Origin: Gracilariopsis chorda
Taxonomy: Eukaryota > Rhodophyta > Florideophyceae > Gracilariales > Gracilariaceae
DNA: 64,000 nucleotides
Assembly: GCA_003194525.1 (NCBI GenBank)
Contig: NBIV01000079.1
Span: forward strand, 186,001-250,000
Direction: 5' to 3'
Shown here: positions 1 through 64,000 of the stretch, in pieces
Layout: every line of letters starts with the position of its first letter
How positions within the stretch are numbered: position 1 is the stretch's first letter
The notes under the pieces: generated by a model
The model's database searches: none
What the model was told of the DNA's origin: nothing
The model's input: the letters and a program-made list of their open reading frames with translations, nothing else
Position numbers and translations under genes: made by a program

Positions 1-197
1 CAGGAAGAATAGAGCGGTTCTCAAAAGTACAGAACTCAATCCACGCCCGCCACTGCAAGTTGCGACTGGCTATTTTTCGACCACTTTAGGCAAAATCTGA
101 CAACTGTTCGGCCGACTGAAGAATGCCTTGCGTGGCCTGCATGGAGCCGAGCCTTGCCAAACTGGCATCCGCCAGGGCCATTCGCCTACCCGAACGG

Positions 198-2160
198 TTA
201 GTCACCCCTGTTGATCTCAAGGAGCAGCAAACTCCATTTCGGATTGAGTTTCCGATAACCGGACCAAAGGGTGTGCGGCGGCGCCCGCAACTCTTCGACG
301 CGAGACGCCATCCGCAAGGCGTCCTGGCACCGGGCGTGAAGTGGCCAGTTCGGAATGAGCAGCATGGCCGAAGCTGCCGTCGTCTTCAGCTTGTGAACGG
401 TTGCCGAGATCAGGTCCACAGGGGGACAAAGCAAGCGGACAGTTTCTCGGTCCCACACTGAAGCTAGTCCCGAGTATCTCTGGCGAAGAAGAAAGCGCGG
501 GTGCTCTCCGACTGGGCGGTATGGAAACGCCTCTCGGGGTGCGTTCATACCAGCCACGACGGAACACCTTAGCTGCCTCGTTATCTGCGAGTCTCCTCGG
601 GAGAAGCGTCGCGACAGCCCATCTGCAAACTTGTTCGTGACGGAAGGTTTCCACTCCGAGCGAAGTCGCGCACCAATTTTGTCTAGGACCAGCTTCAGTT
701 TTCGAAGCTCTCTCATCATTGGGAGCGAAGCAGAAACAAAGAAGTTGGTGATATGCACTACGGTCTGATTGTCGACATGCAGGAGCATGTTCTGGTTTTG
801 CTGTTTGATTACCTTCTGCGGGAGAGAGCCGGACAGCAACATACGAATTGCTTTCAACTCCTGGTAACTGATGTATTGCGCGCGATCTTTCCAGCTCCAT
901 ATTACTTGAGCTCTCCAGGAGCGATCAGCTCCCATACTGATGTCTTTGTCGTTGAAAGTACCACCGTATCCCACGTCTGCAGCGTCAGTATGGAGAGCTG
1001 CCGAATGAGTAGGAGGGACCATCGGCCTTCCGTCCAGTTCCTGAGAGCTCAGTTGCTTCCATTTACGAAGATCCCTTACACTTTGATGACTCAAGCGGAT
1101 CCGTCCACGTTTATCTTCTCCTCGAGCCGCTGCCATGTCCCAGTACAGCGACCGCGTGTAGAACCTGGCCCAGGGCATAACCAAGGAAAGCGCAACGCAA
1201 ACCCCACAAAAGTGTTCGACTCTCTTCTTCTTGACCCATCTGCGCCCAAATCGTGCGTCCTACAGGATGGCGTTGGACAGGTTCTGCATCTTCTCCAGTT
1301 TCCGAGGCGCCACGAAAAAATTTATCGTTGTGTTGTCGATGAGCACACTAAGGTGCTCCAACTCTGTTGAGCCATCCCAGCAGCCTTTGGGGGGATTGAG
1401 TCGCAACCCAAGGCTTTTCAGAAGAGAGGTAACCACTCTCCTCACTCTGCGGCAATAGATTCTGCCTGCGATGACTCCGAATACGTAAGTTGCTATCAGG
1501 AAATCGTCCAGATACGCTAGCATTCGGTAGCCATGTTCTCGCAAGTAGCGAATAAGCGGGGCAGTGCGCTGCGTGAACCACAGAGGGGACCTTCGCCATC
1601 TAAAAGGCATTGCGACGCTCTGATAGTACCTCCCGTCGTAACGGAAGATTAACCAGTCTCGCATGTTGGGATGGAGTCAGAAATGCCGGTAGTCCTGCTT
1701 CAGATCGAATGAGATGAAATGATCTTTTTGTTGGATCTGCATGGCAAACTCTGGCTATGATTCCATCTTCAATGATACTTTCCTCCAATGCTTCGACTTT
1801 ACGGAGAGGCTCACAAGGAATCTTCCCTTCTTTCCCTCCGGACTCTTTTCCCAAACCGTGAAAGCCGAGGATAGCACAGCTCCGTTTTCTTTGGCCTTTG
1901 TGGCATGTGCGTAGGGTATATCTTAATAAATTCCACTCTCAGAGCCTTCCTTGAGATCGGCCGTCGCGAACATCTTGTACTCCATAGTTTGGGGGATGTC
2001 TTCGAGTTCCATTCCTTTCCATTTCTCGAAGGGAACTGAAGGACTTTGGTAGATCCCAAATCGAACCGCTCTGCAGAAGAAATCCAAGCAGCCCAGACGA
2101 CGGCGTTCTTCCATGTGGCTTTGTGGTCTGCGCCAAAGAGCCCGACGCCTGCATACTATG
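198..2160 (-). pseudogene. Degenerate DIRS/Ngaro-like retrotransposon, reverse transcriptase-RNase H
   Basis: Minus-strand remnant of a retroelement polymerase. The segment 1664-1260 carries the RT core, with the catalytic YLDD motif (Y-L-D-D-F-L-I-A) and the preceding palm strand. Just upstream an F-D-L-K-Q-D-Y-R-H stretch is recognisable but is cut by an in-frame stop. The segment 1184-198 is in the same frame, separated by an in-frame TAG at 1260, and resembles an RNase H domain (H-T-D-A-A-D-V-G-Y-G-G, then E-L-K-A-I and H-V-D-N-Q-T). This RT-RH order and the style of the RNase H motifs are those of tyrosine-recombinase (DIRS/Ngaro) retroelements. Upstream pieces to about 2160 look like more of the polymerase in shifted frames. 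No recombinase domain or terminal repeat was found. The multiple stops and frameshifts mean it is a dead copy. Confidence 0.75.
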
Positions 2161-4906
2161 GCGACTAATTGTCCCCTACAGCCCCAAATTTGCCCGCTCT
2201 TTTCATAACATTTCTGGCACTGAGGGTGGCACCACCTTCATCAGTTGTGTAGTCATGTGAGTGTCAAGCTTTTCCAAACGCTCGACAAGGTCATCGGCAG
2301 CGGGCGTGTCATTCCGCCGCTCCAAACTAGGTAGCACTATCTTAGGGTAGGTAGAGTCTTTTGTTACTAGTGTATAGAACTTGGCTCTCATTTCTGTGAC
2401 TCTGAGTTCATATCTGACCGAAATGATAGACCTGAAGACGTACAGCAAAGCCAAATCATACTTCTTATCTCCCAAACATTCATGTTGCAGCGACAGAGCT
2501 GCTTGGTTAAATTACATCCAACATTCTGCGGCATTGATATAGTTGTCTTTATACTCGTATGCGAATCTCACGTTCTTTTGGATTTCCATTCCTCTTCGTA
2601 TGATCCATTCACGGTGCTTGAAAAAGCCTCCGGTGAAAGCGCTGACAGACGATTCTTGCTCATACGGGTAACGACACAAACCAGAATCTCTCTTATCTCA
2701 GAAACGTTGGTCTATGGTTGCGTAAGCAGTTATCCGAATCGTGTTGCTCTCAGCTTTAGCATGAGTTTTGCATCGAGCCATATGTTTTGCCTTAGCAAGA
2801 AGTTTTTCTGCAACAGCAAGAATCATTGAGAAATTGGCGACAGTAGACATATTTTGTACGTGAAAACGGTTTTTTTTGCTCGGTTTTCCTTGTTTGAAAA
2901 AATAAAAGTGCCTAATGCCAAGTGATAGGGAATTTCTGAAAAGAAAGAGGCATGTTGGAGATCACTGCGGCCTCCAGCGTGCCATGTTTGCACTATGTAG
3001 ACCTGCCGGCGGCGGCGTCCGATCGGATGAGTGATCTGATTCGCGTACTGTCGTGAAATAATACGTTTTGAAAAAAGGGGCGGCCTGTAGTGGTAGCTAG
3101 GGACGGCCTAAAAAAGATAATTCCTTTGCTTAGAGAGGTAGAGTTGATGATAATGATGGGTTGGGGAACAGAAGAGAGGCAAAGGCCGAGCTCTGTTCTC
3201 TCCTTTTATACTCAGAGAGAAAGAAGCTAGTCATCTTTCTCGGTAGTTAGAGTCCTAACATGCTGGCATGAGTGCGGCATTGTAAGCAGACATCACACCA
3301 TCCTCGGGGATGGTGAGAAGGCAGGACGCTTTCTTACCATCCCCAAGGATGGTGAGATGGTGCACTCCATCTCCTTCTTCCTCACCGTCTGACAAGGACG
3401 GTGAGCGAAGCTTTATCCTCACACGTACGCAGCGCGCAAGCCACATTCGTGGTCGGCCTTGCTATGCATTTGAATTTGTTTCACTTGCATAAACTTCGTC
3501 TACACAGAACAAAAAGAATTTCTTTCGTTAATGTTCTCACTTTACAGTATTCAATTTTCGGCCCGTTGCCTCGGTATCCATCGAAAATTTTTATTTAGAA
3601 CGCGGTACTCCTCTGTGAATTCCGCTACCAAGATCTCTAATCTTTTTTCTAATGCATTTTCTAATGCTCGAGGCTCACCGGTTGTCTCTTTAATGTCCAA
3701 CAACCTTCTCACGATATGCGTGGCTGTCCTGGACTTTGTTCCAGCTTATTAAACTCTTTAATATAATCTTCCCACATCCAGTTCTCGTCAAGTAGGTCAT
3801 CGGCTACGGCAGTTTGATCGACCGGTCTGGCAACAGGTTCACGAGAACTTGATTTCTATGTGGGAATTGTATTACCAATGGATAGCGACAATGACTCTGG
3901 TTTGTCATGTTCAACAAAGACATTCTTTCAGGAATGTATCGATTCTTTGGGCAATGAGGCACTGCGCTTTATTATCTTCAGTCTTCTCAAGAAGTCATGT
4001 TCTGTGACATATGAATAAGAGTTGCCTAGATTCCGCAAATGTAAAAGCCTTTCGCTCGTTTTCGGGAACAACATTTCTATCTTCCGTTGCGCTGCAGAGA
4101 GCAATATGGTCAAGAGAGGAGTCGAATACTGCGAACCTTCTGTGATCCTGTTGGCAGCAACAGGAAGAGGAAATAGCGAATAGATTATGTGGGGGTCTGG
4201 CCGTCATCTCTCACTGGTTGGAACGTCCATTATCACATTATCAGTTGTCGTCAACTCTATACAATGGTAGGTTATCAGCCACTCTCTACATGTAGCGTGC
4301 ATCCGTTAATTTATTACCTAGTATGCCAAAGTCGTCTAGGAATTATCTGAAGGAGTCATATCCTTGAATTTGTACTGGTCGTTTGCTTCGCTTTGAGACC
4401 GATATCGTGCATCTTTAACAATTCACGTTGTACCTCAACATAATGTTAGTCGATGACTTGTAGTCAAATGATACAAACTCGAAGGTCATTTACACTTGGT
4501 ACCATAGGTAGAGGGATAAAAGGCCATCCATAAATAACTTTTTAGTTCTTTTCCTTTGCTACCTTGTACTTCACCTATGCATCTCTGCGCACTGTCTCAT
4601 ACAATCTGAGACCCTTGATACAAAGCGTAGTTATGAGTACCTTTAGCACAATTATGACAGTTCATAGACACCTAAACACACTCAAGACTGCGTGGCGAAT
4701 ATCTTTTGCATCTTGGTTTCTCCCAACCAACTTTCGCCAATCATGTTTTGCTACTCGACACAGCGTGTTTGTCTAAGAATTCTTAGCCCCGTTAAGTCTG
4801 AGTAAAGCACTGCGTGATACGGTAATAATCATTCGCTGTTTTGTCTGCTTGACTCAAAATAATCAAAGAGACGCGACTTCGTTTGAGAAGGGAATACTAC
4901 TGAAAC
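2161..4906. other. Gene-poor interval
   Basis: No convincing gene. A 90-codon minus ORF at 2475-2203 may be another fragment of the adjacent retroelement but has no motif I recognise. The remaining open frames are short, overlap on both strands and look random. The notable structure is the trio of hairpins near 3.3-3.4 kb, listed separately. Confidence 0.5.
3296..3403. repeat. Three successive related hairpins
   Basis: Three inverted repeats lie in a row. The first (3296-3315) has arms CACCATCC/GGATGGTG with a 4-nt loop. The second, about 3337-3355, repeats ACCATCC/GGATGGT with a CCAA-type loop. The third, about 3382-3403, is a sequence-shifted version, CACCGTC/GACGGTG. The arms of the third keep pairing although their sequence differs from the first two, as expected if pairing itself is maintained or if the unit was duplicated and diverged. 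No gene is associated. Confidence 0.7.
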
Positions 4907-5434
4907 ATGAGCGATCCCCTTCACAACCAGATATGTCATCCATGCAACAGTTGTCACAAAACATTCAAGAGCAAATATGATCTAGAACTTCATTTTGTAC
5001 AGGCTCATGTTCTTCGAAATACATCTGCTCCCTCGAACTCTAGGGATTCAAAGGAACGTCGTTTTCGTATCACTGATGGTACTGCCGTTGGAGCAGGTAA
5101 GGATACCTCACCGTACAACACAAATGCTACGGGTGCTTCTTCAAACTCTCAGCCCAATGCTACTACGAAAGTCGGTAGCTCCTCGAGTAAATGCGCTGGA
5201 GTAGCCAGCTCAATTGGAAAACAATGGAAATGTCCAATTTGTGGAGTTGGGATGAAGCAGAAGTCTTCAGTGAATGTTCATGTAGCAGAGGTTCACAAGT
5301 GTGCTGAGAAGAAACCGCTCCGTTGCTCGAAGTGTGGTGCGGGGTATAAATCCAATTCACAATATACTACTCATAAGAGATTGTGTCAGGGCTCGGGCGC
5401 GAAAGGAACAAATTTCTCTACATCGCATCACTAA
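4907..5434 (+). CDS. Small C2H2-type zinc finger protein
   Basis: A 175-residue protein with three zinc-finger modules. Finger 1 lies near residues 9-34 (C-x2-C-x12-H-x4-H, CNSCHKTF core). Finger 2 lies near 107-130 (CPICGVGMKQ core, again H-x4-H). Finger 3 lies near 138-160 (CSKCGAGY core) and ends H-x3-C, so it is a C2HC variant. A Ser/Thr/Asn-rich linker of about 70 residues separates the first finger from the others. Such proteins usually bind nucleic acid or protein and the target cannot be told. The ATG follows AAC, and no other ATG lies upstream in frame. It sits alone in a repeat-rich region, so it could be a young or decaying gene, but the finger spacing is intact. Confidence 0.7.
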   Translation: MSDPLHNQICHPCNSCHKTFKSKYDLELHFVQAHVLRNTSAPSNSRDSKERRFRITDGTAVGAGKDTSPYNTNATGASSNSQPNATTKVGSSSSKCAGVASSIGKQWKCPICGVGMKQKSSVNVHVAEVHKCAEKKPLRCSKCGAGYKSNSQYTTHKRLCQGSGAKGTNFSTSHH

Positions 5435-5596
5435 CGAAACTACGAATCACGTATTCTCTTTTTGCTTCCGAGCTTATATTGTAGAAGATTTATTGTACCT
5501 AGTGGATTGGTTGCGTAACTCCAAACCACTACACTAAAGGTGGTAATGGTGAGGGGTCATGCGGGAACCACCAAGCAAGTCCCAAGGTACATGCAT

Positions 5597-5625
5597 TATT
5601 CCGCCCGTCGAGGTTTGCCGACCTA
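5597..5625 (+). repeat. Partial copy of dispersed GAGGTGTGCCGACC family
   Basis: A short, diverged match (CCGCCCGTCGAGG core followed by TTTGCCGACCT) to the full copies at 6283 and 36042. The flanking upstream sequence (ATGCGGGA, later AAGGTAC) also resembles sequence upstream of the 6283 copy. Confidence 0.55.
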
Positions 5626-6282
5626 AACGAAATGGATCAGCAGTCGAGTGTGCTTCCGGGAACTTACCTTCGGGATCAGAGAGGGCTCCTACGGAGGCAA
5701 CGTAGGAATCGTAATTAGATAACTTGCGCTCGCAATAAACAATGTTAAGCAACAATGCGTTGCTGCCTCTTCTTCTTGCTGCACACCTAGCAATTTTTCT
5801 TTTTCGGCGTTCTATCTTCTCTCTCTGCGTGGGAGAGCGAAGACACCTACTGGACCTAATACTTACTTCGTATCATATGTAGCCCCGTGAGTGTAGCGCG
5901 GCTACTGGTTTGTAGTTCGTGGCTACGGTATAGGAGTAAGTATTATAGATTGTCGGGGTTCTTAGCAAACCCCCTGCGCTACGAGGAATTAATGTATGCG
6001 TGTTCGTAAAAGAGAGAGAGACACACACACCAAGGGTACAGCCCCTGGAGCGACGAATGGATCTATATGTGTGTGTTTGTTTGTGTTTACATGGGCTCGT
6101 GTGCCTAATTCCAAGACTACGGCAGGGCTAATCTAAGGACCCCTCTCTCTCAAGATAAAGCAGTAACAGGGGTGTTAAAAGTTGTCGTAGCCCATCTGGA
6201 ATCACGATGCTAAATCGCTTTGCACTGGATTCCGTTGTGGTGCGGGATCACTGCAAGGTACTAGCGAGTCCCGCTCAGGGCA

Positions 6283-6480
6283 CATGCAGTTCCGCCCGTC
6301 GAGGTGTGCCGACCTTCCGAAAAGGCTATAAAACACTAAAGTTACGCCGGATGAGGAAGCCAAATAAAGATGCGATTGAGTCTACAAGGGGAATTTAGCC
6401 GTCGAATAGGTAATTAGCATTCTACTTGTAGAAAGCGAATACTGTTGCCTTGGAATTAGGGGCACGTGCCCATAATCACA
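6283..6480 (+). repeat. Dispersed repeat family, full copy A
   Basis: About 200 bp collinear with 36042-36240. Shared blocks include CATGCAGTT, CGCCCGTCGAGGTGTGCCG, GACCTTCCGAAAAGGCTA, GATGAGGAAGCCAAAT, AATTTAGCCGTCGAATAG and TTCTACTT. It contains no ORF and no tRNA-like A/B boxes that I can see. It is a candidate non-autonomous mobile repeat of unknown class. Confidence 0.75.
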
Positions 6481-6961
6481 CACACAAAGCAGCAACGTCT
6501 CCACATCTATATTGCAGAATAGTAACTCGTCTAGGTGTTCCAAAGTCGTGTAGCCTTCAAATATGCTGACCAGATGTCCTTCTCGTACAAACTGGCCCTC
6601 CCAATTCCGAGGATATGGTAGTGTCAAGGGTAGAACGATAGCCCTCCGCGTAAATTTCTGTAAGCTCATCTCAGCGCACCATCTATAGTAAAACGTGTGC
6701 AGGCATCCTTATTGTCGTACAGTAGACCCTTGTAGTCAAAACGACTAGGCCACATGTCCGGTGTGAACTGATGACAGTCGCAGCTGGTACACGTATATCA
6801 TCCACCACACTTATTACTATTCCGTGCTCGGGACGAACTCATCTGAACTTCTTGTCTTGCAATAATCCCACAGATGTACAGTAGCTTCTTCTTCAGAAAG
6901 TTCAGTTGGCGGCTACCAGTGCGTGTATCCGTAGTCAAGACACAAGGCGCACAGATATCAT

Positions 6962-6976
6962 GTAGCGGTCCGCTAC
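6962..6976. repeat. Short palindrome GTAGCGG-T-CCGCTAC
   Basis: Perfect inverted repeat with 7-bp arms around one base. The same core recurs at 8305-8317 and 28971-28987, so it is a dispersed palindromic repeat and not a chance hairpin. Confidence 0.7.
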
Positions 6977-7116
6977 CTTCTTGGGCAGTTCTCGTCGAGT
7001 CTGGGCAACCGAGAAAAGCGAGAGGAAGGGCCAGGCTAAGCAAAGAACAAACGCCGGATTAAATTGTCAAGTTTTACACTTATACTCTGGTTACATTGCA
7101 GACTAGAAATACGGGC

Positions 7117-7138
7117 TAGTTGGTTGGCCAACCAACTA
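7117..7138. repeat. 22-bp perfect palindrome
   Basis: The arms AGTTGGTTGG/CCAACCAACT plus one more base pair on each side form an uninterrupted palindrome. It lies about 155 bp beyond the stop codon of the minus-strand spondin gene. Confidence 0.7.
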
Positions 7139-7292
7139 CGTGCATCGGGAAGCAGGCCAAGGTTATAGTAACCAAACTCCACTTGAAAGGATTATTTCTT
7201 TGGTTATCCAAGAGCATGTACTGATTTCGGGTGTATCGTGAAGACATCACCAAGCACTTCGACCATGTGCAGCTTTATGGTGAACTATAGAA

Positions 7293-8003
7293 TTAAGCCA
7301 CTCTTCTGATAGTGTAGACGCCGATAAAGCGACCATTAAAGGGATCGGTATCATCCTCTACTAACGGGGCAATGTTCTTCTGCGGTTCGGAAGGCATGTC
7401 AAGTGACGCATCAGTAGGGCTGGTAAACTCAGCACCGTCATCAGTACCGGCATCGTAGGCAATTAGTCTGCCCCTTCTAAACGAAATGAAACGTCCTCTC
7501 CTGACCAAGTTGACATTGCCGACCTGCACAAGCCAGTCAGGTGATGGTGCAATCATACCCACAACGGTAATGAAAGGATGTTCACAGTCAACAGTGAAAC
7601 GCAACGTGGTAGAGTTTCCGGGCATTGTGGGTCCATCTGCACCAGCAACTGTCTTTACACCCTGCTCCGTATCACGAAGATGCTCAGCAAGAGCGACAAA
7701 ACGTCCATTCTGGCCGGTTTCGGCAATTTGTTCGACCTGAGGTGAAGCAAGACTCCGGACGGTTAGGAGAGAAACGCGATTTGAGTGCGAAGCACCGGCC
7801 AGCGGGGAGTAGACAAGACCGGTTTTGGGAATGCGACGTCCAAACCTTCTGGGGGTTAGAAAGTTGGTGAAGTTGACCACATATTCAGCCTGGCCACTGC
7901 AGGTACGCATACGGCGTGTTTGTCGCATGCCCGTGCGCTGTGAAGCGGAGGCGGTCCCAATGAGAACAAGGGCGAAGAGTAGGCTTGTGAGTTGACGAAT
8001 CAT
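7293..8003 (-). CDS. Secreted spondin_N domain protein, copy 1
   Basis: A 236-residue protein with an N-terminal signal peptide (about residues 1-20, M-I-R-Q then a hydrophobic run ending A-S-A-S). A single spondin_N domain fills the rest. Family hallmarks visible are S-P-L-A-G-A-S-H-S-N, L-A-S-P-Q-V-E-Q-I-A-E-T-G, M-I-A-P-S-P-D-W and the acidic Y-D-A-G-T-D-D-G motif. Two cysteines (in RTCSGQ and VDCEHP) are shared with the second copy and could form a disulfide. There are no thrombospondin or reeler domains, unlike animal F-spondins. It is predicted to be extracellular or cell-wall associated, with an unknown ligand. The ATG at 8003 is the only one giving a signal peptide, and a TATA box lies about 110 bp upstream. 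Confidence 0.85.
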   Translation of the reverse strand: MIRQLTSLLFALVLIGTASASQRTGMRQTRRMRTCSGQAEYVVNFTNFLTPRRFGRRIPKTGLVYSPLAGASHSNRVSLLTVRSLASPQVEQIAETGQNGRFVALAEHLRDTEQGVKTVAGADGPTMPGNSTTLRFTVDCEHPFITVVGMIAPSPDWLVQVGNVNLVRRGRFISFRRGRLIAYDAGTDDGAEFTSPTDASLDMPSEPQKNIAPLVEDDTDPFNGRFIGVYTIRRVA

Positions 8004-8113
8004 CTTGCGAAACTACTGGTGATGGGTAGTGCGTATGAGTGTGTTTGTTCTCTCTCGTGGTAGCTAAGAAGAGCTAGAGATGCAAAGCTAAAGGTTTCCA
8101 TGGTTCCGAGTGG

Positions 8114-8119
8114 TTTATA
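8114..8119 (-). promoter_or_regulatory. TATA box of spondin copy 1
   Basis: Reads TATAAA on the minus strand, about 110 bp upstream of the ATG. The other spondin gene has a TATA motif at nearly the same distance. Confidence 0.5.
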
Positions 8120-8303
8120 TGCGATGAGAGAAGGGAACACTACAGGTGCAATCTCCAGTTGGATCGCGCTGAGTAACGTTATGTCCGGTTACAACGTTGG
8201 CCATAACATTTCTCCGATGACCTGTTACTCAGAGTAGGTAGAACAGACGCACAACAATTCACCAACGATATGAGTGTGTGTTCATTAACTGCAGGGTAAA
8301 GGG

Positions 8304-8328
8304 TTAGCGGTCCGCTACCGTTGGTAGC
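8304..8328. repeat. Composite palindrome of the GGTCCGCTACC family
   Basis: TAGCGG-T-CCGCTA (8305-8317) overlaps a second palindrome CTACC-GTT-GGTAG (8315-8327). Both halves recur elsewhere in the window. Confidence 0.65.
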
Positions 8329-9306
8329 TGAGGGCGCAGTTTCTACGCGTGACGTCAACGAAGCTACAGTAATCGCCGAATCTGACGGGTGGGTTGGCGG
8401 CGATGCGTTTTGTTCCTTAGCTTATCCCAGATTTGTGATGCGACGGAGGTAGACAACCCTATGCACTCCTTACTCACTTCAGGGCTGTGTTGTAAGCCGC
8501 TGAATATAAGTCACTATACCTCTCTTGCACCACTCTCTGGGCCGAACTTGGCCTCTGGGCTTTAGAAGTATAGTGTGCAAGAGTTTGACATGACACCCAG
8601 CGCAGGGAATACAGAGTAGGTACCGTTTACAAAGGTTATGCTTATACAAGGATATACAAGGACTGCTACCCCTATAAAAGGTTGGCAGTTCTCTACCTCT
8701 ATCGAATTTGGCCGCGTCCACAGAAGCGCGTTTCTCCGCATCACGCGAGACGGCCGAAACAACAAGTGGGGCTGTGCAAATGTAGGGGATTGGCTATCAG
8801 GTAGCAATCTGAACCTGCTAACTGCTGTATCTAACCCTTTGCGTTCCCTGGTCCCGTTGGTAACTTACCAAAGCACGGCATCACAAGTTGGCCGTTCTGC
8901 TGCAGGGGGTAAGGTACGGATAACCTCCCCTTTAACCATCTTAAACCCTTTGGTAGACTTTTTCCATGATGGAGTGCTCTCGATATCCTTCGCACTCAAT
9001 CATGATCGACGAGTCTCCCTTAGACGACGACGTGTGCACAAAATGCCATTGTAAACGTGGGAAGGTCTTCGTTGCCGATAACCCGTATGACGGAATCCGC
9101 AGCGTAACGTCGTACGTACCGTTGTACTCGTAGATGACTTTATTCCAGCAGAGCCACAGCAGCAACTTCGGTTTTTGAGCCAAGAGCTCAAACCGAAGTC
9201 CTTTTTAGATATAGGCTTGTCTTATGCAGTGCATAAAATGCACGTGCATGCGTATTTTTTCCTTCGTTGCCCACTGGAAACACCGGGACAACCATGCGTG
9301 GTAGTT

Positions 9307-9335
9307 TACCGTTGGTACCTTTGTACCAAGGGTAC
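9307..9335. repeat. TACC/GGTA palindrome cluster
   Basis: Three overlapping small palindromes built from TACCGTTGGTA, GGTACC and GTACCAAGGGTAC. Similar clusters lie at 11595-11648, 36440-36475 and 54056-54084. Confidence 0.55.
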
Positions 9336-9480
9336 TGACAACTTGACTCCCGTACGGAGAACGACCCCATCTAAGTCGACAACTGTAACCGCTGACTGGG
9401 CCTGGTAAGGTAGATCAATCCTTCAGCACTTCCCCCGCCGACAAGGCCACGCTCGCACTGCTGCTCAAGTCAAACAAGGC

Positions 9481-10803
9481 ATGACTACAACTCTCCCGCA
9501 GAAGCGAGCCTCCCCGCTCAATGCGCACTTGCCGGCACGCGCACGCCGCAAGAAGTTTCGCGCCAGCTCCTACGCAACTGTGCGACGTTCCGATCTCACA
9601 GGCGCGCAATCAGGTGTTCTTGTAAGTTGTACACCCGGCCATGAACAACATGCATTTCGCGATGCAGTACTCTTGTTTTCTCCGTACGTGAAGCAGTCGT
9701 CACACAAACCTGCAGAACCATGCCCTACTTCATCACAGTCGACAGCCCCCTCCTCAGCAGTCCTTGTCATGACAGAGCTTGCTGAACAAAAAGACGTGAA
9801 GACATCCAGTGCACCCGCAGAAAAGCCTGATGAAAGCAAGCAAGCACCCGCATCGTCCAACACCAACAATGCCACGTTGGAAGAAGAGCTTGCTGAGTTG
9901 AGAGATGCTTCCTCAAAAGTATTCACTCGTGTCATTGCTGATGTGAAGGGAACTGTGTTCCTCCGTGTCAACGACAAGAGTGTAGATCTCGAACATATCG
10001 TCGAGAGTGCGTTGATAGAGGCGCGAGAATCGGGCAGTGCTGGTTCTCGTCACTGCGTCAGAGTGATTCCCGTGTTCGGTACATGCTATGCAAGAGCGGA
10101 AGTGGCGGCTGCTACGGCTGTGAAGGTCGTGAAGCAACGTTTTCCGCACATTTCGCCCGGTGTTGACGTTTCGTATGCCATTGTTTACCGCTCTCGTTTG
10201 AACAATAGCGTAAAGCGGGATGATTTCATAAAGCTCATAGCCGATGCGATATATAAATATGAGCCTCGGTACAAGGTTAATCTTACGAAGCCGGATGTTG
10301 TGCTGATCGTGGAGGTTCTCAAGGGTAGCTGTTGTATTGGTGTCTTCAGGAAGTATTACCAGCTTGCAAAGTTGAATCTCAGGGAAGTCGCATGTCCCTC
10401 TAAACCTAAGGAAGAGAGAAAGGGCGTGAATGAGGGCTCGAAGCGAGCAACGATAGAAGGCAACGCTAATACCAGTGACGACAAGCCAGAAAAGGCCGCA
10501 CCAAACGAGCAGCACGAGAATCCAGAATTGCGAAAAAGGAGCGAGGACGATAAAGTCGTAGATGTGGGCGAAGAGCAGAGCAAGCCAGAAAAGGCGGAAC
10601 AAAGTGAGAAAAACGAGAGCACAGAGCTGGACAAAAGGGCCGAGGAAGATAAGGTCGTATATGTGGGCGGAGAGGAGAGCAAACCTGCGACGGATGAGGC
10701 TGAGCAGTTGCAGACAACAGCGATGCCTGCTGAAACTAAGGCCAATGAAGATGAAAAGAAAGCTGATAACGATTGTGCTGGTGAACAACAGCAAAGATGT
10801 TGA
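9481..10803 (+). CDS. TAN1: TAN1/THUMPD1-like tRNA acetylation adaptor (THUMP domain)
   Basis: A 440-residue protein. Tan1/THUMPD1 binds tRNA and presents it to the Kre33/NAT10 acetyltransferase for N4-acetylcytidine formation at position 12 of tRNA-Ser and tRNA-Leu. Residues about 44-70 (G-V-L-V-S-C-T-P-G-H-E) match the family's N-terminal start. Residues about 145-300 form the THUMP region, with R-V-I-P-V-F-G-T-C-Y-A, Y-A-I-V-Y-R-S-R-x-N, R-D-D-F-I, K-P-D-V-V-L-I-V-E-V and the C-C-I-G-V strand. It is longer than yeast Tan1 because of a low-complexity linker and an acidic C-terminal tail of about 130 residues. The tail holds two copies of a 33-residue unit starting KPEKA (near 335 and 368). 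The protein probably acts in nucleus or cytosol. The ATG at 9481 gives the full family N-terminus. Confidence 0.85.
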   Translation: MTTTLPQKRASPLNAHLPARARRKKFRASSYATVRRSDLTGAQSGVLVSCTPGHEQHAFRDAVLLFSPYVKQSSHKPAEPCPTSSQSTAPSSAVLVMTELAEQKDVKTSSAPAEKPDESKQAPASSNTNNATLEEELAELRDASSKVFTRVIADVKGTVFLRVNDKSVDLEHIVESALIEARESGSAGSRHCVRVIPVFGTCYARAEVAAATAVKVVKQRFPHISPGVDVSYAIVYRSRLNNSVKRDDFIKLIADAIYKYEPRYKVNLTKPDVVLIVEVLKGSCCIGVFRKYYQLAKLNLREVACPSKPKEERKGVNEGSKRATIEGNANTSDDKPEKAAPNEQHENPELRKRSEDDKVVDVGEEQSKPEKAEQSEKNESTELDKRAEEDKVVYVGGEESKPATDEAEQLQTTAMPAETKANEDEKKADNDCAGEQQQRC

Positions 10804-12115
10804 AGTCACATACTGAACAAAATGGCGACAAAGGTTTGAGGACAGAGCAGTTTACCAACAACAACAAGTGCACATGTCATCGGGAAGGAGAACGTGTGGT
10901 TTTCTGGGGTCCGGAAGAGCCCATAATGCTATCGGTTTACTGGAAATCACAGCTTGTACCTTCAAATGATGAGAGGTCGTACGGGTAACTGTTATCAGAG
11001 GGGTTTTTAAAGGCGGCGGTTCACCAAGAAGGCTGAGCTCGCTCCCGAAGTTGAGGCACGTGCCATGCAAGTGTCGAATCGCCGGCAGGTGTTCACCGTA
11101 TTGAGCATTGAAACGCACTGCACTACGCTATGCACAAGGCTGAAGAACAAGGACATTACTCATGAGTTATCCTGGTGCATTTGAATGATTTAACGAGAGT
11201 GTCTGCAACAGTGTTTGCTGATGTAGGACATGCACGTCCTGATGCTCGTCCGAAACAAATGACGCACGATGGATCGGCCTTCTGTATAGAAATTGCAGGG
11301 TTTATAGCAGAAATAACGTGTTGAGACCTCTACACGTCGGGGCTTGACCCCCGGGCGCAACTCGGCTCGTGAAGGACGAAACATGGCCTACGGTGATGTG
11401 ATATTGAGCCTCCCCGTCTGGTATTTTATGTCGTGGAAGGGATGGAACTTCAACGAGAACAGATGAGCATTGGGACATCCTCAGCTTTGATAGATGATCT
11501 ACCAAGGGCTCTGACTTGAGGTTTCTATGCGGTTCTTGTCTTATTGCATCGGTTGCGCTACGAAGGCATATCCAACAATGTAGGACCAGATCGACTACCT
11601 TTGGTACCAAGGGTACGTTGTCCAGTGCAGCAACCTTACCAACGGTAGCCGGCCAAGCTTGGTGTCTTTTCAGAGAGATTTCATTACAATAGAAGATGAC
11701 ACGTGGCCTGCAAATGGGTTCTGTGATGGCTGCAAGTTGCGTTTTGAGGCTTTCCATTGGTGCTGAGGAGCAATCTGCTTTTCCCAAGTGCCTTGCACAC
11801 GAATGCTAGTAACGATTAGATATCAAAACCACATCGAATAACACTTCATTGGGATTCTACGTAACGCCCGGAGACACCCTTGCTTATCGGCGACAGAACA
11901 TCCTCTTGCCAGCCAAAAACACGTGCCAATGCTCGTTTGAGAACTTCCATGATGCACAGAGCTGCAAGATGCCATCCTGCCCCAGCTTCACTGGACATAA
12001 CCCTTCTCCAGAGATCTGATTCCGTGCCCTGCCGAAAGCCAGATGCGTAAAAGAACGCAAACAGTTGCGCCTACCATGTCAGCATTCACGCGAGTCAGTC
12101 TGCCAACCTCACGAT
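10804..12115. other. Intergenic interval between TAN1 and the ABC transporter
   Basis: About 1.3 kb with no supported gene. Palindromes of the TACC/GGTA type occur at 11595-11616 and 11636-11648. The minus ORF 11787-11302 shows no motif and is not called. Confidence 0.5.
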
Positions 12116-15100
12116 ATGCCGACTGAATCATCTTCATCACCGTCTGAACCTTCCAGCGAGGCTGCGGGCAAACCATCGTCCGTTCTCTCTCGCTTCCGAC
12201 GCCATCGCAGGGAAAAGAAATCTGAAAATAAGTCGGACCAGCATCCTCCGTTGCCGTACTGGCGCTTGTTCCGATATGCATCCCGCACCGATTTGGCCAT
12301 GCTTGTGGCATCCGTCCTCATCGCCGTTGCTCACGGTGCTTTGTTTCCCGTACTTATCACCACGTTTGGTACGGTCCTAGATGACATTGGGGCAGCGTTT
12401 CTTCCTCCCGATGACGAAAACTTTGTCCCGTTTACGGAGATTACGGGCACCTACACCGACACATCCAATCTGGTTCTAGGCATCGCTATTGCAAGTTTCG
12501 TACTAGGTACCATGCAGCTTTCGCTTGCCGTACTGGCCGCAAATCGCATTGCCAATGACTTACGTCGTCGATGTTTCAAGTCCCTGATGCGACAGGATTG
12601 TCATTTCTTTGACAATCGGGAGACAGGCGCGCTCGCTCATCTCATAATCAACGATGTCAATCTAATTCAGTCTGGAATAGGTGACAAGTTACCCACATGT
12701 GTGCAATATACCTCTACTTTTCTTGTTGGAATAGTGGTTGCTTTTGTATATGGCTGGAAGCTCACCCTAGTCATCCTAGCAATCACACCGTTGTTGCTGG
12801 GCACTGGCATTATATTCGGCAAGGCATATGCTGCTGCAGAAAGTAGTGGGCATGGGGCATATGCAGAGGCCTCGTCAATCGCTACGGAAGCACTGAGTCT
12901 AATCCGTACCGTCACCGCATTTTCGGGGCAAGAAGAAGAGGCAACTCGGTACGAGAATTCACTGACACGTGCATTTCGCACTGCTGGCCGTGCTGCCATA
13001 CTTTCCGGAATTGGTTTGGGCTTTGCGCTTGCTATCATTATTTCGTCGTACGCGTTGTCATTCTGGTATGGTTCTCGACTTGTACGGTCCGGAGACATTT
13101 CGCCTGGTGATGTTCTACTCGTATTCCTCTCTGTCGCTATCGGTGCCAGCTCGTTGGGCACCGCGGGGCCCGCATTCAAATCCTTTCCTGTAGCTCAGGC
13201 AGCTGCTCCTCGAGTATTTGAGATCATTGAAAGGCAAAGCGAAATCGACCCGCTGGATCACGATGCTGGACACATACCTGATCATGACATCATAGGTGAT
13301 ATTCGGTTCACAGATGTCAGTTTTACGTACCAAAGAGACGAGGTCGAAGAGCAAGATAGAGCAATGGTGCTATCAAAGTTTAATCTTGAGGTCCCGGCAG
13401 GAACGTCTGAGGCGTTTGTAGGTAAGTCCGGATGTGGAAAATCTACAGTAGCTCGTTTGCTTATGCGTCTTTATGATCCAACAGAGGGGAGTATTACGCT
13501 GGATAATGTCGAACTTCGTGATTTCAATGTATGCTGGTTGCGATCGCAAATTGGTACTGTTGCTCAGACACCGTCACTGTTCAAGCTATCTATCAAGGAA
13601 AATATTGCCCTTGGTGGTGGCGTGGAGTTTTCAATAGACCCTAAAACTGGGAAACGAGCTGTCACACTCCGTCGAGTCACTGACGAAGAAATTTACGCTG
13701 CAGCAAAGATTGCCAACGCCCATAATTTCATCACAAAGTTACCTGATGGATACGAAACTGTTCTAGGTGAACGCGGGGCTCTGCTGAGCGGCGGGCAGAA
13801 GCAGCGAATATGCATTGCAAGAGCCATTGTTCGAAACCCCAAGATTTTGCTCTTGGACGAATCGACAGCTAGTTTGGATGCGGCCAGTGAAAGTGTTGTT
13901 CAGAAGGCATTGGAAAACGCTTCAGTTGGTCGCACTACAATCACCATAGCACATCGTCTGAGCACTGTTCGCAATTCAGATTCTATCTCGTGCATTGGTG
14001 ACGGAATCGTGAAGGAAAGAGGACCTCATTCAAACCTCATTCACCGCGAGGGCGGGATGTACAGAAAGTTAATGGAACTTCAGAATATCGAGCGGGAGAA
14101 GTTTGAAAGAGAAAAACGAGAATTCGCGGATGAACGAGACGACGACGAAGAGCTTGCGCAGGCCATCTCACAGAAGAAGTCCACTACCGTTAGTGGTATG
14201 CTCGTAACCGATTCAATCTCTCAATCTGTTCAAGGTGTGAAAGAAGAAAAAGAGAAGCCGGCGTTGGACAAGGGGCTTTATCTTCGAACACTAAAGCTGA
14301 ATCGCGCAGAATGGCATCTCCTTGCCCTAGGAATTTTCGGTTCCGTTCTCCAAGCGGTAGTGCTACCGCTTACATCGATACCTCTGACGCAAGTGATTGA
14401 TGTTATGATGCGTGGTAACAGCACAAGCGGCATTCGGAAGTGGTGCGTCGCTTTCCTCATTTTAGCAGCCATGGGTTTCATTGGCAATGCCCTACAGTAT
14501 AGTTCTTTGAGTGTTGCGGGAGAAATCTTGACTATGAAGCTGAGACGACTTGCTTTTCGATCTCTTTTAAGGCAAGAAATGGGATACTTTGACCTCAAAG
14601 AGAATTCTGTAGGATCACTAACGCAACTCTTGTCGGCTGACGCAACTGCTGTAAAGGGACTCACTGGTGATCTTTTGGGAATCGCAATGAATACTCTTGC
14701 CGCACTCTGCTGCGGTTTGATTGTTTCTTTCGCTACATGTTGGCGATTAGCTCTGATTGTTCTTGCAATTATTCCTGGCAACATTCTTTCTGGATACTTT
14801 GAGGTCCAGGCGTCTGCTGGCATCGATTCTGGGATCCAAAACCAATTTTCAGAGGCTAATGGTATTGCCGTGGAGGCTGTCGACAACATTTCGACCATTC
14901 GATATCTTGGTGTGGAAGATCGGTTTATGGACCGCTACAACGCGAAAGTCGACGGAACCCTTGCAGCTAAGCGTACGAAGAGCATTGTGACTGGTGTGGC
15001 ATACGGCTTTGCTGAGTTCTGTAAGGCCATGATATGGTATGCGACTTACAAGGCTGGTGGAAAGTTTGTGGAGAAAGGATACTGCGAATATGATGAGATG

Positions 15101-16024
15101 TTTACGAGTACTCTTGCTCTCATGTTCAGTGCAGCGATGCTTGGTGGCGCTTCTGCATTTGTTCCAGATCTAGTTGCAGCCAAGCTCGGAGCCACACATA
15201 TTTTCAGACTGATTGATCGACAGAGCCAAATCGATCCAACTAAACGTGAGGGAGGGGACATGAATGGACTCAGCGAGAGAATAGCCATGAGGAAAGTGTA
15301 CTTTGAATACCCAAGGAGGCCAGATTGCCGGGTTCTGCGTGGACTTAGCCTAGACATTGAGCATGGCAAGACAGTAGCTGTGGTTGGTGCTAGTGGTCAC
15401 GGGAAGAGCACGGTTATCATGCTGTTAGAAAGGTTTTACTCAATTCGAAAAGGAACTATAAGATTCGACGAGAAGGATATCGACCGGATTAACGTCGAGA
15501 AGCTTCGCAGTAATATGGGTCTTGTATCTCAGGAGCCGGAACTATTCAACAGGTCCGTGTTTGATAACATTTCATACGGTGCCAATCTTGGTGGTGATAG
15601 TTTCATAACACCAGAGAATGTGGAGGCGGCAGCAAAGCTTGCCAATGCACATGAATTCATTGAGGCTTTGCCCGAGGGTTACAATACCTTGGTTGGCACA
15701 AGAGGCGAAGCTCTTAGTGGCGGGCAACGGCAACGTGTGGCAATAGCTCGAAGTTTGATTCGACGACCCCACTTGTTACTACTAGATGAAGCAACGAGTG
15801 CGTTAGACAGCGAAAGTGAAAGAGCCGTACAGGCAGCACTGGAAAGAGCTGTCCAAGGAAGAACTACCGTGCTCGTGGCTCATCGCTTATCTACTATTCG
15901 AAATGCTGATGTAATTGCCGTGGTTCGAAAAGGTTTAGTTGTAGAGAGTGGAACTCATGAGCATCTAATGCGAAAGAATGGAGAATATGCAAGATTGATT
16001 GAGCACCAGATTTCCGAGGTGTAG
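12116..16024 (+). CDS. ABCB-type full ABC transporter (P-glycoprotein-like)
   Basis: A 1302-residue full-length exporter with the order TMD1-NBD1-TMD2-NBD2. NBD1 has Walker A G-K-S-G-C-G-K-S-T near residue 437, Q-loop V-A-Q-T-P, signature LSGGQKQR, Walker B I-L-L-L-D-E-S and H-loop A-H-R-L-S-T. NBD2 has Walker A G-A-S-G-H-G-K-S-T near 1091, V-S-Q-E-P, LSGGQRQR, L-L-L-L-D-E-A and A-H-R-L-S-T. Catalytic glutamates are present in both halves, so both sites should be competent. The family moves lipophilic compounds, peptides or hormones across plasma or organellar membranes using ATP; the substrate here is unknown. The charged linker between the halves is Glu/Lys-rich. The frame is open 17 codons further upstream but only from a TTG, so the ATG at 12116 is taken as the start. 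No introns. Confidence 0.95.
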   Translation: MPTESSSSPSEPSSEAAGKPSSVLSRFRRHRREKKSENKSDQHPPLPYWRLFRYASRTDLAMLVASVLIAVAHGALFPVLITTFGTVLDDIGAAFLPPDDENFVPFTEITGTYTDTSNLVLGIAIASFVLGTMQLSLAVLAANRIANDLRRRCFKSLMRQDCHFFDNRETGALAHLIINDVNLIQSGIGDKLPTCVQYTSTFLVGIVVAFVYGWKLTLVILAITPLLLGTGIIFGKAYAAAESSGHGAYAEASSIATEALSLIRTVTAFSGQEEEATRYENSLTRAFRTAGRAAILSGIGLGFALAIIISSYALSFWYGSRLVRSGDISPGDVLLVFLSVAIGASSLGTAGPAFKSFPVAQAAAPRVFEIIERQSEIDPLDHDAGHIPDHDIIGDIRFTDVSFTYQRDEVEEQDRAMVLSKFNLEVPAGTSEAFVGKSGCGKSTVARLLMRLYDPTEGSITLDNVELRDFNVCWLRSQIGTVAQTPSLFKLSIKENIALGGGVEFSIDPKTGKRAVTLRRVTDEEIYAAAKIANAHNFITKLPDGYETVLGERGALLSGGQKQRICIARAIVRNPKILLLDESTASLDAASESVVQKALENASVGRTTITIAHRLSTVRNSDSISCIGDGIVKERGPHSNLIHREGGMYRKLMELQNIEREKFEREKREFADERDDDEELAQAISQKKSTTVSGMLVTDSISQSVQGVKEEKEKPALDKGLYLRTLKLNRAEWHLLALGIFGSVLQAVVLPLTSIPLTQVIDVMMRGNSTSGIRKWCVAFLILAAMGFIGNALQYSSLSVAGEILTMKLRRLAFRSLLRQEMGYFDLKENSVGSLTQLLSADATAVKGLTGDLLGIAMNTLAALCCGLIVSFATCWRLALIVLAIIPGNILSGYFEVQASAGIDSGIQNQFSEANGIAVEAVDNISTIRYLGVEDRFMDRYNAKVDGTLAAKRTKSIVTGVAYGFAEFCKAMIWYATYKAGGKFVEKGYCEYDEMFTSTLALMFSAAMLGGASAFVPDLVAAKLGATHIFRLIDRQSQIDPTKREGGDMNGLSERIAMRKVYFEYPRRPDCRVLRGLSLDIEHGKTVAVVGASGHGKSTVIMLLERFYSIRKGTIRFDEKDIDRINVEKLRSNMGLVSQEPELFNRSVFDNISYGANLGGDSFITPENVEAAAKLANAHEFIEALPEGYNTLVGTRGEALSGGQRQRVAIARSLIRRPHLLLLDEATSALDSESERAVQAALERAVQGRTTVLVAHRLSTIRNADVIAVVRKGLVVESGTHEHLMRKNGEYARLIEHQISEV

Positions 16025-18353
16025 CTGTGCAACACGGCGTATTCTAAGAATTATCTCATGCTTAAACACGAGTAAAGGACTTTAAAGGTGGGAATAACTC
16101 CCAAGATTTGTATCGGTTTCACAGTAAATTCTGCCCGCTCGGATGTGGGCTCAACATACAAAATAGTGCAGACCATTTCGTTCTTAGATGCCGCCGAAGA
16201 GCGTCCCAACGTAAAGAACTTCCACCTTTCCGAGAGACACGGTTTTGATGTCGAATCAATAGTAAGAACATGGCAAGAAAGTCACCGGTTCATCTAGAGA
16301 AACAGAGGTGCTTTTCACTTTAATCTAGTGCCGGAATTAGGGACACGAGCTCATATAAACACGAATACATGGTAAATGGTAACATGGTTTGACGGAGCAA
16401 TATCTTCCGGAGATCCACAGGATATCTATATATAGACTTATCTCTCCGCAGGAAACCAACAACTCTCGCGGTCGATATCCAAAAACGACTCTGGCTGTTT
16501 TTCCATTCTCTGATCAATCTAGGTTGTTCGCTCCTAGCTCGAATTGTCGATTGCCACCAGAACACGTAGTGTTTATATTCTTCTTGGCCCCAGAAGGGAG
16601 GTTAGAGAAAGTGCCATTAAGATTGTACACCAAGCTTTTGATACCCTTCGTAAACAGCTGCTCCCCTTCAGTTTCCTTCTTAGCTGCCTCAGTTGTCGAT
16701 TTGGACCGTATTATCTCTCTGGCTAGGTCATGGAGAGGCTGCCTGGGTCAGCGTTATTTAACAAAGCTGATGGTGTGTGTGAGTAGCATACGGACCTATA
16801 TCAACTGGATTGACACATTGAGATACGGTTCTGGAACACCAATTTCCTGGTTCCGCATTCCTGTGCAATACTTCAATGTGCTGGTCTCTTCGTTCTTTCA
16901 TCTTTGCTCTCAGGATTGGTGTTCACAATGTACTAGGTTTCCACACCAGCTCGTGCGTACCTGTCCACCTTGGTAACAATGTCCGCAGCTTCGTTCTTAC
17001 TAGTGACTTCGACCGCAGTTTCCGTCTTACCAAGAACTGGATTAGAGACCCTCTGCGATATTAGAGAAAGTTGGCTTCTCTGTTCTTGTGGCAACGGCTC
17101 TGCGGTACTGAGGTCGGGCCTGCAAATGGCTTTTCCGACGGTGTATGCCCAGTTGATAAAGGTTAGCGGAGAATAGCAAGACCTTGTTGTGATGCTGGCA
17201 TATGCCTACTTTGACCTTTCATGAAGCTTGTAGTACAGTGACTTTGCGGATATCTGATCATTCTGTCGTGGGCGTGCTCGGCGGCCAATATACGAATGCG
17301 TAGAGAGTGTTGCATCAACGAAAGCCGAGCCTCGGCCGAGTTTCGGCCATCGGTAATAGACGATTCAACATTTGGAAGATACGAATACGCAGAACATGTC
17401 CTTGTTGCATCAACGAAGGCCGAGCCTCGGCCGAGTTTCGGCCATCGGTGATACAACAAGGATATGTTCTGCGTATTCGTATCTTCCAAATGTTGAATCG
17501 TCTATTTCAAAATGCTCATCTAAGCAGCAGGGTTTGAGGTCTAGCGCCTACCTTGATTCTCGGAGGGCTTGAAGTTACAACCTGCGCAACGGAATGAGCC
17601 GATGTTTGCTCATCAGTTTAGGAATCGGGAGGACCGCCTTCGGAAACATCGGAAGGAGACTCGGGCAGCGGGGGTGGTAATGGGGAGGCCATGAAGATGT
17701 TCTGTTGGCTTGTGACGGGGGCGTTGGAGGTGTTTTAAAGCAAGAGTAACGCAAGGGAGAGTGAAATGGTCGGAATGACTTGTGAGAGAGCCGAGAGCCG
17801 AGTCTGCGATGGCTGCACCGTCGTATCTTGTGGGAAGTGTGGGAACTGCTGCGAGACACAAGACTTTCTCGTGTTTTTCAACTCAGAATGTCTATATTTT
17901 AGACAAGAGAATTCTAATGATTACCCTGTGTGAACTTCAGACTGTGAAGCACGGAGCAATTAAAAGCAAAACGGTTGAGATCACAAAAAGCGCCCACCCA
18001 AAATCGATGGCAATCCTTAACCCAGGAGTTGTGGTGAGAATGCGCCGCGGAGGCAATACTTATCAGATTATATTCTCACTTCCAATCTGCGACCACCTCC
18101 ATGGATGCGTTGTGACCCGGCTGTGTTGATATTATATGTTTCAGTTACCTTTGCGACCTTTGTACGCCGGCTTCTTCGACAAGCGTCTCCCATCAGAAAC
18201 AAGTCCTCTTTCGTTGTACAGTTCAGCGCGAGATAAGCATCCGCTTTCGGTCAGTGGTTAAATGGCCTTTCTCTTACGGGACTAGTTCGGCTGCCCTTTC
18301 TGAGTCTTTCTGCTTCTGTTTGAAACTATAATCTAACTTGGAGCTGATACGAG
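16025..18353. other. Intergenic interval between ABC transporter and PPR genes
   Basis: About 2.3 kb without a supported gene. It holds the large inverted repeat at 17308-17507. A 115-codon plus ORF at 17782-18129 has no recognisable domain. A short stretch at 16332-16362 resembles the reverse complement of 6088-6115. Confidence 0.5.
17308..17507. repeat. Duplicated GC-rich core with long inverted-repeat arms
   Basis: A core of about 47 bp (GCATCAACGAA, then GGCCGAGCCTCGGCC, then GAGTTTCGGCCATCGGT) occurs twice, at about 17311-17354 and 17408-17449. The second copy is the loop of an inverted repeat whose arms, about 17355-17407 and 17454-17507, are nearly identical over more than 50 bp. Sequence just before the first core resembles the end of the arm, so the unit may once have been longer. 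It would fold into a long hairpin if transcribed. Confidence 0.8.
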
Positions 18354-20438
18354 ATGCACCGTAGACCAAGAGCGCAGGAAACCGCGTTTACATACGCACC
18401 AAGTCGCTTGCATTTCCATCAAGCACTTCACCTTTGCGTCAAACACGGTGATTCATGCGCATGGTTGTCTTTTGCGTCATCTTTTCATTCACGACATTCG
18501 AGACGCATACCATTACTGGGAAAGCCATCTCCTTCCAGACGGTGGGCTCCGACCTGCACTGAAGGTAATCGGAAAGAGCACTCCACACTGCCACTCGTAA
18601 AGAGTACACGTACTCATCCACTACCAGCTCTGAGCAAAGAAGAAGAGAAGTCGCATCTTCCTGATGAGAGTGTATTGAAAGAGGATGTAGCTGCGAACAG
18701 AAGATATGAGGAAGGAGACGGCAAGAATGATAGAGCGGGGGCGCCCAAAACAGAACCAAATAAGGCACAGAATATGATGCCTGATGAACGTCGCGCTGGC
18801 AAAGCTATTCCGAAACCGTATGGTCTGATTCCCGGTGCCTCCCAACGCACCAGGCATTCAAGAGGAAGCAGACCAACGATGAGATCGAAGATCAGTGCTG
18901 TTCTAATCAATGGGACTCAAGCGCAAAGAAATGAGATCATGCAATTGCTACGAGAAGGGCAAACACTACTTTCCATACATGAATTCAATGAGGTGGTGTC
19001 ATGTTTGATTCGTCAAAAGAGGCTGAGTGAAGCACTCTCCGTCGTCGAACTCACGGAGCATAAGCCGTTGAGTGATCTTATTACCATATCCAAGTCCGTG
19101 AAGACGTACACGATCTTGATTGACCTGTATGGAAAGACCCAGAACCTTGAGCGAGCGTTTTCGATATTCTACGGTATGTTTCGGAAGGGAGTACAACCGA
19201 ACGTAATAACGTACAATGCTATGATTGCCGCCTGTTCGAGAAATAGCGAGGCGGATCTGGCTAATGAAGTTTTCAAAGAAATGCAGGATAATGGGTTGAA
19301 ACCTGACAAGTTCACGTATGGTTCGTTGATAGATCTCTACTCAAAAAGCGGAAACGTCGACCAAGCGTTTGAACTATCAAAGGAAATGTCTCTGAATGGA
19401 GTAGAGAAGGACCAAACAATATACTCCGCCCTAATGGAGGGCTGTGGAAGAGCGGAGCAACCAGAACGGGCATTCGAGGTCTACGAGGAAATGAAAAGGA
19501 ATGCTATCTGGCCAAATATGATAACCTTCTCTGTCCTAATAGATATGTGTGCGAATGCGCGAGAACCAGAGCGTGCTTTTCATATTTTTGCTGAAACCCG
19601 ACATTGGGGCTACACCAGACCAAACGTTGTCGTTTACACGGCCCTAATTGACGCATGCTCTAAAGGAGGGTGGCCAGACAAAGCAGAGTTAGTGCTGAAG
19701 AATATGGTTCGAAACAGAGTCAAACCAAATCATATTACATATGGGGCTTTACTAGACGGATGGACAAGAAAAGGGGACTTTGACCGAGCTTTTGAAGTTT
19801 TGAATCGAATGGAATCGAAGCACAGAGTCAGACCTAATGCAATCCTCGTCGGTGGGTTGATCGATGCATGTCGTCGCCACCGACAATGCTCTAGGGTCAG
19901 AGCATTGTGGGATGTGATTGTGAAATACAACATTAAGCCTTCACGTATGTATTACCCCGGGCTTATCGCAATGGCAGTGAGCCAAGGCGAATTGCAGATA
20001 GCATGTGCCATCGTTCTCCATGCATACGCCAGAGGGCATCTACGTCGCGTAGCACTCAACAGCGAAAATCCGGCTTTGCACGCCATGGCCTGTGCTTTGG
20101 TCTATCTTCGGCATGAACTCAGAGTTGCTAATTCAGAAAAAGCGACACAAGAAACTCGAAAAAGAGAGGAGCGTTTGCGTGTGGTGTTTGGATCGGTGGC
20201 CATGACAGTTGAGCAAATGGACTCTATGACATCTTTAGCTGCTTGTGAATATGCGCTGTCCTGGGGTGATATTGAACTCGGAGAAGATGACTTTCCTGCA
20301 CATCGGCAGCGGGTATCAAATCGAAACAAAATCAGCGCACTTTCCAAGAGCATATCAGAGGCAGCCCGGGAGGCAAAAGATCAGGCGTTTGAAAACTACC
20401 AAAGGTATCGCTCTTCGTGCGAAGCAAATGGTCAATAG
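18354..20438 (+). CDS. Pentatricopeptide repeat (PPR) protein, P class
   Basis: A 694-residue protein. From about residue 249 to 575 there is an almost uninterrupted run of nine 35-residue PPR motifs, recognisable by recurring T-Y-x-x-L-I-D, G and K-P-N/P-D positions. There are no E, DYW or SMR domains. PPR proteins bind single-stranded RNA in plastids or mitochondria and set the stability, processing or translation of particular transcripts. The first 200 residues are basic and Ser/Arg-rich and may include a transit peptide. The C-terminal 120 residues are helical and charged. The layout and the segment V-I-V-K-Y-N-I-K-P recall the MRL1 family that stabilises rbcL mRNA, but this is only a weak likeness. 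No introns. The ATG at 18354 gives the longest reading frame. Confidence 0.9.
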   Translation: MHRRPRAQETAFTYAPSRLHFHQALHLCVKHGDSCAWLSFASSFHSRHSRRIPLLGKPSPSRRWAPTCTEGNRKEHSTLPLVKSTRTHPLPALSKEEEKSHLPDESVLKEDVAANRRYEEGDGKNDRAGAPKTEPNKAQNMMPDERRAGKAIPKPYGLIPGASQRTRHSRGSRPTMRSKISAVLINGTQAQRNEIMQLLREGQTLLSIHEFNEVVSCLIRQKRLSEALSVVELTEHKPLSDLITISKSVKTYTILIDLYGKTQNLERAFSIFYGMFRKGVQPNVITYNAMIAACSRNSEADLANEVFKEMQDNGLKPDKFTYGSLIDLYSKSGNVDQAFELSKEMSLNGVEKDQTIYSALMEGCGRAEQPERAFEVYEEMKRNAIWPNMITFSVLIDMCANAREPERAFHIFAETRHWGYTRPNVVVYTALIDACSKGGWPDKAELVLKNMVRNRVKPNHITYGALLDGWTRKGDFDRAFEVLNRMESKHRVRPNAILVGGLIDACRRHRQCSRVRALWDVIVKYNIKPSRMYYPGLIAMAVSQGELQIACAIVLHAYARGHLRRVALNSENPALHAMACALVYLRHELRVANSEKATQETRKREERLRVVFGSVAMTVEQMDSMTSLAACEYALSWGDIELGEDDFPAHRQRVSNRNKISALSKSISEAAREAKDQAFENYQRYRSSCEANGQ

Positions 20439-20620
20439 CGCTGGTGTATATAGTGGTCCAGTTCTTCCAATGTAGCTGTGACGGTATAAACGGATGGCTA
20501 AACCTGGATGTGGTGCTGCCACGAGGGGCCCACCTTGTGTATCGCAATCATCTTCCGGATCACGGAGTTTCCGGTTCAAGTTTTATGTAATCGCGTCGCG
20601 ATTCCTTCGTTCCTTGTTAG

Positions 20621-22231
20621 CTATGGCGTTGCTACAACATGTACAAGTCTTGTCGAACTTCTGTTCCCCCACTGTGAACCGGGCTGACCGCTTACAGTGA
20701 TAGGCAAAGTCCACTTCAGGAAGTCCACTTTTTCTTGCGGCAGGTGTGTCCAGTTATGAGGGTCCTCACCCGGCCAAGGCCCGCCTTCCCAACCCATCTC
20801 AACCTCATCAGTGACACCGTTTTCAGTAATATGGACGCGATTAAGAAGTGGCGCAACATCGTTGTCGATGGAGACTCTGTGACTTGCGGCTCCATTCGCG
20901 CGTTGCCTTCCTTTGGCTTGAGGGATGAGAAACACAAAATGTAATAACCATCTTACAGAAACAACGCTTGTAGTGAACGATGGTGGCGCGTCATGCGGAA
21001 TTGAGAATGCAAGAGATGTGTTCTTGCATGACATCACGAATTCACCGTGTTCTCCATAAATCTTTCGAAATACTACACCTTGTTCAGCGTTAGACGTGTT
21101 TTGACCGACCGCATAATCGGGGTTTATAACTTCATGTGCCTCTAAACGAGCGCCAAGACGGTAGCATGGGCGGTCCCCCTGGAAATGAAAAATAGCTGAA
21201 AGTGTATCACCGAGGTGATGAATCTTCTTAGAAAGGTAGAGGCGAGCAATGGAGTTGCTGCCCTGAGTAATCGCGTAAACGGGGATAACATTTCGTCTCC
21301 TTGCACGTTTCTTCTCGATATCCATACCAGGCCGAGGAGTCGGCAAAGCTGGCAACTCTCTCAAATTTGATAGGGTACGGTGGTCATTCGTCAGTGGTTT
21401 GTTCTTATTAACATCTTCGTTATACGGAGTTAATCTTCCGTTCAAGGAAAGCGCCAAGGCGATTTCAATGTCATCTGGCGGTGCACCATTCAACAATCTG
21501 GCTGACATACTAAGAGCAGTGGTTTCTTTCTCCTCCAAGAACGCATTAGAAAGTGGCCCTACTCCTCTTGGTGTAGGGACGGGTACGACCATTCTTGCTC
21601 GGCTTTCATCTTTTGCGGTGCCACCTGGTGTAACGATTCGGAACGGGACGCGGACGAGTTTTGGAGCAGTCGTATCCGGAAACTTGATGACAATGTGCAG
21701 TGCGTACGCATACCTTACAGCCACGCCCCGAAAAGTTGGCGGAATAGCTTCTGGAAGAACACAATCGACTTCAAAACATACACGCGAACCCGAAGTTATT
21801 TGTTCTCTTTCGCAGACAACAAGTGGTGCGGAGCGAAAGATGACTCCTGAATGCCCCGATCTGCCACCACCCCCAATCAAATTAGCGTCATATAACGATG
21901 CTGACCAGGGATATGGTTGACTGTCTGGCTGAGCAGGGACATGAACGACTCGCGGGGTATGAGAGGATGCAATTGGTTTTTCGAGATGATTGTCAAGCGT
22001 GTGACGAGATGATGTTGAATGTGCATGAGAAATGAGCCATGAACGGTCTGTTGACCAGCGGCCGCTCACTTCGCAAACTATGTAATCTACACGCGTTGAA
22101 CGGGATGGTTCTGCTCGGGAACTGGCTGGGCAGTTGGCGTGGAGAGTGATTGTAGCGCGTAGTGATGAGCCTGGAACAAAGGACGGAGATTGCGTGTGGG
22201 CAGAGACGGTTATTGTTGGTGGATGTACCAT
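20621..22231 (-). CDS. RGP1: RGP1-like subunit of the RIC1-RGP1 Rab6/Ypt6 GEF
   Basis: A 536-residue arrestin-fold protein. In yeast and humans Rgp1 pairs with Ric1 to activate Ypt6/Rab6 at the Golgi for retrograde endosome-to-Golgi traffic. Family features are the N-terminal beta-sandwich (residues 1-200), the central I-A-R-L-Y-L-S-K-K-I-H-x-L-G-D-T strand set near 315, and the C-terminal signature S-L-A-F-S-I-P-H-D-A-P-P-S-F followed by V-S-V-R-W-L-L-H-F-V-F. The frame remains open upstream to 22507, but only from a GTG and through low-similarity sequence. The ATG at 22231 is therefore preferred, since the arrestin-like strands begin directly after it. It is convergent with the PPR gene, with 182 bp between stops. 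Confidence 0.8.
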   Translation of the reverse strand: MVHPPTITVSAHTQSPSFVPGSSLRATITLHANCPASSRAEPSRSTRVDYIVCEVSGRWSTDRSWLISHAHSTSSRHTLDNHLEKPIASSHTPRVVHVPAQPDSQPYPWSASLYDANLIGGGGRSGHSGVIFRSAPLVVCEREQITSGSRVCFEVDCVLPEAIPPTFRGVAVRYAYALHIVIKFPDTTAPKLVRVPFRIVTPGGTAKDESRARMVVPVPTPRGVGPLSNAFLEEKETTALSMSARLLNGAPPDDIEIALALSLNGRLTPYNEDVNKNKPLTNDHRTLSNLRELPALPTPRPGMDIEKKRARRRNVIPVYAITQGSNSIARLYLSKKIHHLGDTLSAIFHFQGDRPCYRLGARLEAHEVINPDYAVGQNTSNAEQGVVFRKIYGEHGEFVMSCKNTSLAFSIPHDAPPSFTTSVVSVRWLLHFVFLIPQAKGRQRANGAASHRVSIDNDVAPLLNRVHITENGVTDEVEMGWEGGPWPGEDPHNWTHLPQEKVDFLKWTLPITVSGQPGSQWGNRSSTRLVHVVATP

Positions 22232-24506
22232 GTTGGAAATGAGAGATTGCAGTCGGAATAGTCTGCGAGGTGCGAGCTTCTCGGCGATAAATTGAAATGG
22301 GTGCAGGGCCCCGGAACGCTGGCGCTCAACGGCGGGAACAAGGCCGGAGTTGGTCTGTACAAACAGGGGCAGGAGACGGAGACGCCTGGATAGGGATACA
22401 AGACTACTTTTGAACTCCTGAATTAACACGGCGCACGGAGTTGCAAAACAAAAACGAAAAAAAAAGATTCGCACACCATTCGAGTGGTTTCCGACAAAAG
22501 TAGTCACCGATCTCTGTGCACGAGGTGCTCATGACCGAAAAGCAAGTTACGTCTCTCCTTGTATCTTCCTAAAGCAGTTATCAGTCGAAATGAAAGCAAC
22601 TGATGTCTTACGAAACACAAAACTATCAGTGAAACTCATACGCAGCACGATCGGACGACCAGAATACCAAAGAACCATCGTCCGCGTACGTTTCACGCCC
22701 TTTCCCAGATCATCTTCGCGCACGCTCTAACTATTTCGCTCTCTTCCTCCTGGTCCTGTAGCACCTGGGTTTTCGAAGGCTGAATCAAACAAAGATTCAT
22801 GAGGACGGTCCACGAGTTTGGGGCATGCTCGAAAAGGTTCTGCATCTTGTAAAGATTGAGCGAATACATGCAGAAGAGCTGTCGGATTCATCTCATAAGA
22901 CTTTATGAAGTCGAGATGCAACTTGATCCTGGCTACTATCGGACATTATATCGCGTTTGCACTCTAATCTGATTCATAATCATATCATTCTCTTCCGTTC
23001 ACGAGATGGAAACCAACCCCCTCCAGTTCAAGAGATGATATCTGAGTTGAGATGTGCAAGAACCATGTATTTACATAGCATAGTTAATCGTGTGGAACAG
23101 TAATACGGGACCTATTTTGTGTGCCATTGGCGTAGGACGCGTTCCAACCTCCAAGTGAGGCTTGCTGCTAGGAAGGAACCCCCTCAGAATATCGAGAAGC
23201 TCGCTTGCCGTGTCGTGTGATTTCCAAGCGTATTTCCCCCTTTTTCTCCACTTAATGGAGCTGTTTGGAGGCGGGATCTGCTGGTTCTGTGAAGCAATAA
23301 ACATATTCACGTTTCCACGGTGAGACACTTGGTGCTGCACCAAAGTGCAAAGGGAACAGCAAGGGCATCTTCACTTCCATACAAGGGAAAACATCGCAGA
23401 AGTATTGATTGCATTCCGACTGCGTCTTCATACCCAAGAGGTACTGAAAAGCACATGTGAGAGATTCTGCCAAGCAATTTCGACTTGGAAAGGGATACTA
23501 CGGTATATGCTCATGATTCTTTTTTGGGCTTGAGGTTGCGGTTTGTGATTTCGTGTCCGAACAAATGCTAGTTACAATGCAATAGAAGGTAAAGAAGGAC
23601 AGCTTGATCCGTTCCCCAAACGCTTTGCGTTAGGTAAGGATTGAAGGGTTATCGTTCTTCGTGTCAACGTACCTCTATTCTTGCGTCTATCCCACAAGCT
23701 GGTTGTGCAACGCCACTTGTCTATCTACTGGAAGCACATCCACGGATCCGTGCACGATAGCACACTAAGCTCCATCCGTTACAACACCTCGCTTGGAATG
23801 TAAACGGATATGTCTCTGACGTGCATGCTATATCCTCGAACCTCTAGGAATTCTACACTGGACTCGGAAAAACATGTCTACCATGGGTCTATCAGCAGCT
23901 CTCTTCGTTTGTCAACACCTGTGGTTTGTCAATGTTTCATGGTTTCTCCGAAGAGATCGCAACGCACGGGAGGTGGCCAGAAAGAAGCTAGGCCCTCATG
24001 AGATACGCGACCACCTACTATATACAATGTCTCACCCTTCATATCCAAAGCCATTTTATATGGCGTTTGAAGTTGCAACAGTACTGCTCAGTTCCGCATG
24101 GAATGGCATGTTCCTGTACACTAACAGTTTATGAGCTATCTTGTCTGTGAAACCGAGAGCTTAGCGGCTTTCAAAGAATTAACGTTGCGCACAGCAACAT
24201 GAGTGTACATAAGGACCAAAATGGAAAGCATGTTAAAGCAACAAAATCGACGCCCGTCTGGTGTATACCACCCCGATCTCATTTCAATATACCCATGCAC
24301 AATACCCAATCACCTCCCTCTACAAACCATGTTACATGACCTGCTGCAAACTTCTCTCCTTCTTAAGTTGGTCTAATGAACCAACGACTGCATGAAATGG
24401 ACTTGACAACACATCACCGCAGCACCATTCACCACCAGATGCATTGGTGACACAAAAGCTCCATCGGCAATTCCTGCATATTTGCGCCTAGGAGGTACAC
24501 ATGACA
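22232..24506. other. Intergenic interval
   Basis: The first part should contain the RGP1 promoter. No other well supported gene is visible. One short membrane-protein-like ORF at 23874-24134 is listed with low confidence. Confidence 0.5.
23874..24134 (+). CDS. Putative small membrane protein or terminal exon
   Basis: An 86-codon frame that starts with ATG and encodes two hydrophobic stretches (about residues 5-26 and 63-84) separated by a charged segment rich in Arg and Lys. The frame stays open a further 18 codons upstream, where a hydrophobic/aromatic pattern continues, so it could be the last exon of a larger multi-pass protein. I find no upstream exon. There is no family match from reading alone. 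Confidence 0.25.
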   Translation: MSTMGLSAALFVCQHLWFVNVSWFLRRDRNAREVARKKLGPHEIRDHLLYTMSHPSYPKPFYMAFEVATVLLSSAWNGMFLYTNSL

Positions 24507-26237
24507 TCAAGGCGGTGGAACCGGAGTCCGGCATAGAGCACACTCCAGGCGTATTTCAAGCCACTTCTCCAGGCAGTCGCTGTGAAAGAAATGATCACAT
24601 GGGGTAACCATCCGTTCTCTAGAGTTTACAGGTACCGGTTCCATGCATATACAACACTCTCGGAGGGGCTCGGGATCGGCATCTGCGGCTAGCATTTCGT
24701 CCTCGCTAGCACCAGCTTCAAGATCCGCTGAATCGTCATCTACGACGATGGGACGAAAGTAGTCATACTTTTCCGGAAGAAGCTCTTTCGGTATAAACCA
24801 GCGCGGGCCAAATTTGTACTGGGACAAGAGAATAGTAGCCTGTGTGCTTAGCCATACAACCAGAGCAATGGCCGATGCAGGTTGCGGCTGCACGTGCAGA
24901 AAGTTGTGAGGGCAGCCCCAGAAGTACAATGGGATAGCAAGACGAGTGACGGTTGTACCGATAATATACGAGGGAAGCAGAGGACGACGATGGTCTTCGA
25001 CAGCATTGAGTACTATTTGTGGTACCCAGAACGAAAACAAGGCAAACAGAAAGAACCGCATATGGTTTTGGAGCTGATAAAGAAGAAGAATACCAATCAA
25101 CAATGAGCCGTAAAATCGGGAATATAGCGTGGAGAGTTCTCGGCGCATCGCCTCCCAGCCTTCAGAGAAACCAGAAGGGCGGCGTGCCTTCCATATGAGC
25201 AACATCCATCTCATTAAAAAGATGGAGAAGCAGATGAACTTGAAGAAGGCAGCAGTAGCAAACGCATTGAAGAGCGGCTGCACAGCGATGCCCATAGTGA
25301 GATGTCCAAGGCACAGGTAAGAGTCTGCAACAGCTTGCAAGCCCACGGTCATTAAAGAGACACGACGAGCGCCAGCTTGGGTGCTTGTCATTTCCATCTG
25401 TCTGATGAGAACAATAACTTGTATAAAGGCGACGACGGTGACAAGCAGGGTGTAGTTAATAGCCTTGCCAAAAAGAGTTACCGTGTCGAGGGTGGACAGA
25501 ACGAGGGATATTCTGGTTTGACATTGCTTGGATACAAAAACACCTTTCATCTCTACAAACTCATCAGTGGGGTCCAGTTGACTGCCCGACAAAACGCCAG
25601 GAACGTTGGGATCGAGGCGCTGTGTGTCGCTTTCGCTAGGGGTCTCATCGGTGAACTGTCCCTCGGTGACATGAAAAGTGGCATGAAAGGCGCACTGCGC
25701 GGCAATGAGGGATCGAGGGATGGCACGTTGCGCTCGGTACTGTTTGCGATGCTTTTGAAATCTTGGAGATACGGCCTTGAGGAAGCGTTCTTCCGTAGTA
25801 TTGAGTTTGGTAACCTTCTGATTACGCGAATACACCGTATAGAGGCGGTGCAAAATGTCAAGCGCATCGCTTGAAAACACATCACCGACGACAATGACGG
25901 TGCCGGACAATTGGTCATACAAGCCCAGCAAATTTAGGGTGAGGTCACGTGGAGTTCCGTAGGCGCCATCGCGCAAAAGAAGGTCACCGAGGACGAGATT
26001 AACGGCGGGAGAGAGAGTGGTGAGGTGGTTCTGCGCTGTTAGCAAAGCGAATCCGGTCGATTTATGGAAGGTGGCGTTTGGAAAGGGACTATTTGCGTCC
26101 CATGTCCCGTCATAAATACGAGCCAAATCACGCGGGAATACATGTGGGGGCGGGGGCGTAGGAGCGGGAGCAGCAGAAGCAGCTGCCAGGGCGAACAAAA
26201 GCGCGAGCGCGACTTGTAACAGGAGCGAAAAGGCCAT
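24507..26237 (-). CDS. TUL1: Transmembrane RING E3 ubiquitin ligase, TUL1/DSC1/FLY family
   Basis: A 576-residue protein with a signal peptide (residues 1-24), a lumenal domain and about seven membrane segments (roughly 255-490). It ends in a C-terminal RING-H2 finger (C-C-I-C-M, then C-D-H-F-F-H-S-D-C, then C-A-L-C). The lumenal start, with Y-D-G-T-W-D near residue 42 and the following strand-rich region, is the conserved part of yeast Tul1, fission yeast Dsc1 and plant FLY1/FLY2. These ligases act in Golgi or endosome membranes to ubiquitinate misplaced membrane proteins, and FLY1 also adjusts pectin esterification in plant seed mucilage. The finger has all eight zinc ligands. No intron. 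The ATG at 26237 gives a clean signal peptide. Confidence 0.85.
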   Translation of the reverse strand: MAFSLLLQVALALLFALAAASAAPAPTPPPPHVFPRDLARIYDGTWDANSPFPNATFHKSTGFALLTAQNHLTTLSPAVNLVLGDLLLRDGAYGTPRDLTLNLLGLYDQLSGTVIVVGDVFSSDALDILHRLYTVYSRNQKVTKLNTTEERFLKAVSPRFQKHRKQYRAQRAIPRSLIAAQCAFHATFHVTEGQFTDETPSESDTQRLDPNVPGVLSGSQLDPTDEFVEMKGVFVSKQCQTRISLVLSTLDTVTLFGKAINYTLLVTVVAFIQVIVLIRQMEMTSTQAGARRVSLMTVGLQAVADSYLCLGHLTMGIAVQPLFNAFATAAFFKFICFSIFLMRWMLLIWKARRPSGFSEGWEAMRRELSTLYSRFYGSLLIGILLLYQLQNHMRFFLFALFSFWVPQIVLNAVEDHRRPLLPSYIIGTTVTRLAIPLYFWGCPHNFLHVQPQPASAIALVVWLSTQATILLSQYKFGPRWFIPKELLPEKYDYFRPIVVDDDSADLEAGASEDEMLAADADPEPLRECCICMEPVPVNSRERMVTPCDHFFHSDCLEKWLEIRLECALCRTPVPPP

Positions 26238-27204
26238 GTTGGTACCGCGGAAAAGGGGGAAGGCCGCGGCGAGCAGTTGAGACTAGACTGACATGGTATG
26301 ATGGCGACAGCGCGCACAACGTCTATGGTGGTAGTGGAGAAGCTTTAAACGGACGGGGAGGTCAAAGTTTTGAGAGTGGTGCGTAGAAACGCGTGTGGCG
26401 AACTGGCAGCCGAGGGAACTCAGGGCGGGGGGCAGGGTCGGGGGTTTGACTTGAGAAGGGGTTGGGTTTCGCGTGGTGGACGGGTTTTGAGTCGATGCGT
26501 GCGCAGGTCGGGCCAACAGTCTTCAGTTGATGCGCGCTCGCTCGCTGCTGGCGCTATTCTGGGCTTTCCGTGTGTAGTACTGGAAGTAGCCTCACATCGC
26601 ACGTTGATTGGAGCACCCGATACTGTAAGCCGGTTGTCTGTTAGCAATTTTCGCTGCCATTGGATTCGGATTTGCGCTGGACCGCCCTGTGATCTGTCTG
26701 TTCAGCACACTCTGTTGGGCTTCGGGGTGCTCGTGGGGGGAGTGCACTTTCTTCATCGTGCGCTCTTCCACCGATCGTCTGGAGACGTGTTTGATCCTCT
26801 CTTGTATTGGAGTCTGCGGCTTGGACGCTTGTCATAGCCCCGAGTGACACCTTCCCTTCGTCTTTGCACTGTTCCATGCATTCGCTCACGCCCTTCTGCG
26901 CTGGAGTGCGCGGACGAGGCTGCAGCTCACCAGTTGTCTATCGAACGGCGCTGCGCCGACCAGCCGCTTTCTCTTGCCCGGTCCACTTGCAGCCATAGTT
27001 ATCAGCGATGCAGCACCCACGTTGGAATGCATTTTTGAGAATGACTCAACCCCCCGGCCGGATCGCCTAATCGTTCACCCATTGTGACGTTCACCTTTTG
27101 TGTTATTGCAAAGTTCACCATGAACTCCGCCCGCATCAGTCAACTGCTGCTATGAACTCTCGCGTTTGGTATCAGCTTTCATTCCATGCGGGAGCCAGCG
27201 AGGA

Positions 27205-27227
27205 CCTTCTTACCCTTGGTAAGAAGG
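27205..27227. repeat. Hairpin with 10-bp perfect stem
   Basis: CCTTCTTACC and GGTAAGAAGG flank a 3-nt loop (CTT). The inner TACC/GGTA pair is shared with the other palindromes in the window. Confidence 0.7.
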
Positions 27228-28962
27228 AATAAGGCTAGCCTCACGCGTCTGTTGTACAGAGCGTGCGTAACACGAATAGTCGCGTGTGTCAACTGCAACA
27301 CCGCGTTGAGATAAGCACACCACTAGAATCAGTTTGACCATTCATCTCCGCCAACTTGTGCACACACAACATGCATGCAATGCAAGTCATTCATACTGTA
27401 CCTTTGGTGCTTTTTGTTCACCTTCATGACTCTCGAAAGCGCGGAGCAGTCGCAAGCCGCTCATCGTCTTGTAATGCAGCTCCTCATGCTTCCCGTCCGT
27501 ACAATGGCTCTTGGAATTCATTGACAAGAGTAGAGGGATAGTTACCCATCTCAGTGGGCCGAATTGTTTATGAAACTCCACCGTGAGCAAGAGGTGCCTA
27601 TTCTCAATTGTGCTGGTGCTGCTGTCTTTACCAACGCTATCCGTCGACCCCTTGTTGCCTGTACCTGGTTCGACCACAAAGCCTAAACTGTTTCTTCTTG
27701 CACAGCAGGTCCCGTATTTCTATGCAGTACAGTACGCTCCGCTTATAACTGCTGTTAACGCTAGCTCTAGACATGATGTCTTCCTTTCGGAATTCTACGT
27801 GGTTGCGATTCTCTCGTCACCATAGGAACATGAAACCGGAGTCAGCACCTCTTGAGTAATCCTTCGGGAACAAATATTCCGTTGGAAAGCAACCAAGCGT
27901 TCACCGCCCTCCCCGCAACCCAGTCACAACAATTTGTTAGCGTTTCACTCTTGTGTGCGTCCACGCACGAAAAGTACAGCCAATGTGTGTGCATGCTGGT
28001 GAGATCATGACAGAAACTGCTAGCCTTGAACCTCCTGGTAAATTCTTTTGTGGTGCACCTGTGCCGGTGCCTCTGCAATGTCGTATATAACACTGGGCCG
28101 TATTCTTTTCTGAACACAGCTGCATTGACTTCCGGCACCTGTTGACTATGCTTTCACCGTTTTCTTGTTAACACCCCATTCGTACTCCACCAGAGAATGT
28201 GCTTCGTTCGTCCGGTGAACTGCGGATCGTGGTAAAGGGTTAACAGGGTTAGAGACGCTACCCTTCGTAGCTGCCAAAGAATTGATATATTGTTACCGTT
28301 CGTCGCATAGTGTGTGGTGCATAATTGTGCACCATGTACTACCCCAGCGCCGAAACATCTCGTAGAAAGTTCAGAACTTGACGCGGGAACTGCAAAATTG
28401 GATATCATCAGGGTGCATAATGCATCATGATGGTGTCATTAGCTTATACTACCACCTACATCTATCAATTCATGTCCTGTATGTAGGGTTCATGGGTGCA
28501 CGCTACTACTTCCGAAAGCGTGGGGGGAGTTCTTATCACAGACTTTGTCTCGTACTCATCTATCTTTCAGGAAGCTATTTTCGGGCATTCTTCTACCAGT
28601 CTCAGAACTTGGAACTGAAGGAAGAACGGGCGATCTTCTGTGGTTAATCTGTTGCAAAGGAAGGAGTCCCGCATGCTTTTAATTGCCGAATCTGAGAGAA
28701 CAGCTCGTGCGGGTTGTAAAGTTACGCAAGAACGCAGCACAAGATACAACGGTACGGGTTAATCCACGTGCATGGATGATGGGGCGATCCTTGCTGTCCA
28801 AGTCTTCTGGCTTTTTTCTGCGTTGGAATCAAGATCTGGACTCCGAGTCCTCCAAGGTCAGGTTAGATAGAAGTGGAACAAGAACGGTGGTCCGACAAAC
28901 TCTGAATTCGCAATGAGGCGCCTGCAAAACGTGCTGCGTTTTCGGGCACGACAGGTATCTAT

Positions 28963-29003
28963 CTACCAAGGGTAGCGGTCCGCTACCAGCAGTACCAACG
29001 GTA
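28963..29003. repeat. Chained TACC/GGTA and CGGTCCG palindromes
   Basis: Three overlapping or adjacent palindromes: CTACC-AAG-GGTAG (28963-28975), GGTAGCGG-T-CCGCTACC (28971-28987) and TACC-AAC-GGTA (about 28993-29003). The middle one is the same repeat as at 6962 and 8305. Confidence 0.7.
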
Positions 29004-29147
29004 TGATACGATTCACAGAAGTCGTTCTCTGCTAGAGGAAATGGCACTCTGGTTCTCTGTATCATACTGTACAGTATTCTGTACTGTGTTATTGCTGGCA
29101 AAAGGGTTAAAAGGCTAACGGGCTGAAAGGGTTAGACCGCTAGCAAT

Positions 29148-29165
29148 CGCTACTAGCTAGTAGCG
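29148..29165. repeat. 18-bp perfect palindrome
   Basis: CGCTACTAG/CTAGTAGCG, uninterrupted. It sits 145 bp after the chained palindromes at 28963-29003. Confidence 0.65.
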
Positions 29166-30074
29166 TACAGTAGGACGTGCTTCCGGAGCACTGGAGAGAT
29201 ACGGTATCGAGATCGCACGTTGCACTGTTTCTCCCCACCGCAGAGCACAAACCGTGCAGGTGGAAATGACGCCGTTTGGTATTTCAATTCCACTTGTGGC
29301 CACCAACTTCTCCATTAATATATCTGCATATCCGCATTGGCCCAATGTCGTCATGAAGAGAAATCCGCCTCCTCTGTAATGATATTACATGTTCAACTTT
29401 TCGAAAGAAGCATTATGTGTGGCCGCAGTTATTTGAATGTTCAACCTACAGGTATTGACTTAGCCCGGGTTCCTTGTTGCCCCATCCATGTGTCATATCC
29501 CAAGGCCTTTGGGTACTCCTTTCTCATCTGAAAACCTGACAAGCTTGCGAAAAGCCAAAATCTCGAGAACGCCGAAGAGACGTAAAATCTGTCCTTGATG
29601 AGTTATCTCGATCCTTGAGCGAAAACATGAAGGCAAAATTATGCTGCACGATGTCACACACTGTTCGAAGAGCGACGCACGACGCTAGCTAGAGATGAGC
29701 ATTACCACTGAAAATAGAGGGGTGCTAAGGCGTAGACCTGTATCTAAGAAACTTAAAACTTCTACATTGCAACAACGTGAAGATGTAGATAGGCGTGCTT
29801 GTCATGCGCGTGTCACCATACTTCTGTTATGTACCCTTGTAAGTTATGAGTGCCCCTGTCCTACAGATCGAGGATCGGCATCGTTAATCGTAAAGTTGTA
29901 GAAATTATTTGAGTCCTCGATCTCATTGGAGCTTGTCCACTGGCGTTTCTGACAGTACCATCGCCCAAAGAGAAAACGTCGAAACCCTTCCCCTGTATTC
30001 GTGCGGTGCGTGCTGTGGTCAACCCTTCATCTCTTCTTTTCGATATCCCATCGCAGTGTACACTTCTGTCGCCC

Positions 30075-30082
30075 TATATAAG
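30075..30082 (+). promoter_or_regulatory. TATA box of spondin copy 2
   Basis: TATATAAG, 109 bp upstream of the ATG. The spacing matches that of the minus-strand copy at 8003. Confidence 0.55.
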
Positions 30083-30183
30083 CAGAATGGGAAAGAGCAG
30101 GGCCACGCCAGGGCCCAAAACGGGTGCACTGAACACACACCAGAAAGGCAACGCCAACTATTGCTCGCTCTCTGGTTTTCACG

Positions 30184-30861
30184 ATGATCCGTAAACTAAT
30201 TGCCTTCGTTCTTGCCCTTGCTGTCTTCGAAGTTGTTCTTGCCGAAGGACATTGCACCGGCAGAGCTCTGTACAGGGTCACCTTCCGCAACCTTCTGACT
30301 CCGGAGAACTTTGGAGATCTCATTCCCGAAACCGGTTTGGTTTTCTCACCGCTTGCTGGAGCCTCACACTCCAACCGCATCTCCTTCTTCACCATCCGCG
30401 GTTTCGCCTCTCCTCAGGTTGAGCAGATCGCCGAGACCGGTCAAAATGGTCGCTTTGTCAGACTCGCCCGGAACCTGAAGTATTCTCGTCGCGGTGTTCT
30501 CAGCGTTTCTGCCGCCAATGGACCTACAATGCCTGGGAACACTACCACTCTGTACTTCTTCGTTGACTGTGCTCATCCATTCATCACTATGCTTGGTATG
30601 ATTGCCCCTTCTCCTGACTGGATCGTTCAACTTAATAACCGACCCTTGATTCGGGACGGGGAGTTTATCTCCGGCGAAAACGGAACGCTCATTGCTTATG
30701 ACACCGGAACTGACGACGGCAGGGAGTTCACCAGCCCGGTCGATGCGTCCCTTGACATGCCGACTGAGCCCCAACAGAACATTGCTCCGCTCGTCGAAGA
30801 TGAGACTGACCGATTCGAGGGTCGCATCGTTGGTATGTTCTACATCCAGAGAGTCAAATGA
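30184..30861 (+). CDS. Secreted spondin_N domain protein, copy 2
   Basis: A 225-residue paralogue of the protein at 7293-8003. The signal peptide (M-I-R-K-L-I-A-F-V-L-A-L, cleaved near residue 21) is followed directly by one spondin_N domain (about 28-223). Shared blocks are L-L-T-P, S-P-L-A-G-A-S-H-S-N-R, A-S-P-Q-V-E-Q-I-A-E-T-G-Q-N-G-R, P-T-M-P-G-N, M-I-A-P-S-P-D-W and G-T-D-D-G. Both shared cysteines are present. It lacks the Arg-rich insert that copy 1 has after its signal peptide. The third base of codons is often C, more GC-rich than copy 1, which suggests either stronger expression or a different age. It is predicted to be extracellular and its function in this organism is unknown. Confidence 0.88.
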   Translation: MIRKLIAFVLALAVFEVVLAEGHCTGRALYRVTFRNLLTPENFGDLIPETGLVFSPLAGASHSNRISFFTIRGFASPQVEQIAETGQNGRFVRLARNLKYSRRGVLSVSAANGPTMPGNTTTLYFFVDCAHPFITMLGMIAPSPDWIVQLNNRPLIRDGEFISGENGTLIAYDTGTDDGREFTSPVDASLDMPTEPQQNIAPLVEDETDRFEGRIVGMFYIQRVK

Positions 30862-31930
30862 GCGAGAAGTCCTGACGTGGGGAGCGAACTGCTGCAGGCG
30901 AAAACATGAGGTTCCATAGTCTTCTCTTACTGCAGATCTAAGCCGATCTCTACGGTTCAAACTCTGAAAAGTAAAGCAGCTGTAACTGCAGTGTTTGCCG
31001 GGCCCGCTCCTCTTTTCATTGTTATGCGAAAGGAGGGGATATGTTCACATTCATGATACCTTTGTAACTCTAGCTCTTTACGCCTCCCTGCCGTACTAGG
31101 GATTTTGTTTCTCGCGGTGCATCAATCATCAATGGCAGCAAAGCTAAACAAAAGTTTACTTTCGGGCACTCCTACCGTACCGTGATATTGCAAATATCCA
31201 CCAATGTGCAGTCTGTTCAAATGCGGCATAGGTCCAAGTCCATGTTTAGTGTTGTGATTGTTGTTGTCGTCGTAATCTACCGACCTTCCGTCTCTTGAAA
31301 GTGAAGTGGATGAGCTTTTGGGTCTGTTTTTGGAACGTAGGCGTCATAGTCAGGCTCGTCGCCAGGCTTGTAACGCAATCGATAGGATTGCAAACAGCGA
31401 TTTCTGGACTTGATTCGGATGGCAATCCGATTGCGGTTGTCACAGCAATCTTTCCCCCAAATTGCAATTGATTGATCACAAGATAAGCTTGATAACTTTG
31501 CAATATCCATCCTTGCCAAACTAGACTAGAAGAACACCTAGTCGTTACAAGTCGAGATTGATCGTTAGAAAACGGTTTCCGGTATATACTCGATATCGAA
31601 TTTAGCAATATCTAGCGGTTCAAATTTTTGACAGAACACTAAACCTTTCGTCACATTCCGCCGTCCTTATAAGATCACATCATAATGCCTAAGTACCGGA
31701 AACTACTTCCAGCTGTGTAACACAGCCTTGAAAAACACTTGTATAGAGTTCGCAAACAACACTAACTTCGAAACAGACTGTATGCGCTCTAACCAAAATT
31801 CATACGTGTTTGTCAGAGACCTATCAAGACAAAAGCATCCGAAGTGTCCCATCGACCTTACTTTACAGATCCTACCCCTGGTAATGGCACTCAGGATTGC
31901 ATTAAAAATATGTGTGTTGATGACCGAAAG

Positions 31931-32034
31931 GGTGTTGGTTCCCGTGAGAGACCCAATCGCCTGTCCATTTCGCTTCCCTCGTTACTAGAGGGAAGACGGG
32001 TACACCTAGTGAAGGCGGATCAGCTTGTACCCTT
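31931..32034 (-). repeat. Dispersed repeat copy, inverted relative to 32991-33093
   Basis: The reverse complement of this segment matches 32991-33093 over about 100 bp, with a few mismatches and small indels (shared blocks GATCCGCCTTCAC, AGGTGTACCCGTCTTCC, GCGAAATGGA, AGGCGATTGG). The two form a widely spaced inverted repeat pair and share core elements with the 6283/36042 family. Confidence 0.75.
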
Positions 32035-32990
32035 TAAAAATATGGAATGCAATCGCAATCGGGATTTGTTTTGTGGAGTAGATCGCTAGCAAATATCTCC
32101 CCATCAGATTGGTACCATCCCTGCTCGTCGCTCTCATGACAAACAGCAAATATCAGATGCGCTCCAAGTTGAGTTGACTACCTTGTAATCTCTTACCACT
32201 TTGTAGTTAGGCACTTCAAATGAAAGCGTTAGAATACATTTCAATGCAGTAAGAGGGCTCTTGAAAACAGTGGCAGCGAAAAGCACTGATGTGTCAGCGA
32301 CAAATATCCTCTTTGCGCTTTGCAGGTTCTACCACTAGACTGCAGCCAGTGACCATAAAAGGGTGCTGCATGCCACTTTTTCGACTTATCAACAGTCAAG
32401 TTACTTTTACAGGCGACAAAAGCATTACGAATCAGCAAGGTGAGTGTTATCAGGTACCGACGTCATTGCCAAGATGGCCCAGTAGCATGGCGTCAGACTA
32501 TCTTGTCAGATCCGAATTAGACATGACTTGTACGTTCAGTACTAACGGTCAGGTAGCTTAGCAAAGCCACTGACCAAGGGCGCGTAGCTTAGTACAGCTG
32601 CGTACTTAAGCGCCCAAATAAAGGCAAGACTCTGATGGAAGAGAAGATCATCAGAGATTATTGTGCCGTCCTCTTTTGTTGCGCTACGCTACGCTGTGAG
32701 TTGTTACAGTGAGGATTGCTAACCCTTTCACTATTATCGGACTAGCTCCACCACAGACGCTTACCGAGTTCGTTCTTATGCTCGACTTCTTAATTTCCGC
32801 GCCCTCTGAAGAACACCTGTAGAAAGGTACAGCAAAACAAAAACAGAATCAATCTTATCAAGCTTGCCCAACGCAGAATCGGTGACAATTGTTTAAAGAT
32901 TTGTTCACTGGCAGGAATGCAGACTTTTTTGCAACGTGTTGTAGCGAGCTAAGCACTTCCTGTTTATTTGTTGAGATCATTTGTCCAGAG

Positions 32991-33093
32991 GTACAAGCCG
33001 ATCCGCCTTCACGAGGTGTACCCGTCTTCCTTTCGTCAGCGAGGGATGCGAAATGGAAAGGCGATTGGATCTCTCACGGAGACCAACAGCTTT
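32991..33093 (+). repeat. Dispersed repeat copy
   Basis: Inverted partner of 31931-32034. The blocks GAGGTGT-CC and CTTCC, and later GCGAAATGGA-GGCGATTGG, align with GAGGTGTGCC-CTTCC and GCCAAATGGATTGGCGATTGG of the copy at 36042. Confidence 0.7.
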
Positions 33094-33342
33094 TCAAAAC
33101 GTCTCCACGCTGAACCGTCCTGCTCCTTGTTTCTTTGACAGCTCGTTACAGATTACATGCGCTTTTAGCGTTCTGTGACTACGGTTCAGATACAGAACAG
33201 TTCTGTTTCGCCCGTTGGAGACTACAACAGCAGTCTCTGCACACCTTTGGACGATAACGGGTTTCCACAACGGACCAACCACTTCTTCTTCTTTATTGTG
33301 AGCGTGAACGTCTATTAATCGTACATCGTGAGCTTTACTACC

Positions 33343-33366
33343 TTCTTCTTCTTCTTCTTCTTCTTT
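33343..33366. repeat. CTT/AAG trinucleotide microsatellite
   Basis: Tandem CTT units over about 24 bp in an intergenic stretch. Confidence 0.85.
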
Positions 33367-33712
33367 ATGGGCGCACATTGTCTAATTGCGACGCTGTGGT
33401 AGAGCTTATCATAATTCCTTCTCAATCTCTCAACAACTAAGGTTAACCGCTAGCTACTCCTCGTGAATGACAAGCTCTCTCTACCCCGTTACACCAGTCT
33501 TTAACTCCCGACTCAAAATATTGTTGATGGCTGTTGCTTGCTCCCACCCTGCTGCAGCCGTGTTACGCTCACTAACTAGTATTCCAAGACGTAGTAGAAT
33601 GGTACAAAAGTTCTGCGGGGAGACCCGAATGTATAATCCATTTCGTTCTGGCGCGTTTCGCCTCTTCCAGACTTTGCTCTGCTAATCCTTCCTCAACTCG
33701 AGAGAACGCCAG

Positions 33713-33795
33713 GTAAGGGGTACACCACGACAAGGCGGATTCCATGTACCTCGTTCGCGCCACCCAGAAGATCTGGTGACATCTTACTCTCCCTT
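33713..33795 (-). repeat. Diverged dispersed repeat copy
   Basis: GGGGTACACCACGACAAGGCG resembles the reverse complement of the 32991 copy. The following CCAGAAGATC block is shared with 34095-34170, so this and the 34.1-kb copy form a sub-group. Confidence 0.55.
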
Positions 33796-34094
33796 TTCTC
33801 TTTTCCCTTGGCGATAAAGGGCGGTAAGATCGGGTTGGGGCCCGTGTGTGCTGTAGATCAGCTTTACTACCAACCTCCAATACCCATAACGCTTTGTTTG
33901 ATATCGTAGCTACAAACTAAGCAAACTAAGATTTTCAGCCGTGTTAGGGTCACTGAGCTACTTTGTGATTAAGCAAAGAAAGCATTAGATCTCAAAGGTA
34001 CTTTCGTCTGCGTGAGCATTTCGTCACCGATGATCATCGCCTTTCATCCCTTGTTCCCTAAATTTCTACCTCTCCTTCTCCCTCTATATAGGTC

Positions 34095-34175
34095 ATCGGT
34101 TAAGGGGCACACCACTACAAGGCGCTCTGCACATACCACGTTGTGCAACCAGAAGATCATGATTGCGTTCTCTTC
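34095..34175 (-). repeat. Diverged dispersed repeat copy
   Basis: TTAAGGGGCACACCACTACAA, then ACCAGAAGATC and a pyrimidine-rich tail, parallel to 33713-33795. Confidence 0.55.
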
Positions 34176-35070
34176 TTCCAACCCTCATACCGTCGGCGAC
34201 ATTGACAAAAAGAGAATCAGCTTGCAACTGTTCAAGGTCCATCAAGCCTATCCTAAACCTTCCGAGAAAACCCCTGGAAAACCCCCGATCGCATCATGTC
34301 TCCGTTGGAGCTCTTTCGGGATGGAGAAAAGTCAGGGAGGCGGTGGTAGAGTCGTCTTCTGATGAAGAATTCCAGCCTAGTGCTGTCGCGCAGATAGTCG
34401 GGGGCTTTTTGCGACATACCTCCCAGATCCGCAACGGTGATCGACAACCCAAAGCGGCAGGCCGTCGATCCCTGGTCGAGTTTAGCGACGTCCCGAGTCC
34501 GCTGGCATACCTTCACGTTATGTTAGGGCTTGGATTTGATTTCCATCAGAAGGGAGAGCCCATGACTATGGCGGAGTCTCGGAAGGTGTATCTTGGAATG
34601 CTGATTGCAAATGTCGGGTATGACGCCAAGTCTGGCGAAGAAGAAATCGCCGCCGGTAACATGGATATGGTTGCTTTCGGAAGGCCGGACCAACCACAAA
34701 ACCAGTAATCACAATCCTTCTAAACCCGTTTTGACATCCACTGGCTACGTCCTTGGAGAAGAAACCGACTATGTTTACCTGCCTGTAATGACAAAGAAGC
34801 ACGTAGAAACTTATGTGCTGCGATACCGGTTGCGAGTTCTGCCAGTTCTGCTTTGTAAGGGCCGACAGCTCACCGTTCGCGATGGAGCCGCCACACTGCA
34901 TCGAAGCAGAAGTGATCGCCTCCGGATTCTATAAGCCTAGCACACATGTGCATGTGCACCGGCTTTTTTCTGTCAAGGATTTCACAAATGGATACCATTT
35001 CAAAGCGTCCCAGCATATAAATGAAACAATACCACATGATCTTGGCGCAAACACAACCTTCCTTGAATAA
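34163..35070 (+). other. Coding-like region in shifting frames, identity unknown
   Basis: Three overlapping plus-strand open frames (34163-34708, 34605-34934, 34813-35070) follow each other in different phases. Each has a fairly natural residue composition, and the first and longest holds an acidic SSSDEEF stretch. This could be a decaying gene with frameshifts or a gene with short introns; a GTAAC-ACCAG segment at about 34656-34707 could be one such intron. No domain is recognised. Confidence 0.25.
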
Positions 35071-35463
35071 TCTCTGTTGAACTTCCAATCTATGCTCCTC
35101 TTCTAAGTTTGCTCTTTAGCCTCGGAGTACCCCTTGAGAGTCTAGTCCATAATGAGCAGATGTATGCCTTCCTTCGCAAGTCGATATCGCCTCATTTCCC
35201 GGATGTTAGAGTGACCAGAAACTCAGGCAACATCATGTTATCACGAACATGATTTACAAAAAGGCTACCTGGCACGTTCTCGACAAAACAGCAAAACTTT
35301 GGGATGCATCCCGCGGCCAGCGTGACTGGCAGTTGATGGGGACTTGCAGTCTGTTGAGATCCACGGCAGGGGCTCAGAGCCCGGTGGCGCGCAGAGTGGA
35401 TGTGAGTCCCCCGGAGGAAAGGCCAAAGAGCGACACGTCTTTATATCTGATCTCACCGCGCTC

Positions 35464-35493
35464 TCACTGTCTCCCTCTGCGAGGAGACAGTGA
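35464..35493. repeat. Hairpin with 11-bp perfect stem
   Basis: TCACTGTCTCC and GGAGACAGTGA separated by 8 nt. Intergenic, with no gene end nearby to make it a terminator. Confidence 0.65.
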
Positions 35494-36041
35494 CAGTAAG
35501 ATCTAAGCCGTGTTAGCTTCTGTCTCTGAAGACCGAGCGCGCTAGAGTGACATTGTGACGAAGCCACTGTGGCTAAACTACTACGACTTATGTCTGTTCA
35601 ATTCTGTGTGCTTTCTCTCAAGCTGGGCACAACTCAGTCCCTCCACCAGACATATAGGACCTGTGGATAGAGCTGTGCCAACTTTTCAGCGGCACGTTGC
35701 TCTCATTGAAACCTGAAGTGCTCTCCTGCGAAATGTAGGATTTCGGCGGTATATTAGTAGTCTGTCTTCTCCGCTGTAGATGTTCCACGGTCGCATAGCC
35801 CGATCATTTTCTAATACATGGTAAATGCTTTTACTGAATCTTCTTTCTGCGTTCTTACTTCCAGAGCAAGTCCATCCCTATCGGTAATGTTGCTAATCCC
35901 GGTCTTTTCATGGCACGGTCTAAAGCAGTCGTCCTGCTCTAAGAGTATATCTGGAGACCAGTACCATAAGTTCATATATTGTATGTAACTGTGCTCTTTA
36001 TATTCTCGACTATCTCAGAGCACTTTCACTGAAGAAGGGGG

Positions 36042-36240
36042 CATGCAGTTACGCCCGTCGAGGTGTGCCGACCTTCCGAAAAGGCTAGAAAAGACTATGA
36101 AGTTACGCTGGATGAGGAAGCCAAATGGATTGGCGATTGGGTCTATTAGGGAAATTTAGCCGTCGAATAGATGATTAGCCTTCTACTTCTAGAAAGTTAA
36201 TACCGCTGCCTGGGGATTAGAGGCCTCTACACGTGCCAGA
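36042..36240 (+). repeat. Dispersed repeat family, full copy B
   Basis: Collinear with 6283-6480 over its whole length with scattered mismatches, and likewise followed by a CA-rich tract (CACACACAC here, TCACACACAC there). A shared A/C-rich 3' tail would fit a retroposed or short transposable element. Confidence 0.75.
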
Positions 36241-36439
36241 AACATACACACACACACTAAAAAACAAGGCTTCATCTCACTAGTCCGTTTCTCTTACATT
36301 GACATATTCCGCTTTGAGTAGCAGATCTTCGGGTTCGGTCAAGCAGTATGAAAATCGCAGTGGCACGCTTTTTTGAAATTTCTGGCGATGATTCTGGAAT
36401 ACAGAGACAGTAGCGTTTCAGGGCAAAGAGCATACGAAG

Positions 36440-36475
36440 GGTACCGTTGTACCAAAGGTAGTCTACCAACGGTAG
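36440..36475. repeat. TACC/GGTA palindrome cluster
   Basis: GGTACCGTTGTACC, ACCAAAGGT and CTACCAACGGTAG in a row, like those at 9307, 11595 and 28963. Confidence 0.55.
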
Positions 36476-39400
36476 GTGAGACTGTGTGACGTTAATTTCT
36501 CGGAATCGTTGGAGCGAGATTCCTCACCTGCAGACAAAATCATCACATTGTACTCGTGTTTGTCTGTGTGATTACGCGTTGGATTCCGAACTCCTCTACT
36601 TTCCTCGTCCACGAAACTCACCCTGTTGAGGAAGGTCGCCCGCGATTTCCACAAGCTGTATGTCTACCGTTGTAATTGCTGATGTGATGTACAACCTCTC
36701 TCGTTTTCCCGCACCGTTTAAGGTAACCTTCTAACAATCATTTTTATACTTCCTAAATCCAGAACACTATAATGGGTTGTTTCGAAGATAGCGCAACGAT
36801 CTTTCCTGGATTACTTTCCTTGTAGCTTTCTGCACCAAAAGAACAGCGCCGACTATCCATATACAAGGGTAGTTTTCTTTTTGAATCGGCGAGCTCTTGT
36901 CCTTCGTTTCCATGTGGAGCATCAGACGCTCAGAACACAGACCTACCAAAAACTCTTTACTCTTCTCACAGTCTTCTGTATTCAGAAATCTCTTCAAAGG
37001 ATGACTCCGCGGTGACATCCCTTGTGTACTGAAGGTGAATACGAACATACCGAATGCAATTATTGTTGATAAAAAATACATGACCTCCGTAAGAGAAGTT
37101 GAGGGACGCATCAAACCTCTGTCCAATAGAGTATGTAATTGTTTCTTAAGTCCATTGAGCTCAGCTGTAGACGTTCAACTGACGTGTATGACCAGTGTTG
37201 ACGCTCCTGACTTCAAATTGATTTGAAAAGCCATAAAGCTATACCATGAGTGGGAAAAAGATCTGCAAGAAGATCTTTACGAACTATTTTGCATATGAAT
37301 GACATACGCATATTTCTTCGCAGTGTACGGAGGTCAACCGTCCGCATTTTGAAGCGTCTGAATGAAACTCACCTGCTCTTGAAGGGTAGTCCGCAACGCT
37401 ACAGTTTGCTGTTGTAACTGTGCAATCGTTGGCTCAGTGTTTTGTGAAGTTTGTAAGGGATCTAGATTTTGAGTAGAAAGACACATAGTATGAAATTAGC
37501 GTTTCGAAACCGAAAGCTGATGCTACCAATTGTAAGAGTGTAGGACTGTGTAGACAAAACGTCAAAACACAAAATGGAAAACAACAGGAGACACTCGTCT
37601 CTAACTTACTAGTTAGAGCAAAAGGAGAAGCTTAAATACTAATCCAGCATGAACAATATTTGATGCTGGAAGATGGAGTATTGCTCATAGACTGGCGTTC
37701 ACAATCCACAAACACTTGAATGGATATCACGTCATACTATAACACGTTAATTCTTGGAGAAGATAGCCTTTGCTAAAGCATGAAGAAGTCCACAACTGAA
37801 CAGAAGCCCGAAAATGCTATGCTTTATCTGTCTATGATGCATTTCTATGCTCCCGAGTAACCACTGTCTTATCTTCCTTCCTTTTTGTTACATTCATTAG
37901 TACCGTGGAAGTGAGATTCCATGCTTGTATATATCAGATTTCCAGGAACTTTGGATCGATAAAGATGACAGGCGACGCGAGTAGATATGCAGAACATTCT
38001 TGGCGCTCTTTCGTGCTCTATTTATCGGGAAAAAATGCTGGTCACCGTCGACTCTATTCGTCAGACTTCAGAAAGGGTGAAAAACAGCGCTGTACTCCGC
38101 TTCTTTTGATGGACGTTTCCGGTGGAGGTGTTTTTGACCTATGTCCCGTTCCAACTATCTGGGATACCTCGACTGACTAGGGAGTTAAAATTCGGTATGG
38201 TCTCCAGCAAACACCGCAATTCTTAGTTCTCTACCGTCTCTACAACAAGTTCTGCGCACAGGATATGATTTGTCTACTGTAATTGTCATTTAATTCTCGC
38301 ATGATGGCGAATCTTGGATACTTTTGGTTGGTTGTGGAGTATAGAACGCGGGGCGGGGATTGCAAGGAGGGGTGAGGGAGAGTTTGTGGACGTGGGCGGG
38401 GTGGCGAAGGTCTTACTTTTTAGCTCAAGTATGAGAAGATGTAATAGTGACATGATTGCATATATCGTATGGATGGACACAAACTGGATTGAGAGCAGAA
38501 ATGTGATTAGTGCTCTAGAAACACCTTTCAGAAAGGATTTATCAATGTCCGGTTTGATCTGAGACAAGGCTTCTTGACTGTCCTTACAGAAAAGCGCAAC
38601 ATAAATTATGCGCCTTTGAAGATGATGAACTGGACAAAGATATAAGACTAATGGGATCATCCGAAAGGAGGGAAGATTTGCACCAGGTTTTTGTGTTGTG
38701 GGATATGACTTTGATGAGAAGTACATTATGTTTCTTTCCTCGCCAGGATAAGTGCGGAGAGCAAGATTGGAAGCGCGATATGCTTCGGTTTGACAGAGGA
38801 GAGATCATAGTGAGAATGTCATACTGTTTGAGATCGTTTGTATGATTTTTATTAATATCTAATTTCAGTGCACGCCATGAAACAGAGATAATCGGAAACA
38901 TATCTTGAGATACTTGGAAAGTGTGTGCCGTTGGTAGATACCCTAGCTAGTGAAGCGCAAGATTTATAAGGTAAAAACCCATTATCGTTTACGTGTACCT
39001 AACATCACTTGACAGAGAGGTAGTAAGTTACGTCCTCCGCGACCATAGCATACGTTCTGAGATTGTGGTTGGCTTAAAACGGAGTGCATGGAAAGGTCAC
39101 GCTTGATTCTTTTTCATAATCACGGTGTGCGGCACAACTTTGGTGGAACGTCAATCAATATTTTTGTTTGACAGGCACACACTTGCTGCCATGTTTCCGG
39201 GGAGAAGTCTGAGCTGCGAGAGAGAGGAGTTGGCTGTTTGGTGTTTGACACGAGCGGGGTGAATGAAGTTTGATGAGATGAGGTAATGACTGTGCAGGGT
39301 ATATTTTGTTTGACCAGAACGGATTTGATGGCTCTCCCCAAGCAGGTGGACATGAGCGAAACGGGAGCCACAGAAGCAGGAAGCGTGCTAGTGTAGACAT

Positions 39401-39772
39401 AGGGCAACGAATAATCATCATCCAATACGAGCTCATGTAGTGGGGAGTGTGTTTAAAGCAGGTCAGGCGATATACTGCGAGTATCGCATGGATGTCACGT
39501 AGCGCACGCGGTAGCGCACGCAGAGAGGCGAGACGCGCCGAACGAGCGTGAAGACAGTAGAAAAGTAACGTCACGCTACGGGATGCGACATATATTTGGA
39601 AAGAATCACAAAGTGCACTTTTGATACAGTGGATTGACAAGGCGTCGCTGTGTGCAGTTACTTAAACTGGAATGTCAACTTGTTGACCAAGATGTATCCT
39701 TATGAGTGGAACGGATAGGGAGACGCCGACTGACGTGCGAAGCAACTGTCAATAGTTAGAAAAACGGCGGGA

Positions 39773-39957
39773 CAAACAACTCTAACCCCTTCACCTCCGC
39801 CGCACTCGGGAGACTCTGAAATGTCACTAGGTCCAAAAACCACTCTAATTTTTTCTTAAGCCAACCCTCTAGATATTTTTTGACACATCAATGCACCAAA
39901 AACTCCCATCAGAGTCTCCCAAGTGCGGCGGAGGTGCAGGGGTTAGAGCTGTTTGTG
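39773..39957. mobile_element. MITE-like element with 47-bp terminal inverted repeats
   Basis: The left arm 39773-39819 and right arm 39911-39957 pair with only three mismatches over 47 bp, starting CAAACAACTCTAACC on the left strand. The 91-bp centre is AT-rich and non-coding. The size (185 bp) and structure fit a miniature inverted-repeat element. I cannot see a clear target-site duplication. It lies close to where the sequence changes from AT-rich gene-poor to GC-rich gene-dense. Confidence 0.7.
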
Positions 39958-40449
39958 ACAGCGGCCGCGACCGCCAGGCCTGTGTCACGCTCGGCGTCGG
40001 GTACAGCTCATAAATGCTGGAACACGTGTTCGTGTGGCCATCTTTCGCCCTGCTCGCTGAGCATTTGTTCCGCGTTCGCCATGCGCACGACGCCAACTGC
40101 AAAAGTGACTTCATTCGTTGTAGCGTTTCATTCGTCAACCGAATCATGTGATGCTCGTCACTCCGTGACACACCTCCCGCCCCAAAACCGAATTGCCGCT
40201 GCTGTTCGTCACCCTGCGAGAAACAGGCTGTCGTCTATACCCGTATCGCTACTTGTTGCACGCAACATACTTGCCTGCTTCACAACACAACACACCCTAT
40301 GGAACAACAAACTAGAGAGCTTTCTTTATCACCCCACAAAAAAAACAAAAACAAATGAGAAAGCAAAAGCACTTACAACATGTGGTTTGCACGCTCCATT
40401 TTGTACAACGCACACCACCAGAGTAGAAAAAGCGTCTCCAAACTTGTCA

Positions 40450-41790
40450 TCACCTCTCACTGCGCCCGTAGCTCGTGACCGGGCTGAGCGGCTGCAGCGG
40501 TTCGATGCCCCAGCTCGAACTGGGAGACGGCGGTGATTCTGGCGTACAAAGGTGCCCCGAGCTAACTTTCCTATCCAGCGGCTGCATAGGCTTTCCTTCG
40601 AACAGTTCCATTGTCCTCCTCATGTGCAGCCTGGTAACCATCTCCGTGTTGGCCTGCAGCGCGCAGTGGTAACCTCTTGTCACATGGCGCATGGTGTAGT
40701 TGAGTACTCGAGCAACCCACATCTTGAAGATGAGCTCACGCCAGTCCTCATCAAACACGTTGAAGTGGTCCAACAATACCTTGTACGCTGAAACCCAACA
40801 TTGTTCATCCATGAACATGAATTCGGGCCACTCGGATGCGCGCAGCAGCCCACACTTGGCCTTCTCTGGGAACAGCTCGAGCAGCCCCTTCTGACGCGCT
40901 GTCCACTTTTCCCTCAGCAACCTCATACTCTTCTCAATGTCGTACCCAATCTTCTCAGTGATGCAACTGGGCACAGGCGTAGCGGGGTCAATGCGGTGCA
41001 CTGTGGGTTCCTCACTGACCGGTTCGTGCCTCAAGCTCTGCACGGCGGCAAAACATTCACACAACATGTTCTTCAAATCGCGCAGCCCGCCGTACAGCGC
41101 GTGCATCTTGCCCTGCGGCACGTACGATTCGAGAAGCGAGAATCCCTTCTGCGCGCAGAAGAAGGTGTACATGGTGTCAATGCCCCAGTCGGATTGCTGC
41201 ATCACCCGCGGTTCGGCCATGAGCGCTTCGACCACGCGGCGTGTGAAGCACAGTTCTCCGCCAAGAGGCTGCTGCACCCAAGGCAGCGTCGTACGTGGCC
41301 ACAGCAAGGCAAAGCCCACCTTTGTGACTTGCCATGTGACCTGAGCATCCGTGCTGGAGCGTGGGAAGTAGTGCCTCACAACGTCATATCCCAGTGCGGC
41401 ACCGTCTTCGGCCTTTGTAATCCAATTGTGATCAAAGGATTCAATGTCGGCGTCATAGAAGTGCAGGCGCTTGAGCGGCTCGGTAAAATGGTTAGCTGGT
41501 TGCTCATGTGCGTTGAGGAAAAACTGCATGGCCGTGTTCATACCGTCACCCTTCCCAGGGCGCAGCACAGTTGCCAGACGGGTCTGCACGAGAATGTGCA
41601 CGGGCTTTGCATAGGGCTGGTCAGAGTTGTTCTTGGCTTCAATGGCGGCGTAGATTTTGCGGTAGCACTCATTCTTAGTTGCGCCAACAAGCAGAACCGC
41701 GTCGACACAGTTGTGGCGGACGGCGATGTCCACGTTTCTCAGAACTGTGGGTACGCGCTCTTTCTTGAATGGGAAGCAGACGAGAGCCAT
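40450..41790 (-). CDS. mgs: Mannosylglycerate synthase (GT78)
   Basis: A 446-residue enzyme matching the single-step mannosylglycerate synthase known from Rhodothermus along nearly its whole length. It transfers mannose from GDP-mannose to D-glycerate, giving 2-O-alpha-mannosylglycerate, a compatible solute (digeneaside in red algae). Visible features are the N-terminal L-V-C-F-P-F-K strand, R-P-G-K-G-D-G-M-N-T-A near 78-87, and the metal-binding D-A-D at about 113-115. W-I-T-K-A-E-D-G, Q-Q-P-L-G-G-E-L, Q-S-D-W-G-I-D-T and the C-terminal R-V-L-N-Y-T-M follow. No transit or signal peptide is seen, so it is probably cytosolic. The tail after about residue 405 is Pro/Ser-rich and not conserved. 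Single exon, GC-rich codons. The ATG at 41790 aligns with the family start. Confidence 0.93.
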   Translation of the reverse strand: MALVCFPFKKERVPTVLRNVDIAVRHNCVDAVLLVGATKNECYRKIYAAIEAKNNSDQPYAKPVHILVQTRLATVLRPGKGDGMNTAMQFFLNAHEQPANHFTEPLKRLHFYDADIESFDHNWITKAEDGAALGYDVVRHYFPRSSTDAQVTWQVTKVGFALLWPRTTLPWVQQPLGGELCFTRRVVEALMAEPRVMQQSDWGIDTMYTFFCAQKGFSLLESYVPQGKMHALYGGLRDLKNMLCECFAAVQSLRHEPVSEEPTVHRIDPATPVPSCITEKIGYDIEKSMRLLREKWTARQKGLLELFPEKAKCGLLRASEWPEFMFMDEQCWVSAYKVLLDHFNVFDEDWRELIFKMWVARVLNYTMRHVTRGYHCALQANTEMVTRLHMRRTMELFEGKPMQPLDRKVSSGHLCTPESPPSPSSSWGIEPLQPLSPVTSYGRSER

Positions 41791-43786
41791 TTGTTGGAGC
41801 GGAAATTTGTTTAACGAGAGAAGAAGAGCCGGGGTTATCTAGACCTAGTTAGAAAGGAGGAAAGTAAAGCGGGAAGAGGCGGGAGTGTTACAAAGCTAGC
41901 GCGGGGAGAGGGGGACGTGAAGAACGGTGCGGCGAAGAGGAGCAACTGGTCGGGTGTGACGAGCGACGTGACCGAGAGAGAGAGAGAGAGAATTGCAAAA
42001 GAAGCTCAGCAAAGACGTATGCGTGAAGCAGCACCACAGCGACGAGCCGGTAGTACGACAATAGAGAGCCCCAACGAAAACTGTGTGGAGAGGAGATAGA
42101 AAGCGGAGACCAAGAATTAGTAAGAGGGATAGAGAAGGTGGAGGAGAATTGAACACACAGATAATACAGGAGCGAGAGATTGTATAGACAAGGGCAACAA
42201 GTCAAAATATGAGTATGCGGGAGCGTCAAGGTAGATAGTGCACAAAGTGGGGGGGGGGGGGGGGGGGGTGGGGAGATACAAGACATGAAACGGGGGAGAC
42301 GGGGAAGGGCGCCGAATTTATAGCGGTGAGCTGGAAGGCAAAAAAGTGCTTTTCGGAGCAGTGGCAATGTAGAAGCGAAGTGTTCTGACAAGCAACGCGG
42401 GATCTGTAGCAGAGATTGGTGATAAAAAATCGGAGGGAGTGGTGGTGGTGGGGCGCACGGACGCAGAACGGGATGCTACCAAAAGGAGGCAAAACGGCGG
42501 AGCGCAGGGAGGTGACAACGCCAATGGCACGTTTGCGAAGAGTTGCAGGGGGGAGTGCGTTGCGCAGGTGGGGTAGGAAATTTATGGTGGCACTCGAGGG
42601 TGAGTATCCCGCGGGTGCAAGGGTGATGGCGGCGGGGGGAATATCGGACACGGCGCGTGGCGTGTGGCAGACGCCCATTGGACAGTCGGATGGGGCAGAA
42701 TGCGCTGAGAGCAAATGCTGAGCTGCAGTGCGTGCGTGACGAGGGTAGTGGGCGCCGCATCACTCACGTGGTGGAGTGCGCTCACTTTTATGTGCGCGCG
42801 CTTAATAACGCGCGTGACTATTCTCGGTTGGCGGCAAACGCGTGACGGCTGATGGCGGCGCGTGCTGTGCAAGCTGTCATGCGTGGCATGCGTGCAACTA
42901 CATGGCACGTGTCAGGCTGCGCACAGCGTCGGTCACGCTTTGCAATCCAACAGATTGTCGCACAGCTCGAGTCCAAAAGCACGCGCTGCGCTTCACAGAA
43001 ATGATGTGCAACAATCGCCCTTCGCCACCGTCTTCAGCGCCCACCCCTTTCGCATCAAAGCAACCGAGCTCAAGAGCGCTAAAGCTGGACAAGGCCAACA
43101 ATCCGCACAGACCTAAGTCAACCTTCTGCGCGCACCCACGGCGCAGCAGCGCACAGTAATTGATAACTCGAGAGCGCGACCTGGCGGCGGTCAGTACCAA
43201 CGGTACATAAATGCATCCTCCAAATTTGCACTCGGCCAATAAAACGGCCAACAACTCCGGTTGACCGCCCCGCACGAGTGCCCCCAAGTACCGCCGCCGT
43301 GACCGCCCTTCAACATGCGCCACAGGTGCGCTTCTGAACACACAATTACAAACGCTCACGCAGCTTCCAGCAACGACGCGCGTCGCCCCGCCAAGTGCCT
43401 CTTGCACACATTTTCATCCACACAAATCACAAAATCTACCGCACTAGCTAGTAGTAGAGCCCCACTGCTAAATAAAAACACCGTGCCAAACCCACCACAA
43501 CAGCAACATCTGTGCAGCAGATTGCGCCCACACGTCACCTAAAACTGACGCCATTATAATCGCCTTGCGTTTACGCACTGCCAAACGAGTAGAGCCATGC
43601 CAAACTAACCATCTCCAACAATAGACCCAAAAAACACTCACCGCCCGTTTGGCTTACGCCAATGTTATCACAATCACATCGCACCACACCCGTTGCCGCC
43701 GTTACCGTTCCAAACCGTCAGACACACATATCTCATCAATCACCTCAAGTACAAAAACAAAAAAACTAAAAGCGCCTCACCCTTCT
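41791..43786. other. Intergenic interval upstream of mgs
   Basis: About 2 kb. The part next to mgs is purine-rich on the plus strand (GA runs near 41968-41990) and contains a 20-G homopolymer at 42249, so the promoter of mgs is polypyrimidine-rich on its own strand. The ORFs in 42.4-43.5 kb, on both strands, are GC-composition artefacts with no motif. No gene is supported. Confidence 0.5.
42249..42268 (+). repeat. Poly(G) homopolymer
   Basis: Twenty consecutive G followed by T and four more G. Prone to slippage and to sequencing error, and can form G-quadruplexes. It lies about 460 bp upstream of the mgs start. Confidence 0.8.
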
Positions 43787-46363
43787 TCACCCACCACCGC
43801 CACCACCACATTCACTCATCCACGCAAACAAAGCGCACCCATCTTCCGAATCCTCGGCCATGTACGTGGCCGTCATATCAGCCGCCCCACAGCAATGATC
43901 ACCCTTTTCATTCCCACTACAACCACAAAGCCCATCGAAAAAGTTAAAGTTATACTCTACATTACGTACCGCGATACTAAGAGCCTCTCTTCCCACTCCC
44001 AGTTGCTCATTTCTCAAAAGGTCCCGTACCACCGCATCATAATACCCTCTCAAAAGTCGTATTCCAATCTTGCTACCTCCCAAACTCTTCATGTCAGCCA
44101 CACCAACCCCGTCACTCACTGCCATTCTCATTTCCTCTAACAATTGATCTGCACGAAACCCGCTACCGTATAAAGCCATTTCAAGCTCATCCAACGAGCT
44201 GGCCTTAACGCCAGTGCTTAAAATCTTCAGCATCACATGTGCCCGAATCACGTGATCATTATTGCGCATAGCTCCTCGCACACGCTCCAAGCATTTTGAA
44301 GTGGCGTCCATCCATATAAAGTGTGACAGCTTGCCAAGAGTGTCGTTCGACTTGTTTGCGTCGCCGCTCTGCTGTTCACTCACTTGTACAGCGTCGTCCA
44401 ATAAGTAAGGCTTTGTGAGGCTCAGTGCTACAGTGTGTTCACTGGGCACGTAGCCCGATGAGCGCAGCTTGCTGAGCGCGTGCCATGTCTCGTTTCTGTA
44501 CAGGCGGCTCACACGCTTCACGTTTTCCGTGGTCAGCAGTCGTTGCAGCAGGTCGGTCAACTCGCTGACTTGGAACACTACTTGCTGCTCAATACGCGAG
44601 CGCTGCCAGCCAAACTGATTGGCAAGCGTGTCGGAAATCATAGACCGCGTGTGCTGGGAGCAGTAGACAACGACGGGGTAAGCGTGTGCCACGACATCAA
44701 GGTTGGAGGCTAGGGCGTGTGCAGACTGTTCAAACTGCGGGTGATATTCGTCGCCGTTGTGCTCGGTCGGAAACAACGCTGTGACAAAGCCCATCTTCAT
44801 GTTTGCAGGTTCGGTAGGGTAGGTGTACAAGGCAATGGTGTACCAAAAGTTGGTAAGGTCCGTGATGGCATGTCGCCAAGTGCCCTGCCCCTCTTCCAGG
44901 CGTTTTCGGACGCGGTCACATTGCTGGGACAGGTCATGCAAGGCTTCACTGGTGGTCTTGGTCATTGATTGGTTATAATGATACAGACGTACAAAGTCAA
45001 TAGGATATCGTTGTTCAAAAGTGGGACCAGAGTCAAAAGTAGTTGAAGGAGAAGAAGAAGAAGAAGCATTGTAGTTGGTGTGATTGCATAGACGACGTTG
45101 GGTGCGCAAAAGGTCTACTCGCTTCTCCTCAACATCGGTCGACAAGCGGTTCCAAGCGTACCAGACGGTGTTCATGAGCGCCTGTTCACCGACTTCATGA
45201 TGTTCAAACAAGCCCTCCGGCAGGGCGACAACAAACTGGCGATCGTTCCAAACGGTGGAGTTCCAATTGGTATAAAACTCAAAGTCCAACATGTTAGACT
45301 TTGGATCGCGCTGCGACGTAATTTCAAAATCGGAAGCAAAACGATCGGCCAACTCCGTAAGAAACCACTGGCGTTTAAACAAAGCGGGATTGTTAGTCCA
45401 TTGACAATACTTTGCCTGCGAGCACCAGACGCGTTGTTCCGGATGGGTGCCGTTGCATTGGGAGAAGTACTGCGAGTAATTAGGCAGTGGATTTTGCACC
45501 CAGTGGTGAACGTAACAGTACAGATTGGTTTGTTGCTTGAGCATTTGTGGCTCCCGGTTCTGATGCATGATGCGGGCGTGCAGAGGGGCGCCTGGATAGC
45601 GTCGGTGTCGGTATCGAACAACTTGGGCAGTCGAGGAGTTTAGTAGTTGCGCTCCAATGGCGAGTTGCGTTGCGACGCGATGCGGCGGTTCGATGAGCGA
45701 CCAGTCCTTTTCCAAGAGCAGGACGTAGTCATGAGAAGCGAGTTGGACCATTCTCCGAATGGCCATACCCAACTTGATATTTTGTGGACTGGCCTCGACT
45801 CGGGTGACGGCGGCCCATGGGGTATGTTGCAGAACGGGCAAGTTGTTATAAAAGCTATCGGTGTCTGCAACTCCGTTGAGAAAGAAGAGCAGCTCTGCGA
45901 CATGGGAGATGAGGTCGTTCTTGATCCAAGTATGCAGGGTATGATTCATGGTCGGATACTCGTTGTGAAAGAGCACGACTGCCGATATAGGCGGCAACTG
46001 CGCCGACACGGGCGACGCATCGACGGGGACGACGCGAAGGGAGTCGACAGCATTGTCGTCGATGAGGGGCTGGGCGGGGTCTATGGAGTCGTTGAGAGGG
46101 GGGAGGCGGGGGTCTGGGGGGGGCGGGGGGAGGTGCTCAGTGGGGTCGGGGTCGTGGGGGGGGGGGACGCGTTCGACTGGGGCGGGCGCTGCGACGACGA
46201 CAGTGGCGGACGGGTGCAACAGGGGGGCGGCGACGAGGAGGAGGGCAGCAGCAGCTGCGGCAGCGAGCAGAGCGCGGGAGAGGCGCCTCAAGCGTCTGAG
46301 ACGGCGCAGCGCAGCGGGACGCGGCGGCTTGCGCAGCAGCAACGACGACGGGGGCGGCGCCAT
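43787..46363 (-). CDS. Type II membrane protein: GT2-like glycosyltransferase plus HtrL/YibB-like domain
   Basis: An 858-residue protein. A basic cytosolic start and one Ala/Leu-rich membrane anchor (about 31-58) are followed by a Pro-rich stem (60-120). A GT-A/GT2-like domain (about 125-400) begins P-I-S-A-V-V-L-F-H-N-E and carries an acidic L-L-L-E-K-D-W motif where a DXD-type site would lie. From about 515 a second domain begins M-K-M-G-F-V-T-A-L-F and includes F-I-W-M-D-A, which resembles the HtrL/YibB family often found beside bacterial sugar-polymer genes. Many N-x-S/T sites fit a Golgi-lumen location. Donor and acceptor are unknown. The frame is open upstream to 46798, but the ATG at 46363 is chosen because the signal-anchor follows it and the upstream part runs into the divergent zinc-finger gene. 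The C-terminus is a Gly run. Confidence 0.75.
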   Translation of the reverse strand: MAPPPSSLLLRKPPRPAALRRLRRLRRLSRALLAAAAAAALLLVAAPLLHPSATVVVAAPAPVERVPPPHDPDPTEHLPPPPPDPRLPPLNDSIDPAQPLIDDNAVDSLRVVPVDASPVSAQLPPISAVVLFHNEYPTMNHTLHTWIKNDLISHVAELLFFLNGVADTDSFYNNLPVLQHTPWAAVTRVEASPQNIKLGMAIRRMVQLASHDYVLLLEKDWSLIEPPHRVATQLAIGAQLLNSSTAQVVRYRHRRYPGAPLHARIMHQNREPQMLKQQTNLYCYVHHWVQNPLPNYSQYFSQCNGTHPEQRVWCSQAKYCQWTNNPALFKRQWFLTELADRFASDFEITSQRDPKSNMLDFEFYTNWNSTVWNDRQFVVALPEGLFEHHEVGEQALMNTVWYAWNRLSTDVEEKRVDLLRTQRRLCNHTNYNASSSSSPSTTFDSGPTFEQRYPIDFVRLYHYNQSMTKTTSEALHDLSQQCDRVRKRLEEGQGTWRHAITDLTNFWYTIALYTYPTEPANMKMGFVTALFPTEHNGDEYHPQFEQSAHALASNLDVVAHAYPVVVYCSQHTRSMISDTLANQFGWQRSRIEQQVVFQVSELTDLLQRLLTTENVKRVSRLYRNETWHALSKLRSSGYVPSEHTVALSLTKPYLLDDAVQVSEQQSGDANKSNDTLGKLSHFIWMDATSKCLERVRGAMRNNDHVIRAHVMLKILSTGVKASSLDELEMALYGSGFRADQLLEEMRMAVSDGVGVADMKSLGGSKIGIRLLRGYYDAVVRDLLRNEQLGVGREALSIAVRNVEYNFNFFDGLCGCSGNEKGDHCCGAADMTATYMAEDSEDGCALFAWMSECGGGGGG

Positions 46364-46609
46364 TTTGCGCGGACGCCGCCGCTCCGCCGCCGCCGCGCAA
46401 CGCGCTGCAGCGCGCGGATCAAAATGGGCGCGGCGCAGCAGGAGGCGCGCGACTGACAGTTGCCAGCTGCACACGTGCACAGCTGTCATCGACGAGGTGC
46501 GGCGCGCGTTCAATGCGCCTTGGCGCTGGCTTGGCGACGTGCGCAGCGGGCGCCGTGCGAGCCGTGTTGACGAAGAAGGCGTCGTCCGCAGAGCGAGCAG
46601 CAGCACACG
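46364..46609. promoter_or_regulatory. Shared divergent promoter region
   Basis: Only 246 bp separates the start codons of the glycosyltransferase (minus) and the zinc-finger gene (plus). The interval is very GC-rich with no TATA box, so both promoters must lie here or overlap the coding starts. Confidence 0.45.
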
Positions 46610-47959
46610 ATGAGCGGCGGCGAGCCGGAGTACGACGTTCCGTTTGCGGACGGCTGCTACTGCTACCGCGATGAACTGGCCGAGGAGGCGCGTCTCAGCG
46701 GCCGTCCCGTGCGCTGTGGCGGTGGACTTCCCTGTGCGTGTGCGCCTCCGCCGCCAACAGATCCATTGGCAGAGCCTGCCGAATCCGTCCCTCTGCAATC
46801 TCCCCTCGCGCTGCTACTGCCGCCGCCGCCGCCGTCGCCGCCCACGCGCTCTCCCCCGCACCCTTCACTGACGCCCTCGTCGTGCTCTTCCTGTCGATGT
46901 GCCTGCGCCGCCTTGCATGCGGCCGCCGCCGCTTCCGCCGCTTCCGCCGCTTCCGCCGCGCTGCAGGCTGCCGCCGCCGCCGCTTCCGCTGCGTCCGCCG
47001 CCGCTTCGAAGCTTCGAAAGTGCTGCGCGGGAGATTGCCGATGTCCGCCTGCCAGCTGTCGCTGTCCGCCAACCGCTGTGCCCACCGCTTTTGCGTGCCA
47101 GCGTGACCCCATCCCGCAGCTGGAACATCAACCCCCCCAACTTCGTCATTCGCTTCCCGTTTCACCTTCCGCAAACTCTTTTTCCAGCGCCTCCGTCCCA
47201 GTCGCACAACAGCAGCAGCAGCACCAGCACCAGCAGCAACAGACACAAGCCCCATCTGCACACCTGTCGTTCCCTCTTCCATTAGCGCCACCGCCATCAT
47301 CACTACCACCGCTGCTACCATCACCACCACCACCACCACAGCCACCACCACAGCCACAACAGCGGTCACAACAGCAGTCACAACAGCAGTCACAACAGCA
47401 GTCACAACAGCAGTCACAACAGCAGTCACAACAGCAACCACAACGGCAAACCTCTTCCTCCCGCTCCTCCTCCTCATCGAAAAGACCCCGTCAATTCGCC
47501 TGTACAATCTGTCCGTCAACCTTCTTCTTCAAGCAGAACCGCGACAGGCACATCAACGAAGTGCACCTTGGTCGCCGACCTCACAAGTGTAACTACCCTC
47601 AATGCAACGCTGCGTTCAAGAATCTGTCGGGACTCAAACAGCACCGCAACACCGTGCACGAGAAGAAGCGTCCTTTCAAGTGTCATCGATGTGACAGCGC
47701 GTTTGGACAACGGAATCATCTGCGACAACACGTGCTCGTCGTTCATGATAAACTTAAAATGTATGCTTGTCACCTTTGTCAAATGTCCTTTTCAAACGTT
47801 GGTAACCGTACCCAGCATATCAAACGTCGTCATCCCCAACCGCAATCCTCCGCCAACAACACCGCCACCAACACCGCCGCCAACACCGCCGCCAACAGCG
47901 CCACCAACACCAACGCCGATGCAATCCCCAACCACAATCAAAACGCGTCCCCAAGCTAG
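46610..47959 (+). CDS. C2H2 zinc finger protein with low-complexity N-terminus
   Basis: A 449-residue protein. Four C2H2 fingers in tandem (about 298-410) start CTICPSTFFF, CNYPQCNAAF, CHRCDSAFGQ and CHLCQMSFSN, joined by short linkers (RRPHK, KRPFK). This is a sequence-specific DNA-binding arrangement, so a transcription factor is likely. The N-terminal 290 residues are low complexity: Pro/Ala runs, a Cys-rich patch (C-C-A-G-D-C-R-C-P-P) near 140-155, and a Gln/Ser tract encoded by a 12-bp tandem repeat. The C-terminal tail repeats N-T-A-A-N-T. It shares a short divergent promoter with the glycosyltransferase and ends 49 bp from the convergent TMEM19-like gene. The ATG at 46610 is the first in frame. 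Confidence 0.85.
   Translation: MSGGEPEYDVPFADGCYCYRDELAEEARLSGRPVRCGGGLPCACAPPPPTDPLAEPAESVPLQSPLALLLPPPPPSPPTRSPPHPSLTPSSCSSCRCACAALHAAAAASAASAASAALQAAAAAASAASAAASKLRKCCAGDCRCPPASCRCPPTAVPTAFACQRDPIPQLEHQPPQLRHSLPVSPSANSFSSASVPVAQQQQQHQHQQQQTQAPSAHLSFPLPLAPPPSSLPPLLPSPPPPPQPPPQPQQRSQQQSQQQSQQQSQQQSQQQSQQQPQRQTSSSRSSSSSKRPRQFACTICPSTFFFKQNRDRHINEVHLGRRPHKCNYPQCNAAFKNLSGLKQHRNTVHEKKRPFKCHRCDSAFGQRNHLRQHVLVVHDKLKMYACHLCQMSFSNVGNRTQHIKRRHPQPQSSANNTATNTAANTAANSATNTNADAIPNHNQNASPS
47356..47444 (+). repeat. 12-bp tandem repeat encoding SQQQ
   Basis: About seven copies of CAGTCACAACAG with a degenerate copy at each end, inside the zinc-finger gene. It keeps the frame, so copy-number change would alter the Gln tract without breaking the protein. 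Confidence 0.85.
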
Positions 47960-48007
47960 TAAACGTCTTGTACTTTTTTTCTTTTTGTGTCAACAGCACT
48001 TGTGGGA

Positions 48008-48898
48008 TCACCCGTACAACATGGACACCAGCAAAGGCGCACAAGCACTCGTCGCAATCGCCGCTACAGCGTTCACACTCTCCCCTCCAAGCCAATTCCG
48101 TCCGCAAATATGTTCATATCCGTCACGATCTTTGTTCACCGCACCAACCTCCTTCACAACTTTGCCCGTTCGTTTGTCCAACCAAGAACTCTGGGCAATC
48201 GCTCCCACAATGGAATCCAATCCACTGCCAACCACGCCGCCCACCACCCCAACCACAATCAACCACGCTTGCGACCAGTCATACACCGGTCCAGACACAA
48301 AAAAAGTGACGCCTACAAACAATCCTCCTACGGCTGACGCCATCGTACCTTCAATGGTCACGCCTCCATTCGTTCCACGCGGCACCTTTCGCCACGGAGC
48401 GGTGATGAGAATGGGTAACTTGCCGGGTCCAGGCATTGCGATTCCGATTTCGGACGAGAAAGTATCTCCCGCACAAGCGGCGAAGAACAGTAAGTAGGCA
48501 AGCAACAGAGCGGAAGCGACAGGTTCTTCGGCGTTTACAGCGCGATCCAATCCAAACCAAAGCGCGTACACGACGGCGATAATGGAGGCCGGTAAAGAAC
48601 TGGCGAGCACTTGAAACGCGGAACGATTTCCATGTTCAGCGGTATATCCATCTTCCACTCGTCGTTTGTAATCGGCCTTGTAGCGCGTGGCGCGCGTGGC
48701 GGAGATGTAGAACGAGAGCAATGTGAGCCCGAAACGAACTGAACTGGCAAAGGATAGGAAGCCTACGAGAAAAGCGGCTAGTGCGCCTGTGGGGGAGAGT
48801 GACTTGCGTTGATGGCCGCGTAGGGCCAAAAGAGAGGCGATGAGCAAGCCGAGGAAGATGCGCTCTCGTTGCGACATGGCTATTTGTGCGTTATGCAT
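48008..48898 (-). CDS. TMEM19/DUF92-family membrane protein
   Basis: A 296-residue polytopic protein with about six hydrophobic segments. The family signature is clear: S-P-T-G-A-L-A-A-F near residue 36, then C-A-G-D-T-F-S-S-E-I-G, V-P-R-G-T-N-G-G-V-T and G-G-x-x-G-S-G-L-D-S. Relatives include vertebrate TMEM19 and the plant plastid phytyl-phosphate kinase VTE6, which helps salvage phytol for tocopherol and phylloquinone. The molecular function here cannot be fixed by reading, but an isoprenoid-phosphate kinase role is possible. Two in-frame ATGs (48898 and 48877) are plausible starts; the frame above them begins only with TTG. It is convergent with the zinc-finger gene. Confidence 0.82.
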   Translation of the reverse strand: MHNAQIAMSQRERIFLGLLIASLLALRGHQRKSLSPTGALAAFLVGFLSFASSVRFGLTLLSFYISATRATRYKADYKRRVEDGYTAEHGNRSAFQVLASSLPASIIAVVYALWFGLDRAVNAEEPVASALLLAYLLFFAACAGDTFSSEIGIAMPGPGKLPILITAPWRKVPRGTNGGVTIEGTMASAVGGLFVGVTFFVSGPVYDWSQAWLIVVGVVGGVVGSGLDSIVGAIAQSSWLDKRTGKVVKEVGAVNKDRDGYEHICGRNWLGGESVNAVAAIATSACAPLLVSMLYG

Positions 48899-50779
48899 GC
48901 GGGGGCTCAGTGCTCTTATGTGGTGGCGCAAACGGAGTCGGACTCCGATCGGTTGTCGCTCATCAGTTTGTCATGTGATGTGTTGTGTGTTGTGTGATGG
49001 TAAGGGTTAAAAACTTACCAACACATCACATGACAAACGTATCTAAGGATTGCTAACCTCAACGGGCCGGGAGCCGTGTTGTGTTGTGGTTGTGAGCAAT
49101 GAATTGAAAGACGGAAATTTTAGGGTTCCAAATGGATTTTGTTTACAGATGTAAATCATCGACGAGGTGACAGATACAAGACAGCTGTAAGATAGGCACT
49201 GTATCTGACGATCTCTTTGATGACGGGCTGCTTTGCGTTGGCACGGTGGTAAGCGCAATCCGTAATCGGTATTTTTCGAGCGGTAGTAGGATACTGGAAC
49301 GTTAGAGGATAGGATAGACTTAGAAGACCAGAGCTGACAACAGCCTCTGTACGCAGTCGGACACGGACAGCCGTGTTTGCCTTTACTGCTAATCTTCTAC
49401 TTCCTCTATCTTCTTTTTCAGCGAAGTAGATTCCGATACGATTCAGTAGCTCGTCTAAATAGAATTACTCCAACTACCGAAATGGTCTAGAAGCTTCTGC
49501 CCTAACGGGAGATTCGACGCAAGTACGGCTTACAGCCACACATTCACAGTATCTATCATCACCGTTTCGTGCGCACGTTGACCAAGTTGCACCGTGCCAG
49601 AGACGAAAGGAGGGATGCTGCACAAGCTAACGTTTATTCATCTCTCTGTTGCATGTGCAGGCTCACGTGTTGATGGCTTGTCTGCTTGCAGCTTCGAATT
49701 TGAAATGCGTTTCGAGGAGAACGCGCGACTCGCACTTGGCTGCTGATGGCGCAGCAGAGAATGGAATTGCTTACCGCGCGGTTCGATTGTGAAACGTGCG
49801 ATGCAAACGATATTGTGAGCTGTTGTTGTGCGAAGAGAATGGATTGAACAAGTGAATTGCTGAGCACAAAGTGTCCAATCACAACGTATTTGAATGGTGC
49901 TGCGGGCTAAAGGGGCTACCAATTCAGTCAGCATCGCGCCGGTGGCGAGCGGTTCGCTCGCCTTTGCGAACGACGGGTAAAGTTAATGTCTGTCTGTCAT
50001 TGAGTGGATACGCGTAAGCTTGGCTCAACGGCGAGGGCGCTGCAACAAGGAACTGCTTGCCTCTGCTTGCCTCTGCTTGCCTCTGCTTGCCTTGGTGCGG
50101 CAGCCTTGCAGGCGGCTCTCCGCACAGCGCATCGCTGACAGCGAGAAGTGGCGGACACGTTCACACGGCCGTGGCTACGTGGCATCTGTAAATAGGCGTC
50201 CAAGAGGGCACAAAAAGCGCCATGTCTCGAGACAGTTGTGCGCTTGCTGTGAAAAAAGAAGCCAAGCGCTGACAGCCATGCACTGCCGCCGAACCGCCAC
50301 CCCAAAATAGGAACAAACGTCACACTTGAAGTCATCAACGGCAGTCGAGTAAGTTGCAGTTTGAAACTTCCAACACGGTAAGTCTCATGCGTCAACCTTT
50401 GTTGCGTACTACGCACGCGTTGGCCACAAATCAGCGTCGCCTCGCTTACATCCTCACGCGTCGTGCTCCACATACCGTCTTCTGTCAGCGACCAACGCCC
50501 TGCGTCATTGCTTCCCGTACTGTAAACATCAAATTCTGCACAACCCACCCACATACCCACATCCTGCCTTAAAAAGGGCCTCCTCGTCGTCACTCTCCCC
50601 CTTTTCGGCCGCTCTTCCCCTTCCTCAACTTAACGGGCGTGCACACTAGGTGGCGCACAGGGAGATTCCGCAACTTTGAAAAACATCTTTTACCGAGCTT
50701 TGAAAACTCCCCTGCTCGAGGTTGTCGTCTTTCCCTCCCCTCTATTCCCGCAAAGAGGCGCACTTTCACCGTCTTCGAT
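48899..50779. other. Intergenic interval
   Basis: About 1.9 kb with no supported gene. It contains a 10-bp tandem repeat at 50053. GC-rich open frames on both strands at 50.0-50.6 kb mirror each other and show no motif. A TTAAAAAGG segment near 50571, about 210 bp upstream of the next ATG, might serve as a TATA-like element. Confidence 0.5.
50053..50093 (+). repeat. 10-bp tandem repeat
   Basis: Four copies of CTGCTTGCCT, head to tail and nearly perfect. Confidence 0.85.
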
Positions 50780-51145
50780 ATGGGAGCCGTGTTTTCGTAC
50801 TACGAGCCGTTCGAGCCGGAGCAGACCGAGATGCGTCTGGCAAGCCGAGAAGTGTGTGACGATGAAACGTGGGCTAACACCGTTCTCAACCGCTCTGCAT
50901 GCTCCGTTCAACAGCGTCTGCACATGCTTCTGTCCGAGAGTGAAAACGACGTGCGTCCCACGCGGTCAAGGACACCAAGCATTGAATTTGCACAAGTGGA
51001 CATGGTGCGAATCTTTCAAGTGGAGCAAGACGACCACTCTGATCGCAGTGACTCGGACAATGAACAAGCATACATACCCAAGTTGTGCGCCGACGCTTCT
51101 CCATCTGACTCGCACTCGCTGTTGTTCGACACCGACCTCTGGTAA
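50780..51145 (+). CDS. Small acidic protein, possible N-myristoylation
   Basis: A 121-residue protein beginning M-G-A-V-F-S, which fits the N-myristoylation rule (Gly2, small residue at 6). The rest is acidic, rich in Ser/Asp/Glu (for example D-H-S-D-R-S-D-S-D-N-E), and predicted to be disordered. No family is recognised. The frame is open 47 codons further upstream, but that part does not start with ATG and is pyrimidine-rich UTR-like sequence. The well balanced codon use argues for a real gene. It could be a membrane-tethered regulatory protein, which is an inference from the N-terminus only. Confidence 0.5.
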   Translation: MGAVFSYYEPFEPEQTEMRLASREVCDDETWANTVLNRSACSVQQRLHMLLSESENDVRPTRSRTPSIEFAQVDMVRIFQVEQDDHSDRSDSDNEQAYIPKLCADASPSDSHSLLFDTDLW

Positions 51146-51817
51146 TCTCTACTGCATCTACCACGAAACCATGTAACAGTTATCCTGCTCCCCTACCGAA
51201 ACCCCAAACCGTCTTTGTGCGAGGCACGGCTCAGCCTGCTGTACAGTTCCAACGGCCCTCCCAACTACTAGAATACAATCCCGCCCGCCCCTTTCGCGTG
51301 ACTTAGAAACGGCCATCGTTCAACTACGCCGAGACGAAGATGTCAATAAAGCCAGTCTCAGCGCCCCCTTTTTTTCGTTGACACAAGCAGACGCTCAGCA
51401 GAGCAGTGCGCCACCCTGCTTTCGGTGCCGACAAGCATCTCAGATACGCCGCCATTCGTCAACTGAATTAGCGTGCGCCCGTGTCGGCGCTGCGCGAGTA
51501 CGGTAAGCCGTCACCGCCCACTAGCGCTTCAACACGTGCACACGTCTTACCACATTCCCACACACGTCGCTCTCGCTGAGCCGCTCCAAATATAGGTCGC
51601 CGACGAGTGGCACTTTGTCAACGTGTCGCTCGTGTGCACGTGGCCTACCGTTACGGCCATCGCTGTTGCCTCGTGCGCGCCCTGGGCGATGCGGAGCGCA
51701 GCGGTCCGCCGTCTAAGCGCTTTGAGCTCGCAAGTGACGCTCTTCCTCGCGCCACTCTTCTTCTCCACCGCCGCGTTTTCACCATGGCGTTTCCCCCTCA
51801 GCTTCGTCATCGCCACA
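51146..51817. other. Intergenic interval upstream of PMT
   Basis: About 670 bp. The PMT frame is open back to 51623 with an extra in-frame ATG at 51689, so part of this could encode a longer N-terminus. An AAATATAGG near 51588 may be a TATA-like element. Nothing else is seen. Confidence 0.4.
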
Positions 51818-53445
51818 ATGTCCCTCCTCCGTCAGAGGCACTCAGCACGAAACGCGCTTTCACAACGCCCCCAATCGCTCCCTGTTGACCACAACAAACG
51901 GCTTCCTCGTGCGCCCAACGTTCATTCACAATACTCCCACGATAATCTCATCCTCTTCATTCTCACCATCGCAGCCTTTATAACCCGCTTTTACAAACTC
52001 GGAACCCCTCCTTCTGTAATCTTCGATGAGTTCCATTTCTTTCGTTTCCTACGACATCACTTGCAGCGACAGGTAAAGACATATTCTTCACCCACGTTTA
52101 CCCGCACACCTCGTTCCCCGTCACCGTACTCACCCTCTTTTTGCGTTCAAAAAAAAACCTGTAGTTTGTCTTTGATATTCATCCCTGGTTAGGAAAGCTC
52201 ACTCATTACTTTTTCGCCGTTTTGTTCCGACTGCGTCCGCAACCCAGCTTTGACATCCGCATAACAAACCTCTACCCCAATTCCGACTACATAGTCAACC
52301 GAGCAGTATCTGCCTTCTTCGGCGTTCTCTGCATTCCACTCATGTATCGAATCTGCCGAGAACTGCATCTCTCCACACCAGTTTCATTTCTCGCCGCATG
52401 CATGCCGCTCTTCGACAACCTTCTTCTCATGGAGAGTCGTTTCATCCTGCTTGATTCCCAGCTCATCGCTTACATCAAACTCACTCTGCTCTGCGCCCTG
52501 CGATTATGGCGCTTTGCCCGCTCCGAATACGGTTCCCCCCGTTACTACAAGGCGCTTGTGGCCACTGCTGTCTCTACCGCACTAGCCATGTCCGTCAAAT
52601 GGACCGCTGCCGTCACCCCGTTCCTCATCGCCGTTGTATGCGCTTTAGGAATTGTATTCCTCGAAAGGCCGCTTCCCATCCTACACTCCCTTCTCGCCGC
52701 CCTTGTATCCCTTGTCGTGTACACCATACCATGGTTCATTCATCTAAAACTTTCCGTCAACAGCACACCCACAGCCGAATATATGTCCGATGCCTTTCGA
52801 CAAACCCTACACGGCAACACCAGCTTTCCGTACCGCTCTGATCACAATGTCACCTTTTTCAGTTCGCTCTATGAACTACACTGGCGCCAGTTCCGCGCAA
52901 ATCGCAGGGTCAGGACGAGGCACCCTTGGGAAAGTCGTTGGTACGAATGGCCCATCAATGCGCGCGGCATGTTTTTCTTTATTGATCAAGTTCCAGACTC
53001 CCCTCAGCAACAACAGTTGGCGCGAGTGCTATACTTGATTCAGAACCCTGCTGGAGCACTGTGGATTTCCACTGCCGTTCTCACGTCAATCGTTTTGTTA
53101 TTACTGCTTCAGAGATATCGCACTCTCCTTTCCCCGAAACATCACGTCTTCCGCGCTGCAACTGTGGCACGCTTCATGTTGGCGGGGTATATCTTCAATC
53201 TTGTGCCGTACATGTTCGTTGAAAGGTGCTACTTCATATACCATTACTTACCGGCTTTGACTTACGGTCAGCTCCTTCTGGCTGTAATGGTGGAGGCGTT
53301 ACCACGGACAGTGCGTTTTATAGCCATTGCGCTCATCTTCACGACCACTTTGGCCGCCTTTATCTACTGGTCTCCATGGGTGTATGCAACCCCGATGACG
53401 TTCACCAGCCACACAAAACTGCAGTGGATGCCGCGATGGAACTGA
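51818..53445 (+). CDS. PMT: Protein O-mannosyltransferase (PMT family), MIR-less, two exons
   Basis: Exon 1 is 51818-52072, the intron 52073-52164, exon 2 52165-53445, giving about 511 residues. PMTs transfer mannose from dolichyl-phosphate-mannose to Ser/Thr of secretory proteins in the ER. Exon 1 ends with the conserved first lumenal loop T-R-F-Y-K-L-G followed by F-D-E-F-H-F, which contains the catalytic Asp-Glu. Exon 2 opens directly with F-D-I-H-P-W-L-G-K, so the splice restores the family's F-D-x-H-P-P-L-G-K block in frame. The C-terminal part has H-P-W-E-S-R-W-Y-E-W-P and about five membrane helices. No MIR domains occupy the central loop, so the length is that of bacterial PMTs rather than the 750-900 residues of fungal and animal enzymes. 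The start could also be the ATG at 51689. Confidence 0.85.
52073..52164 (+). other. Spliceosomal intron in PMT gene
   Basis: 92 bp, with donor CAG|GTAAAG and acceptor CTGTAG|T after a pyrimidine-rich and A-rich stretch. Phase 0. Removing it joins two parts of a conserved PMT loop, and reading through would hit a frame change. Confidence 0.88.
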
Positions 53446-53460
53446 ATCGAAGCCATACCA

Positions 53461-53790
53461 TTATTGCTGGGAGTTAGTCTCAGCGGTTTCATTGTCATGC
53501 GTCAAGCTCTTTTGCATTTGGATAACAAGGCGGGGTGTGTTTGATGGCTCCACAGAATCCAGAGTACATTTTTGTCGCAGAGTGGTATTGTTGCGTTTGA
53601 GAATCTCTGCAAGTGTTACTGCTTTCGAGATAGCCTTGCCTACGGCAATGAACTGCACATAGTCCACGGTGTCCCTGGCCAACACTCGGGTGGCGTACTC
53701 GATATAGTTATAGAGACGACCTGATGGTTTGACGACGATGTCTCGGTCGTCCTCGGGTCTCATGACTCTCTTTGGCTGCTCTTTACCCAT
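53461..53790 (-). CDS. Alba-domain nucleic-acid-binding protein
   Basis: A 109-residue protein, almost all of it an Alba fold. Visible features are the V-K-P-S-G-R-L-Y-N-Y-I start and the strand-loop V-Q-F-I-A-V-G-K-A-I-S-K-A-V, with the conserved Lys, then A-E-I-L-K-R. Eukaryotic Alba proteins bind RNA or DNA and include the Rpp20/Rpp25 subunits of RNase P/MRP and plastid or stress-granule Alba proteins; which of these cannot be told. The frame opens upstream at a TTG (53826), but the first ATG is at 53790. It is convergent with PMT, with only 15 bp between stops, so the 3' UTRs must overlap. Confidence 0.82.
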   Translation of the reverse strand: MGKEQPKRVMRPEDDRDIVVKPSGRLYNYIEYATRVLARDTVDYVQFIAVGKAISKAVTLAEILKRNNTTLRQKCTLDSVEPSNTPRLVIQMQKSLTHDNETAETNSQQ

Positions 53791-54592
53791 CCAGTCAATG
53801 GTTCTCAACGCTTCAATGGTTCTCAACGCTTCCCGTTGTGATTCTTATTCCTGATTCTTGCCAATAGATTTGAACGATGCTTATCATAAAGCAGGGCCGG
53901 ACTTTATCTTCATAGGTGTTTGATGTTTGGACTCGCGAGCATTTGAAATCGGCGCATTTGGAAAACGGATTTTGTGCACAATTCTGTCTTTCCGGTTTTG
54001 CCCTCGTCCCAAACGCACAACAGCAGCAGCCGCTAGCTCTAGGTGCGGACTTTGTAACGGTACCAAAGAGTTACAAAGGTAGCAATTGCTAGCCCTTGCC
54101 AACAAAACTTCGGTGGATAAGCAAGATAAAAGACCGAGGCAGTTGTGCTCTATTGCGAGCAAAATTATTGCGGCCAACTATCCGATCTCTGTTGATCCGT
54201 CAAACGCCTTAGCACGCTCATAAGGCAGTACGGAATCAAAGCGCATCGCTAACCTGCACATATTTTTGTTCAGTACCCAAGGGTACGCATTTTCAGGATT
54301 TCTGTTTCTATACCACCGAGTCCGCTGTTGTCGGCAGAGTGCAAGATCTTTGCAAGGTTCGCGGATTTCGATCAAAGCCTAGAAGTGGCTTAGGAAGTAC
54401 TAACCTGGGAAACTGGAATTCTTGCTTAGTTCTTCTCGTCCAAAACTTTCATACGGCTTAAAAGGTGGACACAGAAGCCAAGATAGTCCAAGAGTGTGTA
54501 CAGACCATTTTAAAAGGGAACGAATCATCTTTTGCATATCGGTGCTACTGAGATCTGCAGCAGATCTTCAAGACGCGTCTTACATCGTAAAG
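53791..54592. other. Divergent intergenic interval
   Basis: About 800 bp between the starts of the Alba gene and the PLP enzyme gene. It contains TACC/GGTA-type palindromes at 54056-54084 and a perfect GTACCCAAGGGTAC at 54273-54286. No gene is seen. The frame of the PLP gene is open to 54422 but without an ATG. Confidence 0.5.
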
Positions 54593-55744
54593 ATGTCGAG
54601 CGATTCGAAGCCAGAACCAGGTGTATTCTATGTATGTCGCAACAAGAATGAAGATAACACTGTTACAGCCGGCGCTGACGGCCTTATAGATAAAGCGTTG
54701 TGGAGAGACAAGGAAAGCTGTGCGCGGTACTTCGCCAAGCTGTCAATTATAGCTCATGAAACACTACAGAACCTTCGAAGATCAAATGCGAGCGCAGTGC
54801 TTTGGACACCGATGCTACGTGCTCTATCTTTAGGTCCCTCGGTCTTCATAAAACTCGAGAGTGAGCAGATCACAAATTCTTTCAAGGTGCGAGGGGCAAT
54901 CAATTGCGTAAAACACGCGAGCGGAAAGCAGATAGTAACTGCGTCCACCGGCAATCATGCCCTAGCGGTGGCGCATGCAGTTCAGCTGCTGGGCAAGCAG
55001 GGAACTATATTTCTCCCAACAAATGTGGCAGAAGGCAAACTCGCTGCGTTGAAGCAGGCCACAATAACAGCTAACTGTGAGCTCTGGATCTTGGGCAATG
55101 ACTGCCTACAGGCGGAAATCGCAGCTTCTGAACATGCCGCAGCAAACAACGCTGTCTATGTATCCCCGTACAACGATGAGCACGTTATTGCCGGGCAAGG
55201 CACTATAGGGATCGAGATATTAGACTACTTTTCTCGTTCATATCCATCGTTTTCAGGTTCTCGAAAGTGTTGCTACATTACTGTAGGCGGTGGCGGGCTC
55301 ATCTCCGGGATTGCGGCTGTGTTGAAGGCTAATCAACCCGATGAGTGGCGAATTATTGGCTGTTTGCCGCAGAACTCTCCAGTCATGTACGACTGCGTCA
55401 AGGCTGGTTGTGTAGTGGACAGTAATTGCGCAGAAACTTTATCGGATGGGAGCGCAGGTTCGATCGAAGAAAACACTATAACCTTCGAAGCTTGTTCGTG
55501 TTTGGTTGACGCGTGGGCAATTGTAGCGGAAGATGATATCGCAGCGGCCATGTACGACACATTGAAAGATGAGAAAAAACTCTTGGAGGGAGCTGCTGGT
55601 GTCGCTGTCGCCGGTTACAAGAAAGACTCAAAGTGGAGAGAGCAGAACATCTGCATAGCATCAGTTTTAGTAGCATGCGGTGGAAATGTAGATGTTGGTA
55701 CAATTCGTCACGTAATCAGTGTTCAGTCGAAGAAAGGGCAATGA
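54593..55744 (+). CDS. PLP-dependent threonine/serine dehydratase or serine racemase
   Basis: A 383-residue fold-type II PLP enzyme. The cofactor lysine lies in N-S-F-K-V-R-G-A (Lys98). The substrate loop is S-T-G-N-H-A-L-A, and the phosphate-binding loop is the tetraglycine in V-G-G-G-G-L-I-S-G-I near residue 231. G-A-A-G-V-A-V-A and V-A-C-G-G-N follow as in the family. There is no C-terminal ACT domain, so it is the catabolic or racemase type and not the isoleucine-regulated biosynthetic enzyme. The N-terminus is about 60 residues longer than in serine racemase. No clear targeting peptide is seen. The ATG at 54593 is the first in frame. Confidence 0.88.
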   Translation: MSSDSKPEPGVFYVCRNKNEDNTVTAGADGLIDKALWRDKESCARYFAKLSIIAHETLQNLRRSNASAVLWTPMLRALSLGPSVFIKLESEQITNSFKVRGAINCVKHASGKQIVTASTGNHALAVAHAVQLLGKQGTIFLPTNVAEGKLAALKQATITANCELWILGNDCLQAEIAASEHAAANNAVYVSPYNDEHVIAGQGTIGIEILDYFSRSYPSFSGSRKCCYITVGGGGLISGIAAVLKANQPDEWRIIGCLPQNSPVMYDCVKAGCVVDSNCAETLSDGSAGSIEENTITFEACSCLVDAWAIVAEDDIAAAMYDTLKDEKKLLEGAAGVAVAGYKKDSKWREQNICIASVLVACGGNVDVGTIRHVISVQSKKGQ

Positions 55745-55768
55745 GTCTACTTCACATCACTCTTGTAG

Positions 55769-56332
55769 TTAGAATGGCGGGGGAAGCGGTGGCGTTGTGA
55801 ACCACAATGCCCACCGAATGAACACAAGTTGCATAGGTAGGCGTAGAACGGCACCTATCAACGAATCGTTACAAACTAGCTTTCGGGGTTTCTCGAGGAA
55901 GACACAGGCAATATTCCCGGGAAACATTACAATGAGAACTCCAGCCAGGGCGTAAGCAGCAAGAACTTGTGTATTTGCAAACACAAGACCGAAACCTCCA
56001 AACATCAAAACGAAACCCGTTGAGTACAACCAGAAATCCTTGAAGGGAACGAAGATCATCGACGTGTAGAACTCGTATAGGGGTTTGTAGAAATGCAATA
56101 TACCAGCGAACACGGTGTTTATCGCGAGAAGTTGTGAAAAAGTGAACTTAAGCAGCCAGTCTGTATCTTGATAAATGTAAGAACAAATGACCGCAACTAG
56201 CCCTTCAAGAGAAAACATGAGAAACGGAAGCAGCGATGCGACATCCTTGCAAGGTGCCAGGCGCTTGACAAAATACTGGGATGATGGACTCATTCCAGGC
56301 GCAAACTCTGGCGAAAAATGTTTCGATGACAT
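55769..56332 (-). CDS. DoxX-like small membrane protein
   Basis: A 187-residue protein with four hydrophobic segments (about 35-55, 68-90, 105-125, 130-148). The C-terminal half carries the F-P-G-N-I turn and an R-L-P-M-Q-L-V-F-I-R-W-A-L-W stretch, both typical of DoxX/DoxD-type proteins. Family members are poorly characterised redox-related membrane proteins. It ends 25 bp from the stop of the convergent PLP-enzyme gene. Its start is 134 bp from the stop of the PAP2 gene on the same strand, so a shared transcriptional unit is conceivable. Confidence 0.55.
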   Translation of the reverse strand: MSSKHFSPEFAPGMSPSSQYFVKRLAPCKDVASLLPFLMFSLEGLVAVICSYIYQDTDWLLKFTFSQLLAINTVFAGILHFYKPLYEFYTSMIFVPFKDFWLYSTGFVLMFGGFGLVFANTQVLAAYALAGVLIVMFPGNIACVFLEKPRKLVCNDSLIGAVLRLPMQLVFIRWALWFTTPPLPPPF

Positions 56333-56465
56333 AGTGCAATCGCTCTCAATGGGAGCCGTGATTCACGGAGAATTCTAACTGTGAAAATCGAGGCTGGGGC
56401 CTCGTTGTCTAGACGCAAATGAGAGTTGCACGAGAATACACCCTTTCTGCTCTGGGGTTTGAGAG

Positions 56466-57272
56466 TTACCGAGTCTCGTTCCTAGCTGAGAGTCGGCGCA
56501 TTAGCGCAACAAGATCGGGTCCAGCTATGAAAATAGAGGCAACCTGCAGACAAGAAAGTTGATCAATTGAATCGTAATTTGTCAAAACAAATGTCAGCAA
56601 GTACGACTTGTGCGAAGATACGTGTACTGAGGGTCCTGCAAGCGCTAGGTGAGAACCCATGCAACTTACAAATGCGATGGCATATGTGACGAATAGTGCC
56701 CTCCCATGCGTCATGAAATCGAGGCGCGGTAGTGCCCATGGGAGAAGGGCCACGAAAAGCATAGAGTTACATGATCCAACTATCCACCCTGCGACAACCT
56801 GCGGAACCGTATGGTACCCTGCCGAAACACGCCAGTAAGTTGCTATGAGCGCCAGAATAACAAGCATCCCAGCACCCGCTGTCTTTATCAGAGAGTTCAT
56901 ATAGTTCGCCGCATAGCCGAGGAAAGCAAGGGATAAGAAAGAGAGGGACGTAGCATGAGATGACGGCATCCCTGGGTCTTCCTTATGAGTACCATCCGGT
57001 CGTGGTTGCTTAATCAATAGCTTCAAGATTTTCCCGACAGCCGAGTTTGTGACTGAAGCTGTTACATAAAACAGCGTCGGTGCGTCATGGTTGTAAAGTA
57101 AACAACTGGCTACAGCAATAGAGACCGTGTACTTAGTGAGATCCGCAAGAATCGTATTTCTCGGCTGGTGTGCTCTGAGAGACATTCTAGCCGGACGTAT
57201 GCTTACTGATCCACCGCGAATGCTACGCATTGGAGGTGGCGAAGTGAACGTGCTCACGAAACCATAGACCAT
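56466..57272 (-). CDS. PAP2-family lipid phosphate phosphatase
   Basis: A 268-residue membrane phosphatase with all three motifs: K-x6-R-P (K-L-L-I-K-Q-P-R-P), P-S-S-H-A-T in place of P-S-G-H, and R-V-S-A-G-Y-H with the catalytic histidine. About six hydrophobic segments are present. The compact size and motif forms resemble plastid phosphatidate phosphatases (LPP-epsilon/gamma) and dolichyl-pyrophosphate phosphatases, and the first 45 residues are Ser/Arg-rich as in a transit peptide. The likely substrate is phosphatidate or a polyprenyl pyrophosphate. The C-terminal 60 residues after motif 3 are unusually long. The ATG at 57272 is clear. Confidence 0.82.
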   Translation of the reverse strand: MVYGFVSTFTSPPPMRSIRGGSVSIRPARMSLRAHQPRNTILADLTKYTVSIAVASCLLYNHDAPTLFYVTASVTNSAVGKILKLLIKQPRPDGTHKEDPGMPSSHATSLSFLSLAFLGYAANYMNSLIKTAGAGMLVILALIATYWRVSAGYHTVPQVVAGWIVGSCNSMLFVALLPWALPRLDFMTHGRALFVTYAIAFVSCMGSHLALAGPSVHVSSHKSYLLTFVLTNYDSIDQLSCLQVASIFIAGPDLVALMRRLSARNETR

Positions 57273-57591
57273 GTCCTACGGACAGTTATAGACATTCAAA
57301 CGCACCTTTTGTCTATAGGGCGGAAGAAGGCCCAGGAAGCAAGACTCGTTTCGCTGATCTGCTCAACGGCAGTGACGAAGCAGAAGTACAGACAGTATTT
57401 CCTTGCCAAGACCTCAACACTTGCTTTCGGACGCTTTTCCTTCTTAATTGAGCACAATGCTTTCACAGGGACTTGGAGCAACAGCGGCACTCCGCCAAGT
57501 TCATCCTGGCGACCAAAGAGGTTCAATGATATACGTGTCGCAATGGACACCTGGACCCGGGGTTAGGCTGGCTGACTGCTAACTCTAGTAG
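57273..57591. other. Intergenic interval before the piggyBac array
   Basis: About 320 bp. One minus and one plus open frame of about 85 codons overlap almost completely and neither shows a motif. It should hold the PAP2 promoter. Confidence 0.45.
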
Positions 57592-57697
57592 TGTCTATCT
57601 GACCAGCGACCTCATATGAGGTCAATTTTAATTACTCTAGAACTTTATCAAAACCTTTAAACTTTTCCAAAAACTTTTTCGCTTTGATCTTCTCATC

Positions 57698-59897
57698 ATG
57701 TCTTCTACGCCGGCAGCGCTGAACCATGTCCACAACACATCATCAACAGTCGTAGCTGTCACATCAAGCACTATCGCCAACAACATTCGTACACAATGGC
57801 CCCGTCCACAGATCTTCGCAGAACTGTTGGAACATCTGTCAACAGCCGTGCACGTCTGGTTACAAATGACGCTGAATGCAAATGTTATTACGAATCTCTA
57901 TGGAAGTCAACAACGGTACATGGTTCTGTTCTCAATGTTGACATTCGTAAGATCAACAATCGAAATCTTACTTTTCTGACTGTAAAGTTTCGTCTACCGA
58001 ACCGCGAAAAAGAAGTAACTCTACCTCTATCTAGTGTCAAGCTGGGTAGCGGTGTTGACGAAGCCGTGAATGCTGCAGAAGAGCCTATTACCGAGGTTGA
58101 ACCCATTAATACGCAAAATGTGGAGGAAGATGCTCTTGTGACACCATCTCAGATGCAAGTTTTGCAGCCGCAAACAAGTTTATTAAGCGAAAATGCACCA
58201 GTCCAATCAACTGGGATTCATGGTCGTGTGTGGGAAACCTGTACGACGTTGAGTCCTCTGAATGGTTGTATGCAAATGCATCAGTGAAAAGTGGTTGGCC
58301 CAGCTGGAGATTTTATCTCACCGCGTCACGTTCCTCCAAACATGAGTGCATTAGATTTCTTTCTTTGGATGTTCCCTATGCAGCATTTGAAGTTCATGGT
58401 GAACAGAACAAATGTTCGGTTAGAAAGCAAAGACGTTCGGAGGACTTCAGGGGGAGAATTGCTCAAGTTCTTTGTAGTTCTTATCCTCATGACTCGCATT
58501 GAGTTCTCTAACAGACGGGATCTTTGGAGCCTCGAGCCTTTTTCTAAGTTTATTCTTCAGCCAAATATTGGTCTTGCGATGTCACGGAACAGATTTGAAA
58601 TGCTTAGAAGTTCAATATGCTTCAGCGGAAATGGTGTGACTGAAGAGCAGGGAATCGCGCGTTGGTCCTTCGTAACAGATTTTGTGAAGGCAATCAATAA
58701 CCATCGTCGGTCTTTGTCACGCCATCACATGCCTTATGTGTTGACGAAGGAATGTCACGATGGTACGGATTAGGCGGTAATTGGATTGATGTCGGGCTTC
58801 CGCACTATACGGCATTAGACAGAAAGCCGGAAAATGGTCTTGAAATGAAGGCCGTATGTTGTGCACGAAGTGGCATAATGCTGAACATTGAGCTCAATAT
58901 GGGTGCAAATATTCCAGAACAAGTTTTTGATTCTGATAACGCCCATGGAACGGCAGTCTTACTTCGCTTAGTGCAACCATGGTTTGGATCAGAAAGGTTG
59001 GTATGTGCGGATTCCTTTTTTGCATCTGTCAGTACAGCGAAAGCATTACTGGAAAAAGGTTTAAGGTTTACTGGAGTTGTCAAAAATGCTACTCGTGAAT
59101 ATCCCATGACACATCTCTCCGAAACTACTTTATCAGACAGGGGAGATTTTGTATCTATGCTACCGAAAGGAAGCATTATCAATAATGATATAATGGCTGT
59201 AATGTGGATGAACAGAGAAAGAAGGTATTTCGTATCAACCTCTGGCACGGTTAGTCCTGGCTGTCCTATTATTCGAGAAAGGTGGAGACGGGAGGGAAAT
59301 ATTTCTAAGAAAGTGGAATTGGAGGTCGCAATTCCCGAAGTGTGTGAAGAGTATTACGAAAACTGTTCAATTTTCGATCGCCATAACAGATGCAGACAAG
59401 AAGATCTGAATCTGGAGAAGAAAATTGAAGTGAAAGAGTGGTCATTTCGAGTGAACTGCTCTCTTTTATCGATTTGTATTGTGGACGCCTGGAAGTTGTA
59501 CAAAGCCGCAAATGGAACCCGAAACGTGAAAAGTCCGCACCACTTCTATTGCCAATTGGCTGATGAACTAATTGAGAATACATGGGATACCACAGGTCTA
59601 ATGAGCAGAGATGAGCAAGAATGTGAAAATGATCATGAGAAGCCAATGTTTGCAGGCACTGGCTTGGATTTAATGCAGACGAATAGAAGGAGAAAAAACA
59701 AGGATGGCAAGATTACAAAAGCTTTATATCAAGGACGGTGCAGTTTCTGCAAAGGTAATACAAAGTCCAAGTTTTTATGTTCTGGCTGCTATATCAGAAA
59801 GGAAAAAGAAGTGTTTTTATGTCACACTGGTACTAATAGAGATTGTTTTATGAAACACATTGAAGAGTGTCACGGTATAATGAAGTTCAGAAGCTGA
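57698..59897 (+). pseudogene. piggyBac-like transposase, inactivated
   Basis: DDE_Tnp_1_7-type transposase in pieces: 57796-58287, an in-frame TGA at 58285, then 58291-58773, then a -1 shift near 58715 into 58752-59897. Comparison with the copy at 61357 shows that the TGA stands for a Trp codon and that one T has been lost from a T run. Catalytic-core blocks visible are D-E-G-M-S-R-W-Y-G, V-C-A-D-S-F-F-A-S and I-V-D-A-W-K-L-Y. The C-terminus ends in a cysteine-rich zinc module (C-x2-C ... C-x2-C ... C-x6-C ... H-x4-C-H) as in PGBD proteins. The start is uncertain: the ATG at 57698 is in another frame and the ATG at 57796 is in frame. Confidence 0.85.
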
Positions 59898-60220
59898 TGA
59901 AGATGTCCACAACCTTGTCAACCTTCGTTTTTTCTATTAAAAATCCATGTTTGAATGCAAAAGTTTACAATAAGTTCATTTTACCTTTAGCCCCCTACTA
60001 ATTCAATCCGCGTTATTTAGACTTGCTAGATTTTTTAAACTCTATTACGAAACTGCCCCTTTAACAGATGTCACCGTATTCTTTCTGCTGTTCAAGTGGG
60101 TGTTACAAACGTTCTGAGAGTTTAAAGATATTTAGAATTAGTCGAGCTCCCGAAGGAGTTTTGGAGTTTTATGAAACTCAGCGAGGTTCGAACTCATGTT
60201 TTGTTGCTCGCATGTGACCT

Positions 60221-60258
60221 GACGACCACTGAGGTGCTGTTATGGCTCAGTGGTCGTC
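60221..60258. repeat. Perfect 13-bp hairpin in the element's 3' region
   Basis: GACGACCACTGAG and CTCAGTGGTCGTC flank 12 nt. The neighbouring GGTTCGAAC-type sequence at 60184 gives the minus strand a tRNA-like look, but a proper cloverleaf does not form. Confidence 0.65.
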
Positions 60259-60422
60259 TTCTACAAGTACTTATCGTTGAAAGACCACCCAGTTGGCCAT
60301 GTTTCAAGTTCAAAATTTGAAATGTGGGGCCATGCGGATCAGATTTCAATTTTTTTTTTTAATTTTGCGTGCCGTTGCACTGACCTCATATGAGGTCAGC
60401 GCACCGGTCCGATAGACACTAG

Positions 60423-60791
60423 TGTCTATCTAACCAGCGACCTCATATGAGGTCAATACTAATTACTCTAGAACTTTATCAAAACCTTTAAACTTTTCCA
60501 AAAACTTTTTCACTTTGATCTTCTCATCATGTCTTCTACGCCGGCAGCGCTGAACCATGTCCACAACACATCACCAACAGTCGTAGCTGTCACATCAAGC
60601 ACTATCGTCAAAAACATTCGTACACAATGGCCCCGTCCACAGATCTTTTAGTTCAAAGACCACCTGGTTAGCCATATTTCAAGTTCGAAATTTGAAATGT
60701 GGGGCCATGCAGATCAGATTTCAATTTTTTTTTAATTTTGCGTACCGTGGCTCTCACCTCATATGAGGTCAGTGCACTGGTCCGATAGACA
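60423..60791 (+). mobile_element. piggyBac-like element, internally deleted copy 2
   Basis: 369 bp with the same termini and internal palindromes as copy 1. The left 225 bp matches the 5' end of copy 1 up to the CCACAGATCTT segment (end near 60649). The sequence then jumps to the 3' end (TTCAAAGACCACC...). It is a non-autonomous, MITE-like derivative. Both ends abut neighbours through CTAG. Confidence 0.85.
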
Positions 60792-61356
60792 CTAGTGTCT
60801 ATCTGACCAGCGACCTCATATGAGGTCAATTTTAATTACTCTAGAACTTTATCAAAACCTTAGAACTTTTCCAAAAACTTTTTCGCTTTGATCTTCTCAT
60901 CATGTCTTCTACGCCGGCAGCGCTGAACCATGTCCACAACAAATCACCAACAGTCGTAGCTGTCACATCAAGCACTATCGTCAACAACATTTGTACACAA
61001 TGGCCCCGTCCACAGATCTTGGCAGAACTGTTGGAACAACTGTGAACAGCCGTGCTCGTCTGGTTACATATGACGCTAAGTTCAAACATTAATATAAATC
61101 CCTATGAAAATCAACAGCGGTACAAGGTTCCGTCCTCAATGATGACATTCAAAAGGTCAACAACCGGAAGCTCACTTTTCTGCCTGTGAATTTTAGTCTA
61201 CCCAACCAATAAAAAGAAGTCACCTTACATTTATCTAGTATCAAACTAGGTATTGGTGTTCAAGAAAGCGTAAATGCTGCAGAAGAACCTTTTAACGAGG
61301 TTGAACGGATTAGTTCGCAAAATATCGAGGAAGATTCTCTTATAACAACATCTCAC

Positions 61357-63886
61357 ATGCAAGTTCTGCAGCCGCAAACAAGTTCATTAAGCAAAAATGC
61401 ACCTGTCCAATCAACTTTCATCCATGGTCTTATGTGGGAAACCTGTATGATGTTGAGTCGTCTGAATGGTTTTATGCAAATGCATCAATGGAAAGTGGCT
61501 GACCCAGCCGGATATTTTATCTCACCGCGTCACGTTACTCCAAATATGAGTGCATTAGATTTCTTTCTTTGGATGTTCCCTATGCAGCATTTGGAGTTCA
61601 TAGTGAGCAGAACAAATGTTCGGTTAGAAAGCAAAGACGTTCGGAGGACGTCAGGGGGAGAATTGCTCAAATTCTTTGGAATTCTTATCCTCATGACTCG
61701 CATTGAGTTCTCTAACAGACGGGATCTTTGGAGCCTCGAGCTTTTTTATAAGTTTATTCCTCAGCCAAATATTGGTCTTGCAATGTCACGGAATAGATTT
61801 GAAATGCTTAGAAGTTCAATATGCTTCAGCGGAAATGGTGTGACTGAAGAGCAGGAAATCGCGCGTTGGTCCTTCGTAACAGATTTCATGAACGCAATCA
61901 ATGACTATCGTCGGTCTTTTGTCACGCCATCACATGCCTTATGTGTTGACGAAGGAATGTCACGATGGTACGGATTAGGCGGTAATTGGATTAATTTCTG
62001 GCTTCCACACTATAGGACATTAGATAGAAAGCCAGAAAGTGGGCTTGTAATGAAGGCCGTAAGTTGTGCACGAATTAGCATAATGCTGAACATTGAGCTC
62101 AATATGGGTGCAAATATTCCGGAACAAGTGTTTGATTCTGATAACGCCCATGGAACGGCAGTCTTATGTCGCTTAGTGCAACCATGGTTTGGATTAGTGT
62201 GGTGCAACGCCCCAAAGGGGAGAAACACCGAAAGACGTTCGGGATCTTTCCTCCGTGGAGGTGAACCCAATTGGGTAGAGCCCCTCTAGGGGTGGCACGG
62301 CGGAGCCGGTTTGTAAGACCGAGGCCAACCTTCGCGACTAGCGCAACACGGTTTAGGACAAGAATCGGTATCCGCGAGAGCGGGAATGCGTCCTCGCCAG
62401 AGGTAGGTTTCCACGTAATTGGGGATGTGTGAGTGGATGCGCAAACGAGGGCCGCGGATAGCGGGAGGTGCTACACTAGAAAGGGGAAAAGGAAGGGCGA
62501 AGAGGAGGAAGAGAGGACGAAGTGAGTCGCGAGAGCGACGGGGGCGAACGGCGATGCCGGTAACAATATCCCTATACAGGGCGAAACACCAATGCAATTG
62601 GAATAATATGACTCCCAGTGATGGGTCCCTTTAGATTTGCAAGGGAGTTAGATGTCCCGTGGTTCACGGCGTTTCCCCCCAAGGAGGAGTAGAACACGCG
62701 CGCAAGCGGTAACAACTAGAGCCAATTCCCCAGGTTGGGGTCCCTTGTTGGGGAAGCTTTACTGGTGCGACGGCAGTGCGCCGTCGCACTAAGTACTATC
62801 TTCCCAGAAATGGGTGTAAAAATAATAAATACAATTAACTAAAATACTCCACATTTCGTGGCAACATCCACTACTGTCGCCAACTGCCAATTGACCCAAA
62901 ACCGTGTCCCACGTGTCCATATCCACCATATTGGGGCGTAGTTCATATACACACTACACAACCGATAATATCGGGAAAACAATGAAGTACCAGGAATCCC
63001 TCCGTGAGGGCGTTGCACTTCAATTAGGAAGTTTAGTGTATGCAGATTCCTTTTTTGCATCTGTCAGTACCGCGAAAGCATTACTGGAGAAAGGTTTAAG
63101 TTTTACTGGAGTTGTCGAAAATGCTACTTGTGAGTATCCCATGACACATCTCTCCGAACTACTCTATCGGACAGGGGAGATTTTGTATCTATGCTATCAA
63201 AAGGAAGCATTATCAATAATGATATAATGGCTATAATGTGAATGGACAGAGAAAGAAGGTATTTCGTATCAACCTCTGGCACGCTTAATCCTGGGTCTCC
63301 TATTATTCGGGAAAGGTGGAGACGGGAGAGAAATATTTCTAAGAAAGTGGAATTGGAGGTTGCAATTCCCGAAGTGTGTGAGGAGTATTACAAAAACTGT
63401 TCAATGGTCGATCGCCATAGCAGGTGCAGAAAAGATCATCTGAATCTGGAGAAGAAAATTGAAGTGAAAGAGTGGTCATTTCGAGTGAATTGCTCTGTTT
63501 TATGGATTTGTATTGTGGAAGCGTGGAAGTTGTACAAAGCCTCAAATGAAACCAGAAACGTGAAGAGACCGCACCAATTCTATTTCCAATTGGCTGATGA
63601 ACTAATTGCGAATACATAGGATACCACAGGTGTAATGAATAGAGATGAGCAAGAATGTGAAAATGTTGATGAGAAGCCAATGTTTGCAGGCACTGGCTTG
63701 CATTTAATGCAAACCAATAGACGGAGAGAAAACAAGGATGGCAAGCTTACGAAAGCTTTATATCAAGGACGATGGAATTTTTTGAAAGGTAATACAAAGT
63801 CCCAGTTTTTATGTTGTGGGTGCTATATCAGAAAGGAAAAAGAAGAGTTTTTATGTCACACTGGTACTAATAGAGATTTTTTGTGA
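61357..63886 (+). pseudogene. piggyBac-like transposase, inactivated and interrupted
   Basis: Collinear with the copy at 57796-59897. The segment 61357-62197 keeps an open frame through the first catalytic block (C-V-D-E-G-M-S-R-W-Y-G), so here the frameshift and stop of copy 1 are absent. After the 825-bp insertion the frame resumes at about 63028 (Y-A-D-S-F-F-A-S). It is then broken by a shift near 63165, a TGA at 63239 and a TAG at 63617, both replacing Trp codons, and a final frame change near 63875. The two copies thus carry different lesions. Confidence 0.8.
62198..63022. mobile_element. 825-bp insertion with TG...CA ends and 5-bp direct repeats (solo-LTR-like)
   Basis: The insertion splits copy 3 and is flanked by ATTAG at 62193-62197 and 63023-63027. 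It begins TGTGG and ends TTCA, as LTRs do (TG...CA). A 5-bp duplication is typical of LTR integration. Its ends are also imperfect inverted repeats over about 15 bp (TG-x2-GTGCAACGCCC), each followed by a small hairpin. An AATAAATAC segment at about 62823 could be a polyadenylation signal. It has no ORF and is GC-rich and hairpin-rich in its first two thirds. A solo LTR is favoured; a TIR transposon derivative is the alternative. Confidence 0.65.
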
Positions 63887-64000
63887 AACACATTGGAGAG
63901 TGTCACGCTATAATGAAGTTCAGAAGCTTATATAGATGTCAACAACCTTGTCAACCTTCGTTTTTTATTGTGAAAATCAATGTTTGAATGCAAAAGTTTA

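Follow-up and report, generated by a model that had tools for sequence, protein, structure and literature searches.

piggyBac-related DNA transposons of Gracilariopsis chorda probably target CTAG and build arrays by insertion at their own edges

Insertions of piggyBac fall mainly at TTAA; in the table column that has this sequence as its main site, TTAA accounts for 23,026 of 23,417 insertions and CTAG for nine (PMC3499496). According to an excerpt on coral MITEs, the canonical hallmark of piggyBac elements is the CC[C/T]T tip of their inverted repeats (PMC2872659), and the authors of the piggyBac structure argue that no other first base could satisfy the bond that the initial T of the site makes with its final A (PMC7351741). 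The Pokey and mPok elements of Daphnia, which belong to the piggyBac superfamily, use TTAA in 88% of cases with TTAT, ATAA, and CTAA as minor sites, and CTAG is absent from that table. For TTAA-flanked Pokey, insertion beside a resident element has been reported, as we infer below for the CTAG-flanked elements described here. PiggyMac of Paramecium, a domesticated endonuclease that excises germline DNA, makes 4-base staggered cuts centered on a conserved TA, with TTAA as a whole dispensable (excerpt of PMC3408717); its outer bases are unconserved, whereas C and G are fixed in the present elements. Coral CMITEs are piggyBac-related MITEs that, like the elements considered here, form tandem arrays, but they are flanked by TTAA, and array units and spacers are alike, for which reason slippage is preferred by the authors in the excerpt available (PMC2872659).

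The window analyzed here is a stretch of 64,000 nucleotides of the red alga G. chorda (contig NBIV01000079.1, positions 186,001 to 250,000). At its right end lies an array of three related elements: one of 2,827 bp, a 369-bp derivative shortened by internal deletion, and a third, older one that passes the window end by 451 bp. The first-pass annotation had described three piggyBac-like elements fused without spacer through one 20-bp palindrome; the seamless joining stands, since two identical CTAG-centered palindromes, GATAGACACTAGTGTCTATC, connect all three at exactly 60411-60430 (CTAG at 60419-60422) and 60784-60803 (CTAG at 60792-60795), but the middle unit is a MITE with the same two ends rather than a full element. 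Element 1 (57592-60418, + strand) is full length by its ends and length, with a broken transposase frame; the longest surviving frame (58752-59897, + strand, 381 aa) covers the second half of the piggyBac domain (PF13843, E 3.7e-24). A subterminal 16-bp palindrome, GACCTCATATGAGGTC (57608-57623), recurs near both element ends. The left flank of the array was reported as GTAG and reads so (57588-57591); a CTAG stands three bases further out (CTAGTAG), and the GTAG may be a decayed CTAG. The MITE (60423-60791, + strand) is flanked by CTAG left and right. Element 3 (60796-64000, + strand) also has a broken transposase (PF13843, E 9.8e-22 for 61357-62200), runs on to C79:250451, and contains a different repeat at about 62198-63022, recognized by a break in homology and by two arms, 62202-62223 and 62997-63018, that complement each other in part.

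Divergence from the nearest copy is 2.4% for element 1 (first 1,380 bp compared) and 8.0% for element 3, with one misaligned row that carries an early insert (L036) ignored in the comparison; by this measure element 1 is the youngest and element 3 the oldest member. The MITE is 96.8% identical to a MITE at a second locus, L030, whose neighbor there is 10.8% diverged from element 3. A single composite unit common to the two loci was rejected when their members were compared by divergence.

The transposase of the CTAG lineage, 700 aa long where intact, matches the Pfam model PF13843 (DDE_Tnp_1_7) over positions 2-349 of 349 (E 5.1e-50, score 171.2, cut-off 22.4), also matches piggyBat by sequence, and is, as judged from these alignments, a member of the piggyBac superfamily. 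The bacterial IS630 elements also target CTAG, with a transposase from an unrelated family, and a Pfam search of the CTAG transposase gave no IS630 match. Like Trichoplusia ni piggyBac (PDB 6X67/6X68) and piggyBat (PDB 9C0F), members of the same superfamily, the CTAG elements have three aligned catalytic aspartates; a cysteine-rich C terminus and a duplicated 4-bp site centered on TA may be further common features. Two of the aspartates, D317 and D406, have aligned counterparts in 6X67 (catalytic aspartates D268, D346, and D447), and the third, D528, falls on the GVD aspartate of piggyBat, whose 6X67 equivalent was identified. C649, C652, C662, C665, and C684 recur in the sister and TTAA families; no C-terminal domain model matched this region. 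In contrast to piggyBac and piggyBat, the target is CTAG rather than TTAA, and the tips read TGTC rather than CC[C/T]T; the full tip is TGTCTATC, and the canonical one is absent. Tyrosine (Y521) replaces the target-contacting N440 of piggyBac, and the omega loop is 7-8 residues longer. An AlphaFold2 model from a three-sequence alignment had a mean pLDDT of 31 and was unused, and a scan for relatives in viral contigs found none. A weak phycobilisome-domain hit had no counterpart among solved structures.

Target choice was read from flanks throughout the genome. Pairing of ends gave 39 pairs, or 38 two-ended copies (L001-L040) after removal of the false pair L015 (297 bp); the pairing script left the window MITE unpaired, and L033, L034, and L040 hold no two-ended copy. 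L022 and L027 count as two copies here but represent one insertion event, because their flanks are common to both. CTAG stands on both sides of 31 of the 38 copies, is absent on one or both sides of the other seven, and occupies 67 of the 76 flanks, so that the wider nTAG target considered in the first-pass annotation is unneeded. Two of three further two-ended copies have CTAG on both sides (the remaining one has CGAG/AGAG), and none of the 82 flanks of the two sets is TTAA. The earlier proposal to search the genome for the ends and align the flanks of isolated copies yields CTAG left and right in 21 of 27 full-size copies and TTAA in none. The flank recount excludes L011 and L013, which are loose adjacency matches, and one set of MITEs was picked from CTAG-flanked ends and therefore gives no evidence on the target. 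Genome-wide, CTAG precedes TGTCTATC at 411 sites (10 for the reversed control) and TTAA at one (three for the control); a TTAA target with misread ends was rejected, as the single site has no recognizable element end after TTAA. An extended consensus resembling the element tip was likewise rejected, isolated sites having a weak A/T excess beside CTAG (0.68 versus 0.51 for CTAGs of the window). A separate piggyBac family (L044) of the same genome has ordinary TTAA-CCC...GGG-TTAA ends, with TTAA-CCCTTTT and AAAAGGG-TTAA on both sides at C458 and C84 and on the right side at C21, and serves as an internal control read by the same means.

The junction palindrome occurs 17 times exactly and 37 times with at most two mismatches, and the reversed control gives 0 in both searches, which excludes chance palindromes. 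The 17 exact junctions compare with about 0.22 expected, a roughly 75-fold excess over a simple estimate that treats all CTAGs as equally open and that would rise to 5.3 if there were 2,000 ends. At least 20 of the 37 join ends of different families; the partners span several families and ages, and at one site (L066) one arm is unlike an element end. Seven junctions carry a 2-nt AG spacer instead.

We consider it unlikely that a CTAG-targeting element formed its arrays mainly through tandem duplication or slippage, or through unequal exchange involving its repeated ends. Same-family pairs, counted by hand, are mostly head-to-tail (8 C-B and 3 AR-AL versus 1 AR-AR inverted), a ratio of 11:1, although only some half of such pairs should be head-to-tail if elements entered a palindrome freely (hand-calculated one-sided P about 0.003), and slippage is the mechanism preferred for the coral MITE arrays (excerpt of PMC2872659). 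This orientation bias is unpredicted by simple insertion, but duplication, which had been named earlier as a possible refutation, does not account for junctions between different families or ages; moreover, the window members differ in divergence (2.4% versus 8.0%), as does element 3 from its counterpart at L030.

Unfilled relatives were read for four insertion sites. A single CTAG is present in three of four relatives of L006 (the fourth has ATAG), both relatives of L031, and the one relative of L004; all three relatives of L009 have CTAC, which counts against a CTAG target. Together with the flanks of isolated copies, the first three sites uphold the suggested preference for CTAG, which stands on both sides of most copies and once in these unfilled relatives. 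Because the site is palindromic, duplication of TA only, within a fixed CTAG context, would look identical, and the element tips would then read GTGTC...GACAC, as in Tc1/mariner-like elements; this reading is quite improbable, however, given a transposase of the piggyBac superfamily and the 4-base staggered cuts made by piggyBac and PiggyMac (excerpt of PMC3408717).

In a repeat-rich genome insertions could also cluster regionally, without attraction by element ends. A sample of 100 of the 411 ends contains five exact junctions and no outward-facing neighbors 9-3000 bp apart, although CTAGs elsewhere number about 2 per kb; decayed neighbors were missed, because the list held only exactly intact tips, but with this contrast a regional excess is very unlikely to account for the adjacency. 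Assembly artefacts, raised in the first-pass annotation, are scarcely credible given varied partners at 37 sites and none in the reversed control, even if two of the 17 exact junctions repeat another's arms (C619/C620 and C12/C926) and some contigs may therefore be redundant. The junction excess, partners differing in family and age, and lack of near-but-not-adjacent neighbors thus argue that incoming elements prefer the CTAG adjoining one already in place, and the earlier suggestion of repeated insertion into the element's own terminus holds together with the CTAG target rather than in place of it.

It is probable, then, that these piggyBac-related transposons target CTAG and that preferential insertion at edge CTAGs builds the arrays. 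As flanks and unfilled relatives show, insertion leaves CTAG-TGTCTATC...GATAGACA-CTAG. By analogy with piggyBac, excision would leave CTAG overhangs, with a CTAG hairpin on the ends as an intermediate; because CTAG is self-complementary, seamless excision through complementary 4-nt overhangs is possible. Each insertion would create two CTAGs adjoining the element's own ends, and new copies and short derivatives, those of sister families included, enter these, by the statistics above, far more often than other CTAGs, perhaps because transposase already sitting on a resident end attracts the complex about to integrate. Arrays would thus grow by successive insertions of different age, as the greater divergence of element 3 than of element 1 suggests. 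More tentatively, the longer omega loop and the Asn-to-Tyr change at the N440 position may have let a clade of piggyBac-type transposases exchange TTAA for CTAG as its integration code with no loss of the TA core or of a self-complementary overhang. A C0-G3 contact would then stand in for the T0-A3 bond that has been proposed to tie piggyBac to TTAA, and the enzyme would also be drawn to occupied ends, building chains.

Array building is already known, and the fixed CTAG preference looks new within the literature searched. TTAA is treated as the piggyBac signature, and a natural CTAG lineage beside a TTAA lineage in one genome makes the claim about the first base testable. The CTAG lineage also provides starting points for retargeting piggyBac tools, its arrays are a natural readout of the attraction of new insertions to resident ends, and the existence of a CTAG-targeting lineage bears on target choice by piggyBac enzymes.

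The right end of the window (C79:186001-250000) carries three piggyBac-like elements in series, all pointing one way: element 1 (57592-60418; 2,827 bp), an internally deleted middle element (60423-60791; 369 bp), and element 3, which runs from 60796 to C79:250451 and ends 451 bp past the window. The two junctions are identical, each a 20-bp palindrome centred on CTAG. The first-pass annotation had described both the series and the shared palindrome, and both are borne out. The transposase frames of elements 1 and 3 are broken, and element 3 also contains, at about 62198-63022, a repeat different from the piggyBac-like elements, with GTGCAACGCCC-like inverted ends. Immediately left of element 1, at 57585-57591, the sequence reads CTAGTAG.

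The target site of the lineage was read at the flanks of its copies in the genome (91.3 Mb, 1,081 contigs). CTAGTGTCTATC occurs 411 times genome-wide, against 10 for the reversed control, and TTAATGTCTATC once, against 3. The search for copies scored the best 40 of 237 candidates and is not a full census; the 40 loci sampled take in all 41 matches longer than 2 kb that it listed. Among these 40 loci, 31 of 38 two-ended copies have CTAG on both sides; counted singly, CTAG makes up 67 of the 76 flanks and TTAA none of them, the remainder being GTAG, CGAG, CTAC, ATAG, CACT or GTCC. Isolated full-size copies, whose flanks had been proposed as the check on a CTAG target, have CTAG on both sides in 21 of 27 cases. 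Three additional copies are flanked by CTAG/CTAG (two) and CGAG/AGAG (one). One copy (L005) has CTAGTAG at its left and CTAGCTAG at its right; CTAGCTAG also lies at the left of L030, L037, and L082, and CTAGCTAGCTAG at the right of L080. The second CTAG or CTAG-like repeat beside several insertions might represent excision footprints or preferred sites.

Unfilled relatives give a second view of the target. The L006 insertion lies in a repeat, of which three unfilled relatives (L033, L034, and L040) each have a single CTAG at the exact point of insertion; these are further copies of the repeat inside element 3, which itself has ATAG there. Eighteen joined flank pairs were searched in the genome, and the 6 of 40 result rows read cover three insertions, all without a gap at the site: L031 (two loci) and L004 (one locus) have relatives with a single CTAG, and L009 has three relatives, all with CTAC. 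The L009 element itself has CTAG on both flanks; the copy that it hit may have carried a different base there from the CTAC relatives, or the target may itself have been CTAC.

The genome holds a second, distantly related piggyBac family (L044 and L075-L078, on C458, C84, C21, and in further copies; L044 with 20% identity and PF13843, E 2.9e-29), which serves as an internal control for the CTAG readings. Its ends on C458 and C84 read TTAA followed by CCCTTTTGAACC and GGCTCAAAAGGG followed by TTAA, and the C21 copy has TTAA at its right side, the sole side read; its tips are CCCTTTT. A family sister to the CTAG lineage (L043; 54% identity) has CTAG at 4/4 flanks (L042 and L043).

An uninterrupted 700-aa transposase frame is present in 12 of the 40 fetched loci (L002, L004, L005, L006, L008, L009, L013, L017, L018, L021, L023, and L029). 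For the L009 protein, the PF13843 match spans positions 2-349 of 349 (E 5.1e-50), and there is a match to piggyBat (structure 9c0f; E 1.2e-12). A weak phycobilisome-domain match (E 9.8e-5) lies at C193:122113-122385 (L041), once in the genome, and may point to an alga of the red lineage. Recent activity of the lineage is suggested by L008, L009, and L014, because they differ by only 0.1-0.2% over their first 1,380 bp.

In the piggyBac structure report, the four target bases are shaped by an omega loop (R275, Y283, K290), Y439, N440, V414, and L416; N440 contacts A-2, and its authors regard the T0-A3 bond as the most likely source of TTAA specificity (PMC7351741). In the L044 protein the YN pair is retained, and its sequence aligns without gaps to the omega loop of piggyBac (6x67). 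The CTAG transposases, placed through the piggyBat alignment, have YY (Y520, Y521) at that position and an omega loop 7-8 residues longer by hand count from the alignment. The Asn-to-Tyr change is not an obvious base swap, because TTAA and CTAG share A-2, which weighs against a straightforward reading; the tyrosine and longer loop go with a CTAG target as a correlation across two lineages, not a test.

The junction palindrome recurs genome-wide, with 17 exact sites (control 0) and 37 with at most two mismatches (control 0); the arms of 2 of the 17 repeat another's, and the independent number may be 15. Chance would give about 0.22 junctions for 411 ends and some 190,000 CTAGs (scaled up from 133 in the window), 1.3 for 1,000 ends, and 5.3 for 2,000. 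Among 100 ends listed of 411, counting intact tips only, no outward-facing neighbours lie 9-3000 bp apart; these listed ends include five junctions. Through CTAG, 10 of 37 full-size copies abut another element end, or 8 of 35 when the two in the window are left out.

The mixed partners at the 37 sites (B/C 8, AL/B 6, AR/D 4, AL/AR, AR/B, and AR/C 3 each, C/E 2, AR/AR, AR/ER, AL/C, and AL/ER 1 each, and an unclassified arm in 4) argue against arrays arising in general by tandem duplication; here AL and AR are ends of the window family, B and C those of a 368-bp MITE, and D, E, and ER other ends. The unequal divergence of elements 1 and 3 from their nearest copies (2.4% vs 8.0%) also speaks against duplication, although same-family pairs stand at 11 head-to-tail to 1 inverted, which counts against a simple insertion model. 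Between A and BC ends, our own count gives nine in one relative orientation (AL/B, AR/C) and four in the other. At C5:683768-684903 (L085), CTAG joins three short derivatives into an array: a head-to-tail pair of B-C MITEs and, in reverse orientation, a window-type MITE.

Tips that face outward with 0-24 bp between them occur at 27 sites genome-wide (reversed control 1), with spacers of CTAG (17), ATAG (1), AG (7), CTAGTCTAG (1), and 16 nt (1). In the seven junctions with a 2-nt spacer it is always AG, CT on the other strand, in place of CTAG: C15:273219 (L088), C28:123502 (L023), C36:319458 (L099), C47:244065 (L100), C52:215559 (L015), C72:236649 (L101), and C95:9301 (L102). For L023, L099, and L100, a short stretch of the first tip, repeated in inverted orientation over about 22-26 bp, forms the second arm; one idea is that AG-spaced junctions may come from a mis-processed hairpin end.

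Among the open-access papers listed in the literature searches, none was identified as describing a CTAG-duplicating piggyBac element; Repbase and subscription papers were outside this scope, and novelty is provisional. Where CTAG does turn up in such papers, it stands next to Helitron terms in the legend of a figure (PMC5857283), denotes a restriction site (PMC4260951), or belongs to stop-codon readthrough (PMC10085805); PMC3408717 and PMC2872659 were also drawn on for comparison. Sites tabulated for Pokey of Daphnia are 88.13% TTAA, 5.93% TTAT, 5.09% ATAA, and 0.85% CTAA, and Pokey, as described there, is flanked by TTAA but has the same array habit as the CTAG lineage (PMC3849761); array building is already known in kind from Pokey. 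The TTAA-main column for human-cell insertions lists 23,026 TTAA, 110 CTAA, 100 TTAG, and 9 CTAG of 23,417 (PMC3499496). Because such rare CTAG insertions are tabulated, piggyBac can reach CTAG, at a very low rate; in this lineage CTAG is the rule.
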